64,000 bases of DNA from positions 52,712-116,711 of IMG/VR virus record IMGVR_UViG_3300009071_002060; one strand, written 5' to 3'. Source of the DNA: a virus. Position numbers and translations under genes: made by a program. This document shows, piece after piece, positions 1 to 64,000 of this stretch. The notes below the pieces were generated by a model. It made no database searches. It was not told where the DNA came from and was given only the letters and a program-made list of their open reading frames with translations. Positions within the stretch are counted from its first letter, which is position 1. Each line of letters begins with the position of its first letter.

Positions 1-440
1 CCGGAACTAAACAAACATTATATTTAAAACCAAATATTGATGAACAATCAAATTTAGGTAGAGAAATACAAGAAGATACTGTAGCATGGTGGGAACAACA
101 AGCCGACGATGTTAAAGAAGAAGCACTTAGCAATGACAATCGAATCTCAGTAACTGAAACATTAAAAGAACTTAACAAGTTTTTTGTCGGTGCTAACAAT
201 ATGTGGGCTCAAGGTCCTGCATTTGATTTTGTTATTATGGAAGATCTTTACAGAGATTTTAATATGCCTACTCCTTGGAATTTTTGGCAGATTAGAGATA
301 GTCGTACACTATTTGGTGTACACGGCGACCCAAGGCAAAAAGGTAAAGCAGGACTACACAATGCACTAGAAGATGCAATTAGCCAAGCTGAAGCAGTACA
401 GACAGTATTCAAACGAATAGGATTTAGTCATGCGTATTGA
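1..440 (+). CDS. 3'-5' exonuclease, RNase T / Rv2179c-like (5'-truncated by window edge)
   Basis: The reading frame is open from base 3 to the stop at 438-440, so only the C-terminal about 145 residues are present. The visible part carries the arrangement of the Rv2179c-like DEDD 3'-5' exoribonuclease family: DTVAWW, then NNMWAQGPAFD, a WNFWQIRDSRT segment, and KAGLHNALEDAISQAE, which fits the last DEDD motif (H plus D). The family trims RNA or DNA 3' ends. The N-terminal DxE motif lies outside the window. The 3' end overlaps the GMP reductase start by 11 bases, suggesting translational coupling. Family assignment is by motif recognition only. Confidence 0.75.
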   Translation, partial: GTKQTLYLKPNIDEQSNLGREIQEDTVAWWEQQADDVKEEALSNDNRISVTETLKELNKFFVGANNMWAQGPAFDFVIMEDLYRDFNMPTPWNFWQIRDSRTLFGVHGDPRQKGKAGLHNALEDAISQAEAVQTVFKRIGFSHAY

Positions 441-1575
441 AAGTGATGTCAAGTTAGATTATAACAATGTACTGATTAGACCTAAACGTTCAACTCTAGG
501 TAGTCGTAAAGAAGTTGACTTATCACGAAAATTTAAATTCCGCAACTATGGCGGAGGATTTGATCTTGGTCAATATGATTATGAAGGCGTGCCAATTATG
601 GCGGCTAACATGGATGGTGTTGGTACGTTTGAAATGGCTGAAACATTGGCAAAAAAGAAAATGTTTACTTGTCTTGCAAAATCATATACCGGTGATGATA
701 TAATCAATTGGCTTAACACATCAACAAATAATATTGCTGATATATCAGACTACTTTGCATATAGCATGGGCATTGTTGAACAGGATCTTGACAAGTTTGA
801 CTATGTTTATAGCTCTTATCCTGAAATGATTAAATACGTTTGTGTTGATGTAGCCAATGGTTATAGTGAACGATTTGTAGACTTTATTAGAAATCTACGT
901 AAAGAGTATCCAAACATTGTTATTATTGCAGGTAATGTAGTGACAGCAGATCAGACTCAGGAGTTGCTTCTAAATGGAGCCGACATTATTAAGGTGGGCA
1001 TTGGTCCTGGTAGTGTTTGCACTACTCGTATACAGACTGGTGTGGGATATCCCCAACTTTCCGCTGTCATTGAATGTGCTGATGCGGCTCACGGTCTTGG
1101 TGGCCTTATTATCGCTGATGGTGGATGTACTTGTCCTGGAGATGTGGCAAAGGCTTTTGCAGGCGGCGCTGACTTTGTAATGCTCGGGGGTATGTTGTCT
1201 GGACATGTTGAAGGTGGCGGCGAGGTAATTACTAAGATTTACGAAACTAACGAAGTAACTAAAACTGATGACGGATTCTTTGAATTAGTTTATGAAGAAA
1301 AACAGTTTGTACAGTTCTACGGTATGAGTAGCAAAGCCGCAAACGAAAAACACTTTGGCGGGCTTAAAGAATATCGAAGTAGCGAAGGTCGTGAAGTACT
1401 GGTTCCTTTTAAAGGAGAAGTAGGAAATACAGTACAAGATTTGTTGGGTGGTATCCGAAGTACTTGTACATATGTTGGAGCAAACAATCTTAAACAACTA
1501 AGTAAGTGTACAACTTTTATAATTGCACAAAGTCAATATAACTCTGTGTACGAACATATGGATACATCAAAATGA
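430..1575 (+). CDS. guaC: GMP reductase (IMPDH/GMPR family)
   Basis: GMP reductase converts GMP to IMP with NADPH and ammonia release, feeding purine salvage. The 381-residue protein has the IMPDH/GMPR barrel. The loop GPGSVCTTR places the catalytic Cys at residue 197, followed by [21 protein letters not shown] and [14 protein letters not shown], which read like bacterial GuaC rather than IMP dehydrogenase. There is no CBS-domain insert, and the length is close to bacterial GuaC (about 347) with a slightly longer C-terminus. It begins inside the exonuclease gene and overlaps the next gene by 4 bases (ATGA). In a phage it would rebalance guanine and adenine pools during replication; that role is inferred. 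Confidence 0.9.
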
Positions 1576-1883
1576 ATATAATTATTGGTAAGGAAATAGC
1601 TGAAGAGCTAGGAAAAAAGTATACAGTATTGCCTCTTGAACAACTAGAACGAGAAGGACAAATCATTGATGCTTTTTGTGTTATTCCTGCTGATAAGATT
1701 AACCTTGGCGAAATGGTTGCACTTGATGCTAACGTTAGAATGCACCATGCTTTCAATGAAGCATATGCCAACGAAGACTGGGATAAAATGAAAGAAATTG
1801 CCGAACACCTAATAGGTAAGTTTGGTGGTGAATGTGATACATTTTATGAAGAATTGCTTAATAGACAGCCCACTGAAGCATAA
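1572..1883 (+). CDS. Conserved-looking hypothetical protein (103 aa)
   Basis: I do not recognise this family. The start codon overlaps the guaC stop (ATGA), so it is almost certainly translated from the same message. The product is acidic and soluble with no signal peptide or membrane segment; the middle (ALDANVRMHHAFNEAYANEDWDKMKEIAEHLIGKF) looks helical. A late-promoter-like octamer follows its stop. A role with guaC in nucleotide metabolism is possible from position only. Confidence 0.7.
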   Translation: MNIIIGKEIAEELGKKYTVLPLEQLEREGQIIDAFCVIPADKINLGEMVALDANVRMHHAFNEAYANEDWDKMKEIAEHLIGKFGGECDTFYEELLNRQPTEA

Positions 1884-1887
1884 ATTA

Positions 1888-1895
1888 ATAAATAC
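1888..1895 (+). promoter_or_regulatory. T4-like late promoter motif
   Basis: ATAAATAC lies in the gap between the gene ending at 1883 and the bL33-like gene. It matches the TATAAATA-type octamer read by T4-like late sigma factors and recurs ahead of virion and lysis genes in this window. Confidence 0.5.
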
Positions 1896-1955
1896 CATTG
1901 TAAAAATCAATAACAGATTACTTAATGATCATAAGTAGTCAGAAGGAAATCAGTG

Positions 1956-2156
1956 ATGGCTAGTAAAAATAAAAATGATAAAGTTTGGATGATCCCCGAA
2001 GATGAAGACCGCAAACATGCAAGTTTTCATTTTGTTCACCCAAAGAGTTTATCTGCTACACGTGAAGGTAAAAAACTAAGAATGAGAAAGTATCACCCAG
2101 TTAAGCAAAAGCACGTTTGGTTTATTGAATCTAAAATGCCACCACATAGTAAATGA
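1956..2156 (+). CDS. rpmG: bL33-like ribosomal protein
   Basis: The 66-residue basic protein resembles bacterial ribosomal protein bL33 in its second half. The run KLRMRKYHPVKQKHVWFIESK lines up with the typical bL33 C-terminus (basic residues, a K-K-[FY]-D/H-P-V core, KHV, then an aromatic E-[AS]-K end). The first half (HASFHFVHPKS) fits the beta strand that in bL33 reads HFYTTTKN. The Cys pairs of zinc-binding bL33 are absent, as in C-minus bL33 types. I chose ATG 1956 over GTG 1953 because an AAGGAA ribosome site lies 8 bases upstream. A phage copy could exchange into host 50S subunits; that is inference. Confidence 0.65.
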   Translation: MASKNKNDKVWMIPEDEDRKHASFHFVHPKSLSATREGKKLRMRKYHPVKQKHVWFIESKMPPHSK

Positions 2157-2165
2157 GGCTAAACA

Positions 2166-2441
2166 ATGGCTAAGAAAAAACAAAGAGCAAGTCAAACTTC
2201 CAAGGGTGAAATTGGAGTTAACAAATCACTTCGTAAAGCATACAGAAGAGAGTATAAAGGAACATTGGCGCAGGCTATTAACCAACATACAGCATGGAAA
2301 AAGTTTAAAAATGTTGTTCTAACTGTTCCAAATCCTAATAAGAACGAAACGGCTAAACCTTTTATTAGAGTAAATGCACGTGATTATTGGGGAAGTCCAA
2401 AACGTACCAGTGGTGTTTTGTCTAAATCAACCACACCATAA
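2166..2441 (+). CDS. Small basic hypothetical protein (91 aa)
   Basis: Not recognised. The product starts MAKKKQRASQ and is rich in Lys and Arg, with a helical middle (SLRKAYRREYKGTLAQAINQHTAWKKFKN) and no membrane segment, so nucleic-acid or ribosome binding is possible. It sits 9 bases behind the bL33-like gene after a GAGG ribosome site and is likely co-transcribed with it. Its last 15 bases overlap the convergent hydrolase gene. Confidence 0.7.
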   Translation: MAKKKQRASQTSKGEIGVNKSLRKAYRREYKGTLAQAINQHTAWKKFKNVVLTVPNPNKNETAKPFIRVNARDYWGSPKRTSGVLSKSTTP

Positions 2442-3029
2442 TTTTACTGTATCGTTAACAATTTCAGTAGTTTTATAGTCGACCAATGATTCATAATGAT
2501 TTGAATTGATATAACGATATTGTATATCTTTGCGACAAGTCATTGATAGATTAGAGACTACGCCATCATTCTGGAAAGGACTTACCCACGGAGTTCTTCC
2601 TTTTGTTGGAACCAATTGTATCCATGGAATATTAAATTTAACCTGTTGCATTCCAAGTACAGGATACGCAGTTGGGCTAACATCTTGTAGCAGTTGCCAA
2701 AATGGAAATATCCAACGTGTAACTAAAGCACTACCAAGTCCAAGATATGGTGTTGCGATAGTAATTCCAGTTTTAATCTTATTAGAAAATTTTTTGTATA
2801 GATGGGTGGCATAAATCCCACCCATGCTATGCCCAATGAGTATACAATCACCTTCTAGGTCATTGAGACGATTGCACATAATAGGAAAATTATATGCGAA
2901 ACCTTTTTTATGATCGTAACTAAGATAACAAAAGTTAACACCTTTAATATCAAGTTTTTTTAATTCTCTAACTATTAGTGCAAAGCTCTTGTTACTAGCA
3001 TTCGCACCATGAATAAGGATTATGTTCAT
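2427..3029 (-). CDS. Alpha/beta hydrolase, lipase-like
   Basis: A 200-residue serine hydrolase of the alpha/beta fold. The N-terminal strand MNIILIHGAN gives the HG oxyanion-hole motif, GHSMGG at residues 66-71 is the nucleophile elbow (Ser68), and a late NHYESL offers the catalytic His. An Asp in NDGVVS is a reasonable acid. It resembles small lipase/esterase families such as PGAP1-like or triacylglycerol lipases; the substrate is unknown. No signal peptide is visible, so it should act in the cytoplasm or reach the envelope at lysis. A second, unrelated lipase lies at 21644-22432. Confidence 0.75.
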   Translation of the reverse strand: MNIILIHGANASNKSFALIVRELKKLDIKGVNFCYLSYDHKKGFAYNFPIMCNRLNDLEGDCILIGHSMGGIYATHLYKKFSNKIKTGITIATPYLGLGSALVTRWIFPFWQLLQDVSPTAYPVLGMQQVKFNIPWIQLVPTKGRTPWVSPFQNDGVVSNLSMTCRKDIQYRYINSNHYESLVDYKTTEIVNDTVKLWCG

Positions 3030-3036
3030 CCTCTAT

Positions 3037-3510
3037 TTAGTTAGCTTCCTTATACCTATTATTACTTTCGGGCGGTGGGGGTCTTTGATAGTCAATTTTT
3101 TGACCAATTCCATCTCCATATGGAGTCATAGTAGGGCCGCCTGCTGTGATGCAATATACACCCGGTGCAAGGTTCTCAATGAATGTCCAACTGGTAGTTT
3201 TAGGATTCAGCATTAACACACCTGGTGCGGGATTGCCTGGCATTTCGATTGGTCCACTAGCACGAGCCGCTAGAAACTTTCCAAACACAATTTCTTGTGA
3301 AGGTTTAAGTAGTGCTTCGATTTGTGGAGCAGATCCGCATAGAGCTTTAACTTTGATTACAAATGGTTGGTCTTCAGCAACCAGACCTGGTAAAGCTGGT
3401 GCTAAATTTTCTTGGGGGAAGCCAGGTAAAAACTTTCCTGGCTTCTGCTCTGCATAAACAGGCGAAGCAAAGATAAGTGTCATAGCTAATGCCAAAAACA
3501 ACTTCTTCAT
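3037..3510 (-). CDS. Secreted hypothetical protein with Sec signal peptide
   Basis: The N-terminus MKKLFLALAMTLIFASPVYAEQ is a textbook Sec signal with an AxA cleavage site after about residue 20, so the mature 137-residue protein should be periplasmic. The mature part is rich in Pro and Gly with a pair of Cys (ALCGSAP and VYCITAGG) that could form a disulfide. It ends in a PPPPESNNRY tail. Family not recognised. A rich AGGAGG ribosome site precedes it, and a late-type octamer on the minus strand (3542-3549) lies just upstream. Confidence 0.75.
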   Translation of the reverse strand: MKKLFLALAMTLIFASPVYAEQKPGKFLPGFPQENLAPALPGLVAEDQPFVIKVKALCGSAPQIEALLKPSQEIVFGKFLAARASGPIEMPGNPAPGVLMLNPKTTSWTFIENLAPGVYCITAGGPTMTPYGDGIGQKIDYQRPPPPESNNRYKEAN

Positions 3511-3541
3511 TGTTGTAACCTCCTATATAAATGTTACAGTA

Positions 3542-3549
3542 CTATTTAT
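3542..3549 (-). promoter_or_regulatory. T4-like late promoter motif (minus strand)
   Basis: The minus strand reads ATAAATAG about 32 bases before the start of the secreted protein gene ending at 3037. Same core as the other late-type octamers in the window. Confidence 0.45.
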
Positions 3550-4763
3550 TAATATTTTAGTACTTTGTTTAAATGTGCGATATCAGTATTTTGAACAAAG
3601 TCCCAGCCACCCGAATCAACAAAACCTTTCTTTAAGTTAGTAGTTAATTCATTTATCACCGTGTTTTTTAGTTTATAATAAAATATATTGGCATTATGTT
3701 CTAGTATAGGAGTCATTTCTTTGCGTAAATTACATTGTTGTTCATATGATAATTCACTTAAATTCTGAAGTATTTTATAAACAGCATCAATCCTTTCAGC
3801 ATTGTCTATTATATCATCATAACTTTCGTCCCAAAATTCACTAAATGTTTTAAATCCATATTCTCTAAGGTATGCTAAATTTCCTTTAGCACCAAGCAAT
3901 AGAAAAGGTTGCATTGCAACAATAGGTTTGAATATCTTTTCTGTTAAATGCAATTTACCATTATAAAAACAAGTTTCACTTACTACATGTACCAATGCAC
4001 GTTGACAGTTTGCTATATCAATCCACGTACTCATACTACCATTGGGTTCATTGCTGTCAATAGAACTGCTTTCGGTTAGTAAATTAATATTATCAATAAC
4101 ATGTTGATTTGTATCTTTATTAACGCGACCCATATTTACAGAATCCCGAATAACTTCTTTAATGTTATTGCCCGGGTTATAACTTACTAATCCTTGATCA
4201 ATAAGTCCGCTCTCTTTTAGTCTTAATTGGAATTGTATACGATGCCATCTGTAAGGATTAATAACATTTTGATAACAGATAAAAAGTTTATCATGCGAAG
4301 TTGGAACAGAGATATTTTCTTTCCAGTATTCTCTATAATTGTCGCAACTGGCATAGCCATGATAGAACCAATATATAATTGGTGTTTGGTAAGTGTTTTC
4401 TTGTCCACTAGTAAAGTAGGATACCCGATCTCGAAGTACTTTTAATTCTTCACTTCTTTCGCTAACAAATATAACTTGTTGAAAGTTATGTTGTGGTAAA
4501 CGTTTTTCCCACAAACTTGAATCTACATCATACATCATTTCTTGTGACGACTTATACAGCCATGGTAAAATATTAGGGTATATAGGTTCTTGATCTATAA
4601 AACAAGCACACCCACGAGGCAAAGCATTTTTTTTGATGGGGTTAACATTTTTAATTAAATAGTACGGAGGCTTATTTGTAAAGTCCGTTGCCGCAAATGT
4701 ATCAATTTTATATTTTTCAAAAAATTCTTTATATATTTTTTGGTAAACAAATTGAATATCCAT
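3549..4763 (-). CDS. Putative glycosyltransferase-like protein (404 aa)
   Basis: The C-terminal half has a block reading LTEKIFKPIVAMQPFLLLG followed by YLREYGFKTFSEFWDESYDDI. This EK-x-F-KP ... GxF pattern is like the nucleotide-sugar-binding end of GT-B fold enzymes such as fucosyltransferases (family 10). The N-terminal half contains FIDQEPI and VIFVSERSEE strands but no motif I can name. It lies divergent to a nucleotide-sugar dehydrogenase gene (starts 24 bases apart), which supports a glycan role, perhaps modification of the virion or host surface. Specificity cannot be read from sequence. Confidence 0.5.
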   Translation of the reverse strand: MDIQFVYQKIYKEFFEKYKIDTFAATDFTNKPPYYLIKNVNPIKKNALPRGCACFIDQEPIYPNILPWLYKSSQEMMYDVDSSLWEKRLPQHNFQQVIFVSERSEELKVLRDRVSYFTSGQENTYQTPIIYWFYHGYASCDNYREYWKENISVPTSHDKLFICYQNVINPYRWHRIQFQLRLKESGLIDQGLVSYNPGNNIKEVIRDSVNMGRVNKDTNQHVIDNINLLTESSSIDSNEPNGSMSTWIDIANCQRALVHVVSETCFYNGKLHLTEKIFKPIVAMQPFLLLGAKGNLAYLREYGFKTFSEFWDESYDDIIDNAERIDAVYKILQNLSELSYEQQCNLRKEMTPILEHNANIFYYKLKNTVINELTTNLKKGFVDSGGWDFVQNTDIAHLNKVLKY

Positions 4764-4787
4764 TTTAAAATTACTCCAGGAGTTAGT

Positions 4788-6041
4788 ATGACATATAAAG
4801 TAGGTTTCGTTGGTTTAGGAAAATTAGGAATGCCATGTGCTGAATCAATGCAACAAATATATAACGTGACCGGCTATGATATTTACCCTAAGGAAAGTGG
4901 TGTTATAGATATTGTAGATTCGATCAAAGAAACCGTTACTGGGAAAGATTTAATTTTTGTTGCTGTACAAACTCCACACGAAAAAGAATACGACGGATCA
5001 CAACCAACTGCTCATTTAGAAAACAAAGACTTTGATTATAGTTTGGTCAAAGAAGTATTGACAGAAATTAATCAATATACAAACAAAGATACATTAATTG
5101 TTTTGATATCAACTGTACTTCCTGGAACAGTCAGACGTGAATTTGCTCCTATTGTTACAAATGCACGTTTTATATATAACCCATATTTAATAGCAATGGG
5201 CAGTGTAGCATGGGATATGGTAAACCCTGAGATGTTAATTATTGGAACAGAAAACGGAGAAACTGATAACGATGCTAATATACTACAAGAGTTTTATATG
5301 CCGTTAATGGAAAACAATCCAAGAACTGTAATAGGCACTTGGGAAGAAGCAGAAAGTATTAAGATTTTTTACAATACATTTATTAGTGCTAAACTAAGTC
5401 TTGTTAATATGATACAAGATGTAAGTATGAAACTTGGTAATATGAATGTTGATGTAGTTACTGATGCTCTTGCGGCAAGTACCAAAAGAATAGTAAGTCC
5501 AAAATATATGACGGCTGGTATGGGTGATGGCGGGCCATGTCACCCACGTGACAATATTGCGTTACGCCATATGGCACAGGATTTAAATTTAGGCTACGAT
5601 TTATTTGATGCTATTATGCAGTCAAGAGAACTACAAGCACGTAACGTTGCATTGTATTTGCAGAAGTTACATAGAGAACATTATATGCCTGTTGTTATAC
5701 ACGGAAAAGCATACAAACCAGATGTACCGTTCACTGATGGAAGTTACAGTTTATTAATTGGACATTACCTTGACGAACTAGATGTACATTATTACTATGC
5801 TGATCCATTGGTTGCTAGTAAAGATTTTGATGATTGGTACAAGGATGAAATTGGTGTACGTTGTATTTTGTTTCTTGCACATAACCGAATGGTCACGTAT
5901 GGTTATACAGGAACTAGACAAGAACAGAACTTGTATGTTACACTAAAAAGTAAGAGCATAGTTGTTGATCCGTGGAGAAACTTTGAAACCGATCGTAACG
6001 ACATTAAAGTAATACACTACGGAAACACAAGGAAAACATGA
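4788..6041 (+). CDS. UDP-glucose/GDP-mannose dehydrogenase family protein
   Basis: The enzyme family oxidises the C6 hydroxyl of a nucleotide sugar to a uronic acid with two NAD. The protein opens with a Rossmann motif (KVGFVGLGKLGMPCAESM), has the central NPEM-type loop (AWDMVNPEMLIIGTE) and the catalytic loop GDGGPCHPRDN with Cys251. The length, 417 residues, is normal for the family. ATG 4788 is preferred because an AGGAG site sits just upstream and the upstream extension precedes the Rossmann strand without need. The stop overlaps the next gene (ATGA). Together with the divergent glycosyltransferase-like gene it probably makes an activated sugar; the exact substrate is unknown. Confidence 0.85.
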   Translation: MTYKVGFVGLGKLGMPCAESMQQIYNVTGYDIYPKESGVIDIVDSIKETVTGKDLIFVAVQTPHEKEYDGSQPTAHLENKDFDYSLVKEVLTEINQYTNKDTLIVLISTVLPGTVRREFAPIVTNARFIYNPYLIAMGSVAWDMVNPEMLIIGTENGETDNDANILQEFYMPLMENNPRTVIGTWEEAESIKIFYNTFISAKLSLVNMIQDVSMKLGNMNVDVVTDALAASTKRIVSPKYMTAGMGDGGPCHPRDNIALRHMAQDLNLGYDLFDAIMQSRELQARNVALYLQKLHREHYMPVVIHGKAYKPDVPFTDGSYSLLIGHYLDELDVHYYYADPLVASKDFDDWYKDEIGVRCILFLAHNRMVTYGYTGTRQEQNLYVTLKSKSIVVDPWRNFETDRNDIKVIHYGNTRKT

Positions 6042-6562
6042 CAAACATAATTCACGGAAAACTAGAGTTTGATATAGACAATGAATTTTTAGAATTAGAT
6101 TATCAACGAGAAGATTTTAACAACCCCAAAGACTTAAACGAATGGAATGATAACCACTACGATTGGGTAACGCATTTTACTGGATTTTTATGTGATATGC
6201 GTAAGCCACAGCCAAGTTGGAACGAAAAAATAATTGAATATTTCGAATCTACATTTGGATGGCAAGATATTGGAACCAGTTATTATAGAATGGATAGCGG
6301 AGTTATTTTACCTACTCATCAAGATACCTATAAAAAATACGTTGATATTTTTAAACTACACGGAAAAGAAGATACAATTTATAGAGGCATAGTATTTTTA
6401 CAAGACTGGCAAAGTGGTCATTATGCCGAGTATGATAATAAGATTCTTAGCTCGTGGAAAGCAGGCAACTTCGTAGTATGGAACAACGATACTTCTCATA
6501 TGGCCGCAAACATTGGTGTAACACCTCGTTATACTCTACAGGTAACCGGACATGTTGCATAG
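6038..6562 (+). CDS. 2OG-Fe(II) oxygenase-like protein
   Basis: The 174-residue protein shows the iron facial triad of the cupin-fold 2-oxoglutarate oxygenases: THQDTYKKY (His94, Asp96), a distal His154 in NDTSHMAANIG, and Arg164 in TPRYTLQVTG that could bind the 2OG carboxylate. Such enzymes hydroxylate amino acids, sugars or nucleic-acid bases. It is translationally coupled on both sides (ATGA upstream, 11-base overlap downstream) with the sugar dehydrogenase and the amidinotransferase, so the three probably serve one pathway. Substrate unknown. Confidence 0.75.
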   Translation: MTNIIHGKLEFDIDNEFLELDYQREDFNNPKDLNEWNDNHYDWVTHFTGFLCDMRKPQPSWNEKIIEYFESTFGWQDIGTSYYRMDSGVILPTHQDTYKKYVDIFKLHGKEDTIYRGIVFLQDWQSGHYAEYDNKILSSWKAGNFVVWNNDTSHMAANIGVTPRYTLQVTGHVA

Positions 6563-7472
6563 TCATAATGAATGGGATCCACTTAGAGAAATAATAGTAG
6601 GCTCCGCAACTGGTGCTAATTGGCCTTCTGAAGATCCAGTCTTCAGTCAAGAGCATTTAAAAACTACATGGAAAGAAACTCCAGTCCCAAGTGGGCCAGT
6701 ACCGTCCTGGGTAATTGACGAAGCAAACGAAGACCTACAAAGGTTAGCATCAGCATTGGTAAACCTTGGTGTTAAAGTTCATAGACCAAAAGATATGGAT
6801 TTTGTTGAACGCAAAGGCTTATACAATTACTGCCCACGTGATAGGCTTATTGTTGCTGGTGATAGTGTTATTGATACACCAATGCTTTATCCTTGTAGAG
6901 ATATGGAAACAGAAGCACTTGATGAGGCGTTGACTCGTGCTAAACATGTGTACCGTATGCCGCGTGATAAAGGTATTATACTAGATGCGGCCAATGTACT
7001 CAGACTCAATGACAAATGGTTGTATTTAATAAGCGAGAGTGGCAACATCGAAGGGCTTGAATGGTTACGTAATAATATTCCAGATGTTGATATTGAACCC
7101 TGTAATTTTTATTCAGGAGTACATATTGATAGTACTATTACAATTATAAGAGAAGGTTTAGTTGTACTAAACGGAACAAGAGTCGATCATAATAATTGTC
7201 CTAGGGTATTTGATGGTTGGCTTAAAATTTATGTCAACGATGTTGTTCCACAGGACTTCTTTGAATACCCATATGCCAGTAAGTGGATAGCATTGAACAT
7301 GCTGGCAGTTGATGAACACACTGTTATCGTGGACAAGTGGCAGACCAAACTTATTAGAGATCTTGAAGCATTGAAGTTAACTGTAGTACCATTGGAGTTG
7401 CGTCATAGTCGCACACTAGGTGGCGGTTTTCATTGTGTAACATTAGATTTAATACGTAAAGTTAGTAGTTAA
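6552..7472 (+). CDS. Amidinotransferase (glycine/inosamine amidinotransferase family)
   Basis: The family moves an amidino group from arginine to an amine acceptor (glycine, inosamine phosphate) via a Cys-amidine intermediate. The 306-residue protein begins with EWDPLREIIVG, continues with CPRDRLIVAGDSVIDTPM, has the catalytic His in GVHIDST (residue 191 region), and ends with GGGFHCVTLD placing the nucleophile Cys at residue 295. These match the AGAT/StrB order of motifs. It is somewhat shorter than mitochondrial or streptomycete enzymes. It overlaps the upstream 2OG oxygenase by 11 bases. Guanidino modification of a sugar or amine is plausible; the acceptor is not predictable. Confidence 0.8.
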   Translation: MLHSHNEWDPLREIIVGSATGANWPSEDPVFSQEHLKTTWKETPVPSGPVPSWVIDEANEDLQRLASALVNLGVKVHRPKDMDFVERKGLYNYCPRDRLIVAGDSVIDTPMLYPCRDMETEALDEALTRAKHVYRMPRDKGIILDAANVLRLNDKWLYLISESGNIEGLEWLRNNIPDVDIEPCNFYSGVHIDSTITIIREGLVVLNGTRVDHNNCPRVFDGWLKIYVNDVVPQDFFEYPYASKWIALNMLAVDEHTVIVDKWQTKLIRDLEALKLTVVPLELRHSRTLGGGFHCVTLDLIRKVSS

Positions 7473-7533
7473 TGTCTACTGTAATTTTTAGTAAATAAGT
7501 AAATGCAAAGGAACATGTCCGAAGGAATTGCAG

Positions 7534-8286
7534 ATGTCTGAAGATTATAAAAATTATAGTGAGTGTTTATTTAAAAGTGTTCACGACAATCCTAGAGTTA
7601 AAGACTTTAGTAAAAAGAAGTCTGAGATTATTGATGAAGTGCTATCTTATTATAGTCTAAACAAGCATGCCATGAGTGTACTATTTGTAGGATTTAATCC
7701 AGCAATTCTTGTATGTGATTTTCAATCTATTTCTGTGACAGGGGTCACCAGTGAAGTAGTTGAATGGTTACAAAGTCATAATAGTAATATTGAATATGTT
7801 GACTTTGATAGTATTATAGGTAACGGTAATATATCATGGGACGCAATCGTAGCAGTAGATGAGTTCTTTACATATGCATTAGATGATGATTATCAAAAAG
7901 CATCCATTGCAAACATTTGTGGTTTGGCTAACGAAGTTGTTATAAGTACATTGAAGGACTATAAGAACTTGGACTTTAAAGAAAAGGAGTTTAGTCAACC
8001 AGCAGTATTACGTAATGGTGAAAAATTTAAAATATTTACAGAGTTCCATGATTGGGATTTTAAAGATAGAAGTTGCTGGAAAACTTCAGTTTATGTAAAT
8101 GGATCTAATAATTCACAATACGGACCGTATAACCGAAAGACTATGTATTTTAAACAACTAGCAAAATTCAGCATTGATGCTGGAGCCAGCAGTTTTCTTG
8201 TACACAAGAACTTGATGTTCAAAGGATTAATCAAAAAGAACTACGAACACGTAGTTAGCATAAGATTCAATGATGAGTATAGATGA
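7534..8286 (+). CDS. Hypothetical protein with possible Rossmann-like core
   Basis: 250 residues. ATG 7534 is preferred to TTG 7528 because GAAGGA lies 7 bases before it. The segment MSVLFVGFNPAILVCDFQSISVTGVTSEVVEWLQSH resembles the first strands of a SAM-binding Rossmann fold but lacks a clear GxGxG loop. A later WDAIVAVDEFFTY fits a DxxV strand. So a degenerate methyltransferase fold is possible. It overlaps the start of a virion protein gene by 17 bases and is probably co-translated with it. Function unknown. Confidence 0.65.
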   Translation: MSEDYKNYSECLFKSVHDNPRVKDFSKKKSEIIDEVLSYYSLNKHAMSVLFVGFNPAILVCDFQSISVTGVTSEVVEWLQSHNSNIEYVDFDSIIGNGNISWDAIVAVDEFFTYALDDDYQKASIANICGLANEVVISTLKDYKNLDFKEKEFSQPAVLRNGEKFKIFTEFHDWDFKDRSCWKTSVYVNGSNNSQYGPYNRKTMYFKQLAKFSIDAGASSFLVHKNLMFKGLIKKNYEHVVSIRFNDEYR

Positions 8287-9526
8287 TACATTAAAAAACT
8301 TAACAGACAATGTCACAGACACAATACTAAAAGATGTTAAAGCTAAAGCATCTGAGCATGTGTCAGCAGTTATTAAGGATCATATACAAAGTATGGACCT
8401 TGACAGCATTGTCAGCGAAAGTATTAAAACCCATGTAAACACATGGCTTGACAGTCATGAAGATTGGCTAACTAAAACTGTCAATCCAATTATTGACCTA
8501 GTAAGGCGTGATGCCAGTGCCGCAGTATTAGAAAAAGCATCAGACGATATCAAAGAAGCCATTGGTAAACAAGTATCAAAATTTGATGAATTAGCAACAA
8601 AAGGTTTTGCTGATCAATTCCATGCACGATTACGTGATTTTAATTTTCCTCCAGAAAGCATACCAGCCACTGCTTTAAAATTTAATCCAGAGACCATTAG
8701 TGGAGATAACATCAGCGGTGGAATACAACGCAACTTTAATTCAGTTGGCATACAGGATTTAGCCAATGATGTTCAGATGACTGTATCCAATGATGCTACA
8801 ACATTTGAAAATAAGCTAGTAGCCAGTGAACTTGAAGTTGTTGGTAAAACAACATTGAAGTTTGTTGAAATGGAAGGTATTAATACTGCTAGTCCGTTTT
8901 ATCTAAAGTTGATTGAAAATGTTAGTACCAGTGCCGCACACAAAATCAATGATGACATATTCCAATCATACAGTGATAAGGTGTTTGATCGTATTGCTAT
9001 CGAAGGTGTTGACATTACAGTATTACGAGTAAACGGAAACGTTGTATTTGAAGATAATAAAATTGGCGGACATATAACAGAAAGCAATTTACGTAAAGTT
9101 GGTAGACTTAAAGAACTAGATATTGAAGGTGAGCTTTCTGTTAGCAACAACTCACTTTATGTATCGGGCAAAAGAGTTGGCATCAACACAACAGAACCAA
9201 GTGCGGCGTTAAGTGTGTGGGATAGTGAAGTAGAAGTAGAAATAAAAAGATTTGATCAAGACACTGCCGTTATACAAACTCCAAGGAATCAAGATCTTGT
9301 TATATCATCAAATAAACAATCAAATTTACGTTTAACAGTTGATGGAACTACACAAGTACAAAAATTACAAATGGGTACTATGACTTTTAAAAGCTCTGAT
9401 AAACCACCAAATTATACTGATGGTAAAGGTGCAGTAGTATTCAATGCTAACCCAAGTCTAGGTGGTCCATTGGGCTGGGTTTGTTTAGGTGGAACTAACT
9501 GGGCTAACTTTGGCGTCATTGACTAA
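8270..9526 (+). CDS. Virion structural protein, tail-fibre/appendage-like (418 aa)
   Basis: The N-terminal about 130 residues are predicted helical and charged, with IDDTLKNLTDNVTDTILKDV giving a coiled-coil-like pattern. The rest is beta-rich. Near residue 300 it has VGINTTEPSAALSVWD, the phrase typical of phage tail-fibre and tail-spike shafts, and it ends with GPLGWVCLGGTNWANFGVID, a C-terminal head often seen in phage appendage proteins. Two ATG codons (8270, 8273) compete for the start. Position after the hypothetical gene at 7534 and before an oxygenase is unlike the main fibre cluster at 36-47 kb, so it may be an accessory virion protein. Confidence 0.7.
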   Translation: MMSIDDTLKNLTDNVTDTILKDVKAKASEHVSAVIKDHIQSMDLDSIVSESIKTHVNTWLDSHEDWLTKTVNPIIDLVRRDASAAVLEKASDDIKEAIGKQVSKFDELATKGFADQFHARLRDFNFPPESIPATALKFNPETISGDNISGGIQRNFNSVGIQDLANDVQMTVSNDATTFENKLVASELEVVGKTTLKFVEMEGINTASPFYLKLIENVSTSAAHKINDDIFQSYSDKVFDRIAIEGVDITVLRVNGNVVFEDNKIGGHITESNLRKVGRLKELDIEGELSVSNNSLYVSGKRVGINTTEPSAALSVWDSEVEVEIKRFDQDTAVIQTPRNQDLVISSNKQSNLRLTVDGTTQVQKLQMGTMTFKSSDKPPNYTDGKGAVVFNANPSLGGPLGWVCLGGTNWANFGVID

Positions 9527-9550
9527 GTGAGGTATTTTGGAGATTAATTA

Positions 9551-10522
9551 ATGAAAGAGACTGTACTTGGAAAAAATTTCGGCTTGATGCTAGAAGACGT
9601 TGACTTAGTCAAGTATTCATCCGAAAATTTTGAAGAATTATATAGCAAATTTGTACACAATAAATTCTTGGTTATTCGAGGACATCGCGAATTAACTGAT
9701 CACGAGTTTTCAAACACGTTTACTATGTTTGGAGATGGGTTCGTTTGGGACGAGGCATTTGAACGAACTGGAGTTGGTGAAGTACATAAAATCATTCATA
9801 GAGATACTCCTCCATCAGCAGGAAAAGAAAATGCCTGGCACAACGAACTTAGTTGGCAAAAAAATCCTTGTAAGGCTGTGGTAATTAATTTAAAAGTTGT
9901 TCCAGCATATGGCAGTGATACATTATGGATTGATACTAATAAAGTATGGGAAAACTTGCCGGCGCCATTGCGTCAACTTATACATAAAAAATCAGCATTA
10001 CATTCTCCACCAACAGAAAATTATCATACAGAAATTGTAAAAATGAAAGAGCAACAAGCCGATAAAGGTTTTGAAACAGATGCTATTCATCCAATGGTTA
10101 TTCAGCATCCAGATACAGGCTTGTGGCACGTATATGTTAATCCGTTGTTTACTCAATACATCAAAGGCATGGCAAAGAAAGATAGTTATTGGGTACTTCA
10201 TCAAATATACGACACATTTCATATACCTGAATTCCAGTATAGACATAGATGGCAACCAGGTGATATTATCCTATGGGACAACAGATCCACAGTACATTAT
10301 GCATGTAGTGGGTACTTTCCAAACTATCGTGAAAGCAGACGATTAATGCTCATAAGCCAAAAAGGTAAACCAGAGTGGAATACAGTTGATCATCTTCCGT
10401 TGCCTTCTGAAGAAGAATACTTTAGAAGTAACCCAGAGTTCTACGGAGGTATAAGACGCCACCGAAATAGAAAACAATGGTTCACTAGAGATATTGAAAA
10501 ATTGCTTGAACAATACGGTTGA
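9551..10522 (+). CDS. TauD/TfdA-family 2OG-Fe(II) dioxygenase
   Basis: A 323-residue protein with the TauD architecture. The iron-binding pair is in AWHNELSW (His97, Glu99), followed by GSDTLWIDTNKVWENLP, which is the TauD GGxTxFxxxxxAYxxLP block. The distal ligand is His249 in STVHYACSGYF and the 2OG-binding Arg is in YRESRRLMLIS. The iron motif is HxE rather than the usual HxD; HxE occurs in clavaminate synthase and AsnO-type hydroxylases. Substrate unknown. An AGGTATTTTGGAG ribosome region precedes ATG 9551. Confidence 0.85.
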   Translation: MKETVLGKNFGLMLEDVDLVKYSSENFEELYSKFVHNKFLVIRGHRELTDHEFSNTFTMFGDGFVWDEAFERTGVGEVHKIIHRDTPPSAGKENAWHNELSWQKNPCKAVVINLKVVPAYGSDTLWIDTNKVWENLPAPLRQLIHKKSALHSPPTENYHTEIVKMKEQQADKGFETDAIHPMVIQHPDTGLWHVYVNPLFTQYIKGMAKKDSYWVLHQIYDTFHIPEFQYRHRWQPGDIILWDNRSTVHYACSGYFPNYRESRRLMLISQKGKPEWNTVDHLPLPSEEEYFRSNPEFYGGIRRHRNRKQWFTRDIEKLLEQYG

Positions 10523-10547
10523 CATTATCTAATATTTGTGTTACATT
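10519..10547 (+). promoter_or_regulatory. Sigma70-type promoter before uvsE
   Basis: TTGACA, 17-base spacer, TACATT, ending 33 bases before the uvsE start. The -35 overlaps the stop of the TauD-like gene. Confidence 0.5.
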
Positions 10548-10580
10548 GTAGTTTGTATTAAGTAACATAGAGTTCACACA

Positions 10581-11615
10581 ATGTCTTTTGATCAAAGTAC
10601 ACATCGTGTTGGTTTTGCCTGTAAATATTTGCACCCAGACCAAACACAAAAGAAGAAACTGCTAGAAGAAATTCAGCGTCCGTTAACTGAAAAGTGTACA
10701 ACAGTACAATGGCTCAATAGACAAACTGTAGATGTTGCAGAACAACGGCTGTGGGATATTATGGTTCATAACACTCAAGCAGTTTACAATCTAGTTGAAT
10801 GGGTTGGCTCACAAGAGCCAGAGCTTAGAATGGTACGTATTGGCAGTAATCAATTGCCTATGTATACACAACCAGATTGGCGTTATTTTTGGCAACAACC
10901 AGATGTTAGAGAATATGCATCTAAAGAATATGCCAAGGCAGGTGATCTTGCACGTAAACTAGATGTGCGTCTAAGTATGCACCCTGGTCAGTTTACTGTT
11001 CTTGCTAGTGATAGCCCAGATATAGTAAATAGAAGTATAGAGGAGTTTGAATACCATGCAGATATTATCAGATGGATGGGCTACGGCCAACAATTCCAGG
11101 ACTTTAAGTGCAACGTCCATATCTCGGGTCGAGCCGGTCCACAAGGCATCAGACAAGCATTACCGCGACTCTCCCCAGAAGCAAGAAACACAATCACGAT
11201 CGAAAACGACGAAATGTCGTGGGGCCTCGAAGCATCGCTCGAACTCCAAAATGATGTCGCACTCGTACTTGACATACACCACCACTGGGTCTCTTCAGGA
11301 GAATACATACTACCCACCGACGATAGACTTCGACGTGTAAAAGATAGTTGGCGTGGTGTCCGACCTGTTATACATTATTCTTACAGTCGTAACGAGCATT
11401 TACCAGCAGATTTTGCACACGACACTAAGCCCAACATGGAGCAACTGCTAGAATCTGGTTCTAAAAAGCAGAAACTTAGAGCTCATAGCGATTACTATCC
11501 TAATCCACTTGTTAACCAATGGGCGGCTACATTCGCAGATAGCTTTGATATAATGTGCGAAAGCAAGTGTAAGAATCTTGCTAGTATGAAATTCTACAAC
11601 GAATATATTAAATGA
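10581..11615 (+). CDS. uvsE: UV damage endonuclease (UVDE)
   Basis: UVDE is a TIM-barrel endonuclease that nicks 5' of UV photoproducts. The 344-residue protein has the family order: RVGFACKYL at the start, MVRIGSNQLPMY, LSMHPGQFTVLAS, a NVHISGR strand, TIENDEMSW, LVLDIHHHW, and VIHYSYSR plus AHSDYY near the end. These supply the His, Glu and Asp metal ligands. Its length matches fungal/bacterial UVDE cores. The stretch about 11098-11335 uses C-ending and CTC/TCG codons unlike the rest of the gene (see findings). It would repair sunlight damage to phage DNA, fitting a surface-water host. Confidence 0.9.
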   Translation: MSFDQSTHRVGFACKYLHPDQTQKKKLLEEIQRPLTEKCTTVQWLNRQTVDVAEQRLWDIMVHNTQAVYNLVEWVGSQEPELRMVRIGSNQLPMYTQPDWRYFWQQPDVREYASKEYAKAGDLARKLDVRLSMHPGQFTVLASDSPDIVNRSIEEFEYHADIIRWMGYGQQFQDFKCNVHISGRAGPQGIRQALPRLSPEARNTITIENDEMSWGLEASLELQNDVALVLDIHHHWVSSGEYILPTDDRLRRVKDSWRGVRPVIHYSYSRNEHLPADFAHDTKPNMEQLLESGSKKQKLRAHSDYYPNPLVNQWAATFADSFDIMCESKCKNLASMKFYNEYIK

Positions 11616-11827
11616 ACAAACATTTTGAAGTCAATGGTTACGAATATTGGACTGACCTTGACGTAGAACCTGATGGCGACAATCAAAAACTATGGCACTA
11701 TTGCTTTAAGAAAGAAACCGAGATTCAAATGGGTAATGGTTTCTACAGTCATAGCCCATATAAATATATGAGTAAAGAAGAGTTTGCCAAACACATTCAA
11801 ACTGTAGAAGTGTTTAATCAAGGATAA
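11612..11827 (+). CDS. Hypothetical protein (71 aa)
   Basis: Not recognised. Its ATG overlaps the uvsE stop (ATGA), and it ends 4 bases before rpiB, so it is part of the uvsE-rpiB message. Aromatic-rich soluble protein (YEYWTDLDVEPDGDNQKLWHY) with no signal or membrane segment. Confidence 0.7.
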   Translation: MNKHFEVNGYEYWTDLDVEPDGDNQKLWHYCFKKETEIQMGNGFYSHSPYKYMSKEEFAKHIQTVEVFNQG

Positions 11828-11831
11828 CAAA

Positions 11832-12320
11832 ATGATTGGAATTGCAAGTGACCACGGCGGTTTTGTCCTAAAGCAATACTTGTTAGACAAAACACTGGGT
11901 TTCTCAAAAAATGCCCTAAGCGACTTTGGTTGTTACAACCTAGACAGTGTTGACTACCCAATATATGGTCATAAGATATCCGAGTCAATAACCAATGGAG
12001 AGATGGAACGTGGAATTATTATTTGCGGTACTGGTATTGGAATTAGCATTTCTGCTAATCGTCACCCTGGTGTAAGAGCCGCACTTTGTTACGATGTAAC
12101 AACGGCTAGACTGGCACGTGAACATAACAATGCAAATGTACTAGCACTAGGTGCTCGAATGACAGCACCAGAATTAGCATTAGAAATTTTAGATGTGTTT
12201 CTTAAAACAGAATTTGAAGGTGGGCGTCATAAGAATCGTGTAGATGCTATTGAACTGCCAAACAAGAAATCATTCAGTACCCGCTGGCGACCATACATAC
12301 TTGGGAGCAGGTCCAAGTAA
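11832..12320 (+). CDS. rpiB: Ribose-5-phosphate isomerase B
   Basis: RpiB interconverts ribose-5-phosphate and ribulose-5-phosphate, supplying ribose for nucleotide synthesis. The start MIGIASDHGGF, the anion-hole segment GIIICGTGIGISISANRHPGVRAALC and the DVTTARLAREHNNANVLALGAR block are diagnostic of RpiB/LacAB. The Cys in ICGTG is the usual catalytic base position. At 162 residues it is slightly longer than typical RpiB (about 150), and its last 51 bases are antisense to the SWIM gene. Alongside GuaC and PyrB it points to boosted nucleotide supply. Confidence 0.92.
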   Translation: MIGIASDHGGFVLKQYLLDKTLGFSKNALSDFGCYNLDSVDYPIYGHKISESITNGEMERGIIICGTGIGISISANRHPGVRAALCYDVTTARLAREHNNANVLALGARMTAPELALEILDVFLKTEFEGGRHKNRVDAIELPNKKSFSTRWRPYILGSRSK

Positions 12321-12521
12321 ACGACGAGCAACGGCTACGGTGTGTTTACATTTACCTCTAAATCCAAAGCCAGGACAACTACAATCAAATCCTTTTGGAT
12401 GTAGCTCAACTTCGTAGGTGTTACCTTTACTTCCTTCTACAGGCCACACCATACCAAGAAAACAATGATTTTCAGTGTTCATATCTTCCGGCTTGTAAAA
12501 AGTTGGTTTAAATTTAGGCAT
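12270..12521 (-). CDS. SWIM zinc-finger protein (83 aa)
   Basis: The segment FDCSCPGFGFRGKCKHTVAVARRLL has the CxCx(n)CxH spacing of a SWIM zinc finger, a small DNA- or protein-binding module. Nothing else is recognisable. The gene overlaps rpiB antisense over 51 bases at its 3' end and overlaps the upstream minus-strand gene by 8 bases. It is driven by the minus-strand promoter at 12761-12789. Likely an accessory regulator; target unknown. Confidence 0.75.
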   Translation of the reverse strand: MPKFKPTFYKPEDMNTENHCFLGMVWPVEGSKGNTYEVELHPKGFDCSCPGFGFRGKCKHTVAVARRLLGPAPKYVWSPAGTE

Positions 12522-12735
12522 TATCAGTTACCTCAAAATTTGGGTCGTTATGCAGTTTGACCCAACGTCCATCAAAACCTTTGTGGTCTCGCGGACCTTC
12601 TGTTTTATTTTCGCTACGTAGCATCATAGCACCACGGCGAATCTCTTCAACAAGCCAACGAGTACCATGCTGATGTATCCGGTTTTTGCCGTGGCGTGTT
12701 TTGCCTTTGAGCTCTATCCAGTTTCCTACTTGCAT
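12514..12735 (-). CDS. Small hypothetical protein (73 aa)
   Basis: The start at 12735 (MQVGNWIELKG) is chosen because AAGGAG lies just upstream and the strong promoter at 12761-12789 excludes a longer product. The protein is basic with KGKTRHGKNRIHQHGTRW and may be a small beta-barrel or nucleic-acid binder. First gene of a two-gene operon with the SWIM protein. Family not recognised. Confidence 0.65.
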   Translation of the reverse strand: MQVGNWIELKGKTRHGKNRIHQHGTRWLVEEIRRGAMMLRSENKTEGPRDHKGFDGRWVKLHNDPNFEVTDNA

Positions 12736-12760
12736 CGTCTGCTCCTTAATTGTTATGTAC

Positions 12761-12789
12761 ATTATACGGCAATTTGCCCAAAAGGTCAA
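12761..12789 (-). promoter_or_regulatory. Sigma70-type promoter, conserved-spacer class
   Basis: On the minus strand: TTGACC, a 17-base spacer beginning TTTTGGGCAAA and ending CG, then TATAAT. The spacer is shared with five plus-strand promoters in the window (13456, 22876, 24187, 29779, 56830). It drives the 12735-12270 operon. Confidence 0.8.
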
Positions 12790-12833
12790 CCAAAAAAAGG
12801 TGGATTTTTCTGGTAAAATCAGGCAGATTTCAG

Positions 12834-12873
12834 TTGACAACTGCTTATACATATGCTATAGTGTATGTATAAG
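12834..12873 (+). promoter_or_regulatory. Promoter with operator-like palindrome over the -10
   Basis: TTGACA at 12834-12839, 17-base spacer, extended -10 TGC-TATAGT at 12857-12862. A perfect 10-base inverted repeat, CTTATACATA (12844-12853) and TATGTATAAG (12864-12873), encloses the -10 and start region, exactly where a dimeric repressor would block transcription. Confidence 0.75.
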
Positions 12874-12900
12874 TTAACATAGCAGAGAGGGATACACGCT

Positions 12901-13089
12901 ATGACATTCCAACAACAGGTAGCCAAGTTCGTAAGCGATAACCTAGATCGTACAGCCGACCGCTATGAACAGATTTGGTCAATCAAGTCGGCACTGCTCG
13001 CACATGGTCATCAACTGCTGGCAACAGACAGAGAGACTATCGATAGTGTGCTAGATGTGCTGTTCGAAGAATACAATTTTCCAGCATAA
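12901..13089 (+). CDS. Small hypothetical protein (62 aa)
   Basis: Driven by the palindrome-bearing promoter just upstream, with GAGAGGG as ribosome site. The product is acidic and mostly helical (QQQVAKFVSDNLDRTADRYEQIWSIKSALLAHGHQLL). No family recognised. Codon use is slightly richer in G/C than neighbours. A small host-takeover or anti-defence protein is a fair guess from promoter strength, not from sequence. Confidence 0.6.
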   Translation: MTFQQQVAKFVSDNLDRTADRYEQIWSIKSALLAHGHQLLATDRETIDSVLDVLFEEYNFPA

Positions 13090-13094
13090 AGAGG

Positions 13095-13122
13095 TTGACA
13101 AAACACTAGGATGTGCTATTAT
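13095..13122 (+). promoter_or_regulatory. Sigma70-type promoter
   Basis: TTGACA, 16-base spacer, extended -10 TGC-TATTAT. The predicted start of transcription falls at about 13129, on the ATG of the GIY-YIG gene. Confidence 0.65.
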
Positions 13123-13128
13123 ATGTGT

Positions 13129-13449
13129 ATGATAAGGAAAAAACGCACAGACAGAAACCACATTATCTACAAGATCTCCAGTGGAGAAGACTTCTACATT
13201 GGTGTTACTGCTAAGACACAGAGCACCGAAAAGAAGTCCTTGCAGGTACGTTTTAACAAGCACGTATACCGTAGCCGTAGCGAAAACAAGGGCTGGTTGC
13301 TATACGAAGAAATGCGCCGTAAGGGTGTAGACGAATTTACTGCTGAAGTACTCGAAATAGTACGCGGAAAGACACCTGCTCACAAACGAGAACGTGAACT
13401 TATTTCAGAGTTACAACCCACTCTAAACACCGATATGCGAGGGTGTTAA
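13129..13449 (+). CDS. GIY-YIG nuclease-domain protein
   Basis: The 106-residue protein is essentially one GIY-YIG domain: IIYKISSGEDFYIGVT gives the GIY/YIG pair, RFNKHVYRSRSENK supplies the conserved Arg and His, and the end HKRERELISELQPTLNTDMRG holds the catalytic Glu and the terminal N found in homing nucleases and phage Seg-type enzymes. It lacks a separate DNA-binding domain. The start is uncertain: ATGs at 13111 and 13123 lie in or too near the -10, so 13129 (leaderless or nearly so) is chosen. It may be a selfish nuclease or a host-DNA degrading enzyme. Confidence 0.75.
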   Translation: MIRKKRTDRNHIIYKISSGEDFYIGVTAKTQSTEKKSLQVRFNKHVYRSRSENKGWLLYEEMRRKGVDEFTAEVLEIVRGKTPAHKRERELISELQPTLNTDMRGC

Positions 13450-13455
13450 AAAAGG

Positions 13456-13484
13456 TTGACCTTTTGGGAAAGATGTCGTATACT
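13456..13484 (+). promoter_or_regulatory. Sigma70-type promoter, conserved-spacer class
   Basis: TTGACC, spacer beginning TTTTGGGAAA and ending CG, then TATACT. Followed by ACAATAAGGAAA leader and a GGAG ribosome site. Nearly identical over 50 bases to the promoter at 24187. Confidence 0.85.
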
Positions 13485-13513
13485 ACAAGAACAATAAGGA
13501 AATGGAGAAACAA

Positions 13514-13789
13514 ATGAACGCCTTAGATATTGCCCGTGAAATTAAACAAGGTACTTTTACTGCCGATGAACTTGAACTGTTAACTCAGTCATTGAGGTTT
13601 GCTCGTGCAGAAAACGGTCGTGATACCATTCGTAAACTTATGGTAGGCGACAAGGTTAAATTTAATGGTCGTAGGAACAGAGTTGTTAAAGGTACTGTTA
13701 CGAAGATCAAGATCAAAAACGTTGTGGTTAAGGATGACAGCTCACATTCGAGTTGGAATGTTCCTGCCCAGATGCTTGAGTTGGCTTAA
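13514..13789 (+). CDS. Hypothetical protein with SH3/KOW-like C-terminus (91 aa)
   Basis: ATG 13514 is preferred to 13502 because GGAG precedes it by five bases within the conserved leader. Residues about 1-40 look helical; residues 43-91 (VGDKVKFNGRR ... VKGTVTKIKIKNVVVKDDSSH) look like a small beta barrel of SH3/KOW type often seen in phage accessory proteins. First gene of a run of short genes reading to the lipoprotein cluster. Function unknown. Confidence 0.7.
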   Translation: MNALDIAREIKQGTFTADELELLTQSLRFARAENGRDTIRKLMVGDKVKFNGRRNRVVKGTVTKIKIKNVVVKDDSSHSSWNVPAQMLELA

Positions 13790-14019
13790 TGATTACAGAG
13801 CAACTCACAAAGAGCTTGGAGGGTCTTGCACATGGTGCAGACCCGTCCCAAGAGCTGACGAAGCTAACCTCAGATGAGATATATAGTCTTCAGCTATTCG
13901 TCGACAATTTAAATAATCAACTTCAGGACATAAGGGAATCTGTTCTTGGTACTACGTTTGATTTGTCTTCTTCTCACCCCTTGTTAGACGTAGGAATAAA
14001 AAGTGCAAAAGAAAAATAA
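13789..14019 (+). CDS. Hypothetical protein (76 aa)
   Basis: Start overlaps the preceding stop (TAATG), implying coupling. Acidic helical protein (KLTSDEIYSLQLFVDNLNNQLQDIRESVLG) with coiled-coil tendency; no membrane or signal segment. Not recognised. Confidence 0.65.
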   Translation: MITEQLTKSLEGLAHGADPSQELTKLTSDEIYSLQLFVDNLNNQLQDIRESVLGTTFDLSSSHPLLDVGIKSAKEK

Positions 14020-14191
14020 GATGGAACCAATGAAGCCTGAGAAAGCGGCCGCTAAGGCTGTTTTTGAAATGCAGATGAATACCAAAGAAGCAATTCGTTT
14101 TGTTGAACGAAGAGCTAGGGTTGATGAAAAAACTGCTAAGAAAGCGATTGAAGATGCACCAGTCTGGTACAAAAATAAAGACAAAGATTAG
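14003..14191 (+). CDS. Small Lys/Glu-rich hypothetical protein
   Basis: GTG at 14003 has an AGGA site at good spacing; ATG 14021 is an alternative. The product is highly charged and helical (KPEKAAAKAVFEMQMNTKEAIRFVERRARVDEKTAKKAIED). It overlaps the gene before it by 17 bases and the lipoprotein after it by 38. Not recognised. Confidence 0.55.
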   Translation: MQKKNKMEPMKPEKAAAKAVFEMQMNTKEAIRFVERRARVDEKTAKKAIEDAPVWYKNKDKD

Positions 14192-14426
14192 CATCGTGGC
14201 TTTAACGGCTATGTTGGCAATGGGCGGTTGCACTGCCTATCATAAGCCACAGTATAGCATGGCTGTTGAATCTGGAGTAAGTGTTGATTGTCGTAATGCT
14301 CATATTATGATTAATTATTATGCTGAGCTACTAGACAAAGAGATTAACGAACCCATTTATGCCGACGATTACAATCGTGGACTTATGCATCAAATTACAA
14401 GAATTCGTTCAGTGTGCGGAGTATAG
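14154..14426 (+). CDS. Putative lipoprotein (90 aa)
   Basis: From ATG 14154 the protein has a basic n-region, a hydrophobic stretch (ISIVALTAMLAMGGC) and a lipobox ending at Cys26. The mature part holds two more Cys (VDCRNAH, VCGV). It should be anchored in the envelope. It is followed 3 bases later by a second secreted protein gene. Start uncertain because the gene overlaps the upstream one in another frame. Function unknown; envelope alteration or superinfection exclusion are possibilities. Confidence 0.6.
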   Translation: MHQSGTKIKTKISIVALTAMLAMGGCTAYHKPQYSMAVESGVSVDCRNAHIMINYYAELLDKEINEPIYADDYNRGLMHQITRIRSVCGV

Positions 14427-14429
14427 ACA

Positions 14430-14897
14430 ATGAAAGTTAAACATGTATTAGGAATGTTTGCTGTATTTGCAACTCTAACATCTGGTGCTACGGCTACAGT
14501 AGCCAACGAAACTTGGAGAATGAATCCCGATCATCTTAATAATTTTAGGTATGATTGTAGAGTAAAAGAACAACAACTTGCCTTTTTGGCATCGCAATTA
14601 CCCACACCATGGGAAGTATTTAAAGGTGATGTATTTGGCAATGGTATACTTTCACAGGTGCTTCACTTACATGCTGGCACATATAAACGACACCGAGCAG
14701 TACGTAATCGCTCACAACAGGCTGTCGTAAAATGGATCATGCATGATATTGTTACAAACTGTGATTGGCACACAATTAGATCACCGCAATGTATGCAAAT
14801 TACTGATGAATCAGATTATGGTACTTCTGTTGCGAAACGTTGCTATGATGGGCGAAACCCACAGCCTATTATTAACAAGTGGGAAAAGGTTGACTAA
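14430..14897 (+). CDS. Secreted hypothetical protein (155 aa)
   Basis: Begins MKVKHVLGMFAVFATLTSGATATVANE, a Sec signal with cleavage near residue 25. The mature domain has four Cys (YDCRVKE, TNCDWHT, PQCMQIT, KRCYDGR), suggesting disulfides in the periplasm. Family not recognised. It sits between two lipoprotein genes, all in one direction, forming an exported-protein cluster. Confidence 0.65.
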   Translation: MKVKHVLGMFAVFATLTSGATATVANETWRMNPDHLNNFRYDCRVKEQQLAFLASQLPTPWEVFKGDVFGNGILSQVLHLHAGTYKRHRAVRNRSQQAVVKWIMHDIVTNCDWHTIRSPQCMQITDESDYGTSVAKRCYDGRNPQPIINKWEKVD

Positions 14898-14951
14898 TGG
14901 TAACTTCTGTGTTACTATATCAACAATGTTAAATGTTTATGGAGAAACATT

Positions 14952-15551
14952 ATGAATAAGAAGCTAGTTATTGTTCCGTTGATTGCTACGGCGTTCCTTG
15001 GTGCCTGTTCTTCGCAGAACAAGTGGGAAGAACGTGCTGAGCGAAGGATGGAATTACGCCAGGAACGAGTTGAAAGTGCTCTCGACGAGGCTCCAGACTG
15101 GATGACTGAACTCCCTGAAAATAGTAATTCTGTAGTGTATGCGAGCGGAACTGCTTCTTCAGGAGACTTTAATATGGCAATGGGTGTAGCCAGGACAAAT
15201 GCTTTTGAAGGTATTTGTATGGCGGCAGGCGGAGCCGTAAAGAGTCAGACTAAAGTGTACAGAAATGATACACAAAAGTCAACATCAAGCATGAATACTA
15301 CTGCTATTAAGAGTATTTGCCCATCAGTTGATATTACTGGTGCAGAGATTGTTGAAAGCAAGATAGTGCCAGAATACGGTATGTTCAGAGCATACGTTTT
15401 GGCCGCATTGCCAATTGGTGAAGCTAACGTGTTAAAGACTACTAAAGTTAATAACCACCTTAGCAAACTTAGCATTCAATCACGATCCGCTGAGTTTAAG
15501 GAACTTGATAAAGAGTCTGATAAACTCGTAAATAGAGTTCCGGTTCAATAA
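14952..15551 (+). CDS. LPP20-like lipoprotein (199 aa)
   Basis: Lipobox FLGAC with the acylated Cys at residue 19, then a charged helix (WEERAERRMELRQERVESALDEAPDWM). Residues about 63-130 (VVYASGTASSGDFNMAMGVARTNAFEGICMAAGG) follow the pattern of the LPP20 lipoprotein family, in which a small alpha/beta domain begins with a YAxGxG phrase and a long helix of A-x-x-x-A type. Last gene of the exported cluster; a strong terminator follows 16 bases after the stop. Role unknown. Confidence 0.65.
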   Translation: MNKKLVIVPLIATAFLGACSSQNKWEERAERRMELRQERVESALDEAPDWMTELPENSNSVVYASGTASSGDFNMAMGVARTNAFEGICMAAGGAVKSQTKVYRNDTQKSTSSMNTTAIKSICPSVDITGAEIVESKIVPEYGMFRAYVLAALPIGEANVLKTTKVNNHLSKLSIQSRSAEFKELDKESDKLVNRVPVQ

Positions 15552-15566
15552 TACCAATATATAAAC

Positions 15567-15598
15567 AAAAACGGCGCTTCACAGGCGCCGTTTTTTTT
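15567..15598 (+). terminator. Rho-independent terminator
   Basis: Stem AAAAACGGCGC / GCGCCGTTTTT with a 7-base loop, followed by a T run. It closes the 13.5-15.5 kb accessory operon. Confidence 0.9.
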
Positions 15599-15615
15599 GA
15601 CTAAAAATAGAACAC

Positions 15616-15625
15616 CTTAAATACT
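15616..15625 (+). promoter_or_regulatory. T4-like late promoter motif
   Basis: CTTAAATACT just before the radical SAM gene start at 15629. Core TAAATAC as in the other late-type sites, but the ATG is very close, so this is a weaker case. Confidence 0.35.
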
Positions 15626-15628
15626 AAT

Positions 15629-16669
15629 ATGAATATATGTTACCAACCTTGGGTAGGACTTGATATTAGTCCACAAGGAGAATACAAACCTTGTTGCAAA
15701 TACTCACATGCAATCAGTGACAACTACAACGATTATCGTAACAGTGATGAACTTAACCAATTAAAACTAGATCATCTCAACGGTAAACGTCCTGACGGTT
15801 GTGCCAGATGTTGGAAAGATGAAGATAACGGGTTACCCAGCAAAAGGCAAATGGATTACGAATATCATTTGAATTCACAGCCTCCTGAACTTGAAAAAAC
15901 GTTGTTGTTAAGTGTAGCATTTGGTAATACATGCAATCTAGCATGTCGCATATGTTCTAGTTATAGCAGTAGTCGCTGGAGCAACGAAGCAAAAAAACTT
16001 GGCGCTTTGTTTCCCAAGTTCATGCATCAGCAATTCTACAAAACAGATGAGTTTAAATCAATGTTGAATGACCTAAGTGGAGACTTGGTTCATATTGATA
16101 TTCCTGGCGGAGAGCCATTTTTAACTGAAATACCAGAACATATTGAATTCTTAAAACATTTGATTGCTATTGACAATACACCAAGTCTACATTACACAAC
16201 TAACGGAACTCAATGGCCAAAAGGATTAACCAAATTATGGAACCATTTTCCAGAAGTAGATATACAACTAAGTCTTGACGGTACAGGTTCTAAATTTGAA
16301 TACCAACGTTGGCCTGCTAAATGGGATATTGTATACGAGAATATTAAACAATTCCAAGAACTATCAAATAAACATCAGAATATAAGGTTAAGTGTTAGTC
16401 ATTCTGTTAGCATATATAATATATTAGACTTAGACAATTTCAAAACATGGTGTGATGCAGAAGGACTACCAACACCATGGATAGGCTTGGTAACAAGACC
16501 CGAGTACTTAGATATAAAGTGTGCTCCGGAAAATTTTAAAGATAATTTGGATAATATAGACTTTGACAATTTTATAAAATATGTTAATATACTAGACAGT
16601 TCACGAGGACAAAACTTTAAAACTACTTTTCCTGAGCTATGGAATTTAATTAACGATAGGAAGAAATGA
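15629..16669 (+). CDS. Radical SAM protein, twitch/SPASM type
   Basis: Radical SAM enzymes use a 4Fe-4S cluster and S-adenosylmethionine to make a 5'-deoxyadenosyl radical. The cluster motif is CNLACRIC (Cys102, Cys106, Cys109), followed by a GGEPFL block that contacts SAM. Before it, residues 1-65 carry CYQPW, PCCKYS and GCARCWKDE, the Cys set of a SPASM/twitch accessory cluster placed at the N-terminus. The 346-residue length fits phage and marine bacterial twitch-domain proteins. No peptide substrate gene is obvious beside it. It overlaps clpP by 4 bases. Confidence 0.8.
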
Positions 16670-17259
16670 TGCCCAATTTAATACCCACAGTTCTTGAAAA
16701 AACAAGCGAAGGTGAACGTGCCTATGACATTTATAGCCGTTTGCTCAAAGATAGAATTGTATTACTTGATACTGAAGTAAATGAACATAGTGCAAGTTTG
16801 CTTGTTAGTCAATTTTTATTCTTAGAAGCAGATGATCCTGATAGCGATATTATGTTTTATATTAACAGTCCTGGTGGTAGTGTTACTGCTGGTATGGCTA
16901 TATATGATGTTATGCAATTTGTTAAAAGTGATGTTTCAACCATTGTTATGGGACAAGCCTGTTCAATGGGTAGTCTATTAAGCACGGCTGGTGCCGCTGG
17001 AAAACGTTTTATTCTCCCACATGCAAGACACATGATTCATCAACCAAGCGGTGGTGCCAGAGGACAAGCAACAGACATGCAAATACAGGTAGAAGAGATT
17101 ATAGAAATGAAACGTTATCTAACTCAAATCTACGTTGACCACAATAGCAAAGGAAAAACATTTGAAGAGTTTGCTGAAGGTATGGAAAGAGACAATTTTA
17201 TGTCCGCACAACAATCAGTTGATTTTGGACTGGTAGATGAGATTCTAACCAAACGATGA
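16666..17259 (+). CDS. clpP: ATP-dependent Clp protease proteolytic subunit
   Basis: ClpP is the tetradecameric serine protease driven by ClpA/ClpX. The 197-residue protein has all hallmarks: [16 protein letters not shown], nucleophile Ser100 in [10 protein letters not shown], His125 in [10 protein letters not shown] and Asp176 in MERDNFM. No Clp ATPase is present in the window, so it would have to work with host ClpX/ClpA or replace host ClpP. It overlaps the upstream and downstream genes by 4 bases each (ATGA), indicating a tightly coupled operon. ATG 16669 is an alternative start. Confidence 0.93.
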
Positions 17260-17852
17260 CCTTAGAAAATAGTCTAAGTAAGAAGTTCAATATCAAACGT
17301 CTTGAAGATTTAAAGTATGATCCTGTTCATCCTGATAGCATACACAATCCTCGACGTTTAGGTGATGACAGAGAAATATTTTTCTTATTAGAAGAAGATA
17401 CAACAACGTTTGTTTTATGTGTAGCATATACTGATGTATTACCTAACACAATGGATGAAATTTTAGATACTAGTCATGTAGCTAAGAATCCTAAGTTTGC
17501 TATTTTTTACAGTGTTTTTAAAACTCCACACATACAAAATACAGTACACAAAGGTGGTTGGTTAATACTTAGTGCGGCCAGTTATATTAAAGAAAACTAT
17601 CCCACCATTGAACATTTTACTACAATGAGCCCTATACCTAGTCTCTCTAAAAAGTTTGATGCAACTGTTACAGAACAGCAAATAAATGATTATATTATGA
17701 CACGTAAAGATCCTGTCAGTTCATTTCATTTAAAGAACGGTGCTGATTTGATTAGAATTATTCCTGACGCTGATAGTACTGCAATACGTATTAGTCAGAG
17801 CTGGGGATACATGGCCAATTACGATTATACGTCACTCGTCAATACTCTCTAA
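17256..17852 (+). CDS. Malonyl-CoA decarboxylase-like protein (GNAT-fold catalytic domain only)
   Basis: The 198-residue protein matches the C-terminal catalytic part of malonyl-CoA decarboxylase (MCD), which turns malonyl-CoA into acetyl-CoA and CO2. Points of agreement: FAIFYSV strand, TMSPIPSL holding Ser125 at the place of the MCD catalytic Ser, [12 protein letters not shown] holding His158 at the place of the catalytic His, and the final [12 protein letters not shown] (MCD: QSxGxMxNYxY). The N-terminal helical domain of MCD is missing, so it is about half the usual length. Coupled to clpP by a 4-base overlap. Likely effect would be on fatty-acid precursor supply; this is inference. Confidence 0.7.
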
Positions 17853-17857
17853 TACAA

Positions 17858-17886
17858 ATAAATAACACTATAATCGATTTATAGTG
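17858..17886 (+). promoter_or_regulatory. Late-type octamer plus hairpin before SNase gene
   Basis: ATAAATAA (17858-17865) is followed at once by a perfect inverted repeat, CACTATAA (17866-17873) and TTATAGTG (17879-17886), with a 5-base loop. The hairpin ends 8 bases before ATG 17895 and would sit against the ribosome site. Confidence 0.45.
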
Positions 17887-17894
17887 AGAGTAAA

Positions 17895-18338
17895 ATGTAC
17901 GAGTATAAATGTAAAATTCTAAAAGTAATTGACGGCGACACCGTTGATATTGATATTGACCTAGGTTTTGACGTAGTATTAACTAACCAACGTGTTAGAA
18001 TGTTTGGAATTGATACTCCAGAATCCAGAACAAGAGATAAAGAAGAAAAGAAATTTGGACTACTAAGTAAAAAGTATGTTCTTGACAGGCTACCTAAAGG
18101 AAGTTACCAAACACTTAAAACTGAAATTGACAGAGATGGCGATGATGCAAGAGGAAAATTTGGTCGTATACTTGGTAGTTTTATGGTATATGATAGTGTT
18201 GATGATCGACAAAGTAGTATCAATGAAATGATGATACGAGATGGGTATGCTGTAGCATATCACGGTCAGAACAAAGATGATATACTTGCAGAGCATATGT
18301 CCAATAGAGACAAGCTAAAGGCCGCTGGCGTTATATGA
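17895..18338 (+). CDS. Staphylococcal-nuclease-like (SNase) endonuclease
   Basis: 147 residues with the SNase OB-fold signature: KVIDGDTVDIDIDLGF, VRMFGIDTPESRTRDKEEKKFG with the catalytic Arg and Asp, and GKFGRILG with the second Arg region. The family cuts DNA or RNA with calcium. No signal peptide, so it probably acts on host or phage DNA inside the cell. Such genes are common in T4-like marine phages. It overlaps the giant multidomain gene by 4 bases. Confidence 0.85.
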   Translation: MYEYKCKILKVIDGDTVDIDIDLGFDVVLTNQRVRMFGIDTPESRTRDKEEKKFGLLSKKYVLDRLPKGSYQTLKTEIDRDGDDARGKFGRILGSFMVYDSVDDRQSSINEMMIRDGYAVAYHGQNKDDILAEHMSNRDKLKAAGVI

Positions 18339-21300
18339 AAATCAAAGAACTCAAGATAGACAAACCAGTTGATAGCAACTGGGGCATTCCTCGTTCACAA
18401 ATGCCTCAGATACAAACCAACGACTATCCTGCGTTCCTTGACTACCTAGATTCGCATGGTGTTAATTTTGTAAAAGATACTGTTCCAGCACACTCATTAA
18501 AACCTATACAAGGCGAATTTAGTGATAAAGGTGTTGAGAAAGCACTAGCTAAACGTAAACTTGATAAACCTTGTATTGTTAGCAGTGATGGTCATATCAT
18601 TGACGGACACCACAGGTGGTTGGCGGCACTTAACACAAAGCAAAACGTTAGTGTATACAAAGCTGATATACCAGCACACGATTTATTAAAGTTAGTAAAC
18701 GATTTTCCTAAAGTGTATTACAAAAACATATACACTGAAAGTGATGTTAACTATGTTAAACCACAGTTTGATGTAGAATGGGAAGAAGCAAATCGTTATA
18801 ACTACTTTGACAAACTAGGACAAGCAGGTTGGGAAGAACTTGCAAGTAAAGGAAAAGTTGTAAAAGTTAATACAAATAGTGTAAAGAAAATAGGCAATAC
18901 AGGTGCAGACGGAAGCGAATCATTAGATGATTTAGAAACAGATAAAGTTGCAAGATTAAAAAAAGCAATGGCCAGCGGTACAGTTGAAATGCCAATAGTT
19001 GTTAAACAACCAAATGGAAGTTTAGATTTGGTTGCAGGAAACACTAGACTAATAGGACTTATAAGCACACAAGGTGAAGCAAAAGTTTGGTTAGTGGATG
19101 CAAGTAAGTTAGAAGAAAACTTTGCAGACGGTAAAGTAAAAGGTAAAAGTAGACCAGGACGAGTTAAAAAGTCCGGTGCTAGTTGTAATGGATCAGTAAC
19201 AAGTCTTAGAGCCAAAGCAAAAAAAGCAAGTGGCGAAAAAGCAAAAATGTATCATTGGTGTGCTAACATGAAATCAGGAAAGAAGAAAGCCAAGAAAGAA
19301 TCAGTGGAATCAGACAACATAATATCTGATGAAGTTCGTGTACTTGGAAAACTGTTTACCAAAAACGGATACGAAATAAGAGTGGTAGGTGGTGCAGTTA
19401 GAGATGTAGCACTTGGAAAAGAACCAAAAGACATTGATTTAGCTACAGATGCAACACCAACAGAGATGCAAGCCATGTTTGATAAGGCTAACCTTAAACA
19501 TATACCTACAGGCATAGAACACGGTACAATTAGTGTTATAATTGACAAAGAACCCTACGAAATTACCACCTTAAGGGCAGATAAAGAGACTGACGGACGA
19601 CATGCTGAAGTAGAGTTTGTTCGTAGTTGGGAACAAGATGCTGAACGTAGAGACTTAACATACAATGCAATGAGCATGGACATGGATGGTAAAATTCATG
19701 ACTACTTTAATGGCATGGATGATCTACAAGATAAAGTAAGTCGTTTTGTTGGTGATCCTACTAAACGTATACAAGAAGATTATCTACGTATATTACGATA
19801 CTTTCGTTTTCAAGCAAGGCTAGACAAACCAAAGTTTGACAAAGAAGCAATTGATGCTATTAGCAAAGAAGCAAAAGGACTTAAACAAATAAGTGCCGAA
19901 CGTGTATGGATGGAAATATCAAAGTTATTGATTGCACCAAGTGCAATACCAGTGCTAAAGCAAATGGGAGAAACTGGCGTAGCTGATGTTATTGGATTAG
20001 ATGTTAGCAATGCTAACAGTGTTAAATTTGATAATCCTATTATGAATCTAGCAATGTTATCAGATGATGTTGGTATTGGTGCTAAGTGGAAAATGTCCAA
20101 CGACAACAAAACTGAATTAGCATTTTATATAGCACACAAAAATAAAAAATTAAGTCAACAAGATGTTGAGGATATGATCAGTGATGGAGCGCCTGCAACC
20201 TACTTAGCAAATGTTCTAAAGATACAAGGGCAAGATCCAAATTGGGCTAAGGCACAAGTTCCGCAATTTCCTGTAACAGGTAAAGACTTGATTAATTTTG
20301 GAATTAAACCTGGTCCAAACATGGGTAAGATGCTTGATGTATTAAAACAGCAATGGAAGAAATCACGTTTTACAGCCAGCAAAGAAGATTTATTAAACAC
20401 ATTAAAGGAATCATTGATTAATCCTGATCCAAAATTACCAAATCTTAAAGAACCAAAAAAATTAAGCAAGTATTCAAAACGTAAAAAAGTGTTCAGTGAT
20501 AATAAAGATAAACCTGAAAACGAGGAACCCGAAAACTCCACCGATAACATTGTTGAAGACCTATCAGCTAATGCAGAATTGTATGTAGACATGGATGGTG
20601 TACTTGCGGACTTCTTTGGCGAGTGGGCAAAACTAATAGGTGTTGATAGCTGGCGTAATATTAAAAACATTGAACCAGCATTAGAGAAGATCAGGCAACA
20701 AAAAGATTTCTGGATTAACTTGCCAATGACAAGCAATGCTCTACAATTATTAAGTGCTATTAAAGCATACAAAGGCAAGTATAACATATTAAGTGCTCCG
20801 TTACCCGGTGATAAGAACTCTGAACCACAGAAACGTGCATGGATTAAAAAGAATTTAAGTTCTTTCCCGCCAGAAAAAATTATTATTGATCATAACAAGG
20901 CCGCCTATGCAACCCAACCAGATGGAACACCAAATGGATTGATTGATGACTTTGGGCAAAATGTTAGTAAATGGGAAGCCGCAGGTGGAATTGCTATTAA
21001 ACATAATGATCTAAAAATAGATAGAACTATAAGCAAATTGGACAAAGAAACAAGTACACCTTCGTATAGTATAAACGAAGATGATGTTGAAGTAAGCATG
21101 TATGGTGATGCTGAAAAAGGTTATACACTAAGCAAAATTGTAGTACCAAAAGAATTACGTGGGACAGGTATTGGTTCCAAGAAGATGCGAGAGCTTGTTG
21201 ATAAAGCAGATAACGAAGGCGCTATTATTGCACTCACACCAGACACAACGTTTGGAGCATCATCTAAAGGACGATTAATTAAATTTTATAAAGGATTTGG

Positions 21301-21397
21301 ATTTGTACCGAATGTAGGCCGTAACAAAGATTTTCGTTACAGGGAGACCATGATTCGTTACCCCAAGTCGAGTGGAGGTAAAGATAGCACTCAATGA
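18335..21397 (+). CDS. Multidomain protein: ParB-like + tRNA nucleotidyltransferase-like + HAD + GNAT (1020 aa)
   Basis: Domains in order: ParB-like (about 30-110, DGHIIDGHHRWLAAL); a second ParB-like unit (about 140-255, LVAGNTRLIGLI); a Lys-rich module (about 269-322, SRPGRVKKSGASCNGS ... YHWCANMKSGKKK); a class II CCA-adding/poly(A) polymerase head (about 330-470, RVVGGAVRDVALG, DIDLATDA, ERRDLTYNAM) with its RNA-binding part (RILRYFRFQARL) to about 690; a HAD/5'-nucleotidase domain (748-890, YVDMDGVLADFFGEW); and a GNAT end (about 930-1015, KELRGTGIGSKKMREL). The fusion resembles phage 'polyvalent proteins' thought to enter the host with DNA. No frameshift is seen; each domain keeps key residues. 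Function of the whole is inference. Confidence 0.85.
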   Translation: MKIKELKIDKPVDSNWGIPRSQMPQIQTNDYPAFLDYLDSHGVNFVKDTVPAHSLKPIQGEFSDKGVEKALAKRKLDKPCIVSSDGHIIDGHHRWLAALNTKQNVSVYKADIPAHDLLKLVNDFPKVYYKNIYTESDVNYVKPQFDVEWEEANRYNYFDKLGQAGWEELASKGKVVKVNTNSVKKIGNTGADGSESLDDLETDKVARLKKAMASGTVEMPIVVKQPNGSLDLVAGNTRLIGLISTQGEAKVWLVDASKLEENFADGKVKGKSRPGRVKKSGASCNGSVTSLRAKAKKASGEKAKMYHWCANMKSGKKKAKKESVESDNIISDEVRVLGKLFTKNGYEIRVVGGAVRDVALGKEPKDIDLATDATPTEMQAMFDKANLKHIPTGIEHGTISVIIDKEPYEITTLRADKETDGRHAEVEFVRSWEQDAERRDLTYNAMSMDMDGKIHDYFNGMDDLQDKVSRFVGDPTKRIQEDYLRILRYFRFQARLDKPKFDKEAIDAISKEAKGLKQISAERVWMEISKLLIAPSAIPVLKQMGETGVADVIGLDVSNANSVKFDNPIMNLAMLSDDVGIGAKWKMSNDNKTELAFYIAHKNKKLSQQDVEDMISDGAPATYLANVLKIQGQDPNWAKAQVPQFPVTGKDLINFGIKPGPNMGKMLDVLKQQWKKSRFTASKEDLLNTLKESLINPDPKLPNLKEPKKLSKYSKRKKVFSDNKDKPENEEPENSTDNIVEDLSANAELYVDMDGVLADFFGEWAKLIGVDSWRNIKNIEPALEKIRQQKDFWINLPMTSNALQLLSAIKAYKGKYNILSAPLPGDKNSEPQKRAWIKKNLSSFPPEKIIIDHNKAAYATQPDGTPNGLIDDFGQNVSKWEAAGGIAIKHNDLKIDRTISKLDKETSTPSYSINEDDVEVSMYGDAEKGYTLSKIVVPKELRGTGIGSKKMRELVDKADNEGAIIALTPDTTFGASSKGRLIKFYKGFGFVPNVGRNKDFRYRETMIRYPKSSGGKDSTQ

Positions 21398-21690
21398 AGT
21401 CCAGAAAAGTCTTACCTATTCTGATAGTAGCAATGCTAACAGGATGTGCTGGGCCACTGGAAATAGTAAATACCATAGGCTATTTCTTTGTGGATGGAGT
21501 TACAGAAGCCCAAACAGGAAAAGGGGTTATTGATAACGCAGTTAGCACGGTAGTTGGCAAAGACTGTAAAGTTAAAAACGTATTTAAGTCAAAGGAAAAA
21601 CTCTGCATAGAGCAAAAAACAAATAAAAACCATGGAGAGGTTAATGGAGATAAAGACAATCAACGAAGCAATAGATCTATTGAAAGATAA
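21394..21690 (+). CDS. Putative lipoprotein (98 aa)
   Basis: Signal and lipobox MLTGC place the acylated Cys at residue 18. The start overlaps the stop of the multidomain gene (ATGA). The mature part (VDGVTEAQTGKGVIDNAVSTVVGKDCKVKNVFKSKEKLC) has two Cys and a hydrophilic tail that overlaps the start of the lipase gene by 47 bases. Family not recognised, though the IDNAVSTVVGKDCK phrase is typical of small marine phage lipoproteins in my judgement. Confidence 0.65.
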   Translation: MKSRKVLPILIVAMLTGCAGPLEIVNTIGYFFVDGVTEAQTGKGVIDNAVSTVVGKDCKVKNVFKSKEKLCIEQKTNKNHGEVNGDKDNQRSNRSIER

Positions 21691-22432
21691 AGACTGGGAT
21701 AATGAATTATGGTGTGATGCACTATTTGCACAAATTTCTCGTATTTCATATTTAGATGGTAAACCAGCTAAGAAAATATTCAAACAACTAGGATTTATTA
21801 AACATAAATTTATTGAAAATGATGGAGCACAAGCACATATCATCGAAGATGAATCCAATTTGGTTTTTGCATTCCGCGGAACTGAACCAACACAATTTAA
21901 TGATATAGCCGCTGACCTTAAAGCATGGAAAATGAAGAGTCGTACTGCTGGAAGAGTACATGATGGATTTTTTGATGAAACAAACAAGTTATGGCCAATG
22001 ATTGAAAACTATCCAATTAATAAAAAGAAAATTTGGATTTGTGGGCATAGCCTTGGCGGTGCAATGGCAACGATATGTGCAACACGTTTATGTTTAGCGT
22101 CGCCGATGTTATACACATATGGATCTCCGCGTGTGGGAGATAGAAGATGGTTAAAAAACAATAACAGTATTAATCATCATAGATTTGTTAATAACAATGA
22201 CATAGTTCCTAAAGTACCTTTAGCAATGATGGGATTCAAACACCAAGGATTACAATGTTACATCAATTATTATGGTAATATACGACATCCAACTTTTTGG
22301 CAAAAAACCAAAGATCAATTTAGAGCTAGACGAAGAGCATGGAGTAAAGGAAAGCCGTTCAGCGGTTTTACTGATCACAGTATCAGTCGATATTCACAAA
22401 AACTCTTAGATTTATATTTAAGTTCTGATTAA
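21644..22432 (+). CDS. Class 3 lipase (alpha/beta hydrolase)
   Basis: 262 residues of the fungal-type Lipase_3 family. FAFRGTEPTQFNDIAADLKAW is the oxyanion-loop block, GHSLGGAMATICATRL the nucleophile elbow with Ser136, VNNNDIVPKVP supplies the acid Asp and DHSISRY the His. ATG 21644 is chosen because GGAGAGG lies just before it; the first ATG at 21632 lacks a site. No signal peptide is present, so access to host membrane lipid would come from inside or at lysis. Possible roles are membrane remodelling or lipid salvage. Confidence 0.85.
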   Translation: MEIKTINEAIDLLKDKDWDNELWCDALFAQISRISYLDGKPAKKIFKQLGFIKHKFIENDGAQAHIIEDESNLVFAFRGTEPTQFNDIAADLKAWKMKSRTAGRVHDGFFDETNKLWPMIENYPINKKKIWICGHSLGGAMATICATRLCLASPMLYTYGSPRVGDRRWLKNNNSINHHRFVNNNDIVPKVPLAMMGFKHQGLQCYINYYGNIRHPTFWQKTKDQFRARRRAWSKGKPFSGFTDHSISRYSQKLLDLYLSSD

Positions 22433-22623
22433 GTCCAAGGTCTTCCGGGAACAAGACCGCCGGCATTGTCAACAACATTATTTCCGCTATATTTAGATGG
22501 CAATAAGTCTCTGTTATAGGTGTCTCTGCGACCACTTGACGTACGATTAATTTTTGCTAAATCTAGTTTCGCAATCTGACGAAGTTCTTTGTTGGCTAGA
22601 GTGCTGATTCCGTTTGCGGCCAT
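22429..22623 (-). CDS. Small conserved phage protein (64 aa)
   Basis: Starts MAANGISTLANKELRQIAKLDLAK after a clear AAGGAG site and ends with GGLVPGRPWT. I recall closely similar small proteins (MAxNGISTLxxKELRQxAKLxLA ... GRPW) in T4-like marine phages, where they remain uncharacterised. Convergent with the lipase gene, overlapping it by 4 bases. Confidence 0.75.
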   Translation of the reverse strand: MAANGISTLANKELRQIAKLDLAKINRTSSGRRDTYNRDLLPSKYSGNNVVDNAGGLVPGRPWT

Positions 22624-22662
22624 ATAATTTCTCCTTTTGTTAAATATATTTATAATAAGAGG

Positions 22663-22690
22663 TTGACAATGCGATTGATGTGTGTAATAC
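22663..22690 (+). promoter_or_regulatory. Sigma70-type promoter
   Basis: TTGACA, 16-base spacer, TAATAC. The predicted transcript start coincides with the ATG at 22698. Confidence 0.55.
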
Positions 22691-22697
22691 TGTGTTT

Positions 22698-22838
22698 ATG
22701 ATTATAGAGCATTTTTTAATTCGAACTGACAAGCCAATGGACTTTGTTGTTATAGATACACGGACAAATCATGTGATTATGAAGACGTCCAGCCGTAATA
22801 TTGCACTGAGAACCGTACAAAACTTGCTGAACTCTTAG
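22698..22838 (+). CDS. Very small protein from a probable leaderless message (46 aa)
   Basis: Product begins MIIEHFLIRTDKPMDFVVIDTRTN and ends in NLLNS. The ATG lies 8 bases after the -10 of the promoter at 22663-22690, leaving no room for a ribosome site. The same layout is seen at the GIY-YIG gene. Not recognised; kept because it fills the gap between two promoters and has normal codon use. Confidence 0.45.
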   Translation: MIIEHFLIRTDKPMDFVVIDTRTNHVIMKTSSRNIALRTVQNLLNS

Positions 22839-22875
22839 ATTTTCACAAAAAAGTGAAAAATCTGGTAGATTCTGG

Positions 22876-22904
22876 TTGACCTTTTGGGAAAATTGTCGTA
22901 TAGT
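22876..22904 (+). promoter_or_regulatory. Sigma70-type promoter, conserved-spacer class
   Basis: TTGACC, spacer starting TTTTGGGAAA and ending CG, then TATAGT, followed by ACAATAAGAACTTAGGAG leader. Drives the 22935-24169 run. Confidence 0.85.
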
Positions 22905-22934
22905 ATATACACAATAAGAACTTAGGAGAAGGTT

Positions 22935-23192
22935 ATGTACACAGTTGAAATTTACCGAGCAGACCGTCGCAAGAAAGAAGGCGAACGCCTTGTGCTCAAG
23001 AAGGACTACGACACTGACAACCGTTCAATGTTGGAGCACACGGTGAAGACCACCATGCAGAAGGGTGAGCGGTATGAGATCCACGAGACCTTCGTAACGA
23101 AGAAAAGCCTAATGAACGGAAAAGAGTTTCAGGAGCGATATGACACTCCCTACTACTGTTCACCTAGTTCTGAAGCATACTGGAGCATGTAA
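22935..23192 (+). CDS. Hypothetical protein, G/C-richer codons (85 aa)
   Basis: First gene behind the 22876 promoter, with TTAGGAGAAGG as ribosome site. A charged alpha/beta protein (YTVEIYRADRRKKEGERLVLKKDYDTDNRSMLEHTVK). No family recognised. Its third codon positions use more C and G (GTGCTCAAGAAGGACTACGAC) than neighbouring genes, hinting at recent transfer. Confidence 0.65.
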   Translation: MYTVEIYRADRRKKEGERLVLKKDYDTDNRSMLEHTVKTTMQKGERYEIHETFVTKKSLMNGKEFQERYDTPYYCSPSSEAYWSM

Positions 23193-23193
23193 T

Positions 23194-23430
23194 ATGAAAA
23201 AGATCTCAGACAATTTCCACAACGAACTATGGGTAGGTATGAATGCCGCCCTAGCCAGAACAGAGAACTATTATAGTGATGGTGCTGTTAATTGGAGTTA
23301 TGTAGATGCAGATGTGTATATGCATATGGCTAAACAGTATGATGTAAGGACTAGCAATAGCCTTAATGACAAGTATAGGAATCTATTTGAAGCGGCATGT
23401 GATACGATAGATGAGGGTATGGCAATATGA
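23194..23430 (+). CDS. Hypothetical protein (78 aa)
   Basis: ATG 23194 follows the previous stop by one base and has GGAG about 8 bases upstream within the preceding gene; a longer frame from 23140 is less likely. Mostly helical soluble protein (SYVDADVYMHMAKQYDVRTSNSLNDKYRNLFEAACDTIDEG). It overlaps the alarmone hydrolase start by 4 bases, so it is co-translated with it. Not recognised. Confidence 0.65.
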   Translation: MKKISDNFHNELWVGMNAALARTENYYSDGAVNWSYVDADVYMHMAKQYDVRTSNSLNDKYRNLFEAACDTIDEGMAI

Positions 23431-23948
23431 AAGAAAATGAAGTTAAACCGTTGGCTCTAAGAGCCTTACAGTTTGCCACTGAAGCACATGCATCAATTGG
23501 GCAGAAACGAAAGTATAGTGGGGAAGACTATATAGTACACCCCATCGAAGTTTCTGGACTAGTTAAAAAGTATGGCGGATCTGCTGAAATGCAGGCCGCG
23601 GCTCTGTTGCATGATACAGTAGAAGATACTCCTGTTACCATTGGTGATATTAACAGTGAGTTTGGTCCTGTTGTGGCCAAATTGGTTGCTGATCTAACTG
23701 ACATCAGTAAACCTGAAGATGGTAATCGTAAACTACGTAAATCCATGGATAGAGACCATACTGCTAATGCTAGTAGAGATGCTCAGATCATCAAGTTGGC
23801 TGATTTAATCAGCAACACGGTAAGTATCAAGGCGGAAGACCCTAATTTTTGGAAAGTATACAAAGTAGAGAAAATTGCTTTGCTTGATGTTATGACCAAA
23901 GTTACAGATCATCCGTTGTACAAAATAGCATTGGAGCAAATCAAATGA
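23427..23948 (+). CDS. Small HD-domain (p)ppGpp hydrolase-like protein (MESH1/SpoT HD type)
   Basis: The 173-residue protein is a stand-alone HD hydrolase in the SpoT/MESH1 pattern: AHASIGQKRKYSGEDYIVHPIEVS (early His and the HP motif), ALLHDTVEDTPV (His62-Asp63 and ED), and RDAQIIKLADLISNT supplying the last Asp. Enzymes of this set remove the 3' pyrophosphate of (p)ppGpp with manganese. There is no synthetase or TGS domain. In a phage it could lower the stringent response; a broader nucleotide hydrolase role cannot be excluded. Overlaps neighbours by 4 bases on both sides. Confidence 0.8.
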   Translation: MKENEVKPLALRALQFATEAHASIGQKRKYSGEDYIVHPIEVSGLVKKYGGSAEMQAAALLHDTVEDTPVTIGDINSEFGPVVAKLVADLTDISKPEDGNRKLRKSMDRDHTANASRDAQIIKLADLISNTVSIKAEDPNFWKVYKVEKIALLDVMTKVTDHPLYKIALEQIK

Positions 23949-24169
23949 CCTTGAACGAAGGCGATAAAATTATAGTTACTTGCACTGATACAAACAATTC
24001 TGTTGAAGGTGTTGTGCATAGACGCAACGGAAATACCCTATGGGTGCTGATCAATCCAGCAGTGCCTGCCATTGGAATGCACCTTACTCACCCAGGATTC
24101 TATGTGGGCAAACAGGGCGGAATGGAGTTTACTGTGGGTAAACGTGAAAAAACTTCAAAAATTTCTTAA
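23945..24169 (+). CDS. Hypothetical protein, small beta-barrel type (74 aa)
   Basis: Starts inside the alarmone hydrolase stop (ATGA). The sequence (EGDKIIVTCTDTNNSVEGVVHRRNGNTLWVLI ... FYVGKQGGMEFTVGK) alternates strands and turns like an SH3/KOW barrel. Last gene before the promoter at 24187. Not recognised. Confidence 0.6.
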   Translation: MTLNEGDKIIVTCTDTNNSVEGVVHRRNGNTLWVLINPAVPAIGMHLTHPGFYVGKQGGMEFTVGKREKTSKIS

Positions 24170-24186
24170 AAAATGGTAAAAAAAGG

Positions 24187-24215
24187 TTGACCTTTTGGGA
24201 AAGATGCCGTATACT
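24187..24215 (+). promoter_or_regulatory. Sigma70-type promoter, conserved-spacer class
   Basis: TTGACC, spacer TTTTGGGAAAGATGCCG, TATACT, then the ACAATAAGGAAA leader. Almost a copy of the promoter at 13456 including leader. Confidence 0.85.
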
Positions 24216-24250
24216 ACAAGAACAATAAGGAAACGAAGGAAATAAGCGAA

Positions 24251-24595
24251 ATGACAATGACCCGCAAAGAACGTGAACTTAGTGATGCAAAAGCAAAATT
24301 TGAAGCTGGCGATCACGTTATTGAGAATGACGTTATTCTTTGGAAGTCAAACAACCGTTCGCCCATGGACGATTTGATGACGAATTGGTTGGAACTGGGT
24401 CTTATTTTGCAGGTTGAATTTGATGCAACCGAAAAAGCTCGGGACGCTCAAAACCAGGATTTCTTTGCACAATACCGACAAGCTCGTGCCAATCGCACCC
24501 CGGAGCAGATTGCTGAAGAACAGTTTGAAATGAGAGCCGCTTTTGGTTCTGGTACGGTAGTTAACATTATTACCGGAGAAAGGACGGTCCTCTAA
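24251..24595 (+). CDS. Hypothetical protein (114 aa)
   Basis: Behind the 24187 promoter, with GAAGGAAATAAG upstream. Charged and helical (RKERELSDAKAKFEAGDHVI, then FFAQYRQARANRTPEQIAEEQFEMRAAF). No signal or membrane part. Its stop overlaps the next ATG (TAATG). Not recognised. Confidence 0.65.
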   Translation: MTMTRKERELSDAKAKFEAGDHVIENDVILWKSNNRSPMDDLMTNWLELGLILQVEFDATEKARDAQNQDFFAQYRQARANRTPEQIAEEQFEMRAAFGSGTVVNIITGERTVL

Positions 24596-24714
24596 TGACA
24601 ATGGAACGAGGCATATTTTTGATAGGCGTTGCGGTATTAATCCACGTGCTATATCAAATTGGTTTAGACGTAGTTATTGGTGTTGAATATTACGGCGACA
24701 TCACTGGCTATTAA
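24595..24714 (+). CDS. Small membrane protein (39 aa)
   Basis: Coupled to the gene before it by TAATG. The product is nearly one hydrophobic helix (GIFLIGVAVLIHVLYQIGLDVVIGV) ending in an acidic tail (YYGDITGY). Could be a small inner-membrane effector. Not recognised. Confidence 0.5.
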   Translation: MTMERGIFLIGVAVLIHVLYQIGLDVVIGVEYYGDITGY

Positions 24715-24724
24715 AAAAAAATGG

Positions 24725-24753
24725 TTGACAAAATGGGCATACTATAGTATATT
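24725..24753 (+). promoter_or_regulatory. Sigma70-type promoter
   Basis: TTGACA, 17-base spacer, TATATT, 31 bases before the entericidin-like gene. Confidence 0.6.
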
Positions 24754-24783
24754 ATGGTTATGCTAAGAGAAAGAGGTTTGAAG

Positions 24784-24915
24784 ATGAAGAGTTTTATTTT
24801 AGTATTTGGGTGTTTATTCATGCTTAATGCATGTGGAACAGTTGGAGGCGCAATTGATGGCGCGGGCGACGATCTAAAGCAGGCAGGAAAATGGGTAAAG
24901 CAAGTAGGAAAATAA
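24784..24915 (+). CDS. Entericidin-like small lipoprotein (43 aa)
   Basis: The 43-residue product has the layout of the entericidin A/B family: short signal, lipobox LNAC with Cys17 as the acylation site, then TVGGAIDGAGDDLKQAGKWVKQVGK, matching the N-T-x-x-G-x-G-x-D-x-x-x-x-G family pattern with an amphipathic helix. Entericidin B is a bacteriolytic lipoprotein and entericidin A its antidote. It has its own promoter and AGAAAGAGG site and is followed by another small membrane protein gene, a possible partner. Whether it is toxin-like or antidote-like cannot be told. Confidence 0.65.
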   Translation: MKSFILVFGCLFMLNACGTVGGAIDGAGDDLKQAGKWVKQVGK

Positions 24916-24938
24916 TTTACTGGATAAGGAGAGTTTTC

Positions 24939-25097
24939 ATGATGAAATTTATTATGGGAGTAGTAGTTGGTATCGCATTATCTACATGGGGTATTGAAGG
25001 ATCTACCGCAATGGTGAAAAAAGGTATTGGCCTTGTGCAAGATGGAGCACAAACAGTACAAAGCACTATCACTTCATCTAAAGGCCTAAAAGACTAA
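24939..25097 (+). CDS. Small membrane-anchored or exported protein (52 aa)
   Basis: ATG 24939 (or 24942) follows ATAAGGAGAG. The N-terminus MMKFIMGVVVGIALSTWGI is hydrophobic; the rest (STAMVKKGIGLVQDGAQTVQSTITSSKGLKD) is an amphipathic helix. It trails the entericidin-like gene by 23 bases. Not recognised; could be its partner. Confidence 0.55.
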   Translation: MMKFIMGVVVGIALSTWGIEGSTAMVKKGIGLVQDGAQTVQSTITSSKGLKD

Positions 25098-25187
25098 ATG
25101 GCTTTAACTAATTTTGGGAATGATCCCAGAACAACAGACGAATGCAATGAAGCATCGTCACAATCAACTAACTTTGGAGAATCAAAG

Positions 25188-25574
25188 ATGACTGACAAAC
25201 TATACTCGATCGTTGGCGTTGCACTTACACCTTATGGATATAAGGTTCGTTTCGCTAATGACATGACCCGAATTAAGGTACTGTCTAAGACTGATAGAAA
25301 TATTGAGCTTTATAATATGCCGGAGCCTTCAACTAAAGCAGAAGCAGTAAAGTTTATTAAGACCAAGAAGGCTTATACTGACGAAACGTTTTTGGATTCA
25401 GACTCAGTCCGTGAAGCGATTGATAATGCAATCCTGAAATACAATGCGGTACGTGCAAAAGGCAAGCGAGTAACCGCTGGGCCTAGCATGGCGTCACTTG
25501 TGGAAAGGGCTAATGCTCAAGCCGCTCAGACAGAGACTGTTCAGGTAGAAACTTCTGAAGCAGTGACTGAGTAA
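25188..25574 (+). CDS. Hypothetical protein (128 aa)
   Basis: ATG 25188 has GGAGAATC before it; a longer product from 25098, directly after the previous stop, is possible. The core (DKLYSIVGVALTPYGYKVRFANDMTRIKVLSKTDRNIELYNMPEP) is beta-rich, followed by helices and an Ala/Glu/Thr-rich tail. Terminator follows at 25593. Not recognised. Confidence 0.6.
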   Translation: MTDKLYSIVGVALTPYGYKVRFANDMTRIKVLSKTDRNIELYNMPEPSTKAEAVKFIKTKKAYTDETFLDSDSVREAIDNAILKYNAVRAKGKRVTAGPSMASLVERANAQAAQTETVQVETSEAVTE

Positions 25575-25592
25575 ATACTCCTGCATTGGGAG

Positions 25593-25614
25593 AAAAGGAC
25601 CTTCGGGTCCTTTT
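25593..25614 (+). terminator. Rho-independent terminator
   Basis: Stem AAAAGGACC / GGTCCTTTT with a TTCG tetraloop, then a T-rich tail. Ends the second accessory block. Confidence 0.9.
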
Positions 25615-25651
25615 CTTTTGAGTGTCGTGTCAATAGGCATTAAATAGCAGT

Positions 25652-26959
25652 ATGTTAGAACTACTGTTAATTGGTATACTAGGACTAGTTGTTGGAATGG
25701 CACTAGGACTGTTTAGTGTTTTTCCTATATATTTTGCAGGCTTTGTTGTGTATGCATTACACACGGCTTGGACACCTGAGTTGTTATTGGTGTTTTGGGC
25801 TACAGCCGCTATTGGAAGTCAGTTCTTTGGAAGTGTTAGTACAATCACACTGGGTATACCTGGAGAAGCAAGTGCCTTAGTATGGATCAAAGACCTCAAA
25901 GGCATGAGTTTACAAGAACGAAACTATTTGCTATACCATACTGCTAAAGGTAGTTTGTTTGCAGGATTAATAGCTCTAGGTGTTGTGTGGTTAGCCTATC
26001 ATTGGGTAAGTGCTTACAGTTACTTTCTATCAAGCGTCAATTTTGTATTAGCAATGTTCCTGTTGGTTATTGCACTATTTGCATTTACCGATCGTAAACC
26101 TTTAATAGCAATTGGTTTGTTATGTTTGGGTACGTTCTTAGGCCCTGTTAATAACTTTGCATTGCCACCCTGGTGGTATCATGTGCAACTTTGGTTTGAA
26201 AATACCAGCTTCTTTATGCTTATTGCAAGTATGATGTTGATACCAGATCTAATAATGGACAGAGCTAACTTTAAACATATAAAAACAGATCATTTTGAAC
26301 CCAGTGATAACGACGAACGAACATGGTGGACTATATCTAAGAGTACCGTTATTGGTTTATTCAGCGGATTGGTACCAGGACCAGCGGCTGAAACTGCTAG
26401 TGCATTGGCATACCATGCTCACAAAAAGAAAGGTAGATTCCATCAGATTGTTGGTGCCGAAACTGCTAACAATCCCGGAGTGGTAATGATGTTACTTCCT
26501 TTCTTTGCAATGGGTTTACCAATTACTGCTAGTGCTTTGATTATATCAACAGTACTAGATGTTAAGAACGTCGATCCTGTAGAATTTGTAGCAAGTGCAT
26601 CATCAGTCATTCCAAGTTTCAGTGTATTTGATGTTATCATAATGGTAGCTTCAATTGCTACAGTATTTTATTATCTACTCAGCACTCGCTTTATTGATCT
26701 GTACGTAAACATTGTAAAATTCTTATACAGTAAGAGTGCTTACTTGTTGGTCATTATTGTGTTTGCAATGATAATAGCAGATATGAGTGTTAACGAAACG
26801 CCAGTCTGGCTTTACTCAATCTTACTACTTTTTTTTACCGTCGGCGGTATCTTGCTTAAATACTTCAGTATTAATCCTATCCTGTTTATATTTGGAACAA
26901 TGTTCGGCGATAAACTAATTTGGACACTCATGCAGTTTACATCAATAAACTTTTCATAA
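25652..26959 (+). CDS. TctA-family tripartite tricarboxylate transporter permease
   Basis: A 435-residue polytopic membrane protein. Two family repeats are visible: GSVSTITLGIPGEASALVWIKDL, matching the TctA GIPG motif, and IGLFSGLVPGPAAETASALAYHAHKK, matching the second PG motif, followed by GAETANNPG. About ten to twelve hydrophobic helices cover the rest. TctA partners a small TctB membrane subunit and a periplasmic TctC-type protein; no TctB gene is visible here. A late-type octamer TTAAATAG (25640-25647) precedes it. At somewhat under the usual 500 residues it looks complete. It would raise host uptake of an organic acid or similar solute. Confidence 0.85.
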   Translation: MLELLLIGILGLVVGMALGLFSVFPIYFAGFVVYALHTAWTPELLLVFWATAAIGSQFFGSVSTITLGIPGEASALVWIKDLKGMSLQERNYLLYHTAKGSLFAGLIALGVVWLAYHWVSAYSYFLSSVNFVLAMFLLVIALFAFTDRKPLIAIGLLCLGTFLGPVNNFALPPWWYHVQLWFENTSFFMLIASMMLIPDLIMDRANFKHIKTDHFEPSDNDERTWWTISKSTVIGLFSGLVPGPAAETASALAYHAHKKKGRFHQIVGAETANNPGVVMMLLPFFAMGLPITASALIISTVLDVKNVDPVEFVASASSVIPSFSVFDVIIMVASIATVFYYLLSTRFIDLYVNIVKFLYSKSAYLLVIIVFAMIIADMSVNETPVWLYSILLLFFTVGGILLKYFSINPILFIFGTMFGDKLIWTLMQFTSINFS

Positions 26960-26988
26960 ACATCAACAATTTAAGGAGATAAAATCTT

Positions 26989-27906
26989 ATGAAAAAAATA
27001 CTACTTTTAACTTTGGCCGGCTTGGCTTCTTTGGTTGTCACTGCAACCTCTGCAACCGCCAAAGACACTATCACTGTAGTCAATCCTAGCAACAAAGCTA
27101 GTCCAGCAACAGTATTTGCTAAGAGTTACGAACAAGCTCTAAGAGACGCACAATCAGACTATAACGTTGAATTTTATCAGGCATCAAGTTGTGCAGATGC
27201 TGACAAGAAGTATAAATCAACTGATAATGCCGTAATGGTATTTAATGCAGACGTTCGTATTGCTAGTATGGCAAAAGGCGTTGGTTGTGATTTTTCTGCA
27301 AGTGCCAAAAACACAACATTAATCACGAAGAGCTATTTGAAGTTTTGTCGTGCTCCTGGATCAACAAAGGAATTTGGTACAGAAAATACTACAGTAGGTA
27401 TTGCTAGTGTTATTCTAAGTAAAGGTTTATTTGATGATTTAAACGGTGGAGTTAGAAAACTTAAAGGTGTTCCTTACTCAGGTTCAAAGACAGTGTTAGC
27501 GGCAGTACTTGCTGGTGATATTGACTATGGAATTATTGGCGCAGGTGTTGTTAATTCACCATTGAAGGCCGGTAAGATTGAATGTGTTTATGATTACGAT
27601 CCAAGTGCGCCTAACTTTATTGGTGCAACTTTAAAGGAACTACAAGTTCCAACATTACCTATTATCCAAATGATTCATCATAACGGTGATAGTGCAATGG
27701 GTAAAGCCGTAGCAAAAGCAGGAACAAATAAAAAGTTCTTAGACGGTATTGCATTTAATGGATTTAGTGATACTAAGAATGCAGGTGTGAACGCAGATGA
27801 TGTAACTGTCGTTGATAACCACATTGTTAACGTATACGAAAACTACTGGAAAGCCGATGGCGAAGAAGGTGGTATTTGGAGTACAATCAAAGGTTGGTTT
27901 AACTAA
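26989..27906 (+). CDS. Secreted solute-binding protein, TctC/periplasmic type
   Basis: Signal peptide MKKILLLTLAGLASLVVTATSATAKD, cleaved near residue 24. The mature 280 residues have a periplasmic-binding-protein feel: TITVVNPSNKASPATVFAKSYEQAL at the start, VGIASVILSKGLFDDLNGG and GSKTVLAAVLAGDIDYGIIGAGVV in the hinge area. Three Cys-containing segments could form disulfides. Directly downstream of the TctA permease (29-base gap, AAGGAG site), it is most likely its substrate-binding subunit. The exact binding protein family (TctC versus PhnD-like) is unsure. A strong terminator follows. Confidence 0.75.
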   Translation: MKKILLLTLAGLASLVVTATSATAKDTITVVNPSNKASPATVFAKSYEQALRDAQSDYNVEFYQASSCADADKKYKSTDNAVMVFNADVRIASMAKGVGCDFSASAKNTTLITKSYLKFCRAPGSTKEFGTENTTVGIASVILSKGLFDDLNGGVRKLKGVPYSGSKTVLAAVLAGDIDYGIIGAGVVNSPLKAGKIECVYDYDPSAPNFIGATLKELQVPTLPIIQMIHHNGDSAMGKAVAKAGTNKKFLDGIAFNGFSDTKNAGVNADDVTVVDNHIVNVYENYWKADGEEGGIWSTIKGWFN

Positions 27907-27926
27907 GCAACCAAAACAAACCCATT

Positions 27927-27957
27927 AAAAAAGCCCGGTTTTTATACCGGGCTTTTT
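27927..27957. terminator. Bidirectional rho-independent terminator
   Basis: Stem AAAAAGCCCGGT / ACCGGGCTTTTT with a 6-base loop between convergent genes; T run on one side and A run on the other serve both strands. Confidence 0.9.
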
Positions 27958-27982
27958 CTTTGACTTAAAAATTAAGTAAAAA

Positions 27983-28936
27983 TTACTTAGCTTCTAAAAT
28001 CTGACCTACTAAGTCTTGGCTGAAATAACCATCAAACTGGTCATAAACTGTAGAAGTTGCGTCTTTAAATTCTGCAACTGCTTCAGGTGTCCATTCGATA
28101 ACTTTAATGCCTTCTTCAATAGCACGACTTTTAGCGGCCGCACCGTCGATTAATGACTCTTCTCTTTCAGCTACTGCGGCAATCTTTGCACATTCAGTAA
28201 TAACAGCCTGTTGTTCGGCTGTTAGGCTATTCCAAATCTTGTCTGAAATAACAATGCTTGTTAAGAATAAAGCATGTTCAGTATCTGCAACTGTATCAGT
28301 AACAGTGTTGACAGCAGAACGGAAGTAACGTGGGAACACGTTCTCGCCGCCTTCACACTCGCCAGATGCAACTGACTGTGCAAAACCATCAACGCCCATT
28401 GGTACTGTGTTAACACCAACTGCTTTGAAAGTAGCTTCTGAAACTGGGCTTGTACCACATCTCATTGTTGTACCAGCAAAGTCTGCAATACTATGAACTT
28501 CGTCATTAGTAGCAATCATTTTGAATCCACCACTGTATGTGAACGCAAGTCCACGTGCGCCGGAAGTATCAGCTAGTCCGTCTAGTAGGTAGTGTCCTAC
28601 TGGTCCGTCTAGTACACGAGCGGCATGATCGTGATTTTCAAAGATGAAAGGCATATCGAGTGAATAGTAGTCTTCATTTAAAAGACCAAGAACAGTACTA
28701 TAAGTTTGGCTCATAGAAACTTCACCTTGCTCTAGCTTCTTTAGAAGAGCACGGTTTCCAATTTCTTCACCGTTATTGTACTTGTCTTGCCATTCGTTTT
28801 TACCTAGGACTTCAACTTCAATTGCTCCATCAGTTTTTTCACTTACTGCCTTACTGAAAGCTTCAGCTGAGCGAAGGAAAAGATCGTATGGAACATGAGC
28901 TAAGACCCAAGTAAGTTTTAGGGTATCTTTGTTCAT
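27983..28936 (-). CDS. TRAP-transporter DctP-like binding protein without signal peptide
   Basis: The 317-residue protein follows the DctP fold: LKLTWVLAHVPYDLFLRSAEAFSKAVSEKTDGAIEVEV at the start, then MSQTYSTVLG, the substrate-pocket Arg in TTMRCGTSPVSEATFKAVGVNTVPM and ENVFPRYF. ATG 28936 follows AAGGAG; even a start at 28990 gives no signal peptide. So the protein should stay in the cytoplasm or virion, unlike real TRAP binding proteins. No TRAP membrane subunits are nearby. A late-type octamer on the minus strand (29067-29074) lies upstream. It may be a repurposed ligand sensor or virion protein. Confidence 0.75.
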   Translation of the reverse strand: MNKDTLKLTWVLAHVPYDLFLRSAEAFSKAVSEKTDGAIEVEVLGKNEWQDKYNNGEEIGNRALLKKLEQGEVSMSQTYSTVLGLLNEDYYSLDMPFIFENHDHAARVLDGPVGHYLLDGLADTSGARGLAFTYSGGFKMIATNDEVHSIADFAGTTMRCGTSPVSEATFKAVGVNTVPMGVDGFAQSVASGECEGGENVFPRYFRSAVNTVTDTVADTEHALFLTSIVISDKIWNSLTAEQQAVITECAKIAAVAEREESLIDGAAAKSRAIEEGIKVIEWTPEAVAEFKDATSTVYDQFDGYFSQDLVGQILEAK

Positions 28937-29066
28937 TTTATACATTCTCCTTATATATGCATATATTTTAGCTTTACATCTATTCAACAAAAAAATTTAC
29001 TAGTATATATCTTTGTTGGGGGAATCTACAACGGGTTGGTTGTAAAGTATAAGATTTCTGCTAATG

Positions 29067-29074
29067 TTATTTAT
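29067..29074 (-). promoter_or_regulatory. T4-like late promoter motif (minus strand)
   Basis: Minus strand reads ATAAATAA about 130 bases upstream of the DctP-like start at 28936. Confidence 0.3.
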
Positions 29075-29120
29075 GCTGTCTAGGAAATCTAGTCAACATA
29101 TCTTCTAGTTTACTACCTTA

Positions 29121-29597
29121 TTATTCAGGTAGAAAAAACGGGTCAGCTTGTTTTGCGGCATCAGTATAATCCACTGCGACACTTTTAACTTCTAGTGTAG
29201 TATTATCATGTAACTTAGTTACTAATGCATCACTGTCATCAAGAATTTCAATTTTAGTTCTGATGTCGTTAGCAATATGATAAGCATTGATTGTACTCAT
29301 GTTACCGTGTGTAACAAAAACTCTACTGAATGTAGTTGCATCTGCTTCAGATCCAAAACCGTCCCACATAATTGTGAGTTGTTTTTTACCATTCTCAAGT
29401 GTAGTAACAGTACCTGTGTCTACTTTTTGAGGTGAAGTTTCAGCATTCTCATTATTATCCATGGATTCGATCAATGCTCTATTTCGATCCCATTGTTGCT
29501 CCTTGATAGCATTCAGTGAAGCATCATCAGTCTTTTTTTGCACAAAGTCTGCTTCGTTATCTGCTACGTATGAGAAGCGAATTTTAAAATTGGCCAT
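29121..29597 (-). CDS. Hypothetical protein (158 aa)
   Basis: Begins MANFKIRFSYVADNEADFVQKK after AAGGAGAATACATAAA, the same leader type as the DctP-like and the 33-34 kb minus-strand genes. Acidic alpha/beta protein without signal or membrane segment. The opening 'short strand then charged' is like the paralogous proteins at 32974-34492, but I see no firm homology. A minus-strand ATAAATAA at 29645-29652 suggests late expression. Function unknown. Confidence 0.65.
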   Translation of the reverse strand: MANFKIRFSYVADNEADFVQKKTDDASLNAIKEQQWDRNRALIESMDNNENAETSPQKVDTGTVTTLENGKKQLTIMWDGFGSEADATTFSRVFVTHGNMSTINAYHIANDIRTKIEILDDSDALVTKLHDNTTLEVKSVAVDYTDAAKQADPFFLPE

Positions 29598-29644
29598 TTT
29601 ATGTATTCTCCTTAGCTAAAAGAGGGTTTTTCTCTTCTTCAGTA

Positions 29645-29652
29645 TTATTTAT
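29645..29652 (-). promoter_or_regulatory. T4-like late promoter motif (minus strand)
   Basis: Minus strand ATAAATAA, about 48 bases before the start at 29597. Confidence 0.45.
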
Positions 29653-29693
29653 CAGATACTGGTGTATACAATTAAAATAGCTTTATTAATAGG

Positions 29694-29721
29694 TTGACAT
29701 CCTGGAAGTATATGCTATAAT
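29694..29721 (+). promoter_or_regulatory. Sigma70-type promoter, extended -10
   Basis: TTGACA, 16-base spacer, TGC-TATAAT. Upstream member of a tandem pair with 29779. Confidence 0.7.
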
Positions 29722-29778
29722 TAACTAACTTTTTTACAGAACCTAATAAAATCAATGACTTAACGGGGCAGAAAATGG

Positions 29779-29807
29779 TTGACTTTTTGGTAAATCCACC
29801 GTATAAT
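29779..29807 (+). promoter_or_regulatory. Sigma70-type promoter, conserved-spacer class
   Basis: TTGACT, spacer TTTTGGTAAATCCACCG, TATAAT, followed by ATAATAAGGAATTAGGAG leader. Drives 29840 and probably DNA ligase. Confidence 0.85.
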
Positions 29808-29839
29808 ATATACATAATAAGGAATTAGGAGTTTAGCCC

Positions 29840-30259
29840 GTGAACAAGAAAATAGCCAAAACAGCCATAGCAATAATTATAGCACTGATAGTTGCTCTGT
29901 TTGCTACAGATGTGATTGCAGAAGGTGTTGGCAAACATATTGATGTAAACGGTGTTGAATGCCCTACAACAGAATCTGGACGTTATCAGACTGATAGCTG
30001 GGGACAATGTGAGATGAATCCTAAAGAATTTAACTTTAGACTTGCAGATACATGGCAGGACGAGATTGATGTCGTTCTTATGGTAATTGCAGGATTTATA
30101 CTGTTTCCAGTTCTATGTATTATCCTTATTAACATCTTGCCAGTGGTACTTAGCTCACCATTTAAGATACTTGCAGTTGGTGTAGCAGGATATGGATTCT
30201 ACATTGACCATTTTGGTATCACTACATTTATAAAAACAACCGTAACAGGAATTTTCTAA
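29840..30259 (+). CDS. Membrane protein (139 aa)
   Basis: GTG start after TTAGGAGTTTAGCCC. The N-terminus MNKKIAKTAIAIIIALIVALFATDVIAEG is a signal peptide or anchor; a soluble loop with two Cys (VECPTT, GQCEMN) follows, then two membrane helices (VVLMVIAGFILFPVLCIILINILPVVL and FKILAVGVAGYGFYI). First gene of the operon leading into DNA ligase. Not recognised. Confidence 0.65.
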   Translation: MNKKIAKTAIAIIIALIVALFATDVIAEGVGKHIDVNGVECPTTESGRYQTDSWGQCEMNPKEFNFRLADTWQDEIDVVLMVIAGFILFPVLCIILINILPVVLSSPFKILAVGVAGYGFYIDHFGITTFIKTTVTGIF

Positions 30260-30269
30260 GGAGATACGA

Positions 30270-31577
30270 ATGAAGCCGTGGGAAGTAATTAGCAAACTTG
30301 AAAGTGACAATAGCAGACTAGCCAAAGAGGCTATTGTTTTACAGGAAGCCCAAGAAGGTAACGATGCATTTTTTAATGGTGCTAAACTAGCACTTGACAG
30401 TATGGTAACATTTGGAATAAAACAAGTTCCAGAAGCAACCAAGTCTGGTGCTGGATTACAGCCTGAAACATTCTTTAAGTTTCTTAATCAATTTGCTGAC
30501 AGAGAAATAACAGGTAATGAGGCCATTGCTAATGTTAATTTTCTACGTATGAAAGCCACAGTAGATGAATGGAACAGTTGGTACAGACGTATTTTGATTA
30601 AAGATTTACGTTGTGGCGTTACTGAAAAAACCATTAACAACGTAGTTAAAAAAGAGTTTCCGCAATACGAGATTCCAGTATTTTCATGTCAACTAGCACA
30701 CGATGGTGCCAAGCACGAAAAGAAGATTGCAGGTACTAAAATGGTAGAAGTAAAGCTCGATGGTGTTCGAGTTATTACAATAGTATACCCAGATGGTAAT
30801 GTAAATCAGTATAGCCGTAACGGTAAAGAACTACACAACTTTGCACACATCAAAGAGCAATTTGCACAATCTGCAAAATTACTTTCACAGCCTACAGTGT
30901 TTGACGGCGAAGTTATGAGTGCTAACTTTCAGGATCTTATGAAGCAGATCCATAGAAAAGAAAATGCAGAAACTACAGATGCCGTACTACATTTGTTTGA
31001 TATCTTAACACTTGCTGAATTCAAAGCAGGCAAAAGCGAGCATAGACAGTTTGAAAGATCTCAAACATTGCATAATTGGCATAAACATCTTGAAGGAATG
31101 ATGCCTAATGTTGTTGTATGTGGTTTTGCTACTATAAACCTTGATTCTGATGATGGTATGGAAGCATTTAAGATAATTAATAATGATGCCATTGCTAAAG
31201 GGTACGAAGGGATTATGATTAAAGATCCAATGGCAATATACGAAACAAAACGTACTCATTCATGGCTAAAACAAAAACCTTATATTGAGGTAACATTGGA
31301 GGTAAAGGATGTCGAAGAAGGCACAGGACGTAACGAAGGAAAACTTGGAGCTCTTGTCTGTGAAGGAGAAGATGACGGACAAGTTATTTCAGTTAACGTT
31401 GGCAGTGGACTCACAGATACTAATCGCGATGATTTTTGGAGTTCTCGTGATAAGTTGCCTGGTCAGCTTGTAGAAGTTAGAGCTGACGCAATTACACAAA
31501 ACCAAGATGGCACATATAGTCTAAGGTTCCCTCGTTTCTTAAGGTTCCGTGGCTTTAGTGTTGGAGAAAAAATTTAA
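30270..31577 (+). CDS. ATP-dependent DNA ligase, T4 gp30-like
   Basis: DNA ligase seals nicks using an enzyme-AMP intermediate. The adenylated Lys is Lys162 in VEVKLDGVRV (motif I). Motifs III and IIIa appear as VFDGEVM and LFDIL, motif IV as GYEGIMIKDP and motif V as HSWLKQKP. The C-terminal OB fold ends with DGTYSLRFPRFLRFRG, typical of T4-like enzymes. At 435 residues it is close to T4 gp30 (487), with an N-terminal helical domain (1-130). Its start has AAGGAG upstream, and it overlaps the next gene by one base (TAATG). Confidence 0.93.
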   Translation: MKPWEVISKLESDNSRLAKEAIVLQEAQEGNDAFFNGAKLALDSMVTFGIKQVPEATKSGAGLQPETFFKFLNQFADREITGNEAIANVNFLRMKATVDEWNSWYRRILIKDLRCGVTEKTINNVVKKEFPQYEIPVFSCQLAHDGAKHEKKIAGTKMVEVKLDGVRVITIVYPDGNVNQYSRNGKELHNFAHIKEQFAQSAKLLSQPTVFDGEVMSANFQDLMKQIHRKENAETTDAVLHLFDILTLAEFKAGKSEHRQFERSQTLHNWHKHLEGMMPNVVVCGFATINLDSDDGMEAFKIINNDAIAKGYEGIMIKDPMAIYETKRTHSWLKQKPYIEVTLEVKDVEEGTGRNEGKLGALVCEGEDDGQVISVNVGSGLTDTNRDDFWSSRDKLPGQLVEVRADAITQNQDGTYSLRFPRFLRFRGFSVGEKI

Positions 31578-31783
31578 TGTCTTTACGTGAAAGAATTGAA
31601 ACCAGGCTGGATGCACTTCAGCACTGGATGGAGAGTGACTACCATTTAGAACGACCAGACGAAGTTATGCAACTATCATTAAGTATTAGTAAATTTTGGT
31701 CAGTGCTTAGTGAAGAAGATCGGGAATACGTACAGTATGCCCAACTTGCAATTGAAGATAAACTATCATGGAAAGGAAAGTAA
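31577..31783 (+). CDS. Hypothetical protein (68 aa)
   Basis: Start overlaps the ligase stop (TAATG). Helical charged protein (SLRERIETRLDALQHWMESDYHLERPDEVMQLSLSISKFW). Co-translated with ligase. Not recognised. Confidence 0.7.
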   Translation: MSLRERIETRLDALQHWMESDYHLERPDEVMQLSLSISKFWSVLSEEDREYVQYAQLAIEDKLSWKGK

Positions 31784-32056
31784 ATGACATATACAAAAGA
31801 TGAGATTCAAGCAATGTTGCGAAGTGGGCTATTTACAGTCACCTTTAATAAAGTCAATGGTGACGAACGTGTTATGCCGTGTACCTTGGTTGAAAGTTAT
31901 ATCCCGGAGAGTGCCAAACCTAAGGGTACTAGCAAAGAACCAACTGCAAAACAACTTGAGAATCTTGGTGTTTGGTCCCTTGAAAGTGAAGGGTGGAGAA
32001 GTTTTAAGATTGAAAATGTTACTAATGTAGAGCCTTACATTCCGGAACCAGCCTAG
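31784..32056 (+). CDS. WYL_2-like (DUF2693) Sm/SH3-fold protein
   Basis: The 90-residue protein has the pattern of the WYL_2 family found in T4-like phages: FTVTFNKVNGDERVMPCTL, an insert with K-rich loop, then VWSLESEGWRSFKIENVTNVEP. This small beta fold is related to the ligand-binding WYL domain. Starts immediately after the previous stop. Role in phage biology is not established. Confidence 0.65.
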   Translation: MTYTKDEIQAMLRSGLFTVTFNKVNGDERVMPCTLVESYIPESAKPKGTSKEPTAKQLENLGVWSLESEGWRSFKIENVTNVEPYIPEPA

Positions 32057-32061
32057 TCCAA

Positions 32062-32409
32062 ATGGACTATGATCCAAACCAAGATCTCGAGTACGTATTA
32101 AAAACTAGCGAATATATTAGGAGTAAATGTACTTCTAGTAGGAGTTATTCTGAAAACCTATACAGAGCTTTGTGCGATGTTGTATGGATCAGTAAACACC
32201 CATTTGCTATTCTTAAACGTGATTCCTGGAACTGTTCATGGCGATATGCCGCTGAAATAGTTGGCGACTTAGCTTCTACTACAGAAGAGATGTCTGACCA
32301 TTTAGATTGGTACTCAGTTGGTGGAGAAGGGATCGTATCAAAAGAACTACTAGAAGATTTAGACAAATTAGGATTTATGCCTGTGTCTTTTGGTAAAACT
32401 AGTAGTTGA
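32062..32409 (+). CDS. Hypothetical protein (115 aa)
   Basis: Follows the WYL_2-like gene by 5 bases. Acidic helical protein with three Cys (SKCTSS, ALCDVV, WNCSW). The stop at 32407-32409 overlaps the -35 of the next promoter. Not recognised. Confidence 0.6.
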   Translation: MDYDPNQDLEYVLKTSEYIRSKCTSSRSYSENLYRALCDVVWISKHPFAILKRDSWNCSWRYAAEIVGDLASTTEEMSDHLDWYSVGGEGIVSKELLEDLDKLGFMPVSFGKTSS

Positions 32410-32434
32410 CTATACTAAAACGTTATGTTATATT
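32406..32434 (+). promoter_or_regulatory. Sigma70-type promoter before HTH gene
   Basis: TTGACT, 17-base spacer, TATATT, 59 bases before the HTH start. Confidence 0.6.
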
Positions 32435-32493
32435 ATGTGTATTGTTTCAGTAGAATAGCTGAAGCAACGAACAAACTTAAAGGAGAAAGACAT

Positions 32494-32778
32494 ATGTCTA
32501 ATACTGTTCAATTTACGTCAAAGCAAAGTAAGGTTCTATCAGCTCTAACATCTGGTGAAGCTCTTACTGCAAAGCAGATCGAAGCAAGATTTGGTGTTGG
32601 TAATGCCAGGTCAACTGTTTCAGCTCTTCGCATGAAAGGTTATGCAATCTTTTTGAACAGCCATAAGGATACTAAAGGTCGTCAGACTCAGAAGTATCGT
32701 ATTGGTTCTGCGCCAAGAGCAGTTGTAGCCGCAGGTTATAAAGCACTTGCCGCTCAGGGTGAATCAGTTCACTCTTAA
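32494..32778 (+). CDS. Winged helix-turn-helix protein (94 aa)
   Basis: ATG 32494 has AAAGGAGAAAG upstream. The sequence SKVLSALTSGEALTAKQIEARFGVGNARSTVSALRMKGYAIF is a helix-turn-helix with recognition helix RSTVSALRM, followed by a wing (NSHKDTKGRQTQKYRIG). This is a compact transcription factor of a type found in many phages. Possible targets include the palindromes at 12844-12873 and 47518-47536; this is a guess. Has its own promoter and terminator, so a single-gene unit. Confidence 0.8.
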   Translation: MSNTVQFTSKQSKVLSALTSGEALTAKQIEARFGVGNARSTVSALRMKGYAIFLNSHKDTKGRQTQKYRIGSAPRAVVAAGYKALAAQGESVHS

Positions 32779-32785
32779 TAGCTAG

Positions 32786-32974
32786 TTAAATAGCTAATTC
32801 AGAAGCCGGAGTCGTACTTGTCTCCGGCTTCTTCTTGATCATTAATTCAAATTGACAAACGTCATCACAGTCACATTTTGGTAAAAATTCAGGATCATTT
32901 ATAAATCCATCAAAAAAGCCGCCGGTAATCGTAGAGCCCATAACACGCTCTTTCTTTTTACAAAGGGTTTCCAT
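32786..32974 (-). CDS. Small hypothetical protein, Cys-containing (62 aa)
   Basis: Start overlaps the stop of the upstream minus gene by one base. Contains PKCDCDDVCQFEL, a possible metal site with three Cys, plus one near the start. Its last codons form one arm of the terminator at 32802-32831. Not recognised. Confidence 0.6.
   Translation of the reverse strand: METLCKKKERVMGSTITGGFFDGFINDPEFLPKCDCDDVCQFELMIKKKPETSTTPASELAI
32802..32831. terminator. Hairpin terminator between convergent genes
   Basis: Stem GAAGCCGGAG / CTCCGGCTTC with a 10-base loop, followed by TTCTT. Ends the HTH gene; lies within the 3' coding part of the minus-strand gene. Confidence 0.7.
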
Positions 32975-33417
32975 TATCTTATCTCTGGGAAGGTATGCTC
33001 GACTTCTTCAAACTTAATGCTTTTGATGCCAAGTCTTATTCTATTTGTGTTATTCCATTTTTGGAATAAATTGTAACGTATTGTTCGTTCGGGTTCGCCG
33101 GGTAGTTTAATTTGTTTTACGGTATCCCAGCAATGTGTTGAATCTAAGGCTCTCCTAGCATTCCAAAACCAAAGTTTAAGATCGCTAGGAGTTTTACTTG
33201 GATAGTCAAAAAAGTGATAGTATCTATAACATTGACTTGGATTTACTGAAACTGTTTCTGACAGATACTCTGCTTCGCCAGCCCGTGATCCATAGTAATA
33301 TATTTTTGATTCGAGATAGTTGAATGATTCTTTGATTTCTGTAGTCGGGCATAGTCCACTTTGCATGGCTAGTACACCTTCAGGAGATTGGTAGGTAATC
33401 TTGATCATTCTAGGCAT
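32974..33417 (-). CDS. Paralogous family protein A (147 aa)
   Basis: Starts MPRMIKITYQSPEG. The central block FFDYPSKTPSDLKLWFWNARRALDS matches FNDYPDSTPSNLKSWFWDKKRAIDT of the next gene, and both end with EEVEHTFPE or EEVEHSFPE, so these are clear tandem paralogues. No signal or membrane segment. Family not known to me; possible late-expressed virion or host-interaction proteins. Confidence 0.75.
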   Translation of the reverse strand: MPRMIKITYQSPEGVLAMQSGLCPTTEIKESFNYLESKIYYYGSRAGEAEYLSETVSVNPSQCYRYYHFFDYPSKTPSDLKLWFWNARRALDSTHCWDTVKQIKLPGEPERTIRYNLFQKWNNTNRIRLGIKSIKFEEVEHTFPEIR

Positions 33418-33437
33418 TCATCTACCTTATTGTAAAA

Positions 33438-33463
33438 ATGATACGGCTCGAAGGCCGTATCAT
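33438..33463 (-). terminator. Terminator for minus-strand gene 33497-33943
   Basis: Perfect 10-base stem ATGATACGGC / GCCGTATCAT with a 6-base loop; the minus strand continues into TTTTTAC. Confidence 0.75.
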
Positions 33464-33496
33464 TAATTTATTATACTAACGTACCCAAATTATATA

Positions 33497-33943
33497 TTAC
33501 TCTGGAAAGGAGTGTTCTACTTCTTCCCACGCGGTAAATGTAATTCCATTGGCGTTAAAATATTCGTTAATCCATTTTTGATAAACATTGTAATTTAATG
33601 TTCTAGCATCACCAGTGATTGGATCAGTAATGGATTTAGTAGTGTCTGATAGTTCGGCGGTATCGATAGCTCTTTTCTTATCCCAGAACCAGCTCTTAAG
33701 GTTTGATGGAGTTGAATCTGGATAGTCATTAAATTTAAAATAAATTTGCATGTGTAGGTCGTCTGGGCTATCAAATACAGTTTGTTTTATATAAGCGGCC
33801 GGATCAGTACTAGTATATAGTGTTTTAGCTTGGACTGCGGCATGCGACGTAACTACAGCATCTCCTGGGTTTTCGTCAGCAACAATACCCCAACCAATAC
33901 TGTTAGATGGGCGTTTGAGTGTGACTTTAATCATTTTAGGCAT
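33497..33943 (-). CDS. Paralogous family protein B (148 aa)
   Basis: Starts MPKMIKVTLKRPSN after an AGGAGATACTAA leader. Shares the DYPxxTPSxLKxWFW core, a Y-N-x-Y/F-Q-KW motif and the EEVEH end with the 32974 gene. A minus-strand ATAAATAC lies about 50 bases upstream. Unknown function. Confidence 0.75.
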   Translation of the reverse strand: MPKMIKVTLKRPSNSIGWGIVADENPGDAVVTSHAAVQAKTLYTSTDPAAYIKQTVFDSPDDLHMQIYFKFNDYPDSTPSNLKSWFWDKKRAIDTAELSDTTKSITDPITGDARTLNYNVYQKWINEYFNANGITFTAWEEVEHSFPE

Positions 33944-33992
33944 TTAGTATCTCCTGTTTAGAATCCTGCACGAGGGCTTTTCCTCTTATAAT

Positions 33993-34000
33993 GTATTTAT
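33993..34000 (-). promoter_or_regulatory. T4-like late promoter motif (minus strand)
   Basis: Minus strand ATAAATAC, 50 bases before the start at 33943. Confidence 0.5.
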
Positions 34001-34024
34001 AAAACTTTAATGATACAGCCTTAT

Positions 34025-34492
34025 TTACCCCATCCAAGTAGATACTTTTGAACTATCAACAACAGTGATATCAGAAACAGTTAAATTTTTCTCACGTTTA
34101 TATACAGTTGCCCAGTATGCATATTGATTGTAGTCAAAACCATCACATTCACGTATACCGGGTCGTGTTACGGCTTTGCTGGATGCATCTGCCGCTATTT
34201 GTGTTAAAATTTCTCTAGTGTTAGTTAAGTACCAGTCCATTAAATATTCTGGCTCGGGATCTGGTAAATTTTCAAACCAATAGTATTGATAGCAGTAAAG
34301 TGGATCTTCTTCTAATGTATAATACTTTGGATCAATACGTATTGTAGTATCTGTTCCGTCTTTTGGATCTGTTATTGCTGTTAAATTTTTAAACGATTCA
34401 ATAACGTTTTCATCTTCACAATGGAATACAGCCTCTGTGGGCCATTCGTCGTCAGTGAATTGTCTTTGGTGTGTCACCCTAACTAATCTCAT
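34025..34492 (-). CDS. Paralogous family protein C, diverged (155 aa)
   Basis: Begins MRLVRVTHQRQF. The block YYWFENLPDPEPEYLMDWYLTNTREIL keeps the aromatic-P-x-L-x-x-W spacing of the two neighbouring paralogues, and YNQYAYW matches their YNxYQKW. It lacks the EEVEH end. Preceded by TTGGAGAATCATAA leader. Oldest member of a triplicated family by divergence; function unknown. Confidence 0.7.
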   Translation of the reverse strand: MRLVRVTHQRQFTDDEWPTEAVFHCEDENVIESFKNLTAITDPKDGTDTTIRIDPKYYTLEEDPLYCYQYYWFENLPDPEPEYLMDWYLTNTREILTQIAADASSKAVTRPGIRECDGFDYNQYAYWATVYKREKNLTVSDITVVDSSKVSTWMG

Positions 34493-34577
34493 TTATGATT
34501 CTCCAATGATTATTTTATCAGCTTACTTTTACTTAGCGGTAAGTAATACGATGTATAAGTTTTAAATTGGTACATGA

Positions 34578-34976
34578 ATGACAGACATTTTTGACATGAT
34601 AATAACGGGGATTATGATATGGGCCGCAGTCCACATAGTCGGCCGTATACTATATCGGTTTCTTGAGGTTTATAGACATAATCAGAATCGGCGCGAATAC
34701 AATCGAGCATTGACAATGGGTTATGAAATAGAAAATCTTAAAAATGAAATAGATAAAAAGTTTGTTGTTGTAGACATCGAAAGAAATAATGATCAATTGT
34801 ATGCATATAATAACAGTACAAAAACATTCTTATACCAAGGAAAGACGTTGGATGAATTAAAAACTGGAATTGAAGAACGGTTTCCAGGAGTTCATTTAAT
34901 GCTAACAGAAAAATCTGAAAACTTATTTAAATCTGACCTTGCTAAACTCAGATCAAGAAAGGACACGCAGGAATAA
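34578..34976 (+). CDS. Membrane-anchored hypothetical protein (132 aa)
   Basis: One N-terminal membrane helix (MIITGIMIWAAVHIVGRILYRF), then a basic coiled-coil-like stretch and a small alpha/beta domain (KKFVVVDIERNNDQLYAYNNSTKTFLYQGKTLDELKTGIEERFPGVHLML) facing the cytoplasm by the positive-inside rule. Ends 6 bases before infA. Not recognised. Confidence 0.65.
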   Translation: MTDIFDMIITGIMIWAAVHIVGRILYRFLEVYRHNQNRREYNRALTMGYEIENLKNEIDKKFVVVDIERNNDQLYAYNNSTKTFLYQGKTLDELKTGIEERFPGVHLMLTEKSENLFKSDLAKLRSRKDTQE

Positions 34977-34982
34977 CCGCAT

Positions 34983-35210
34983 ATGGCAAAAGATGAAAAA
35001 CTGACAGTATCAGGTGAAATCACAGATATTTTACCAAATACTATGTTTAAAGTTAAGTTACTAGAAGAAAATCTGAATCACGAAATAATTGCATACTTAG
35101 GAGGAAAATTACGTCAACATAATATTAAAATCATACAAGGTGATATAGTTGATGTTGAAATGACTCCATACGATTTGTCGAAAGGTCGTATTGTATATCG
35201 AAACAAATGA
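34983..35210 (+). CDS. infA: Translation initiation factor IF-1
   Basis: IF-1 sits in the 30S A site during initiation. The 75-residue protein is a complete OB-fold IF-1: [26 protein letters not shown], then [43 protein letters not shown] and the GD[16 protein letters not shown][VT]YR end are diagnostic of bacterial IF-1. ATG 34983 follows the previous stop by 6 bases. The stop overlaps the SOD start by 4 bases, so the two are one translational unit. A phage IF-1 could favour phage mRNA initiation; that purpose is inferred. Confidence 0.93.
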
Positions 35211-35794
35211 TATTAATAGAGTTGATAAATAGTTGCATGTCCGATGATATTATAAAAAAATCTATACAAATAGTTGAACGTAGCGAACGCCCGCAGATGT
35301 CTGTGTTTAAGCCTCGTTATAGTGTTCCTTATGGGCTAAGTCCAATTACAAGTAGTTCAACTCTTGACAACCATTATAATAAACTTTATAAAGGTTATGT
35401 TGACAAATATAACAAAGGTATCAATGTTGGCACTAATAAAGCCGGTGCTTATTTGCACGAAAAATGGTTTGAACAATTTAGACCTCGTAGACAAGTTAAT
35501 AGACCCTCTGGCAAAATACTAGACTTAGTTAACAGACACTACGGAAGTATGAAAGACTTCAAAGATGCTCTTGTTGATGAGTGCCAAAAAGTATATGGAA
35601 GTGGTTGGGTTTATGTTAATCGCAATATGAAAATTAAACAAATACGCAATCATAGAATTCCACCAGATGGAATTATTTTAATAGTAGACATGTGGGAACA
35701 TGCATGGGTAAGAGATTACGGATCTAATAAAAAACAGTATGTACAAAATCTTTGGAAACTGTTTGATTGGACTGTAATTAATGCTAGGACATAA
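35207..35794 (+). CDS. Iron/manganese superoxide dismutase-like protein
   Basis: Superoxide dismutase turns superoxide into oxygen and hydrogen peroxide. All four metal ligands can be placed: His56 ([13 protein letters not shown]), His84 (AYLHEKWF), Asp161 and His165 ([13 protein letters not shown]), followed by [11 protein letters not shown]. The HH pair after the first ligand in SodB is LY here. At 195 residues it is about normal length, with an N-terminal extension of about 40 before the first helix; ATG 35237 is an alternative start. Coupled to infA by ATGA and to the Fe-S carrier gene by a one-base overlap. Confidence 0.82.
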
Positions 35795-36117
35795 TGATTA
35801 CAATAAATGAAGTTGGAGCCGTACGGGTTCAACAATTACAAAAAGAACAAGATAAACCAGATAGTCCGCTAAGAGTCTTTATTCAAGGCGGCGGTTGTTC
35901 AGGATTTCAATATGGACTTGAACTTGATAATACAATTACCGACGAAGATGACGTATTCGAAAGTAATGGTATAAAACTGGTGGTAGACCGCGTAAGTCAA
36001 CTGTACTTGTTTGGCAGTGAAATTATATTTAAAAATGAATTGGGCGGGTACTCATACTCTTTAGAGAACCCAAATGCGGCCAGTGGTTGTAGTTGCGGAT
36101 CTAGCTTTTCTGTTTAA
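35794..36117 (+). CDS. A-type iron-sulfur carrier (IscA/ErpA/HesB family)
   Basis: A-type carriers pass 2Fe-2S or 4Fe-4S clusters to target proteins. The 107-residue protein has the three ligand Cys: Cys35 in FIQGGGCSGFQY and Cys99/Cys101 in NAASGCSCGSSF. The length and the LVVDRVSQLYLFGSEI segment are typical of ErpA. T4-like marine phages often carry HesB-like genes. Overlaps the SOD stop by one base. It could help load the radical SAM enzyme or host photosynthetic or respiratory proteins; partner unknown. Confidence 0.9.
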   Translation: MITINEVGAVRVQQLQKEQDKPDSPLRVFIQGGGCSGFQYGLELDNTITDEDDVFESNGIKLVVDRVSQLYLFGSEIIFKNELGGYSYSLENPNAASGCSCGSSFSV

Positions 36118-36121
36118 AATA

Positions 36122-36169
36122 TTCGTTATACATTGCTAAATACTGTATAATATACCTACGTATAACGAA
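36122..36169 (+). promoter_or_regulatory. Late promoter enclosed by a long inverted repeat
   Basis: A perfect inverted repeat, TTCGTTATAC (36122-36131) and GTATAACGAA (36160-36169), flanks 28 bases that contain the late-type octamer CTAAATAC (36136-36143) and a TATAAT. It lies directly before the giant fibre gene at 36186. Could be an operator pair or a leader hairpin. Confidence 0.55.
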
Positions 36170-36185
36170 ATTAGGATGAGAAAAG

Positions 36186-39100
36186 ATGCCGTTTACTAAC
36201 ATTAATACCAGCCCTGGATCAGGTGATTCATTAAAAGCCGCTTTTGACATTGTTAATGCAAACTTCGATCAAATCGAAGATGGTACGTACACTATCACTT
36301 CATCTGCTCCAATCAGTACAGTAGCAGGTAGAACTGGAGATGTTGTACTAACTGTTGGAGACATAACAGGTGCCGCGAGCACCGGATATGTCGATGGTGT
36401 AGTTGCAGGAATAAATGCCGTAACAGAAGGAACTGTTGATAGCAAAATTACACTTGCTATAAACAATTTACTTGACGGGGCACCAGCCGCGTTAGATACA
36501 CTAGCAGAACTAGCTACTGCAATCGGAAACGATGCAGATGTAGCAAACACATTAACTGGACAAATATCAAGTTTAAATACTACAGTTACCAACAACAACA
36601 ATACATTAACCGCAGAAATCAACTTAATTAACGGTAAACTTACAGCATCAGGCATCGGTGCTGGAGGTGATATATCCGCCGCAACAATTACAGCAACAAC
36701 AGAATTCGTAGGTAACCTAACAGGAAACGTAACAGGTAATACAGCAGGAGTACACACTGGTGCAGTAACTGGTGCAGTAACAGGTAATGTTACAGGAAAC
36801 TTAACTGGCAACTCTGCAGGAGTACATACAGGTGCAGTAGTTGGAGATGTTACAGGTGACTTAACAGGTGATGTAACTGGTAACGTAACAGGTAATGTAA
36901 CTGGCAACTTAACAGGTGATGTAACGTCAGGCGGAACAAGTACATTTACTACAGTTGATATCAATGGAGGTGCCATTGATGGTGCAATTATTGGTGCTAA
37001 CTCAGCCGCGGCAATTACAGGTACTACTATAACAGCAACAGGCTTTGTAGGTCCAATCACAGGAAATGTAACAGGTAATACCGCAGGAGTACATACAGGT
37101 GCAGTAGTTGGAGATGTTACAGGTGATATAACAGGTAACTCAACTGGAACACATACTGGTACAGTAATTGGTAATGTAACTGGTAATGTTACAGGTAACG
37201 TAACTGGTCAAGTTAGTCTTCTTGATAACCACTCAACAAACGGACTAACAGAAGGTGGAAATAATCTTTACTATACAGACGCCAGAGCTGATGCACGTAT
37301 AGGTGCCGCAGATATAAGTGCATTATCAGATGTACACACAACAGCGGCCACTGACGGTCAAATACTTGCATGGGATAATGCAAACAGTCGTTGGGCACCT
37401 GCTAACAATACAGACACAGTTTATACAACTTTTGCGTCAGACTTTGACACAAGACTTGGAACTAAAACAACCGCTAACCTAACAGAAAACACAAACTTAT
37501 ATTATACAGATGCAAGAGTTGACAGCCACCTAAGTGGCGGAACAGGCGTTACGTACAATGCTGGTGCTATCAGTATTGGACAGGCTGTAGGAACAGGTGA
37601 TAATGTAACATTTAATAATACTACAATCACTGGAAACTTAACAGTAAACGGAACTACTACAACTATCAATGCAACTGATTTAAGTGTAACAGATTTAAAT
37701 ATTACAGTGGCCAAAGATGCCGCTGATGCAACTGCGGCAAACGGTGCAGGACTGACAGTTGCTGGTGCAAGTGCTACATTAACATATGTTAGTGCATCTG
37801 ACTCTTGGGCAATGAACAAAAATTTAAGTGCTAACGTAGTTGGAAACTTAACAGGAAATGTAACAGGTAATACCGCAGGAGTACATACAGGAAATGTAAC
37901 TGGAGATGTAACTGGTAATACAGCAGGAGTACATACAGGAAATGTAACTGGAGATGTAACTGGAAATGTAACAGGTAATACAGCAGGAGTACATACAGGT
38001 GCCGTAACAGGTGATGTAACTGGTGATGTTACAGGTGCAGTAACTGGTAATGTTACAGGAAACTTAACAGGTAATGTAACCGGAACAGTTTCAAGTATTG
38101 CTAATTTTACTACTGCTAACCTAACAGAAAACACAAACTTATATTATACAGATGCTAGAGCAGATGCACGTATAGGTGCATCATCAATAAATGCTTTGTC
38201 TGATGTTAATACCACAGGCGCCGCAAATAATAAAATTTTAAAGTATAACGGTACAAACTGGGTAGTAGCAGACGAAACCGCAGGATTAACAAACACTGAT
38301 GGATTAGCAGAAGGTACAACTAACCTTTACTACACAGATGCTAGAGCAGACGCTAGAGTAGCTGGTTGGTTGGCAACCGCAACGTCAGATAATATACCCG
38401 AAGGTACAACAAGTTTATATGCCACCGGTGGCAATTTAGATACCTATCTCGCTACTAAAAATACTGCTAATTTAGCTGAAGGGTCAAACCTTTATTATAC
38501 CGATGCAAGAGCAGATGCAAGAATTGGAGCCGCAGTATTAAGTGCATTGTCAGATGTGCATACAACCGTAGCAACAGATGGACAAGTTTTAACTTGGGAT
38601 AATGCTAATACTAGATGGGCACCAGCAACACCAGGCGGAAGTGCTAATGTAGGTAACTTTACATTTACTAGTAATACAATAGCAGTAACTGATGCCAATG
38701 GCGGAATTACAATTGATGCTAACGGCAATGGTGAAATTGTAATGGGTGATAATGTTGGTATTAACAATACCAACCCAGGTGTTTGGTTGCATGTTGGTAA
38801 CCAAGGAGACTTAACAGAAACTGGTAGTATTGCGATTGCATATGGAGATGTAACTCAAGTACAAGAAAGTAAAACACAAGGTGGTGAAGCATTACTTACA
38901 TGGGATTGGTCAAACGGAGTTTCAGCAGGTAGCAACGTAGACGGAACTAACCATGCAATATTTGGAATTTACAATGGTGCGTTAGCACAACCTTTTATTA
39001 CGTTTGATAGACCAAGTGCAGGTAGATCAAGTCCATTACACATTGATGAAACTGGTAATGCAACATTTAAAGATGATATTATTCTTAGCCAACCTGCAGA

Positions 39101-40322
39101 AATAAAATTCCAAGACGGAGACAAGTCAAACTATGTTGGATTTACCGCTCCGGTTACTGTAGGAGCCAATGTTGTTTGGACACTTCCAAACACAGACGGA
39201 ACACCAGGACAATACCTAATAACAGATGGATCCGGAGCACTTAGTTGGGCCGCAGGACTAGCATCAGGATTAGCCGCAACAGATTTAAGTGTTACTGTCG
39301 CAAGTGTAGGTACCGCAGGATTAACATATGATAACGCAGGTGTGTTTACATATACTCCGCCAGACCTAAGCACATATTTAACAAGTGTTCCAGCACAAAC
39401 TTTTGCTAGTTTAACTGGCAAACCAACTACAATAGCAGGTTATGGAATTACTGATGCATTGGCATTGGGTACAACTAGTACAACAGCTTTAGCAGGTGAT
39501 ACTGCACTACTAGCATTGGGTACAACTAGTACAACAGCTTTAGCAGGTGATACAGCTATTCCTAGTGCATTAACAGATTTAGGAATTACAGACGGTACCG
39601 CAGGACAACAACTAACAACAGATGGTAGTGGAAACTTTACTTTCCAAGCCGCTGGTAGTGGTAGCGGTATTGCACTAACTGATCTAAGTGTTACAACTGG
39701 CTCAGCAAGTAGCGGTGGAACACTAGCTTATGATAACTCCACTGGAGTGTTTAGTTTTGCACCAGCAGACACGTCAACATTTATTACAGCAACTTCAACT
39801 AATACACTCACAAATAAAACAATGGGTGCTACTACAATGGGTGGGCATCTAATTCCAGATTCCGATGCCGCATACGATTTTGGTAATGCAACTAACAAAA
39901 TTAGACATTTGTTCCTGAGCAATAACAGTATTAAATTTGGAGATTCTGAACTAGCCTTGGGCGTTGATGTTACAGCAGGTACTATTCAGTTTAACACACA
40001 TACTATTGCAACAAGTACTACTGAAGTTAACGATACGCCAGGTGCTCTTGACATTACAAAACGCAATCATTTTGTTACCCCAGGTGTAAATTACACACTA
40101 GCAGATGGAACTTATACAGGTCAAGAATTGCATATATGGAAATCAGGACTTGCTACTGGTGTTTGTGATATTACAATAGCAAATGCAATACATACCAATG
40201 CCGGCGATGTTACAGCGGCAGTAGCCGCCTTTGTTTGGAGACTAACAGGTGCTCAAGGTAGATTCAGTTGCATATGGAACGGAACACAATGGATTATTGG
40301 AGACGGTGGAATTGCCGCTTAA
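36186..40322 (+). CDS. Giant tail-fibre protein with GNVTG repeats (1378 aa)
   Basis: N-terminus MPFTNINTSPGSGDSLKAAFDIVNANFDQIED is shared with two other virion proteins here and probably docks to the baseplate. Residues about 175-345 and 550-640 are arrays of short units such as GNVTGN, GDVTGD and AGVHTGAV, expected to form a long beta shaft. Between them lie several NLYYTDARADARIGA units, a phrase typical of phage fibres. A 17-residue tandem duplication is near residue 1095. The C-terminal about 130 residues (KRNHFVTPGVNYTLADGTYTGQELHIW) form a probable tip domain. Expressed from the adjacent late promoter. Host-receptor role inferred. Confidence 0.88.
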   Translation: MPFTNINTSPGSGDSLKAAFDIVNANFDQIEDGTYTITSSAPISTVAGRTGDVVLTVGDITGAASTGYVDGVVAGINAVTEGTVDSKITLAINNLLDGAPAALDTLAELATAIGNDADVANTLTGQISSLNTTVTNNNNTLTAEINLINGKLTASGIGAGGDISAATITATTEFVGNLTGNVTGNTAGVHTGAVTGAVTGNVTGNLTGNSAGVHTGAVVGDVTGDLTGDVTGNVTGNVTGNLTGDVTSGGTSTFTTVDINGGAIDGAIIGANSAAAITGTTITATGFVGPITGNVTGNTAGVHTGAVVGDVTGDITGNSTGTHTGTVIGNVTGNVTGNVTGQVSLLDNHSTNGLTEGGNNLYYTDARADARIGAADISALSDVHTTAATDGQILAWDNANSRWAPANNTDTVYTTFASDFDTRLGTKTTANLTENTNLYYTDARVDSHLSGGTGVTYNAGAISIGQAVGTGDNVTFNNTTITGNLTVNGTTTTINATDLSVTDLNITVAKDAADATAANGAGLTVAGASATLTYVSASDSWAMNKNLSANVVGNLTGNVTGNTAGVHTGNVTGDVTGNTAGVHTGNVTGDVTGNVTGNTAGVHTGAVTGDVTGDVTGAVTGNVTGNLTGNVTGTVSSIANFTTANLTENTNLYYTDARADARIGASSINALSDVNTTGAANNKILKYNGTNWVVADETAGLTNTDGLAEGTTNLYYTDARADARVAGWLATATSDNIPEGTTSLYATGGNLDTYLATKNTANLAEGSNLYYTDARADARIGAAVLSALSDVHTTVATDGQVLTWDNANTRWAPATPGGSANVGNFTFTSNTIAVTDANGGITIDANGNGEIVMGDNVGINNTNPGVWLHVGNQGDLTETGSIAIAYGDVTQVQESKTQGGEALLTWDWSNGVSAGSNVDGTNHAIFGIYNGALAQPFITFDRPSAGRSSPLHIDETGNATFKDDIILSQPAEIKFQDGDKSNYVGFTAPVTVGANVVWTLPNTDGTPGQYLITDGSGALSWAAGLASGLAATDLSVTVASVGTAGLTYDNAGVFTYTPPDLSTYLTSVPAQTFASLTGKPTTIAGYGITDALALGTTSTTALAGDTALLALGTTSTTALAGDTAIPSALTDLGITDGTAGQQLTTDGSGNFTFQAAGSGSGIALTDLSVTTGSASSGGTLAYDNSTGVFSFAPADTSTFITATSTNTLTNKTMGATTMGGHLIPDSDAAYDFGNATNKIRHLFLSNNSIKFGDSELALGVDVTAGTIQFNTHTIATSTTEVNDTPGALDITKRNHFVTPGVNYTLADGTYTGQELHIWKSGLATGVCDITIANAIHTNAGDVTAAVAAFVWRLTGAQGRFSCIWNGTQWIIGDGGIAA
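36700..38095 (+). repeat. Repeat arrays encoding GNVTG/AGVHTG units
   Basis: Two arrays (about 36715-37210 and 37845-38090) of near-identical 12-base and 48-60-base units in frame in the fibre gene. Units of about 48 bases beginning GGTAATACAGCAGG recur at 37867, 37915 and 37975. Such arrays recombine readily and could change fibre length. Confidence 0.85.
39462..39563 (+). repeat. 51-base tandem duplication in the fibre gene
   Basis: Two copies of a 51-base unit, nearly identical, starting at 39462 and 39513 and encoding ALGTTSTTALAGDTA units 17 residues apart. High identity suggests a recent event or frequent correction. Confidence 0.8.
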
Positions 40323-40329
40323 TAACATG

Positions 40330-40337
40330 ATAAATAC
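40330..40337 (+). promoter_or_regulatory. T4-like late promoter motif
   Basis: ATAAATAC, followed by TGTAAGG, 27 bases before the start at 40357. Confidence 0.6.
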
Positions 40338-40356
40338 TGTAAGGAAAGATTAAAAT

Positions 40357-41337
40357 ATGCCTAGTTTAGATACAATTAATATTGGTGCCTCAGCAAACGA
40401 TGGGTCCGGCGATAGCATACGTGAAGCATTTAGTAAAGCACGTAATAATTTTAACACAATTGAAACTACTTTAGTTCCAACTCTAATTAGTACGGCCGTT
40501 GCTAATATTAGTGCAACTTTCTCAGGCGGTACAATTACTAACGACACTAGTTTTACTTCAGCAACCAATGCAACTAACTCAACATCAGGTGCGTTACAAG
40601 TAACTGGTGGTGTTGGCGTAGGTGGAGATGCATTCTTTGCAAACAACTTAACTGCTACAACGATTAATTCATCTTCGTATACAGCAACTGGAACAGTTAC
40701 AGCAAATGCTTTTGCTGGCCCAATTAACGGAGCAGTCGGTGGAACAACACCAGCCGCTGGTGCGTTTACAACTATTACATCTAGTTCTGGATATACAGGT
40801 ACAGTAACTGGAGCAGTGACAGGAGACGTAACTGGCAATTTAACAGGTAACGTAACAGGTAACGTAACTGGTGACTTAACTGGCAGTTCAACTGGTGCTC
40901 ATGATGGTACAGTTGGAGCAACTACACCAGCAACAGGTGCATTTACAAATGTAACTGCCACAGGAACTGTTACAGCTCAAACTGGAATGACTGCTACTAC
41001 AGGTAACATTCGAGTATTAAACGGAAACTTGTATTGTTTAACAACTGGTACCGGAGACGGTAGAATTGAAACAACTGTTTTTGTATCAGGCTTTGGAGCT
41101 TTTAGACGTGGACAAATTGGACAGTCAGGCGGAAGTGGCGATCCTAGTAATCCAAACAATTTTGCAATTTATACAGAAGACGGCAACTTAATAGTTAAAA
41201 CTAATAGTATTCCAAGTAGTGCAACTGATACCGGCACTGAAGGTGAAGTTATTATTGGCACCGACTCTGGAACAACATATATCTATTATTGTACTGCCGC
41301 AAACACTTGGGTACGTAGTGCTTTCGCTACTTGGTAA
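40357..41337 (+). CDS. Tail-fibre-like virion protein (326 aa)
   Basis: Starts MPSLDTINIGASANDGSGDSIREAFSKARNNFNTIETTL, the same docking-type motif as the 36186 and 46695 proteins. A shorter set of GNVTGN/GDLTGS units lies around residues 145-180. The C-terminal part (GAFRRGQIGQSGGSGDPSNPNNFAIYTEDGNLIVKTNSIP) is a beta-rich tip ending in ANTWVRSAFATW. It looks like a short version of the giant fibre. Own late-type promoter and AAGGAAAG site. Confidence 0.85.
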   Translation: MPSLDTINIGASANDGSGDSIREAFSKARNNFNTIETTLVPTLISTAVANISATFSGGTITNDTSFTSATNATNSTSGALQVTGGVGVGGDAFFANNLTATTINSSSYTATGTVTANAFAGPINGAVGGTTPAAGAFTTITSSSGYTGTVTGAVTGDVTGNLTGNVTGNVTGDLTGSSTGAHDGTVGATTPATGAFTNVTATGTVTAQTGMTATTGNIRVLNGNLYCLTTGTGDGRIETTVFVSGFGAFRRGQIGQSGGSGDPSNPNNFAIYTEDGNLIVKTNSIPSSATDTGTEGEVIIGTDSGTTYIYYCTAANTWVRSAFATW

Positions 41338-41347
41338 GGAATAGATA

Positions 41348-44300
41348 ATGGCAATCGGTGAAGTTGCACGACATAAGTGGATAACACAAGGTGGAGATAT
41401 CGGGACTGTTCCTGAACTTGAGTTCATTGACATTCCGCTTGAAGTTACCAATCCAACTCAAGACAATATTATATTTGATTTAATTAGTGGTGAGTTGCCT
41501 CCTGGTGTGCAAATTGAACGTATGCCTGGTGCAATTCAAGGTGTTCCTGTTGTACTGGATCCATTACCAGTTGACGAAGCAAGAACATATCGTTTTAGTA
41601 TTAGAGCTTCATCAACCTCAGGCATTGTTACAGACAGAAGTTTTGAAATAACTGTTACTAACTTATTTCCTCCTTATATTACTCCTCGTACTGCCAACCT
41701 TGGTACAGTATTTGATGGAACATATTATAAGAAACAACTAAGTGCTACAGAACCAAACCCAAATGCAGTATTGAATTGGACTGTAGCAAGTGGGCAACTA
41801 CCACCAGGCATTACACTGAGTTCAAGCGGATTAATTAGTGGATATATTACAATTGAGTCCACTGATGCAGACAATGTTATTCCGGGTTACGATGCACAGA
41901 GTTCAGGTGGATCAGTAGCATTTTATGATGTAGCCGGTTGGGATACTTTAGGTCGCAGTAGAAATAGAAAATATACTTTTACTGTACAAGTATCTGATGG
42001 AAGCAGTGTTGATAGTTTAACTTATCAACTTGGTATTGCAAGTAAAATATTATTCACAGCAGACCAGGATCATACATCTATTAGCGGTAGTGCAGAACAA
42101 CCAATTGCTATTAGTGCAGACAACGACGAACTCTCAATAGATGCTGACAACAGATACGTTCCGGTTATTACAACTCCTCCAGCAAGTTTACCACAAGTTA
42201 GACAAGAAAACTTCTTTGCATATAAATTTGATGCATTGGACTTTGAGGGAGACCCAATTGAGTTCCAATTTAGATTGGCTGAGGGCGGAAGTTTTGATCA
42301 AGGTGGCGGTGCTATATTTGGTTGGAAAGATCCACGCAACGGTAATGGTGTCACTGGACAATTTGAACCCAACGAAGGCAGAGCAAAAAACAACCCACGT
42401 ACAGTACAGTATTTTGATACTGATGAACATGAACTAGCATATAACTTAATTACAGAAAATTATCCAGTAGGAAGTCAATTTGATATTATAGGTGTATGGT
42501 ATGAAACCGACGCCGGTGTTGTTACTATATTTGAAGAAGGTGTTGACTTTACTGTTAACGTAACCAACACATTGGTTACAGTAACTGATCCTGCTGATGT
42601 TCCAGACAATGGACGTCTTGCAGTTGACTTTTATATTATATTACCAGACAATACATTTGGTGTTGGTAGCGGATTAGACGAAGGACTTTATGATCAAAGT
42701 GAAAGCAAACTTCCACCAACATTAACAATTGATGCCAATGGCTGGCTTAATGGTTATGTTGATCCTCAAGTTGAAGATAGAAAAGTATACGAATTTATTA
42801 TTTCTGCTAACAAAATAGAAGATGCAACATACGAAAGTGCTCCTGTACAATTTGCTTTAACAATATTAGGTAGTTTAACTGATACAATTACTTGGGTAAC
42901 TCCAACAGACTTGGGTTCACTTATTCCAGGTGAAGTAAGTCAGTTGAGTGTACAAGCAACCAGTGCCAACGGACAGGCAATTACATATAGTATTGAAGAA
43001 GACACAAAAGTTAATACACCACAAGGTTTAAGTTTAGATATATTACCAAATGGGTTTATTAGTGGACGTACCTCGTTTAGAACATTTCAAATGGATTCAG
43101 GTGTAGTTACATTTGATAAAGGTAAAACTCTTTTTGATAATAAATACGAGTTCACTGTAACTGCTACCACTGTAGACGGATTAGTTAGTAGTAACAGAAC
43201 ATTTACTCTGCGTCTAAATCCACGTTACACAAGACCATATGAAAACTTGTATCTGAAAGCATTGCCAACACAAGCACAAAGACAATCATTCTTGGATATT
43301 GTAAACAACCAAGCAATATTCCCAGACAACTTGATATTCAGAAAAGAAGATCCATGGTTTGGTAGAGCTAAAACTATTAAGTTCCTTGCACTTGCTGGAG
43401 TTAATCCAAGCACACTTGCAAGTTATACCGAAGCCATTGACAAAAACCATTACACTAAAAAGATTGATTTTGGTAAAGTAAAAACAGCGAGAGCAGTTGA
43501 TGAGTTCTACAACGTAAAATACGAAGTAGTATATGTTGAAGTTGAAGATCCGCAAAACATCAATGATACTGATGTTACTTTGTCAAACAAAGTTGGAACA
43601 ATAACTCCGCCAATGGGAGGACAGTTCTTCCTTGACAGTGAACAGCCAACAATTAACAAATACATTGACGAACAGGGTGTGGAATACGATACTATCTATC
43701 CTAATACATTTGAAAATATGAATACTAGAGTTATCAATTCATTGGGCTATAGTGCTAGAGGTGTATTCCCAGACTGGATGTTAAGTGTACAAGAAGATAA
43801 AACAGTAATTGGATTTAAACGTGCGGTGGTATTGGCTTATACAGTACCGGGTGCAAGTAAGTTAATTGCTTATAGATTAAAAAGTAATAACGTAAGTTTC
43901 AGCAAAATTGAATTTGTTGTAGACAGATACCAACTTGATAACGTACTGAGTAAAAACTTTGACATTCCGCAAAACCAGTTTCTACCAAGTGAAGAAACAA
44001 CCTATGATAGACTATTAATTGGCCCAGGTGAACTACAATACCCAGTTACATATGCTGTTGAACAATCATTCGATAGTATTCATTTAAGAACCAAAGCATA
44101 TATTAATGATAACCAAGCCGCCAATCCTTTATTACCTCCAGGAATTGATGGTACTAAGAATTACAAACATGGCGAAACTCTTATCTTTGCTAAACAGGAA
44201 GGTTTTGCTAATGTAGCAAGTCCTGATACAGATGGATGGGTCGAATATCAAAACTTATTTGTTGGTGATATTCCAGGAGATGGAATTGAAAGTGAAGCCG

Positions 44301-46693
44301 TTACAGAAAATGGCGAGCGTGTTAGCAGTAGCCTTACAAGCGGAAATGCAAATTGGACATTTAGTAATGGAACAGTAAGTATAAAAGCAACAGGGTTACC
44401 TTATCATAGTAGAGGCAATCCAGCGGCACCGTTTAATTCAGCCGCTCAATCATATAGTATGACATGGTCGAACCATGCCGGTAGAGATTATCCAAACTCA
44501 GGAACTAAAACACCATTACCATTGAACCATATTGGTTTTTGGCTAAACGGAGTTGCAATTTATAACCCTGCAGGAGGTGATCGTGCTCCAATTGGTATGT
44601 CACCTATTGCAGGAATGAACTTTAACCTTGCTTTTCAAAGTGCGACTGACTTAGGATATTCTTTTGGAGATGATTTAGCTGGCGGTCATGCAGATGTTAA
44701 CGGAGTGTATAGTTATAGAGATCGCACATTTACACAATCCTGGACAAGTGGAATTGGAGCAACAGACAATTCAGTTGGCGGTAAAGAATTAGAACAAATT
44801 CCTTATATAGGTAGCAACTTAGCTCACCCTGATGGACATAGTAAAATACTTGGTTGGTCATTAGACGGATATCCAATTTACGGACCTAATGGTTATACTA
44901 ACTATAACGACAATACTTCAGCAGTAATTAGAATGACTAGTGCTTGGGCTATCAAATCAGATTTTAGTCACAGGACTGGTGTTGCAAATGATCCATCAAC
45001 ATATCCATTGGGCATATTCATTGAAGATTTTGAACATGTAGGTGGCGGAACTCTTGACAAGTGGAACGGAAGGTATTGTGTTACACCTGACTATCCAACT
45101 GGAACTTATGCCTACTTTGTTACAGAAGATGCCGACGGTGATGCAGTTTATCCATATGTAATTGGCCAAGAGTATTACGGTTATGCAAGTGCGTTTGATA
45201 TTAGCACTAGCAACAGTGGTTTAGGATTTGAACCAGCTGGCACTGATTTAATTAGTTCAGGGTCAATGACTGACTACGATGGTGTATTTGGATTTGATTC
45301 ATATAAAGTTATTCCGGGTTTCCGTGAAAGAGGATTAACTATTTCACAATTACTATTAGTGAATACTGCGGCAAGTGGTTCAACTAGTTTTGATGTTGAA
45401 TACCAATACGGAGCGGATCTAATAGGAAAAGCCTTTTTAGCACCTAGTAACGATGCCATACCAGATAATACAAAAATCTTACAACAACAGACAGTTGATA
45501 TTAGTGTAACGCCAGGCGTTGTAAGTTTAGTTACACGTCTTGTAGTTAACAACCCAAGTACTATTGGTTTAACCAAAGGTTCACCAGTTGATATTGTATC
45601 AGCAGTAACTTCAACACAGATTGGTGTTGGAGATACTATTATTGTTGACAGTATTCCAAGCGATCTAAAACCAGGTATGAGTATACAAGGAAAAAATATA
45701 CCAGCTGAAACTTATATTAGAGCAGTTGATAGTGGTACAAATAGAATCGAAACTACTAGTCAACTTAGTACAATAGAGAGCGGTACTATAATTAGATACC
45801 TACAAACAAATCAACGTGCTGGTATCTGGAGAATCAATATCACTGGAACACAAACACTAGTAAACTTTGATCATACAGCTCATTATGCATTGAACTATAA
45901 ATGGAGTGACATACATGGACAAGCCTGGAGTACATTCTTATTAAACAATCCTAATGCAATTGATGGTGTTCGTAGTATTGCTGACCTTCAAGATAAAGAA
46001 CTTATTTTCCTAGGCGACATAGGTAACGAAGACGGCTGGACACCTAAGGATATATGGGACTTAACAAGGTATGATCCAGATGCAATCAGCGGAACCACTA
46101 TTCCGTATCATAATAGACGTCAAGTTTGGAAACTAACATTCCAAGAAACAGATATAATTATTAATCAGAGAGTTGCACCCAGTGACGTACTAGACTTTGA
46201 TGCGTTCGATGAGGATAAGCAGTTTCAACCATTTATCCTTGGTAAAGAGTATATTATGCAACTTACCCTAGTAACTGCAAAAGATGTAGAGCGTGGCGAT
46301 AGAGTACGTGTTACGCTAGGAACATATAAAGATAAGGACATGTCACTTGATTTTGCTGATAATTACACTGAAACTGAAATAATTATATCAGATGAACTAG
46401 TTAGACTTGATTTTGTTCGTGAAATTGACGTTGGAACGAAGATTAAAGTAGCAAAAGGGCAGAGTTACGGTTTCTCTTTCCTAACGTATGATGCTACATT
46501 AGAGGCCGATCAAACCGTGCCAAAGTATAAATATTGGAAAGGGAGTGTAGAAGCAGAGCCCGGCACCGACAACAAAGACTATACCAGGTTTGATGGTGGA
46601 GGTACCCGTTTCTTCAATTACAGAGATAGTTATCATAAGCCTGAAGACGGTGATAAATATATTAAATTCCCACAGATAGGAGTGTTTACATAA
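41348..46693 (+). CDS. Giant virion protein with Ig-like (He_PIG) and YHYH domains (1781 aa)
   Basis: The first about 650 residues hold at least four cadherin/Ig-like He_PIG-type units, marked by SGELPPGVQI (near 47), SGQLPPGITLSSSGLISGY (148), KLPPTLTIDANGWLNGY (455) and TPQGLSLDILPNGFISG (555). A middle part reads like baseplate or fibre sequence. Residues about 1017-1180 match the YHYH domain: GLPYHSRGNP, LNHIGFWLNGVAIYNP and HSKILGWSLDGYPIYGPNGY. The end (about 1400-1781) is another beta-rich region. Ig and YHYH modules are extracellular adhesion types, so surface binding is likely. Starts 10 bases after the previous gene. Confidence 0.85.
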   Translation: MAIGEVARHKWITQGGDIGTVPELEFIDIPLEVTNPTQDNIIFDLISGELPPGVQIERMPGAIQGVPVVLDPLPVDEARTYRFSIRASSTSGIVTDRSFEITVTNLFPPYITPRTANLGTVFDGTYYKKQLSATEPNPNAVLNWTVASGQLPPGITLSSSGLISGYITIESTDADNVIPGYDAQSSGGSVAFYDVAGWDTLGRSRNRKYTFTVQVSDGSSVDSLTYQLGIASKILFTADQDHTSISGSAEQPIAISADNDELSIDADNRYVPVITTPPASLPQVRQENFFAYKFDALDFEGDPIEFQFRLAEGGSFDQGGGAIFGWKDPRNGNGVTGQFEPNEGRAKNNPRTVQYFDTDEHELAYNLITENYPVGSQFDIIGVWYETDAGVVTIFEEGVDFTVNVTNTLVTVTDPADVPDNGRLAVDFYIILPDNTFGVGSGLDEGLYDQSESKLPPTLTIDANGWLNGYVDPQVEDRKVYEFIISANKIEDATYESAPVQFALTILGSLTDTITWVTPTDLGSLIPGEVSQLSVQATSANGQAITYSIEEDTKVNTPQGLSLDILPNGFISGRTSFRTFQMDSGVVTFDKGKTLFDNKYEFTVTATTVDGLVSSNRTFTLRLNPRYTRPYENLYLKALPTQAQRQSFLDIVNNQAIFPDNLIFRKEDPWFGRAKTIKFLALAGVNPSTLASYTEAIDKNHYTKKIDFGKVKTARAVDEFYNVKYEVVYVEVEDPQNINDTDVTLSNKVGTITPPMGGQFFLDSEQPTINKYIDEQGVEYDTIYPNTFENMNTRVINSLGYSARGVFPDWMLSVQEDKTVIGFKRAVVLAYTVPGASKLIAYRLKSNNVSFSKIEFVVDRYQLDNVLSKNFDIPQNQFLPSEETTYDRLLIGPGELQYPVTYAVEQSFDSIHLRTKAYINDNQAANPLLPPGIDGTKNYKHGETLIFAKQEGFANVASPDTDGWVEYQNLFVGDIPGDGIESEAVTENGERVSSSLTSGNANWTFSNGTVSIKATGLPYHSRGNPAAPFNSAAQSYSMTWSNHAGRDYPNSGTKTPLPLNHIGFWLNGVAIYNPAGGDRAPIGMSPIAGMNFNLAFQSATDLGYSFGDDLAGGHADVNGVYSYRDRTFTQSWTSGIGATDNSVGGKELEQIPYIGSNLAHPDGHSKILGWSLDGYPIYGPNGYTNYNDNTSAVIRMTSAWAIKSDFSHRTGVANDPSTYPLGIFIEDFEHVGGGTLDKWNGRYCVTPDYPTGTYAYFVTEDADGDAVYPYVIGQEYYGYASAFDISTSNSGLGFEPAGTDLISSGSMTDYDGVFGFDSYKVIPGFRERGLTISQLLLVNTAASGSTSFDVEYQYGADLIGKAFLAPSNDAIPDNTKILQQQTVDISVTPGVVSLVTRLVVNNPSTIGLTKGSPVDIVSAVTSTQIGVGDTIIVDSIPSDLKPGMSIQGKNIPAETYIRAVDSGTNRIETTSQLSTIESGTIIRYLQTNQRAGIWRINITGTQTLVNFDHTAHYALNYKWSDIHGQAWSTFLLNNPNAIDGVRSIADLQDKELIFLGDIGNEDGWTPKDIWDLTRYDPDAISGTTIPYHNRRQVWKLTFQETDIIINQRVAPSDVLDFDAFDEDKQFQPFILGKEYIMQLTLVTAKDVERGDRVRVTLGTYKDKDMSLDFADNYTETEIIISDELVRLDFVREIDVGTKIKVAKGQSYGFSFLTYDATLEADQTVPKYKYWKGSVEAEPGTDNKDYTRFDGGGTRFFNYRDSYHKPEDGDKYIKFPQIGVFT

Positions 46694-46694
46694 G

Positions 46695-47468
46695 ATGTCA
46701 TCAGAAATCAACCCATTTAACATTAATGGCAGTTTTCCTATTGCAGGTCAAGACAACGATAGCCAAGGCTTTCGTGATAACTTTACTAATACCCGCAATA
46801 ACTTTAACTTAGCCAAAACAGAATTAGAGGACTTACAGAATAAAGTAGTTCTCAAAAGCCCATTAAGCGGAGAGCTGGCGACAGACGCGGCTTACAATAA
46901 TCTTAATGGCACAGTATTAACGGCGCCAGAACTTAAAGCATGGCGCTCAACCAAAGTTCTTAAAGATCCAGCAGGAGCCAGCGTAGACGTTGACTTCTCA
47001 GCAGGAAACTTTTATCAACTTGTAACAAATGCTTCAACAACCTTAAGTTTTTCAGGTTTTCCAAACGATGCTTATTCAGCAATACGTGTTTGGTTAACAG
47101 TTGATGCTTCACATACAGTTACATTACCAAGTGGTGTAATGGTTGGAGCAAGTACAATTGAAGGATTTAATGTAAGTGACGACAGTGTTACTTTTGCCGC
47201 AACAGGCAGTTATTTGTGGGAAATTAGTTCTTACAATGGTAGCACATTCTTTATTGAAGACTTGAGCAGAAACAGAAATGCAGTAACTACACTAGCTATT
47301 TCTAATCTTGTTACATTTACTCCATTAGCCGCTGAACCATCTGGTGCAATTGATGGCACTGTGGCAGTAGCAAACGGACTTGCCGCAGGATGGGATCCAG
47401 CTTCAGTTGGTGGAACAACATCATATCCAGTATACTATGATGGAGCCGCTTGGCACAAGATGATTTAA
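46695..47468 (+). CDS. Tail-fibre-like virion protein (257 aa)
   Basis: N-terminus INPFNINGSFPIAGQDNDSQGFRDNFTNTRNNFNLAKTELEDL carries the docking motif shared with the 36186 and 40357 proteins in its clearest form. The middle (SGNFYQLVTNASTTLSFSGFPNDAYSAIRVWLTVDASHTVTLPSGV) is a jelly-roll-like beta domain. C-terminal DGAAWHKMI end. Starts one base after the giant protein's stop; last gene of the fibre cluster. Confidence 0.8.
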   Translation: MSSEINPFNINGSFPIAGQDNDSQGFRDNFTNTRNNFNLAKTELEDLQNKVVLKSPLSGELATDAAYNNLNGTVLTAPELKAWRSTKVLKDPAGASVDVDFSAGNFYQLVTNASTTLSFSGFPNDAYSAIRVWLTVDASHTVTLPSGVMVGASTIEGFNVSDDSVTFAATGSYLWEISSYNGSTFFIEDLSRNRNAVTTLAISNLVTFTPLAAEPSGAIDGTVAVANGLAAGWDPASVGGTTSYPVYYDGAAWHKMI

Positions 47469-47501
47469 GGTAATTAACTTACCTTTTGGTTGATTTTTAC
47501 A

Positions 47502-47536
47502 TTGACTCCTTGTTGTAACTAATATATACTATTAGT
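47502..47536 (+). promoter_or_regulatory. mazG promoter with palindrome over the -10
   Basis: TTGACT (47502-47507), 17-base spacer, TATACT (47525-47530). A perfect 7-base inverted repeat, ACTAATA (47518-47524) and TATTAGT (47530-47536), brackets the -10, so a repressor site is likely. Confidence 0.7.
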
Positions 47537-47559
47537 AATTAGTTCCAAGGAGTTTTTGT

Positions 47560-47973
47560 ATGACTAAAGAAATTGATCTCGACAAATATGCCGAGTTTGT
47601 TGATGCTGTTACTAGCAATGAAAGTAAAGCAAACAACGATTATATTATGCGTTGGACTACACTTGTAAATCAACGCAATGCCAACCTACCTCGAATGTTA
47701 ACCGCATGCCTCGGACTTAGTGCTGAAGCAGGTGAGTTTACTGAAATTGTTAAAAAAATTGTATTCCAAGGCAAACCATTGGATGACGATAACATCTTTC
47801 ACATGAAGCGTGAGCTTGGTGATGTAATGTGGTATTGGATGCAAGCCTGTATGGCATTAGAGCTTGATCCCAATGATGTCATTGCAGAAAATGTAAAGAA
47901 GTTAGAAGCACGTTATCCTGGAGGTAGCTTTGATGCATTTCAGAGCGAAAATAGGAAAGAAGGAGATTTATGA
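47560..47973 (+). CDS. mazG: MazG-like nucleotide pyrophosphohydrolase
   Basis: MazG proteins cleave NTPs to NMPs and pyrophosphate; a role in ppGpp control has been proposed for cyanophage versions. The 137-residue protein has the EExxE...ExxD helix set: GLSAEAGEFTEIVKK and KRELGDVMWYWMQACMALELDP, then NVKKLEARYPGGSFD, all as in T4-like marine phage MazG. CAAGGAG site upstream and operator-bearing promoter. Followed with a 4-base overlap by a small gene. Confidence 0.88.
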   Translation: MTKEIDLDKYAEFVDAVTSNESKANNDYIMRWTTLVNQRNANLPRMLTACLGLSAEAGEFTEIVKKIVFQGKPLDDDNIFHMKRELGDVMWYWMQACMALELDPNDVIAENVKKLEARYPGGSFDAFQSENRKEGDL

Positions 47974-48161
47974 GTTATCCTAAACGTACAGGTCCAAACA
48001 GTTGGATAGTAGAAGTAAAACAGGACGGAAAATCAAAAGAACTATACTTAGAGTTTCCGGTTGGCAGTATTGATCAAGCTGGTTGGGATGTCGGTGATGA
48101 TCTTATTTGGGAAGAATTAGATGAAAAAACATGGTCAATATCTAAAAAAGAAACACAATGA
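47970..48161 (+). CDS. Small conserved phage protein (63 aa)
   Basis: ELYLEFPVGSIDQAGWDVGDDLIWEELDEKTWSISKK matches a small beta protein often seen in T4-like marine phages; the strand-loop pattern is like AbrB/MazE-type swapped-hairpin domains (LGWxxGDxLxW). Could bind DNA or be an antidote-like protein. Overlaps mazG and the next gene by 4 bases each. Confidence 0.65.
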   Translation: MSYPKRTGPNSWIVEVKQDGKSKELYLEFPVGSIDQAGWDVGDDLIWEELDEKTWSISKKETQ

Positions 48162-48367
48162 GTGGACAAAGACGTTATCTAAGAGTTTGGGCTAGAACAG
48201 TTGGTATGCCAATTGGTTTAAATGATGAAGATAAACCAGAGTTTCTTCCTATTACTCAAACAGAGGTACGTAGGGCTTTAGCCTTTCGTACTTTTTGGAT
48301 TGTATTACATGTACTAACATGTTTTATGATTATAGCTGGAAATGCTAAAGCATTAGGCTGGTGGTGA
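48158..48367 (+). CDS. Small membrane protein (69 aa)
   Basis: A soluble N-terminus (QRRYLRVWARTVGMPIGLNDEDKPEFLPITQTEVRRAL) is followed by one C-terminal membrane helix (FWIVLHVLTCFMIIAGNAKAL). Coupled to the gene before it by ATGA. Not recognised. Confidence 0.6.
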   Translation: MSGQRRYLRVWARTVGMPIGLNDEDKPEFLPITQTEVRRALAFRTFWIVLHVLTCFMIIAGNAKALGWW

Positions 48368-48446
48368 TACCAAACCATTTAAAAATTGCAAAAAACGCAA
48401 GATACGACAATAAGTAATGTTGTATAAACGACATAAGGAGAAAACA

Positions 48447-48635
48447 ATGTCAGCAAGTAAATCAGAAATGGAAGCACATATGGCTTCATTTTTAGCAGAG
48501 CATGAAAAATTCACTGGTGGTAATGCATCAGCTGGTACTCGTGCAAGAAAAGCACTTAGTGAAATGTCAAAGTTGGCAAAGGTAATTCGTAACGAAATTA
48601 CTGCTGAAAAGAATGCACGAAAAGAAGGCAAGTAG
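48447..48635 (+). CDS. Small basic protein, histone H1-like in feel (62 aa)
   Basis: ATG 48447 has AAGGAG upstream. Product: MSASKSEMEAHMASFLAEHEKFTGGNASAGTRARKALSEMSKLAKVIRNEITAEKNARKEGK. The TRARKALSEMSKLAKVIRNEI helix resembles short 'histone-like' phage proteins with Arg/Lys-rich helices. DNA binding is plausible, not shown. Confidence 0.55.
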   Translation: MSASKSEMEAHMASFLAEHEKFTGGNASAGTRARKALSEMSKLAKVIRNEITAEKNARKEGK

Positions 48636-48640
48636 TTTCA

Positions 48641-48892
48641 ATGCACCCTCTTGGTAGCGATCTGTCTGAATTGAGTGACTCTGATTTACAAGAACGTATT
48701 TCAGAATTGCATCAAAAAAGAATGACAGCAAATCGAGTTGGCAGTATGGATTTACTGAGACAAATTGATATGTTGTTAGCAGATTGTAACCAAGAGGTGT
48801 ACGACCGCAATGCAAAGATTATGCATAAAATGGATACTAAACGTGAAGAGAGCGGTTTAGATAAACTTATTAATGTATCGAAAAAGAAATGA
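48641..48892 (+). CDS. Hypothetical protein, helical (83 aa)
   Basis: Charged helical protein (LSDSDLQERISELHQKRMTANRVGSMDLLRQIDMLLADCNQEVYDRN) with a coiled-coil pattern and basic tail. The stop overlaps the next start by 4 bases (ATGA). Similar short proteins occur in T4-like phages, without known role. Confidence 0.65.
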   Translation: MHPLGSDLSELSDSDLQERISELHQKRMTANRVGSMDLLRQIDMLLADCNQEVYDRNAKIMHKMDTKREESGLDKLINVSKKK

Positions 48893-49410
48893 TTAACTAC
48901 GATAAATTTGGACAAGCATATTGCACACAGGAAGATTTATGTGATGTATTATACAAAAATCCTAACCAAGATATTTCAAAGTTTCTCTTAGTACAAGAAG
49001 AAACAGATTTATATAATAAGTCTGTTGAACGTTACTTTAATCAAGTACCAACAATCAATGCATACAAAATGCTTGATGGTGACATTGAAGACTTTGATAA
49101 TTTTAATCAATCCCATTGGGATATGCCCAATGAGTATAAAGAATTAGACATCTGTGCATGGTTACTTGAACAATGCAATCACGACACAGAATTACAAAGA
49201 GTAGGAGAAGAACTTTTACTCTATCAAGAAAGAGATTTATTTGACTTGCTTAAATTTCTTAAGTATTTTATTGACACACTTAGATCTAACGATATAGTAT
49301 GGGGTGTTGGTAGAGGAAGTAGTGTAGCAAGTTTCGTGTTATACCTAATAGGTGTACACAAAATTAACAGTATATATTACGATTTAGATATCAGTGAATT
49401 TTTACGATAA
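48889..49410 (+). CDS. Protein with C-family DNA polymerase III alpha-like palm motif (173 aa)
   Basis: The C-terminal 40 residues NDIVWGVGRGSSVASFVLYLIGVHKINSIYYDLDISEFLR match the PolIII alpha (DnaE) segment containing the GRGSxxxSxVxYxLxI ... DPL.[YF]xLxxERFL motif. The rest (helical, acidic) is not clearly alike, and the catalytic Asp residues of DnaE are not all present because the protein ends right after this motif. It may be a decayed polymerase piece or an inhibitor mimic. Overlaps the preceding gene by 4 bases. Confidence 0.6.
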   Translation: MINYDKFGQAYCTQEDLCDVLYKNPNQDISKFLLVQEETDLYNKSVERYFNQVPTINAYKMLDGDIEDFDNFNQSHWDMPNEYKELDICAWLLEQCNHDTELQRVGEELLLYQERDLFDLLKFLKYFIDTLRSNDIVWGVGRGSSVASFVLYLIGVHKINSIYYDLDISEFLR

Positions 49411-49414
49411 ATAG
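49407..49414 (+). promoter_or_regulatory. T4-like late promoter motif
   Basis: ATAAATAG across the preceding stop, 28 bases before ATG 49442. Confidence 0.55.
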
Positions 49415-49441
49415 TAATATACACATATAACGGAGAATAAC

Positions 49442-50059
49442 ATGGCAGACAAATCAATGTATCGTTCAGCAATGGGAAAGAATATCGACATCGATAGTCT
49501 AAGAGTTGCAAACGAAGAATTAATTGCCGTTGGTAACATGAGAGTTAATGCAAGAGGTGATGAATTAGGGCCTGGTGGTGTAGTACTACGTTCAAGAGAA
49601 GAAGTACTAGCAGATACCAATCCGCCTTCTAAACCAACACCAACCCATGCAACAGCAACTAACCCTAATTTACCAGTCAATGCCCCCAGAAAAGAAACCC
49701 CAAAAACACCAGTGGAGGAAGCAATGGCTCAAGCACCAGTTCCAGTTGAATTTCCAGATGATCTTGGCAACGAAGATGAAGTAGTATTAAGACCAGATCC
49801 GGTCCCTGCTCCAATTCCAGATCCTCAGCCTATAGTTGCTCAACCAGTTCCACAAGTTGTTCCAGACGTAGTTCCGGCACCAACTCCACCAGTGGTTGAA
49901 GAGCCAGTGGTTGAAGAATCATCAGGATTTATTGAGCCCGGAGCACCAGTTGAAAGAACTGTTAGAGGATCATTGGCGGCATCAGTAGCAGGTGGAAAAA
50001 CTGTTACGCAAGAAGCTCAGCCAAATCCAAAAAAAGCAAACGGTCCAAGGAGACTATAA
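49442..50059 (+). CDS. Pro-rich virion-associated-like protein (205 aa)
   Basis: N-terminal 50 residues (MADKSMYRSAMGKNIDIDSLRVANEELIAVGNMRVNARGDELGPGGVV) are ordered-looking; residues 55-165 are Pro/Val/Glu-rich and likely unstructured (PVPVEFPDDL, APIPDPQPIVAQPVPQVVPDVVP). Basic C-terminus. The sequence style and late-type promoter upstream fit an assembly or virion protein of T4-like marine phages; exact role unknown. Confidence 0.65.
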   Translation: MADKSMYRSAMGKNIDIDSLRVANEELIAVGNMRVNARGDELGPGGVVLRSREEVLADTNPPSKPTPTHATATNPNLPVNAPRKETPKTPVEEAMAQAPVPVEFPDDLGNEDEVVLRPDPVPAPIPDPQPIVAQPVPQVVPDVVPAPTPPVVEEPVVEESSGFIEPGAPVERTVRGSLAASVAGGKTVTQEAQPNPKKANGPRRL

Positions 50060-50062
50060 TTA

Positions 50063-50203
50063 ATGGCTAAGAAATTAATGTCGGGTAAAGATCCAAAAGC
50101 AAAAGGTAAAAAAGTATCGCATGGTAACTCACATGCCAGTGCTGATGAAGTACGGTGGGACGAAACTGCACACAAATGGGTAACAAGAAATAAAGGAAAC
50201 TAA
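50063..50203 (+). CDS. Very small basic protein (46 aa)
   Basis: MAKKLMSGKDPKAKGKKVSHGNSHASADEVRWDETAHKWV, starting 3 bases after the previous stop behind AGGAGAC. Lys-rich start, then an acidic-aromatic end (RWDETAHKWV). Possible nucleic-acid binder. Not recognised. Confidence 0.55.
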   Translation: MAKKLMSGKDPKAKGKKVSHGNSHASADEVRWDETAHKWVTRNKGN

Positions 50204-50204
50204 A

Positions 50205-50579
50205 ATGTCAAACTATCTACCAATACATAGTTCAAGTGGAATCAGAGCATTGCGTGATCACGTTATAGTTGAAGATATTCAATTTGGTGAACGTAAAACA
50301 TCTGGTGGTATTATTGTTCTTGATGACGATGGAAAAACTCAAGGCATCCGTGCTAGATGGGCTAAAGTACATGCAGTTGGTCCAGAACAAACAGATGTTA
50401 AAGTAGGACAATGGGTTCTAATTGAACACGGTCGTTGGACACGAGCACTTAAAATTGAAATTGAAAGTGTAGTTAAAATGATTTCTCGTGCTGATAACGA
50501 TGGTATTCTTGCTGTCAGTGATGATGCACCAGACGATAATGCTGAAACATGGGCATCGTCGAGTGTAATGCATGCCTAA
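50205..50579 (+). CDS. GroES-like cochaperonin (T4 gp31 functional analogue)
   Basis: The 124-residue protein has the GroES beta-barrel pattern: GIRALRDHVIVEDIQFGERKTSGGIIVLDDDGK (mobile-loop area with the hydrophobic GGIIVL edge), then RARWAKVHAVGPEQTDVKVGQWVLIEHGRWTRALKIE. Like T4 gp31, it would cap host GroEL and help fold the capsid protein. An acidic C-terminal tail (about 25 residues) is extra. AAGGAAAC site upstream. Confidence 0.8.
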   Translation: MSNYLPIHSSSGIRALRDHVIVEDIQFGERKTSGGIIVLDDDGKTQGIRARWAKVHAVGPEQTDVKVGQWVLIEHGRWTRALKIEIESVVKMISRADNDGILAVSDDAPDDNAETWASSSVMHA

Positions 50580-50733
50580 ATGGGGTGTTGAATACGAGCC
50601 GAGAATTGAAGATCCGGTTATCGTTGCAAAGTTTGATACTAAAGATGAAGCAACTGCTCATTTAGAGTATATAAAAAATGTAAGACCAAAAGCAAGTCCA
50701 TATCATACAATAGTGGAGATTGATGATGCATGA
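50572..50733 (+). CDS. Small hypothetical protein (53 aa)
   Basis: Starts 8 bases inside the GroES-like gene and ends inside the next gene. Product MPKWGVEYEPRIEDPVIVAKFDTKDEATAHLEYIKN looks like a small alpha/beta domain. Kept because of tight packing and normal codon use. Not recognised. Confidence 0.55.
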   Translation: MPKWGVEYEPRIEDPVIVAKFDTKDEATAHLEYIKNVRPKASPYHTIVEIDDA

Positions 50734-50989
50734 AGTTCGAATACAATCAGATAAAGTTACTCAACGAGGACGTTGGGTTGGTGAAGAATCCGGAACCAGT
50801 GTTGAAGGTGGTGCGTTGAATGCAAACTATCGAGATACCGAAGCACTTGCTATTGTAGCAAATCGTTTGGGACAATATAGTTTAGAATATGGTAAAGATT
50901 TCCATTTTAAGACTTGCGGATTAGACGAAATTGTGTTAGAATTTAACGATAATAAAGATGCACTTCTCGCACATTTGAAATGGATATAA
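50726..50989 (+). CDS. Hypothetical protein (87 aa)
   Basis: ATG 50726 (or 50723) follows GTGGAG. An alpha/beta protein (VRIQSDKVTQRGRWVGEESGTS ... LAIVANRLGQYSLEYGKDFHFKTCGLDEIVLEF). Ends 3 bases before the clamp-loader gene and is likely co-translated with it. Not recognised. Confidence 0.6.
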   Translation: MHEVRIQSDKVTQRGRWVGEESGTSVEGGALNANYRDTEALAIVANRLGQYSLEYGKDFHFKTCGLDEIVLEFNDNKDALLAHLKWI

Positions 50990-50992
50990 CAC

Positions 50993-51922
50993 ATGAAAGA
51001 ACTTTGGACAGAAAAATACAGGCCTGCAACTGTATCCGACTACGTATTTACAGACCAACAACAACGCTCACAAGTTGAAAGCTGGGTAAAAGATCAAACT
51101 ATTCCACACTTGTTACTAAGTGGAAGCCCAGGAACAGGCAAAACAACTCTTGCTAAAGTTTTAATTAACGAACTAAACATTCAAGACTTTGATATTTTAC
51201 ACATCAATGCCAGTAGAGATAATGGTGTAGACTTTATTAAAAGTAGAGTTGAAACATTTGTACAAACAATGCCATTTGGTGAGTTTAAGATTGTTTTATT
51301 AGACGAAGCTGATTACCTCTCGCACAACGCACAAGCTATTATGCGTGGACTAATGGAAACATATCACGAAGCGGCAAGGTTTATTTTTACTTGTAATCTT
51401 CCACATAAAATTATGCCAGCATTGCATAGTAGATGCCAAGGCTTCCATATCAGTAAAACAGATCATGTTGAGTTTACTGCAAGAGCGGCAACTATCTTGG
51501 TTGGAGAAAGTGTTGAGTTTGAACTTGATATCCTTGACAGTTATGTAAAAGCAACATATCCAGACTTGCGTAAATGTTTGAATTTGCTACAAGCAAATAG
51601 TATTGAAGGAGTTCTTAGTAGCCCAGGTGAAAACGATTCAGCAGTACATGATTGGAAACTTGGTGCAGTTGATTTGTTTAAGAATGGTGACATTCTTAAA
51701 GGTAGAGAAACTATTTGTAAACAAGCAAGTGTTGAAGATATTGACGAAATGTTTCGCTGGATGTACGACAACCTTGAGCTATGGAGTGATACGCCAGATG
51801 GACAAGACAAAGCAATCCTTGCAATTCGTGATGGTATGGTCAATCATAGTATGGTAGCAGATCCTGAAATTAATTTAAGTGCAACTCTAGTAGAATTAAC
51901 AACTATTAACAATGAAACGTAA
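50993..51922 (+). CDS. Sliding-clamp loader large subunit, T4 gp44-like
   Basis: An AAA+ ATPase that loads the replication clamp. The 309-residue protein starts LWTEKYRPATVSDYV, has Walker A SGSPGTGKTT (43-52), Walker B VLLDEADYL and the clamp-loader SRC motif in ALHSRCQGF, as in T4 gp44 (319 residues). T4 gp44 works with gp62 and loads gp45; neither is recognisable next to it here (the next gene is not gp62-like by eye). It overlaps the following gene by 11 bases. Confidence 0.92.
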   Translation: MKELWTEKYRPATVSDYVFTDQQQRSQVESWVKDQTIPHLLLSGSPGTGKTTLAKVLINELNIQDFDILHINASRDNGVDFIKSRVETFVQTMPFGEFKIVLLDEADYLSHNAQAIMRGLMETYHEAARFIFTCNLPHKIMPALHSRCQGFHISKTDHVEFTARAATILVGESVEFELDILDSYVKATYPDLRKCLNLLQANSIEGVLSSPGENDSAVHDWKLGAVDLFKNGDILKGRETICKQASVEDIDEMFRWMYDNLELWSDTPDGQDKAILAIRDGMVNHSMVADPEINLSATLVELTTINNET

Positions 51923-52349
51923 AGACGTATATATAACTGCCAAGTATACCCGAGTACTTCGTGACGGTGTAGATAAGACCCTTAAAGGGTGGAAAACCGA
52001 TGAAAACAACTGGTCATGGACCGAAAGAGTTGAAGTTACGAACCGTATGAAGAAGCAAAAAAAGATCGATAACCAAGTGGTAGTTAATGTAACAAAAAGA
52101 GAAGTTCTTAAGAACGATATAGGTGCAACAGGTACAGTGCCTAATTTTTGGCTTACGTGGGACTATTTCTGTCGCACAAACGGTAAGTATATACAAGAAA
52201 CCATGATTCCGTTGGATGATAGATTATTTAAAGATGTAATGGCTGAAATGGATCTTAAGAAGTTTGAAGCTGAAATGCACAAGAAGCAATTAGAAGAAGA
52301 TTTAAATGAACAAATCAATGTACAAACAGAAAAAGAAGAGAGCAGTTAA
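51912..52349 (+). CDS. Hypothetical protein in the clamp-loader operon (145 aa)
   Basis: Starts inside the clamp-loader gene. Basic first half (YITAKYTRVLRDGVDKTLKGWKTDENNWSWTERVEVTNRMKKQKK) and a helical acidic tail (DLKKFEAEMHKKQLEEDLNEQ). It holds the place of gp62 in T4 order, but I see no sequence match. Unknown. Confidence 0.6.
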   Translation: MKRKDVYITAKYTRVLRDGVDKTLKGWKTDENNWSWTERVEVTNRMKKQKKIDNQVVVNVTKREVLKNDIGATGTVPNFWLTWDYFCRTNGKYIQETMIPLDDRLFKDVMAEMDLKKFEAEMHKKQLEEDLNEQINVQTEKEESS

Positions 52350-52536
52350 TCCTAACATTGTTCGCCCTAATCTGTTTAGCCACGAAAAAACTATTAAAGA
52401 ACAAGCTCAAACCCTTGGTGAAATGTCTCATCGTACTGACACATTGAGTCGTACAATTGAAGCACAAAATACACGAATACACAACCTCGAAACTACAGTA
52501 TCGCAATTATTAGAAGTTTTACGTAGACGAGGTTAA
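52306..52536 (+). CDS. Small coiled-coil protein (76 aa)
   Basis: Overlaps the preceding gene by 44 bases in another frame; ATG 52318 is an alternative start. After NPNIVRPNLFSHEKTIKEQAQ the rest forms a leucine-spaced coiled coil (LGEMSHRTDTLSRTIEAQNTRIHNLETTVSQLLEVL). Similar short coiled-coil genes exist in T4-like marine phages. Ends convergent to pyrB, 4-base overlap. Confidence 0.65.
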   Translation: MNKSMYKQKKKRAVNPNIVRPNLFSHEKTIKEQAQTLGEMSHRTDTLSRTIEAQNTRIHNLETTVSQLLEVLRRRG

Positions 52537-53411
52537 CTTAATATTTCCTTTAAAAGAAACTTACGAACAGCAAGTCCATTAGACATTTGTTCAAAGTACC
52601 TAGCACGTGGATCGTCATCGAACCATGTAGGCAATTCGTCAACCCTTGGTAACGGATGCATAACAATACACTTTTGATTTAGATGTTCAACATCGCCTTC
52701 TTCAAACTTATATGATGCCCATGCTCCACGTTCAGCTTGAACTCGAGTGATATACAATACATCAGACTCTTGTAATACTGAATAGTTAAGTTCATTAAAT
52801 GAAGCAAACGAAGGATCACTATAATCCATTGGTAACTGTAAGTTTGGTGGGCTAACTAGATTTACTTTACAATTAAACATCTTAAGCACATTAACCAAAC
52901 TATGCACAGTTCTACCAAATTTTAAATCGCCCATTACTGTTATTGTAAGGCCATCTAGTGTTTGATATTCTTTATATATTGTATATAAGTCAAGCAGTGT
53001 TTGTGTTGGATGTTCGCCAACTCCGTCTCCAGCATTTATAATAGGTACATCACTAACTTCAGTCGCACGTAAAGCCGAACCAACTTCAGGATGTCTAAGT
53101 ACAATACAATGCGTATAACTTCCTAAAGTGCGTATTGTATCTTCTAATGTTTCACCTTTGCTAACACTAGAATACTGTACATTATTGATGCTGAGAACTT
53201 CATGTCCAAGATATTTTGCCGCCGCATAGAAACTAGAACTAGTTCGTGTACTAGGCTCATAAAATAGATTGCAAATTAATTTTTTAGTTTGGGATTCTTG
53301 GAATACTTTTAGTTTGCTAGTTTCGGACTTTTGAATTTTGTCCAATAGTAGCATTATAGATAATTTAGTATAATTGTTTAAGGTAATAAAATGTCTACCT
53401 TGTTTTATCAA
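52533..53411 (-). CDS. pyrB: Aspartate carbamoyltransferase catalytic chain
   Basis: ATCase joins carbamoyl phosphate and aspartate, the committed step of pyrimidine synthesis. The 292-residue protein has LFYEPSTRTSSSF (Ser54-Thr55-Arg56-Thr57 bind phosphate), VLRHPEVGSA, NAGDGVGEHPTQTLLDLYTI, MGDLKFGRTVHSL, TRVQAER and MHPLPR, the full set of substrate residues. It is near the length of bacterial catalytic chains (about 310). Start is a TTG with GGAG upstream. No regulatory PyrI is present, so it should be free of allosteric control. Fits with GuaC and RpiB in feeding nucleotides. Confidence 0.93.
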   Translation of the reverse strand: MIKQGRHFITLNNYTKLSIMLLLDKIQKSETSKLKVFQESQTKKLICNLFYEPSTRTSSSFYAAAKYLGHEVLSINNVQYSSVSKGETLEDTIRTLGSYTHCIVLRHPEVGSALRATEVSDVPIINAGDGVGEHPTQTLLDLYTIYKEYQTLDGLTITVMGDLKFGRTVHSLVNVLKMFNCKVNLVSPPNLQLPMDYSDPSFASFNELNYSVLQESDVLYITRVQAERGAWASYKFEEGDVEHLNQKCIVMHPLPRVDELPTWFDDDPRARYFEQMSNGLAVRKFLLKEILS

Positions 53412-53454
53412 AATCCGTCTCCACTTCCTTTGACGTTATATTACTTATGCTTAA

Positions 53455-54120
53455 TTAACGCCAATAGAATCCTAAGCGTTTGGATTCGGATTGTCCATGT
53501 GCATCATAAACAGATTCTTTAAAAGTATATCCTGCATCAGCTAATGTTAAATGACTTGACATCGCATTTTCACCGTCGTCCCAAATTGGGATTATTTCTT
53601 TTGCATTCTGTGGGAACCATTCATTGTGATGTAAATGTATTTCAATGATCTTGTCTCCAATCCATTCAATATTAAACTTGAAAAGACTGTGTAAATCTTT
53701 GACTATAAATGGTGGTATTTCAAGCTGAGGTAATTCCTTTACATCAACTCTTGTCCAACTTGAGTAATGTACATTTTGATCATTCTTGTGCCCATGAAAA
53801 CAACGTTGGGGATATATTTCACTTCTATGAGTTGAATAATCAATTGTTAAATGATCTCCATCAAATTTCTCGCACCAAAAGAGGCTAGGATCATTTATAG
53901 TTTCACCTTCTTTAAGAGTAACAATTTGTGTGTTGGCACTTAATCCTGACAAGTTATATATTGGGCGAATAATGTATTCACCATCATGAGGCACAGGGGT
54001 TCCTGCTGGACCGGCAACATATTCTAATTTTAACGAAAGATCAAGTTTGTTAAAATAAGATCTAAGATGCGGATAACTATCCCAGGCGTCTTTATCTTTT
54101 TTCGGATAAAATTTTGACAT
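53455..54120 (-). CDS. Hypothetical protein, ATP-grasp-like features (221 aa)
   Basis: Contains HDGEYIIRPIYNLSGLSANTQIV and FWCEKFDGDHLTIDYS, followed by FNIEWIGDKIIEIHLHHNEWF. A K/R-x-x-x-G-x-G-type loop and a later E-x-x-x-N pattern suggest a degenerate ATP-grasp fold. No firm catalytic residues can be assigned. Related proteins occur in T4-like marine phages, to my recollection. Lies upstream of pyrB on the same strand, 43 bases away. Confidence 0.6.
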   Translation of the reverse strand: MSKFYPKKDKDAWDSYPHLRSYFNKLDLSLKLEYVAGPAGTPVPHDGEYIIRPIYNLSGLSANTQIVTLKEGETINDPSLFWCEKFDGDHLTIDYSTHRSEIYPQRCFHGHKNDQNVHYSSWTRVDVKELPQLEIPPFIVKDLHSLFKFNIEWIGDKIIEIHLHHNEWFPQNAKEIIPIWDDGENAMSSHLTLADAGYTFKESVYDAHGQSESKRLGFYWR

Positions 54121-54137
54121 TGTAGTACAAAGAAGAA

Positions 54138-54160
54138 ATAAGAGGGAAAACCCCTCTTAT
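54138..54160 (-). terminator. Terminator for minus-strand gene 54187-54522
   Basis: Stem ATAAGAGGG / CCCTCTTAT with a 5-base loop; the minus strand continues into TTCTTCTTT. Confidence 0.7.
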
Positions 54161-54186
54161 CTCAATAATCTATAATAACCTTTGTG

Positions 54187-54522
54187 TTATGAAGTAACAG
54201 TTTTCATGCGTTCTTCCCAATCAGCAGTTGCTGGATCGGGTGCAGGAAGGTCGGAATCATCATATTCTGCAGTGTCCGGTACATCACTAGAAACACCTTT
54301 CATGCGTTCTTCCCAATCAGCTGATGCAGGATCAGGTGCTGGTAAGTTATCTTCTTCACCATCACCATCCATATCAGGTTCTACCCAACGTCCGATGATA
54401 TCATCCCAATGACCGTAATCGTCTGGCCACCAGTCTGGGCGGTTATCTTTGTCAGTGAAAGTAGATTCTTCAGCAAGTTTACTTGCCGCAATAAAATCTT
54501 CTTCAGTTACATTCTCAGCCAT
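54187..54522 (-). CDS. Acidic protein with internal duplication (111 aa)
   Basis: The unit LPAPDPASADWEERMKGV is repeated as LPAPDPATADWEERMKTV about 34 residues on, separated by an acidic linker. The N-terminal half is Asp/Trp-rich (RPDWWPDDYGHWDDIIGRWVEPDMDGDGEEDN), with a calcium-loop-like DMDGDGEEDN. Strongly acidic overall. Follows the 54522 membrane gene with a one-base overlap. Not recognised; perhaps a decoy or assembly protein. Confidence 0.65.
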   Translation of the reverse strand: MAENVTEEDFIAASKLAEESTFTDKDNRPDWWPDDYGHWDDIIGRWVEPDMDGDGEEDNLPAPDPASADWEERMKGVSSDVPDTAEYDDSDLPAPDPATADWEERMKTVTS

Positions 54523-54806
54523 TATTTGCTCCTTTGCTCTAATTTAGCGATCCTATTTTCAAGTTCATCTATTTTACGAGAGATATTTGGATTTACCGAT
54601 CTCCATGCATCCGGCTTTTGATCAAACCATGTCCATCCATATCTGTCACGAACATAATCTAAAATTGAATCCCATTTTCCATATACCCACAAACCAATAT
54701 TAGTATCACGCATATATGCTACAAACAACGCACCAAATACACTTCCTATTATTCCGGTATATATCCAAGTACGATTTGTTGCCATTTCAGCAATCATGTC
54801 CCACAT
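54522..54806 (-). CDS. Membrane protein with C-terminal coiled coil (94 aa)
   Basis: Membrane helix near residues 13-35 (TWIYTGIIGSVFGALFVAYM), then a soluble part ending in a coiled coil (NISRKIDELENRIAKLEQRSK). A late-type octamer CTAAATAG on the minus strand (54834-54841) precedes it. Not recognised. Confidence 0.65.
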   Translation of the reverse strand: MWDMIAEMATNRTWIYTGIIGSVFGALFVAYMRDTNIGLWVYGKWDSILDYVRDRYGWTWFDQKPDAWRSVNPNISRKIDELENRIAKLEQRSK

Positions 54807-54833
54807 ATAGTATCCTCTAATTATATAACAAAA

Positions 54834-54841
54834 CTATTTAG
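54834..54841 (-). promoter_or_regulatory. T4-like late promoter motif (minus strand)
   Basis: Minus strand CTAAATAG, 28 bases before the start at 54806. Confidence 0.45.
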
Positions 54842-54846
54842 CCAAT

Positions 54847-55185
54847 TTATTCCCATTTCTGGGTATCTTCGTTCCAAATAGTGCCTGCTGTGGTAGTCTC
54901 GCCTAAATTTTTTGCAATTTCGATTGATTGAGCACGTTCCATAACCTCTTGGTCTGTCATTAACTTTGATGTGCTATTTTTGTAGAATTCTGTAACCAGT
55001 TGCTCAGCATCTAACCATGTTCTGTTTTCGTTGCTAACAACTTCTAATAGTCTGGCACCAACATTAAATTGATCACCTAAGGTAACTAATTCATTAGCAC
55101 CTTGTTCAATCATTTCCCAGCTGTCTTGTCCAATGCCTTCCCAAACAAGATCAATACCGCCAAGATGTTCTACTGTATCTGTCAT
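54847..55185 (-). CDS. Hypothetical protein (112 aa)
   Basis: Acidic helical protein (IGQDSWEMIEQGANELVTLGDQFNVGARLLEVVSNENRTWLDAEQLVTEFYKN) without membrane or signal segment. Lies one base after the 2OG oxygenase stop on the same strand. Not recognised. Confidence 0.6.
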   Translation of the reverse strand: MTDTVEHLGGIDLVWEGIGQDSWEMIEQGANELVTLGDQFNVGARLLEVVSNENRTWLDAEQLVTEFYKNSTSKLMTDQEVMERAQSIEIAKNLGETTTAGTIWNEDTQKWE

Positions 55186-56100
55186 TTAATTCTTCTCCAT
55201 TTTTAATAAAGTATGTTTAGTTTCTGGAATCTTAACTCTAAAGGCAATACGATACGAAGGTGTTGGAGCAAATGCCGCTGACGTTCGATGTGTTGCATAA
55301 TGTGGGTAAACTATAACCCGCCCAGGCTTATTTCCAATCATCTGATTTGGCCAGCCAATATTGTACAGTTGTTTCCAATGCTTTTCCCCACTTGGTTCAT
55401 CGCCATAAAAAAAGAACTCGTTACCCCACGATGGTTTCCACTCTTCGTTTGCAATAAAAAGTACAGTATAATATTGATCTTGTCTTGTAAAACCAGGACC
55501 TGAATCTTTGTGAATTGATCCAAGTATTCCGGACTCAGTTAAACTGCTTCTACTATGTCCGGCGATTACTCTTCCTTCTCGAGCATTTAGGTAACATGTA
55601 AATTCTCTCTTATTCCGAGGACAAGAATACTTGTCGTAAAAATCCACACCGTCTGAGTATCTATCACCTGAGTCATGAGTTACTACGTCTTTACTAAGAT
55701 GTGGAGCAACTTTACTCATTTGACGTAACACACTTCTGCTTTTTTCTCTTATACCCAAACCGCCAATGCCTTCGGGTATACCATCTAAATTAGCAAGAGA
55801 ATTAAATACTCTATCATTGATGTCAGTCCATAATTTATAAATCAGTGGATTTCGTTCCATTGTGCTTTCGGTATCCCATCCAATTGGATGTCTCCACATT
55901 GATCTAATTATAGCACTTGCATGGTTGTCTCCACGTGGATCAAAATCGTTTTGGTGATGCATTTTTAAAATACCTGCATACCATTTTACATCTAGACACC
56001 ATTCTGAAATGTCTTTGTGCTGGTCTCTGGGTATAATATCATCAAAATAAGTGGGTTGACTGTACATACTAATACTTATTGGCGAAAATAGAGGTTGCAT
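55186..56100 (-). CDS. 2OG-Fe(II) oxygenase (prolyl-hydroxylase-like), 304 aa
   Basis: The C-terminal half is a cupin-fold oxygenase of prolyl-4-hydroxylase type: GSIHKDSGPGFTRQDQYYTVLFIANEEWKPSWGNEFFFYG gives the HxD pair (His197, Asp199) and the conserved W-x-P-x-W-G-N-E strand, NKPGRVIVYPHYATHRTSAAF the distal His, and YRIAFRVKI the 2OG-binding Arg284. The N-terminal 130 residues are helical with no clear match. This is the third 2OG oxygenase of the window. Its substrate could be a protein side chain; unknown. Confidence 0.8.
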   Translation of the reverse strand: MQPLFSPISISMYSQPTYFDDIIPRDQHKDISEWCLDVKWYAGILKMHHQNDFDPRGDNHASAIIRSMWRHPIGWDTESTMERNPLIYKLWTDINDRVFNSLANLDGIPEGIGGLGIREKSRSVLRQMSKVAPHLSKDVVTHDSGDRYSDGVDFYDKYSCPRNKREFTCYLNAREGRVIAGHSRSSLTESGILGSIHKDSGPGFTRQDQYYTVLFIANEEWKPSWGNEFFFYGDEPSGEKHWKQLYNIGWPNQMIGNKPGRVIVYPHYATHRTSAAFAPTPSYRIAFRVKIPETKHTLLKMEKN

Positions 56101-56123
56101 TTTTTTTCTATTGGATATATACT
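56095..56123 (+). promoter_or_regulatory. Sigma70-type promoter
   Basis: TTGCAT, 17-base spacer, TATACT, within the divergent gene's start. Serves the 56152 and 56315 genes. Confidence 0.55.
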
Positions 56124-56151
56124 AATAGTACACAATGAGAGGTGTCACAAA

Positions 56152-56340
56152 TTGATAGAAGACTTTGAGCATTGGTGTTCTGAGAAATGGTACGAACATA
56201 AACAGGAAAAGAAAGACTGGGAACGATTAAGTGTTCTACCATACACACAAGAACAGTACATCGAAAAAAACTCCGTATTTTTACGTAAATTATACGAAGA
56301 TAAAGTTAATAGGGATGATTCTAAGAATACGGAATTGTGA
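56152..56340 (+). CDS. Small charged protein (62 aa)
   Basis: TTG 56152 is chosen because GAGAGGTG lies 7 bases upstream, 28 bases after the -10 of the promoter. Product IEDFEHWCSEKWYEHKQEKKDWERLSVLPYTQEQYIEKNSVFLRKLYED is helical and charged. Overlaps the peptidase gene. Not recognised. Confidence 0.5.
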   Translation: MIEDFEHWCSEKWYEHKQEKKDWERLSVLPYTQEQYIEKNSVFLRKLYEDKVNRDDSKNTEL

Positions 56341-56791
56341 TCCAATAATTAAAGAAGCGGTTCGTGCTTATGTAGGTTTCGCTGGTCCGATACTCTTTGG
56401 CCGTAGGCTATCTAAAAACATTAAAGTATCAATTTGTTTCAGTAACAAAATACCTGATTGTGGCAGTGCAATGTCAAACGACGAAAAGTATTATCCTCGT
56501 TCATTTTTAATACACTTACATTCTGATTCAAAGTACACTGAAACGTTACAGACTCTTGGACACGAACTTACCCATACTAAACAGTTTGCCAGAGGCGAGT
56601 TGAGGTATCCTAGTACCGGACATACTGTATGGCACAATAAGTTGTATAAGGACGAGGAAGTTGCATATTATCGTGAGCCATGGGAAATTGAAGCATTTGG
56701 CGAAGGATACTGTTTGACTCAGCTATTTTTTGAAGAATTACCCCAATACCATCCTAAATTAAGAGCAAAAATATTAACTCATTCTAGCTAA
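56315..56791 (+). CDS. Zinc metallopeptidase-like protein with HExxH motif
   Basis: ATG 56315 (MILRIRNCDP) follows AGGG. The metal site is in TLGHELTHTKQFARGE (HELTH), with a further ligand Glu in PWEIEAFGEGY downstream, a gluzincin-like arrangement as in SprT- or M-type small phage peptidases. It also has a conserved-looking HTVWHNKLY segment. 158 residues. Could process a host or phage protein; SprT-like proteins act on DNA-protein crosslinks. Overlaps the preceding gene by 26 bases. Confidence 0.7.
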   Translation: MILRIRNCDPIIKEAVRAYVGFAGPILFGRRLSKNIKVSICFSNKIPDCGSAMSNDEKYYPRSFLIHLHSDSKYTETLQTLGHELTHTKQFARGELRYPSTGHTVWHNKLYKDEEVAYYREPWEIEAFGEGYCLTQLFFEELPQYHPKLRAKILTHSS

Positions 56792-56829
56792 GTCATTGAT
56801 ATACAACAAATCTTTTTTCACATTTTTGG

Positions 56830-56858
56830 TTGACATTTCGGTAAAAGTATCGTATACT
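56830..56858 (+). promoter_or_regulatory. Sigma70-type promoter, conserved-spacer class
   Basis: TTGACA, spacer TTTCGGTAAAAGTATCG, TATACT, then the GACAATAAGGAATTAGGAG leader. Same cassette as 29779 and 13456. Confidence 0.85.
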
Positions 56859-56890
56859 GTATAGACAATAAGGAATTAGGAGTTACCCAT

Positions 56891-57589
56891 ATGTACTACC
56901 GTTCAAAAAAAATGATGAAGATAAAGAAGCAACCAATGCATAACATGGACAATGTCCTTGGTTTTGTTGTACGTGTTTTTAATGATCAAGGTAATATGGT
57001 TGTTAAGGCTCCAGTATGGGGCGAGCAAGTTGCTAAGGAAGACCAGGGAAAATCCAATAAAGAAAAGGTACTGGCCTTGCTTGAATCTGGTACTAAGCCT
57101 AGCAAAGAAGAAATTGATGAAGGTCGTAAAATGGCGTCACAGTTGCAGGGCAAGATTGTTCTAAACGAATTGTCCGGTGTTCGTACTAACGATTTTATGG
57201 CCAATGTTAATACAAACTCACAAGGTGATGAGATTGAACAACGTGCTATTGGTATTGTAGTGTGGTTGCCTAAGATTGCTAAAGACCTTGATACCGCAGA
57301 AAAAGAACAAGAGACAATGCAGGTAAGCGGATCTACAAGCGAGTTTATTGGCAAGGTCAAGGACAAACTTACATTAGACATCGTTCCTATTAAAGTTCGC
57401 AAGGTAGTGTCTATAGGTAAGTTTAGTGTTACTGGTACAGTTGATGGTAACTTAGTTACTTTTTGGCATAGTGACGAACCAGAAGTTGGTAAGCAAATGA
57501 CAGTGTCGGCTCGTGTCAAAGAACACAAGCAATGTCAGTACCACTTCCAAAACAATGTTACTCAGCTTCATTACGTAAAGGTTGCATAA
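56891..57589 (+). CDS. Hypothetical protein, possible OB-fold C-terminus (232 aa)
   Basis: Preceded by the conserved promoter-leader cassette. The first third is basic and the middle charged (NKEKVLALLESGTKPSKEEIDEGRKMASQLQGKIVLNELSG). The final 60 residues (VVSIGKFSVTGTVDGNLVTFWHSDEPEVGKQMTVSARVKEHKQCQYHFQNNVTQLHYVKV) look like an OB or SH3 barrel, as seen in nucleic-acid-binding proteins. I do not recognise the family. First gene of an operon with peptidyl-tRNA hydrolase. Confidence 0.7.
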   Translation: MYYRSKKMMKIKKQPMHNMDNVLGFVVRVFNDQGNMVVKAPVWGEQVAKEDQGKSNKEKVLALLESGTKPSKEEIDEGRKMASQLQGKIVLNELSGVRTNDFMANVNTNSQGDEIEQRAIGIVVWLPKIAKDLDTAEKEQETMQVSGSTSEFIGKVKDKLTLDIVPIKVRKVVSIGKFSVTGTVDGNLVTFWHSDEPEVGKQMTVSARVKEHKQCQYHFQNNVTQLHYVKVA

Positions 57590-57774
57590 TGGAACACCCA
57601 GCAACATATGAAATTAGCCGCGATGAGTGGTTGACAATTAACAGGGCTTTGTGTGGAGCAAGGTTACAAATGAATAATATCCCGCCATATGGTGTTGACC
57701 GTAAAGCACAGGTTAACGATTCATTAGATATTATTTCAAAGATTTATCAACAAGCAAAGGAGAAGACAATATGA
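57589..57774 (+). CDS. Small hypothetical protein (61 aa)
   Basis: ATG 57589 overlaps the preceding stop (TAATG). MEHPATYEISRDEWLTINRALCGARLQMNNIPPYGVDRKAQVNDSL, helical, no signal. Overlaps the next start by 4 bases. Not recognised. Confidence 0.6.
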   Translation: MEHPATYEISRDEWLTINRALCGARLQMNNIPPYGVDRKAQVNDSLDIISKIYQQAKEKTI

Positions 57775-57929
57775 AGTTAAAAGGTGCAATGACAGTCCTT
57801 AAGAAGGACATGGAGTTCTTAGGATTAACATTTGAAGAATTGTGTATCTTTATTGAACGTAATCCGTATGCTATGAAGAATAGCACTATTGATGCATACA
57901 CAGTTTATAAAACGCAGACGCAAGGATGA
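57771..57929 (+). CDS. Small hypothetical protein (52 aa)
   Basis: MKLKGAMTVLKKDMEFLGLTFEELCIFIERNPYAMKNSTIDAYTVYK, a helical bundle-like sequence behind AAAGGAGAAG. Overlaps both neighbours by 4 bases (ATGA). Not recognised. Confidence 0.55.
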   Translation: MKLKGAMTVLKKDMEFLGLTFEELCIFIERNPYAMKNSTIDAYTVYKTQTQG

Positions 57930-58084
57930 ACTGCTATCATTGTGGGACAGAATTAATTTGGGGTGGTGACCATGATTGTGATGAACACATGGAAGACTAT
58001 CTAATTGAAACAAATCTGTCATGTCCTAAGTGTAATAGTCTTGTAATAGTTTATTACCCAAAAGAAGAAGGAGAAGATGTTTGA
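57926..58084 (+). CDS. Zinc-ribbon protein (52 aa)
   Basis: CYHCGTELIWGGDHDC near the start and LSCPKCNSL later form a C-x2-C ... C-x2-C zinc ribbon. Starts with ATGA overlap and ends inside the TTG start of the peptidyl-tRNA hydrolase gene. Short zinc ribbons of this sort are common in phages; nucleic-acid binding possible. Confidence 0.65.
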   Translation: MNCYHCGTELIWGGDHDCDEHMEDYLIETNLSCPKCNSLVIVYYPKEEGEDV

Positions 58085-58491
58085 CCCCTGTGCTTTACAT
58101 ATTAATGCGAACTGATCTGGACAGTATGAATCCAGGCAAAGCAATGGCACAAGCCAGTCATGCTAGTAATGCATTTGTTAACCACGATATGAACGTCAAC
58201 ACTATTATCGGTCACATCGCCAGCAACATGAGAGAGGACTGGAAACATCAGACTGAACAAGGGTTTGGTACTGTATTGGTATTAGGTGTAACAGAAAGTC
58301 AAATGCGAACCGCGGTCACAGTTGCAACAGTATCCAACTTTGTAAGTGGTATAGTACACGATCCAACCTATCCATTACGCGATGGTGACACCACACATTT
58401 TATTCCACTGGATACATGTGGTTATGTATTTGGTGACAAAGATGATCTATTGCTACAATCGATCTTGGGCAATTTTGAATTGCACTATTGA
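58081..58491 (+). CDS. PTH2-type peptidyl-tRNA hydrolase-like protein
   Basis: PTH2 frees tRNA from stalled peptidyl-tRNA. The 136-residue protein shows the family order: VLYILMRTDLDSMNPGKAMAQASHASNAF (the R-x-D-L-x-M-x-x-GK-x-x-AQ-x-x-H block), KHQTEQGFGTVLVLGVTE, and FVSGIVHDPTYPLRDGDTTHFIPLDTCGYVFGDKDD (the D-x-G-x-T-x-x-x-P-G... end). PTH2 is mainly archaeal and eukaryotic but occurs in phages. TTG start has AAGGAGAAG at good spacing, and it overlaps the zinc-ribbon stop. Together with IF-1 and the bL33-like protein it suggests phage control of translation. Confidence 0.75.
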   Translation: MTPVLYILMRTDLDSMNPGKAMAQASHASNAFVNHDMNVNTIIGHIASNMREDWKHQTEQGFGTVLVLGVTESQMRTAVTVATVSNFVSGIVHDPTYPLRDGDTTHFIPLDTCGYVFGDKDDLLLQSILGNFELHY

Positions 58492-58501
58492 GGAATAAGA
58501 A

Positions 58502-59095
58502 TTGAAAATTAAAAAGAAGATAATACTTACAGATGCAGATGGTGTATTGCTTAACTGGGAATATGCTTTTAACGTCTGGATGGACCAACATGGCTTTGAA
58601 GAATTGCCTGATGCAAAGTTTAATTATGATATGGGAGAACGATACGGTATTCCTAAATCGCAGGTTGCAAAGCTAGTCAGGATATTCAATGAGAGTGCCG
58701 CAATAGGCTTCTTACCAGCATTTAGAGATGCAATGTATTATGTGAAACGTTTACACGAAGAACATGGATACGAGTTTCATTGTATTACGAGTTTGAGTTT
58801 AGATGCTAATGCTTACAAGTTACGTAAAATGAATTTAGATAAATTGTTTGGCGAAGGTGCATTTACCAAACTGATCTGTTTAGATACTGGTGCTCCAAAG
58901 GACGAAGCATTATCTAAATACAAAGACAGCGAAATGTGGTGGCTTGAAGATAAGCCCGAGAATGCAGAAGCAGGTATTGCACAAGGACTAAAGCCTGTAC
59001 TGTTTGAGCATGGCCATAATATGAATTACCGCAATGACTTGATACCAATCGTAGATAGCTGGAAACAGTTTTATAAACTTGTTACCAAGAAGTAG
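58502..59095 (+). CDS. HAD-superfamily phosphatase, 5'(3')-nucleotidase-like
   Basis: 197 residues with a TTG start after GAGGAATAAG. HAD motif I is LTDADGVLLNW, motif II the Thr/Ser in HCITSLSL, and a late WWLEDKPENAEAG supplies the Asp/Glu pair of motif IV. The size and cap length fit deoxyribonucleotidase-type HADs, which remove phosphate from dNMPs. It would fit nucleotide salvage, but the substrate is not certain. A hairpin follows its stop. Confidence 0.75.
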   Translation: MKIKKKIILTDADGVLLNWEYAFNVWMDQHGFEELPDAKFNYDMGERYGIPKSQVAKLVRIFNESAAIGFLPAFRDAMYYVKRLHEEHGYEFHCITSLSLDANAYKLRKMNLDKLFGEGAFTKLICLDTGAPKDEALSKYKDSEMWWLEDKPENAEAGIAQGLKPVLFEHGHNMNYRNDLIPIVDSWKQFYKLVTKK

Positions 59096-59116
59096 TGTTC
59101 TATAACAGAACACTAC
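59092..59116. terminator. Hairpin between convergent genes
   Basis: Perfect 10-base stem GTAGTGTTCT / AGAACACTAC with a 5-base loop, overlapping the HAD stop codon. No long T run, so termination is probable rather than sure. Confidence 0.6.
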
Positions 59117-59135
59117 CTCCTCCTATGCTACATTA

Positions 59136-59897
59136 TCACAGATCTTTATAAAGTCTAAGAATCTCTGTTACGGCTGGATCACGTTGAATATCTGTACCTG
59201 TAAATTCTACTCCTGTAATATGGTCTAGTTTTCCATAATTGTCAACTAAACGTTTAAAATCTAATAGACCGTTCTCAGGATCTTTGCGATCCGCTTGTCT
59301 GGTATCTCCAGTGACAACAATCTTACTTCTTTCGCCTAAGCGGGTCAACAACATTTTCATTTGACCTGGGGTCGCGTTTTGCATTTCGTCTGCAATAATA
59401 TAGCTATTCTTAAATGTTCGACCTCGCATAAAAGCTAGTGGGGATATTTCCAATACAGAATCTTCTAGCATTTTATTGATTTGGGCTTTCGTGTAGTATT
59501 CTTGAATATAATCAAAAATTGGTCTAGTCCATGGAGCCATTTTTTCATTTAAGTCTCCTGGTAGGAACCCATGTTTCTCATCATCAACTCCCACAGCCGG
59601 GCGAGTAACTACGATTTTATTAAATTCTCCTTCTCGTAATAATTTTAGGGCTGTAATCACGGCAAGCATTGTTTTACCAGTGCCTGCTGGTCCTGTTGCA
59701 AAAACAATCTTGTTTGTTTCCGATTCTAACATATCTATATATGTTTCTTGTTTAAGACTTTTAGGAATAAGTGTGATTTTAGTCTTCTTTTGACGGTATC
59801 TGTCAAAATCAACTACATTCTGATCGAATGCTGGATGCTGATAGTTTTGTTTGGATTCGCGTTGTTTACGAGCGAGTGCTCTCTTTTTTCTAGACAA
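59136..59897 (-). CDS. phoH: PhoH-family P-loop ATPase
   Basis: 253 residues with Walker A FATGPAGTGKTMLAV, VTRPAV, Walker B IIADEMQNATPGQMKMLLTRLG and SKIVVTGDTRQADR, the full PhoH/RhaB-like P-loop pattern. PhoH genes are widespread in marine phages; their role remains debated (RNA-linked helicase or nuclease activities are known for relatives). TTG start is preceded by AGGAGG. The upstream leader contains a strong stem-loop (59925-60003). Confidence 0.9.
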   Translation of the reverse strand: MSRKKRALARKQRESKQNYQHPAFDQNVVDFDRYRQKKTKITLIPKSLKQETYIDMLESETNKIVFATGPAGTGKTMLAVITALKLLREGEFNKIVVTRPAVGVDDEKHGFLPGDLNEKMAPWTRPIFDYIQEYYTKAQINKMLEDSVLEISPLAFMRGRTFKNSYIIADEMQNATPGQMKMLLTRLGERSKIVVTGDTRQADRKDPENGLLDFKRLVDNYGKLDHITGVEFTGTDIQRDPAVTEILRLYKDL

Positions 59898-59924
59898 TTT
59901 GTTAGCCTCCTATGCTTGTTATGG

Positions 59925-60003
59925 TGTCCACAGCTAGGAATCTTACATTGGTTGCTAAACTTATACGTGGACGTTAACAACCAGTGTAAGGTCTGTGTCC
60001 ACT
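59925..60003. ncRNA. Structured RNA element in the phoH leader / intergenic region
   Basis: A 13-base inverted repeat, CTTACATTGGTTG (59943-59955 area) and CAACCAGTGTAAG (59978-59990), encloses a 22-base loop containing GTGGAC. An outer CACAG/CTGTG pair extends the stem, and GTGTCCAC occurs on both flanks, able to pair with the loop GTGGAC (pseudoknot). On the plus strand the stem has a G-U wobble; on the minus strand a C-A mismatch at the same place. Orientation therefore unsure. Confidence 0.5.
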
Positions 60004-60096
60004 ATTAATATTTAAACCTATGACATCAATCATAAAGTGTACATTTAAGATTGACCTTATCGAAGCTAATTATATGCCACATAAGATTTGTCCAAA

Positions 60097-60105
60097 GGTA
60101 AATAC
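60097..60105 (+). promoter_or_regulatory. T4-like late promoter motif
   Basis: GGTAAATAC, 25 bases before the start at 60130. Confidence 0.45.
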
Positions 60106-60129
60106 ACTAAACAACAGAAGGTGCCCAAG

Positions 60130-60690
60130 ATGTCATCAGCCGCAGTATTACACGACATTATAGATAACGTCAAAAACATATATCAAAATTCAAGTAGTAT
60201 TAGTACACTTATGGATTTTGAACGTGTACTTGATACTCTTGACTTATATAGTTTTAAAAATTGGCAATCAGGTGAAATTGTTGAAGGTCCTATCTTTGAA
60301 AAGTATTTTGTTACTGTTACATTAATGTTTCCATATAGAAAAATGCCCGACCCCGACGGAGCACAACGTTTATTAGATTATGATTGTCATGTAAGATTTC
60401 GCAGGAGTGAACTTGAATCACCAGTTCAAGTTAAAGGTCCTGAAGATTACGAAGGTGGCACAAAGTATCCTAAAATGGAACGTTATCCAATTTGGTTAGT
60501 TGAAATTGTTATGACAAAATCATTGATGTCAGAAATTTCACGTGGTAGTGTTGAAATACAAGGTGATCAAATCAATGTTGAAGAATTAGAATCTGCTTAT
60601 GAACAAGGCGCTGACGAACAAGAGGTGTCAGGTGACGTTGTAGCAGACAATGATGCAACAGGTGACGAAGTAGGGAGTGAAGTAGCATAA
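60130..60690 (+). CDS. Probable virion-associated protein (186 aa)
   Basis: ATG 60130 follows GAAGGTG. The core (FERVLDTLDLYSFKNWQSGEIVEGPIFEKYFVTVTLMFPYRKMPDPDGAQRLLDYDCHVRFRRSELESP) is alpha/beta. The tail is acidic and low-complexity (EQEVSGDVVADNDATGDEVGSEV). Similar proteins occur in T4-like marine phages, to my memory without a defined role. Late-type promoter upstream; overlaps next gene by one base. Confidence 0.65.
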   Translation: MSSAAVLHDIIDNVKNIYQNSSSISTLMDFERVLDTLDLYSFKNWQSGEIVEGPIFEKYFVTVTLMFPYRKMPDPDGAQRLLDYDCHVRFRRSELESPVQVKGPEDYEGGTKYPKMERYPIWLVEIVMTKSLMSEISRGSVEIQGDQINVEELESAYEQGADEQEVSGDVVADNDATGDEVGSEVA

Positions 60691-61244
60691 TGAATTACAA
60701 TCTACGAGAAGGTTTAGAAATAAACGATCTAAACAGAGGTTTAGTTGAAAAGACTGTACAGATTGACCGCTTCAAAAGTAAAATTGGTAGAGACGAAGAT
60801 GTCTGCGTAATGAATTTTCTAGTCAATGGAAAAGAACCTGCATTAGATTTAATGGGTTTTATTGAAAGAGGCTATGATTTTGTAATTGACTCAGATACAA
60901 GCCCAGGAGAAAACAAAGACGGTTCATATGAAGTATTTGTTGAAATGGATCGTGACGAAAAACTACACGAGAATATTTTAAAGATTATTTCCCAAGTATG
61001 TAACTTAACTGAAAACAAGGAAGAAGATTGGTCCTTTACATATCGTGGAAATTTTAAAGATGTGTCTCAACTAACTGCTGAATCTCTAGAAGAAAAAGTT
61101 CCATCAGACCCAAAGATATACAATGAAAAGTATGCTGATGAAGAAATTGCTAAACTAAAAGCAATGGCCCACTTGAAAGTGGATAGCAAGGCCCCCCAAA
61201 CAGAAGAGATGAATGCAATTAGAAGAGCCGCTGGTATAATTTAA
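60690..61244 (+). CDS. Hypothetical protein, probable partner of 60130 gene (184 aa)
   Basis: Coupled to the previous gene by TAATG. Acidic alpha/beta protein (DFVIDSDTSPGENKDGSYEVFVEMDRDEKLHENILKIISQVCNLTENKEEDWSFTYRGNF) with a helical C-terminus ending AIRRAAGII. No membrane or signal segment. May be a structural or assembly partner; family not recognised. Confidence 0.65.
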   Translation: MNYNLREGLEINDLNRGLVEKTVQIDRFKSKIGRDEDVCVMNFLVNGKEPALDLMGFIERGYDFVIDSDTSPGENKDGSYEVFVEMDRDEKLHENILKIISQVCNLTENKEEDWSFTYRGNFKDVSQLTAESLEEKVPSDPKIYNEKYADEEIAKLKAMAHLKVDSKAPQTEEMNAIRRAAGII

Positions 61245-61268
61245 TTATTATCATAAGGTGAACTAATT

Positions 61269-62096
61269 TTGGATTTTATTACTGTCGTATATGCAGATGA
61301 GATAGATATGCTCGTGACACAAGGTCGCAGTATAGATCTGTATGCTCCGGATATAGCAGAAAATATATTTGTAATTGTGAATGACGAAGAAAGTGTTAAC
61401 ATTGAAATTGATAAACTTTGGTGGGGAAGCCAACGTAGTCGAGTTCACATTCTAAATAGAAAACAGATTAGTTGTACTCCATATGGAACTGGTTGGGATA
61501 GCCAACAACTATGTAAACTGGTAACAGCAGGAATGAGTAAAGAAGATTATGTATTAATCTTTGATGCTAAAACTTGGTTTGTTAAACCATTTAATACTGC
61601 TGATATCTTTCCAGAACCAAATAAAATTAATGTTGCGATGCAAGAAATACAACCAGTATTTAAAACTGGTTGGGATTGGCTTGTAAAAGAATTTAACATA
61701 AAAGATCCAGGGTGTCAACCTGGTCCAGCTGGCGTTCCAGCAATAATGAAGCCTCAGGCTGTAAGGCAACTGTTTTCTTACATTGAAAACAAATACCATC
61801 AAAGTTTTAGAACTTGGTATAGAGAATATAGCTTAACTCCTACGTTCATCACCGAGTTCTTATTGTATGCAAGTTGGATCTATATGAGCGAGGGGTATTC
61901 GCAGTACACTGGAGAGCAACCTTGGAATCCAGTGAATATTGCTAGAGATGAGGGGAAACTGTTTAACCAGAAACTCAATGAAATGAAAAACGATAATACA
62001 TTAACTGCAAGTATACATGCAGATTGTAAATTATCAGCAAAACGTAAAAAAGAATGGAAGAGCTTTTTACAGGAAAAAGGCTTAACCCAGGAATAA
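61269..62096 (+). CDS. DUF6492-like glycosyltransferase (275 aa)
   Basis: TTG start with AAGGTG upstream. The N-terminal half fits a GT-A-like fold: DFITVVYADEIDMLVTQGRSI, ENIFVIVNDEESVNI, then GWDSQQLCKLVTAGMSKEDYVLIFDAKTWFVKPF, where DAKTWF is at the DxD-like place. This pattern matches DUF6492-type proteins. Not close to the other glycan genes at 3.5-7.5 kb. Target unknown; virion or host glycan modification is possible. Confidence 0.6.
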   Translation: MDFITVVYADEIDMLVTQGRSIDLYAPDIAENIFVIVNDEESVNIEIDKLWWGSQRSRVHILNRKQISCTPYGTGWDSQQLCKLVTAGMSKEDYVLIFDAKTWFVKPFNTADIFPEPNKINVAMQEIQPVFKTGWDWLVKEFNIKDPGCQPGPAGVPAIMKPQAVRQLFSYIENKYHQSFRTWYREYSLTPTFITEFLLYASWIYMSEGYSQYTGEQPWNPVNIARDEGKLFNQKLNEMKNDNTLTASIHADCKLSAKRKKEWKSFLQEKGLTQE

Positions 62097-62100
62097 ATAT
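62093..62100 (+). promoter_or_regulatory. T4-like late promoter motif
   Basis: ATAAATAT across the preceding stop, 34 bases before the endolysin start at 62135. Confidence 0.6.
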
Positions 62101-62134
62101 GTGCATAGCACTAATAATATGAGGAAGTATCAAA

Positions 62135-62752
62135 ATGAACTTTGAATTTACAGAAGACCAACTGGACCAAATGGTACCTAGGTGTAAGCATACAGAAGAG
62201 CTTTACGAAGCACTATTAGATGTATGTCCCCGTTATGAAATTAACACTGAAGACCGTTTAGCGGCATTTGTTGCTCAGTGTGGTCATGAAAGTGCAGATT
62301 TTAATACACTTAAAGAAAATCTAAACTATTCTGGAGATGCATTATGTCGTGTGTGGCCTAGACATTTTGACCAAGACAATAAAGAGTTTTATCATCGTAA
62401 CCCAGAACGTATTGCAAATCGTGCATACCGTGATAGAATGGGAAACGGCAGTGAAGAAAGTGGTGACGGTTGGCGTTATAGAGGACGTGGTGCTATCCAA
62501 CTAACTGGTTGTCATAACTATACCAAGTTTGCTGATTACAACGAAATGGATGTTGGAGATGCTGTTGAGTATCTTGAAACTCTTAAAGGAGCAGTTGAAA
62601 GTGCGGCTTGGTATTGGCTAGAGCATGGATTAAATGAAATGGCTGACGACAGAGATAACACTAAAATGACAAAGAGAATCAATGGTGGAACACATGGCAT
62701 TGAGGATCGAAAAGAAAGACTCATCAGGAACCTAGAGGTTCTGTTAGGATAA
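62135..62752 (+). CDS. GH19 chitinase-like endolysin
   Basis: GH19 endolysins cut peptidoglycan glycan strands. The 205-residue protein has VAQCGHESADFNTLKENLNYSG with catalytic Glu52, then GDGWRYRGRGAIQLTGCHNYTKF, the family's second acid/substrate block, and INGGTHGIEDRKERL at the end. No signal peptide, so it needs a holin. It is followed by an inner-membrane coiled-coil protein, a lipoprotein and a two-helix membrane protein, together a lysis cassette. AGGAAG site and late promoter upstream. Confidence 0.92.
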   Translation: MNFEFTEDQLDQMVPRCKHTEELYEALLDVCPRYEINTEDRLAAFVAQCGHESADFNTLKENLNYSGDALCRVWPRHFDQDNKEFYHRNPERIANRAYRDRMGNGSEESGDGWRYRGRGAIQLTGCHNYTKFADYNEMDVGDAVEYLETLKGAVESAAWYWLEHGLNEMADDRDNTKMTKRINGGTHGIEDRKERLIRNLEVLLG

Positions 62753-62756
62753 AAAA

Positions 62757-63263
62757 ATGTTTGCGAGTATTGGATTAAAAATTGCAATAGGAATTGGTAT
62801 CATTGGAATTGCTGGTGGTGCGTGGTTCTATGTACAAAACCTACAATCTAAATTAGATTTAGCGGCAGAACGCCAGGCTAGAACAATGGATGTAGTTAAT
62901 TCTCAAGTGGCGGCACTAAACCAATTACAAGAAGATATTAAAAAAGTGCAACAAGTAACCAATACACTCAACGAGAAAATAGCAGAAGCAAACGCATCTG
63001 TAAGTAAACTTGACGATAAATTTAACAAGAATAGCTCAGGTAAGGCAAGAGATATCGGCAAGGATGCAGAAGCAAAGCCCGAAGTAGTAGAGAAAATTAT
63101 AAACAGAGCAACTAAAGATGCAATTAGATGTGGTGAACTCCTTACCGGTGCACCACTTCTTCCTAAAGAAACTAACAGTCAATGTCCCGAGCTAACTGTA
63201 ACTAACTTTAAAAAAGAAGATAAAGCAGATAACAAGGAAGACATTAGGAAGTCAGTAAAATGA
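62757..63263 (+). CDS. Putative i-spanin (Rz-like) inner-membrane protein
   Basis: 168 residues with an N-terminal membrane anchor (LKIAIGIGIIGIAGGAWFYV, about 7-26) and a periplasmic coiled coil (LDLAAERQARTMDVVNSQVAALNQLQEDIKKVQQVTNTLNEKIAEANASVSKL), the layout of an i-spanin. Two Cys lie in the C-terminal part (IRCGELL, SQCPEL). The next gene, overlapping by 4 bases, codes a lipoprotein, as expected for an o-spanin pair. Assignment is by architecture and position, not motif. Confidence 0.65.
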   Translation: MFASIGLKIAIGIGIIGIAGGAWFYVQNLQSKLDLAAERQARTMDVVNSQVAALNQLQEDIKKVQQVTNTLNEKIAEANASVSKLDDKFNKNSSGKARDIGKDAEAKPEVVEKIINRATKDAIRCGELLTGAPLLPKETNSQCPELTVTNFKKEDKADNKEDIRKSVK

Positions 63264-63619
63264 AAAAAATAATTTTAATTGGAGCACTGTTATTTGTAAT
63301 GACTGGTTGTTCTAGTATCAAAGAAACACTAGCAATTAAACCTGAGATTGTAGAGAGACCACCATTGGTACTTCCAGACTTAGTACCAGCAAAAGGATAT
63401 GACTTTAACTTTATTATTATTACAAAAGATAACTTTGATAAAAAACTTAAAGAATTAAAAGAAAGCGGAGTTGATGTTGTTTATTTTGCATTGACAGATG
63501 AAGGTTATAAAGCATTAAGTTTGAGCGTTGCAGAGCTAAGACGCTACATTGCACAACAGAATGCAACAATTCGTGCTTATAAAGAGTACTATCAACCCGA
63601 CGAACCTGCTAAAAAATAA
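63260..63619 (+). CDS. Putative o-spanin lipoprotein (119 aa)
   Basis: Lipobox VMTGC gives acylated Cys17. The mature protein has a Pro-containing stretch (VERPPLVLPDLVPAKGY) and a helical end (LSVAELRRYIAQQNATIRAYKEYY). With the upstream i-spanin-like gene it would link inner and outer membranes and fuse them at lysis. It is longer than lambda Rz1 but fits separated o-spanins. Function is inferred from place and type. Confidence 0.6.
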   Translation: MKKIILIGALLFVMTGCSSIKETLAIKPEIVERPPLVLPDLVPAKGYDFNFIIITKDNFDKKLKELKESGVDVVYFALTDEGYKALSLSVAELRRYIAQQNATIRAYKEYYQPDEPAKK

Positions 63620-63626
63620 TAAATAC
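63619..63626 (+). promoter_or_regulatory. T4-like late promoter motif
   Basis: ATAAATAC, 31 bases before ATG 63657. Confidence 0.6.
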
Positions 63627-63656
63627 TAGTGTCAAATAGTTATATGAGGTTCAACA

Positions 63657-64000
63657 ATGTCAGAAGAGCAACAAGTCAAGAAGAAACTTGACTGGTGGTG
63701 GCACGCCCCCGAATACTTTAGTAGATGGAGATTATTTCCACGTGCTTTTATTAGCATGTATATCTACTTGCTTTATACTGTGGTAACATGGTTTATGGCA
63801 CTCGAAGATCCAAACATGAATCAAGCAGGTTTAGTATCAGTTGTGGTTGGTGCTGGTGCCGCATGGTTTGGATTATATGTTAACAGTGTTGGTAGCAACA
63901 AAGAATCAGAAAGTCCTTTGATGCGAGTTAATACAACGACATCAACAACTACAAGAACAGTTGAACCAGTATTTTCAGACGCAGACAGAAAAACAAAACC
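63657..64000 (+). CDS. Holin-like membrane protein (3' truncated by window edge)
   Basis: ATG 63657 follows ATGAGG. After a soluble start (SEEQQVKKKLDWWWHAPEYFSRWRLFPRAF) come two membrane helices (ISMYIYLLYTVVTWFMAL and GLVSVVVGAGAAWFGLYVNSV) and a Thr-rich hydrophilic tail that runs off the window. Two helices plus place after endolysin and spanin-like genes fit a class II holin. The upstream late motif supports late expression. Function inferred. Confidence 0.6.
   Translation, partial: MSEEQQVKKKLDWWWHAPEYFSRWRLFPRAFISMYIYLLYTVVTWFMALEDPNMNQAGLVSVVVGAGAAWFGLYVNSVGSNKESESPLMRVNTTTSTTTRTVEPVFSDADRKTK

Follow-up and report, generated by a model that had tools for sequence, protein, structure and literature searches.

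Why would a phage encode a tRNA nucleotidyltransferase in one open frame with five other units, and where would such a chain act? The gene in question lies in a window of 64,000 nucleotides, the whole stretch of viral DNA analyzed, at positions 18335..21397 (+); it starts with ATG and encodes 1020 amino acids. Two other virus records, L001 and L002, contain an identical protein; over 64 kb, the L002 record shares 99.94% identity with the window. An earlier note, made from the letters of the window, had described a 1020-residue multi-domain fusion in one frame, which the open frame and domain searches of each segment confirmed. Its heading counted four domains, whereas six units were found, but everything that it listed is present: in order, two ParB-like units, a basic Cys module, a CCA-adding enzyme, a HAD unit, and a GNAT unit, with homologous units in other arrangements elsewhere. 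The virus is probably an uncultured T4-like phage, and we infer that it is probably marine because homologues occur in cyanophages, pelagiphages, and Methylophilales phages and relatives were found in two MAGs.

Unit A (residues 1-135; 18335..18739, +) carries a GHHR motif, and its best match in the PHROG search was phrog_2859 (5.2e-27), an unnamed family; matches to ParB-named PHROG families were at 2.3e-4 or weaker, and its GHHR-bearing relatives align onto unit B. The latter (residues 136-258; 18740..19108, +; GNTR motif) is weak by sequence (phrog_3264 at 0.067, for a relative) and is ParB-like from a 12-sequence alignment and an AlphaFold model with a pLDDT of 92.4. Among the 42 best PDB matches of that model, 33 chains came from ParB, Noc, PadC, RK2 KorB, or sulfiredoxin entries, the rest being three SbnI chains and six of an Agrobacterium protein without stated function; the best E value was 0.013, none was below 0.001, and TM was about 0.4. 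The modeled fold of unit B is thus of the ParB/Srx type. Unit E (residues 744-900; 20564..21034, +) resembles HAD 5'(3')-deoxyribonucleotidases through phrog_2643 (3e-22), with PF06941 (9e-4) below its cut-off. Unit F (residues 916-1013; 21080..21373, +) is a GNAT acetyltransferase domain, matching PF00583 at 2.7e-4 (21.6 bits vs. a cut-off of 20.7) and phrog_10691 at 2.2e-23 over residues 927-1018.

Unit D (residues 327-697; 19313..20425, +), previously described as resembling a CCA-adding enzyme or poly(A) polymerase, gave the strongest identification. It matched PF01743 (3.3e-37) and PF12627 (2.2e-9), and its closest solved relative is human TRNT1 (chain 4x4w, 1.3e-81, residues 320-694). 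The conserved motifs GGAVRD, DID, RRDLTYNAM, and EDYLR are all intact; the first two, of the Pol-beta head domain, are invariant in four sequences, EDYLR aligns with human TRNT1 (we take EDxxR to be the nucleotide-selecting motif), and PF12627 covers the RNA-binding neck and body. There is therefore a strong case in the sequence for a class II CCA-adding tRNA nucleotidyltransferase, with CCA activity predicted. The earlier remark that no tRNA gene is seen holds within the 64-kb window, where none was found, but not for the virus, as its 228-kb record has five. All five encode their CCA; maturation of the phage's own tRNAs is thus an unlikely role for the enzyme, and repair is the more likely one. 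Jumbo-phage CCA-adding enzymes, which are likewise phage-carried, are treated under RNA repair in the accessible part of PMC7824862.

The units are reshuffled among fusion arrangements across related virus loci, which comprised a comparison set of 80 and a second 80 for replication. L081, the window's own record, was left out of all counts, near-identical contexts were collapsed, and L009 was omitted as the only one of 76 module proteins lacking ENFADG; the held-out counts further exclude one of the 80 new loci, in which no module was parsed, and contexts already seen. T4 gp21 cleaves after L/I-X-E (PMC9026906), and the junctions between units in the relatives resemble such prohead-protease sites. 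Immediately before the Cys module, P3 was L, I, V, or M in 45 of 53 distinct contexts, P1 = E being part of the anchor in this first set, as compared with 10/53 at P2, 7/53 at P4, and a background of 0.20. In the held-out junctions, where P1 was not imposed, it was E in 47/47, with LIVM at P3 in 43/47 but only 4/47 at P2 and 3/47 at P4. The motif is wider than that of T4: P3 was L or I in 29/53 and 17/47 contexts, the other hydrophobic residues being V or M.

The same pattern recurs at other junctions. Because the contexts share descent, nominal P values are too small for all of the junctions, the one before the Cys module included. In 38 of 51 contexts, the HAD motif is preceded by a site at a distance of 5-16 residues (12.8% in control windows); hydrophobic P3 residues precede 60/102 Glu there (P2 and P4, 15/102 each) against 7/352 Glu inside HAD itself. 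Part of this signal may reflect sequence conserved at the N-terminus of the HAD unit. [LIVM]xE precedes unit B in 8/11 contexts (control, 11.3%), and a canonical site precedes GNAT in two of three, the window protein included. Where the CCA enzyme is N-terminal, a site was found in 29/30; where it is internal, one lies nearby in 10/16 contexts (control, 13.2%), with a weak P3 signal (14/50 vs. 8/50 and 10/50).

Candidate protease sites had been anticipated in the linkers around residues 260-330 and 700-745, and T4-type L/I-x-E sites were found in both. The first predicted site, LEE261|N (19109..19117, +), occupies the junction with LIVM at P3 in 45/53 and 43/47 contexts, and its position is conserved across many unrelated fusion partners; the second, IVE741|D (20549..20557, +), precedes HAD. 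A third predicted site, INE915|D (21071..21079, +), matches the pattern at the GNAT edge, whereas LKE706|P (20444..20452, +) also matches but is doubtful because of its P1' proline. Two junctions are off-consensus: YTE135|S (18731..18739, +; P3 = Y), which is not among the eight of 11 unit-B contexts above, and, by direct reading, SVE325|S (19301..19309, +; P3 = S). The Cys module may therefore stay joined to the CCA enzyme. LEE261|N, IVE741|D, and INE915|D are the only well-placed canonical sites, and for the window protein alone they are not significant: canonical sites occur in two of five linkers, as defined here, plus INE915, which random placement equals with P = 0.10. Matching triplets also fall inside units (IKE5, IQE481, MGE546, LKE692, and MRE953).

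These off-consensus junctions bear on whether the chain is cut at all. The chain could be a polyvalent protein of the kind described by Iyer et al. 2017, packaged and injected whole, with its linker Glu motifs being incidental. Several conflict-related domains do occur here in one phage polypeptide, and ParB-like, GNAT, and Pol-beta-superfamily nucleotidyltransferase units are among the kinds given for such multi-domain proteins, which are thought to be injected, in the accessible part of PMC5512222; the same source has the N4 virion RNA polymerase packaged unprocessed and, by its authors' inference, P1 DdrB processed by a built-in metallopeptidase. However, the accessible part of PMC5512222 describes no gp21-type sites between units and names neither a CCA-adding enzyme nor a HAD nucleotidase. 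The hydrophobic-x-Glu junction motif is, moreover, sharp and replicated, and in free-standing forms it marks where the N-terminal leaders end; an uncut chain is thus unlikely. The comparative evidence supports the earlier idea of a packaged and injected multi-enzyme chain, but as one intact chain that idea is probably incomplete, since the relatives' junctions suggest at least partial cutting.

The unit behind LEE261|N is the basic two-Cys module, unit C (residues 262-318, NFADG...MYHWCANMKSGKK; 19118..19288, +). The earlier note gave it a minor place, yet it is real, and no other unit is as well conserved in the relatives retrieved, both of its Cys being nearly invariant in a 58-sequence alignment. 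Scans against Pfam, PHROG, and NCBIfam placed it in no family, the lone weak Pfam match touching it being OAR (0.008, below cut-off); its model, with two helices and a pLDDT of 67, is weak and had no PDB match at E up to 10. A BLAST search of annotated phages also gave no match at E up to 10 with the low-complexity filter on, a negative that may be due to masking because the filter may hide this lysine-rich query. A contig search of genomes gave two module relatives among 23 candidate stretches, in Pelagibacter and Neomarinimicrobiota MAGs, which may be binned phage DNA.

A general packaging tag was rejected as the leading reading of the module, which is single-copy in 18 of the 20 records searched and absent from the other two. 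In a variant of the cut-and-injected reading, compatible with it, the module would be not a working peptide but a C-terminal propeptide or tether, which would anchor cargo in the prohead and then be cut off. T4 Alt offers a precedent, a 63-residue C-terminal propeptide behind LTE-619 in the accessible part of PMC5694885, and the module stands at the chain end, behind the cleavage motif, in 68 of 75 proteins. In the window protein, however, it is internal, and seven distinct proteins of 66-71 amino acids consist only of leader, site, and module, with no cargo to anchor; one copy per record is also odd for a tag. Mean amino acid identity of the module is 0.87 at a four-fold-site identity of 0.50 (1378 pairs), which suggests that the module has its own function, and we regard the propeptide role as doubtful. 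It is likewise unlikely that recombination spread the module recently, as four-fold-site identity is only 0.50.

The N-terminus of the window protein, MKIKELKIDK (18335..18364, +), resembles the leaders of its relatives and, by analogy with the T4 capsid-targeting sequence (CTS), may be a capsid-targeting leader; besides IKE5, no canonical cleavage site lies close behind it. The leader pattern, which was defined after viewing the first set, occurs in 41 of 63 distinct module or HAD proteins there vs. 119/809 other genes, and in 18 of 31 held-out proteins. Among the other genes, leaders were found in 78/279 located near a module or HAD gene (from 2 kb ahead of the nearest one to 4 kb beyond it) and in 41/530 elsewhere. 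Pelagibacter phage HTVC008M and Methylophilales phage Melnitz also have a HAD gene of this kind, with neighbors that look leader-like by eye. Where the module or the CCA enzyme comes first in the relatives' chains, a T4-like leader closes with the same hydrophobic-x-Glu motif, and a leader-like motif (e.g., MRINEVILHEE) is present somewhere in the N-terminal extension of 27 of 30 N-terminal CCA proteins, as counted with a widened, unanchored pattern.

The gene adjoins ClpP, SNase, and lipase genes, not head genes. Portal, S77 protease, and gp23 gave no match in the window's virus (G000-G002, records that may be incomplete) or in G003; the prohead protease of this virus was not seen because its records have no recognizable head genes. 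The S77 protease was found in two of 19 records, many of which are fragments; these two, G005 and G006, have T4-type portal and S77 protease genes, adjoined by eye by scaffold-like and gp23-like genes, the latter carrying LAE|N and LSE|S. The word TATAAATA, which we take to be T4 late-promoter-like, is not enriched in the window (four found vs. 7.5 expected). A link to virions comes from cyanophage S-SM1, in whose purified virions the cytidylyltransferase T4-GC190 was detected (PMC3037559). This enzyme begins with a leader, MKKFSAFLNE|A; over 203 amino acids, it shares 39% identity with the domain fused with the Cys module in L024, and its homologues neighbor the module in 47 of 77 loci and are sometimes its fusion partner. 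It differs in that the annotated phages have no Cys-module match in the filtered search above.

The non-head neighbors would suit an unpackaged, cytosolic multifunctional enzyme serving tRNA upkeep and nucleotide salvage during infection. CCA enzymes and 5'-nucleotidases are found in other phages too, and the six annotated-phage CCA enzymes examined, unlike that of the window, are single-enzyme genes with no leader by eye; as a further point against a packaged and cut chain, five of the six also have [LIVM]xE within the first 30 residues. The leader-like motif in the related N-terminal CCA proteins, the clustering of leader-bearing genes near the module gene in relatives, and the S-SM1 virion protein all argue against a cytosolic enzyme, and this alternative seems quite improbable.

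We consider it probable, from the sequence evidence, that the product is an internal-head injection polyprotein, which would be packaged, at least partly cut, and injected. The N-terminal leader would send the chain to the prohead core, as T4 capsid-targeting sequences do, and during head maturation a gp21-type protease would cleave after the Glu of the hydrophobic-x-Glu motifs that separate the units. LEE261|N is the surest of these predicted sites, with IVE741|D and INE915|D as probable ones. The predicted products, lying with the DNA in the head, would be the ParB-like pair, a piece made of the Cys module and CCA enzyme, the nucleotidase, and the acetyltransferase. The released pieces would enter the cell on infection; the CCA enzyme would restore the 3' CCA ends of tRNAs damaged by host defense or starvation, and the remaining units would act on nucleotides, proteins, or DNA. 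Packaging, the cutting of this very protein, and injection are steps that we infer, and tRNA repair is the least certain of them.

T4 internal proteins IPI-III and Alt, which have a CTS and are processed by gp21, are the nearest known parallel. The relatives likewise have a short leader ending in hydrophobic-x-Glu, one of them, L007, carries a leader-like gene that weakly matches an ADP-ribosyltransferase, and small basic proteins and enzymes, found in the T4 head, are predicted for the head here. The differences are that several enzymes share one chain with repeated sites, that P3 may also be V or M, and that the cargo, whose packaging is only predicted, includes a CCA-adding enzyme.

In our judgment, little is known about the effectors that environmental phages inject. 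It may be, and we lean neither way, that many uncultured T4-like phages have a cut-and-deliver kit, in which interchangeable enzymes with prohead-protease sites stand behind one capsid-targeting leader, are freed in the head, and are injected, with the CCA enzyme delivered before phage expression and the Cys peptide of ~57 residues as a shared head component. Among the literature matches listed, none described a packaged CCA enzyme or this Cys module in its title or the start of its abstract. If true, a CCA-adding enzyme delivered with the genome before phage gene expression would be new, as would a single-copy, highly conserved basic Cys peptide as a group-wide head component, which gives a named target to seek in virions. 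The T4 type of targeting and cutting that is known from single internal proteins would then also serve to deliver multi-enzyme sets, and a tRNA-end repair enzyme would arrive at time zero, ahead of tRNA-damaging defenses or in starved hosts. The leader and hydrophobic-x-Glu junctions would provide a sequence-readable rule for predicting injected enzymes in uncultured phages.

The interval from 18,335 to 21,397 on the plus strand of the window is one uninterrupted ORF of 1020 amino acids, and two other virus records (194 and 228 kb) encode an identical protein; the window and the 228-kb record are 99.94% identical across 64 kb. From the N-terminus on, it comprises two ParB-like units (A and B), a basic two-Cys module (C), a class II CCA-adding enzyme (D), a HAD 5'-nucleotidase (E), and a GNAT domain (F). 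The earlier note had proposed such a fusion in a single frame, and the ORF itself, Pfam, PHROGs, the match to human TRNT1, and a model of unit B confirm a real multi-domain protein. Judged by sequence, the identity of unit D is beyond doubt: it matches PF01743 (3.3e-37) and TRNT1 (1.3e-81), and its stretches GGAVRD, DID, RRDLTYNAM, and EDYLR align with the human enzyme and are conserved in three relatives of 58-60% identity. Sequence evidence for unit B is weak, and its predicted structure (pLDDT 92.4) finds chiefly ParB, Noc, and sulfiredoxin chains (best E 0.013); PHROGs is the main support for units E and F, their Pfam scores being near or below the cut-off. Elsewhere in the window, a match to the malonyl-CoA decarboxylase C-terminal domain (17,256-17,852; PF05292, 5e-23) lies, in a phage, between ClpP and SNase genes, a TctA transporter gene (25,652-26,959) and a DctP-type solute-binding protein gene (27,983-28,990, minus strand) are present, with additional transporter-like genes seen by eye in G002, a record of the same virus, and a short protein (48,889-49,410) has a partial match to the NTPase domain of DNA polymerase III alpha (PF07733, 9e-9).

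The chain is best read as a predicted internal-head polyprotein of T4 type, and would be a variant both of polyvalent proteins and of internal proteins that bear a capsid-targeting sequence (CTS). Scanning IMG/VR with the whole protein gave at least 597 relatives of some part among 600 candidate stretches, and in the best 80 of these at least 597 the same units return in varied orders and with varied partners. Searching with four CCA units yielded 105 relatives among 117 candidates, of which 80 were kept, representing 46 distinct contexts; some join an A-type N-terminus, as in the window protein, with CCA and HAD. One of the latter, L202, also carries an HD_4 domain (a RelA/SpoT-type HD; residues 153-237); in the window HD_4 is a separate gene (23,427-23,948). 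Its occurrence both on its own and within a CCA polyprotein hints at a starvation-signal theme. By eye, a stretch GVGR[IV]...DVGP, elsewhere LFNLG[LM]xE, recurs in modular proteins of several loci (e.g., L062, L077, and L202).

Unit C is highly conserved, with mean amino acid identity of 87% versus 50% at shared four-fold sites (1378 pairs, 53 distinct copies). It is the C-terminal unit of 68 of 75 proteins, stands free as 66-71 amino acid proteins (seven distinct), and is single-copy in 18 of 20 records searched and missing from the other two, many records being fragments; the family libraries and annotated phage records searched gave no convincing match. A second basic two-Cys C-terminal stretch, ARH[ND]C...YW[SA]C, was seen by eye in the window's virus (L107, 8100-9071, a protein with no Pfam match) and in the cultured marine phages HTVC008M (gp131; L123, 4839-5240) and Melnitz-3 (locus tag 18; L122, 2590-4542).

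ENFADG marks the junction before unit C in 75 of 76 proteins, and the residues there, [LIVM]xE with Glu at P1, resemble a site of the T4 prohead protease gp21, which cleaves behind L/I-X-E (PMC9026906). Among 53 distinct upstream contexts, L, I, V, or M occupies P3 in 45, P2 in 10, and P4 in seven, P1 = E having belonged to the anchor; with that anchor dropped, 47 held-out contexts had E at P1 in 47/47 and a hydrophobic residue at P3, P2, and P4 in 43, four, and three. L or I alone accounts for P3 in only 29/53 and 17/47, so the motif is wider than that of T4. A site lies 5-16 residues before HAD in 38/51 contexts (random windows, 12.8%), and P3 is hydrophobic for 60/102 Glu residues in that stretch versus 7/352 within HAD, although part of this signal may be conserved N-terminal sequence of the HAD unit itself. 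Sites also precede unit B (8/11; control, 11.3%), unit F (2/3), N-terminal CCA units (29/30; control, 12.9%), and internal CCA units (10/16; control, 13.2%), where the P3 preference is weak (14/50). Because the contexts share ancestry, nominal P values overstate the case, and the contrast of P3 with its neighbors is the better argument.

Free-standing modules consist of a CTS-like leader, a site, and the module, e.g., MRIFELVE/NFADG and MRLRELIKISVQE/NFADG (slash, predicted cut), and the compact relative L003 (which shares its contig with L140) is arranged as leader, CCA, site, HAD, site, module. A leader pattern, composed after inspecting the first group, fits 41 of 63 distinct module/HAD proteins versus 119 of 809 other genes, and 18 of 31 held-out proteins; the other genes with it comprise 78/279 in the zone that starts 2 kb ahead of the nearest module/HAD gene and stops 4 kb past it, and 41/530 outside this zone. 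The version applied to CCA proteins was somewhat broader and could match away from the first start codon. Six CCA enzymes of annotated phages, picked from 60 matches listed of 878 records, showed no such leader by eye; five have [LIVM]xE within their first 30 residues. In L007 (4613-5494), a leader-like N-terminus precedes a stretch that resembles PARP/ADP-ribosyltransferase (PF00644; 1.6e-4, short of the cut-off), recalling T4 Alt.

In the window protein, canonical sites lie within or adjoining linkers at 261, 706, 741, and 915, and five further matches fall inside units. Only two of five linkers, as we defined them, hold a canonical site, which random placement matches with P = 0.10, and the junctions at 135 and 325 are off-consensus; the case for the predicted cutting thus comes from homology and is firmest at 261, while unit C may stay attached to the CCA enzyme.

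Two relatives' records, G005 and G006, encode a T4-type portal and S77 protease, adjoined, by eye, by scaffold-like and gp23-like genes, and their gp23-like proteins hold LAE/N and LSE/S. The portal was found in three of seven records searched and S77 in two of 19; the possibly incomplete records of the window's virus yielded no portal, S77, or gp23. The closest experimental finding is an indirect one: T4-GC190, a putative cytidylyltransferase, has been detected in cyanophage S-SM1 virions (PMC3037559). Its N-terminus is MKKFSAFLNE/A, and it is 39-44% identical to the domain preceding unit C in the relatives L024 and L078.

The window's virus has five tRNA genes (Thr, Trp, Ala, Gly, and Arg; L105, 8727-10,112, record G002). 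All five encode their 3' CCA, so the CCA enzyme more likely mends damaged or trimmed tRNA ends than matures these tRNAs; a review of jumbo phages discusses the CCA enzymes of phages as part of RNA repair (PMC7824862). Delivery of the enzyme at time zero would presumably counter a tRNA-damaging defense or starvation.
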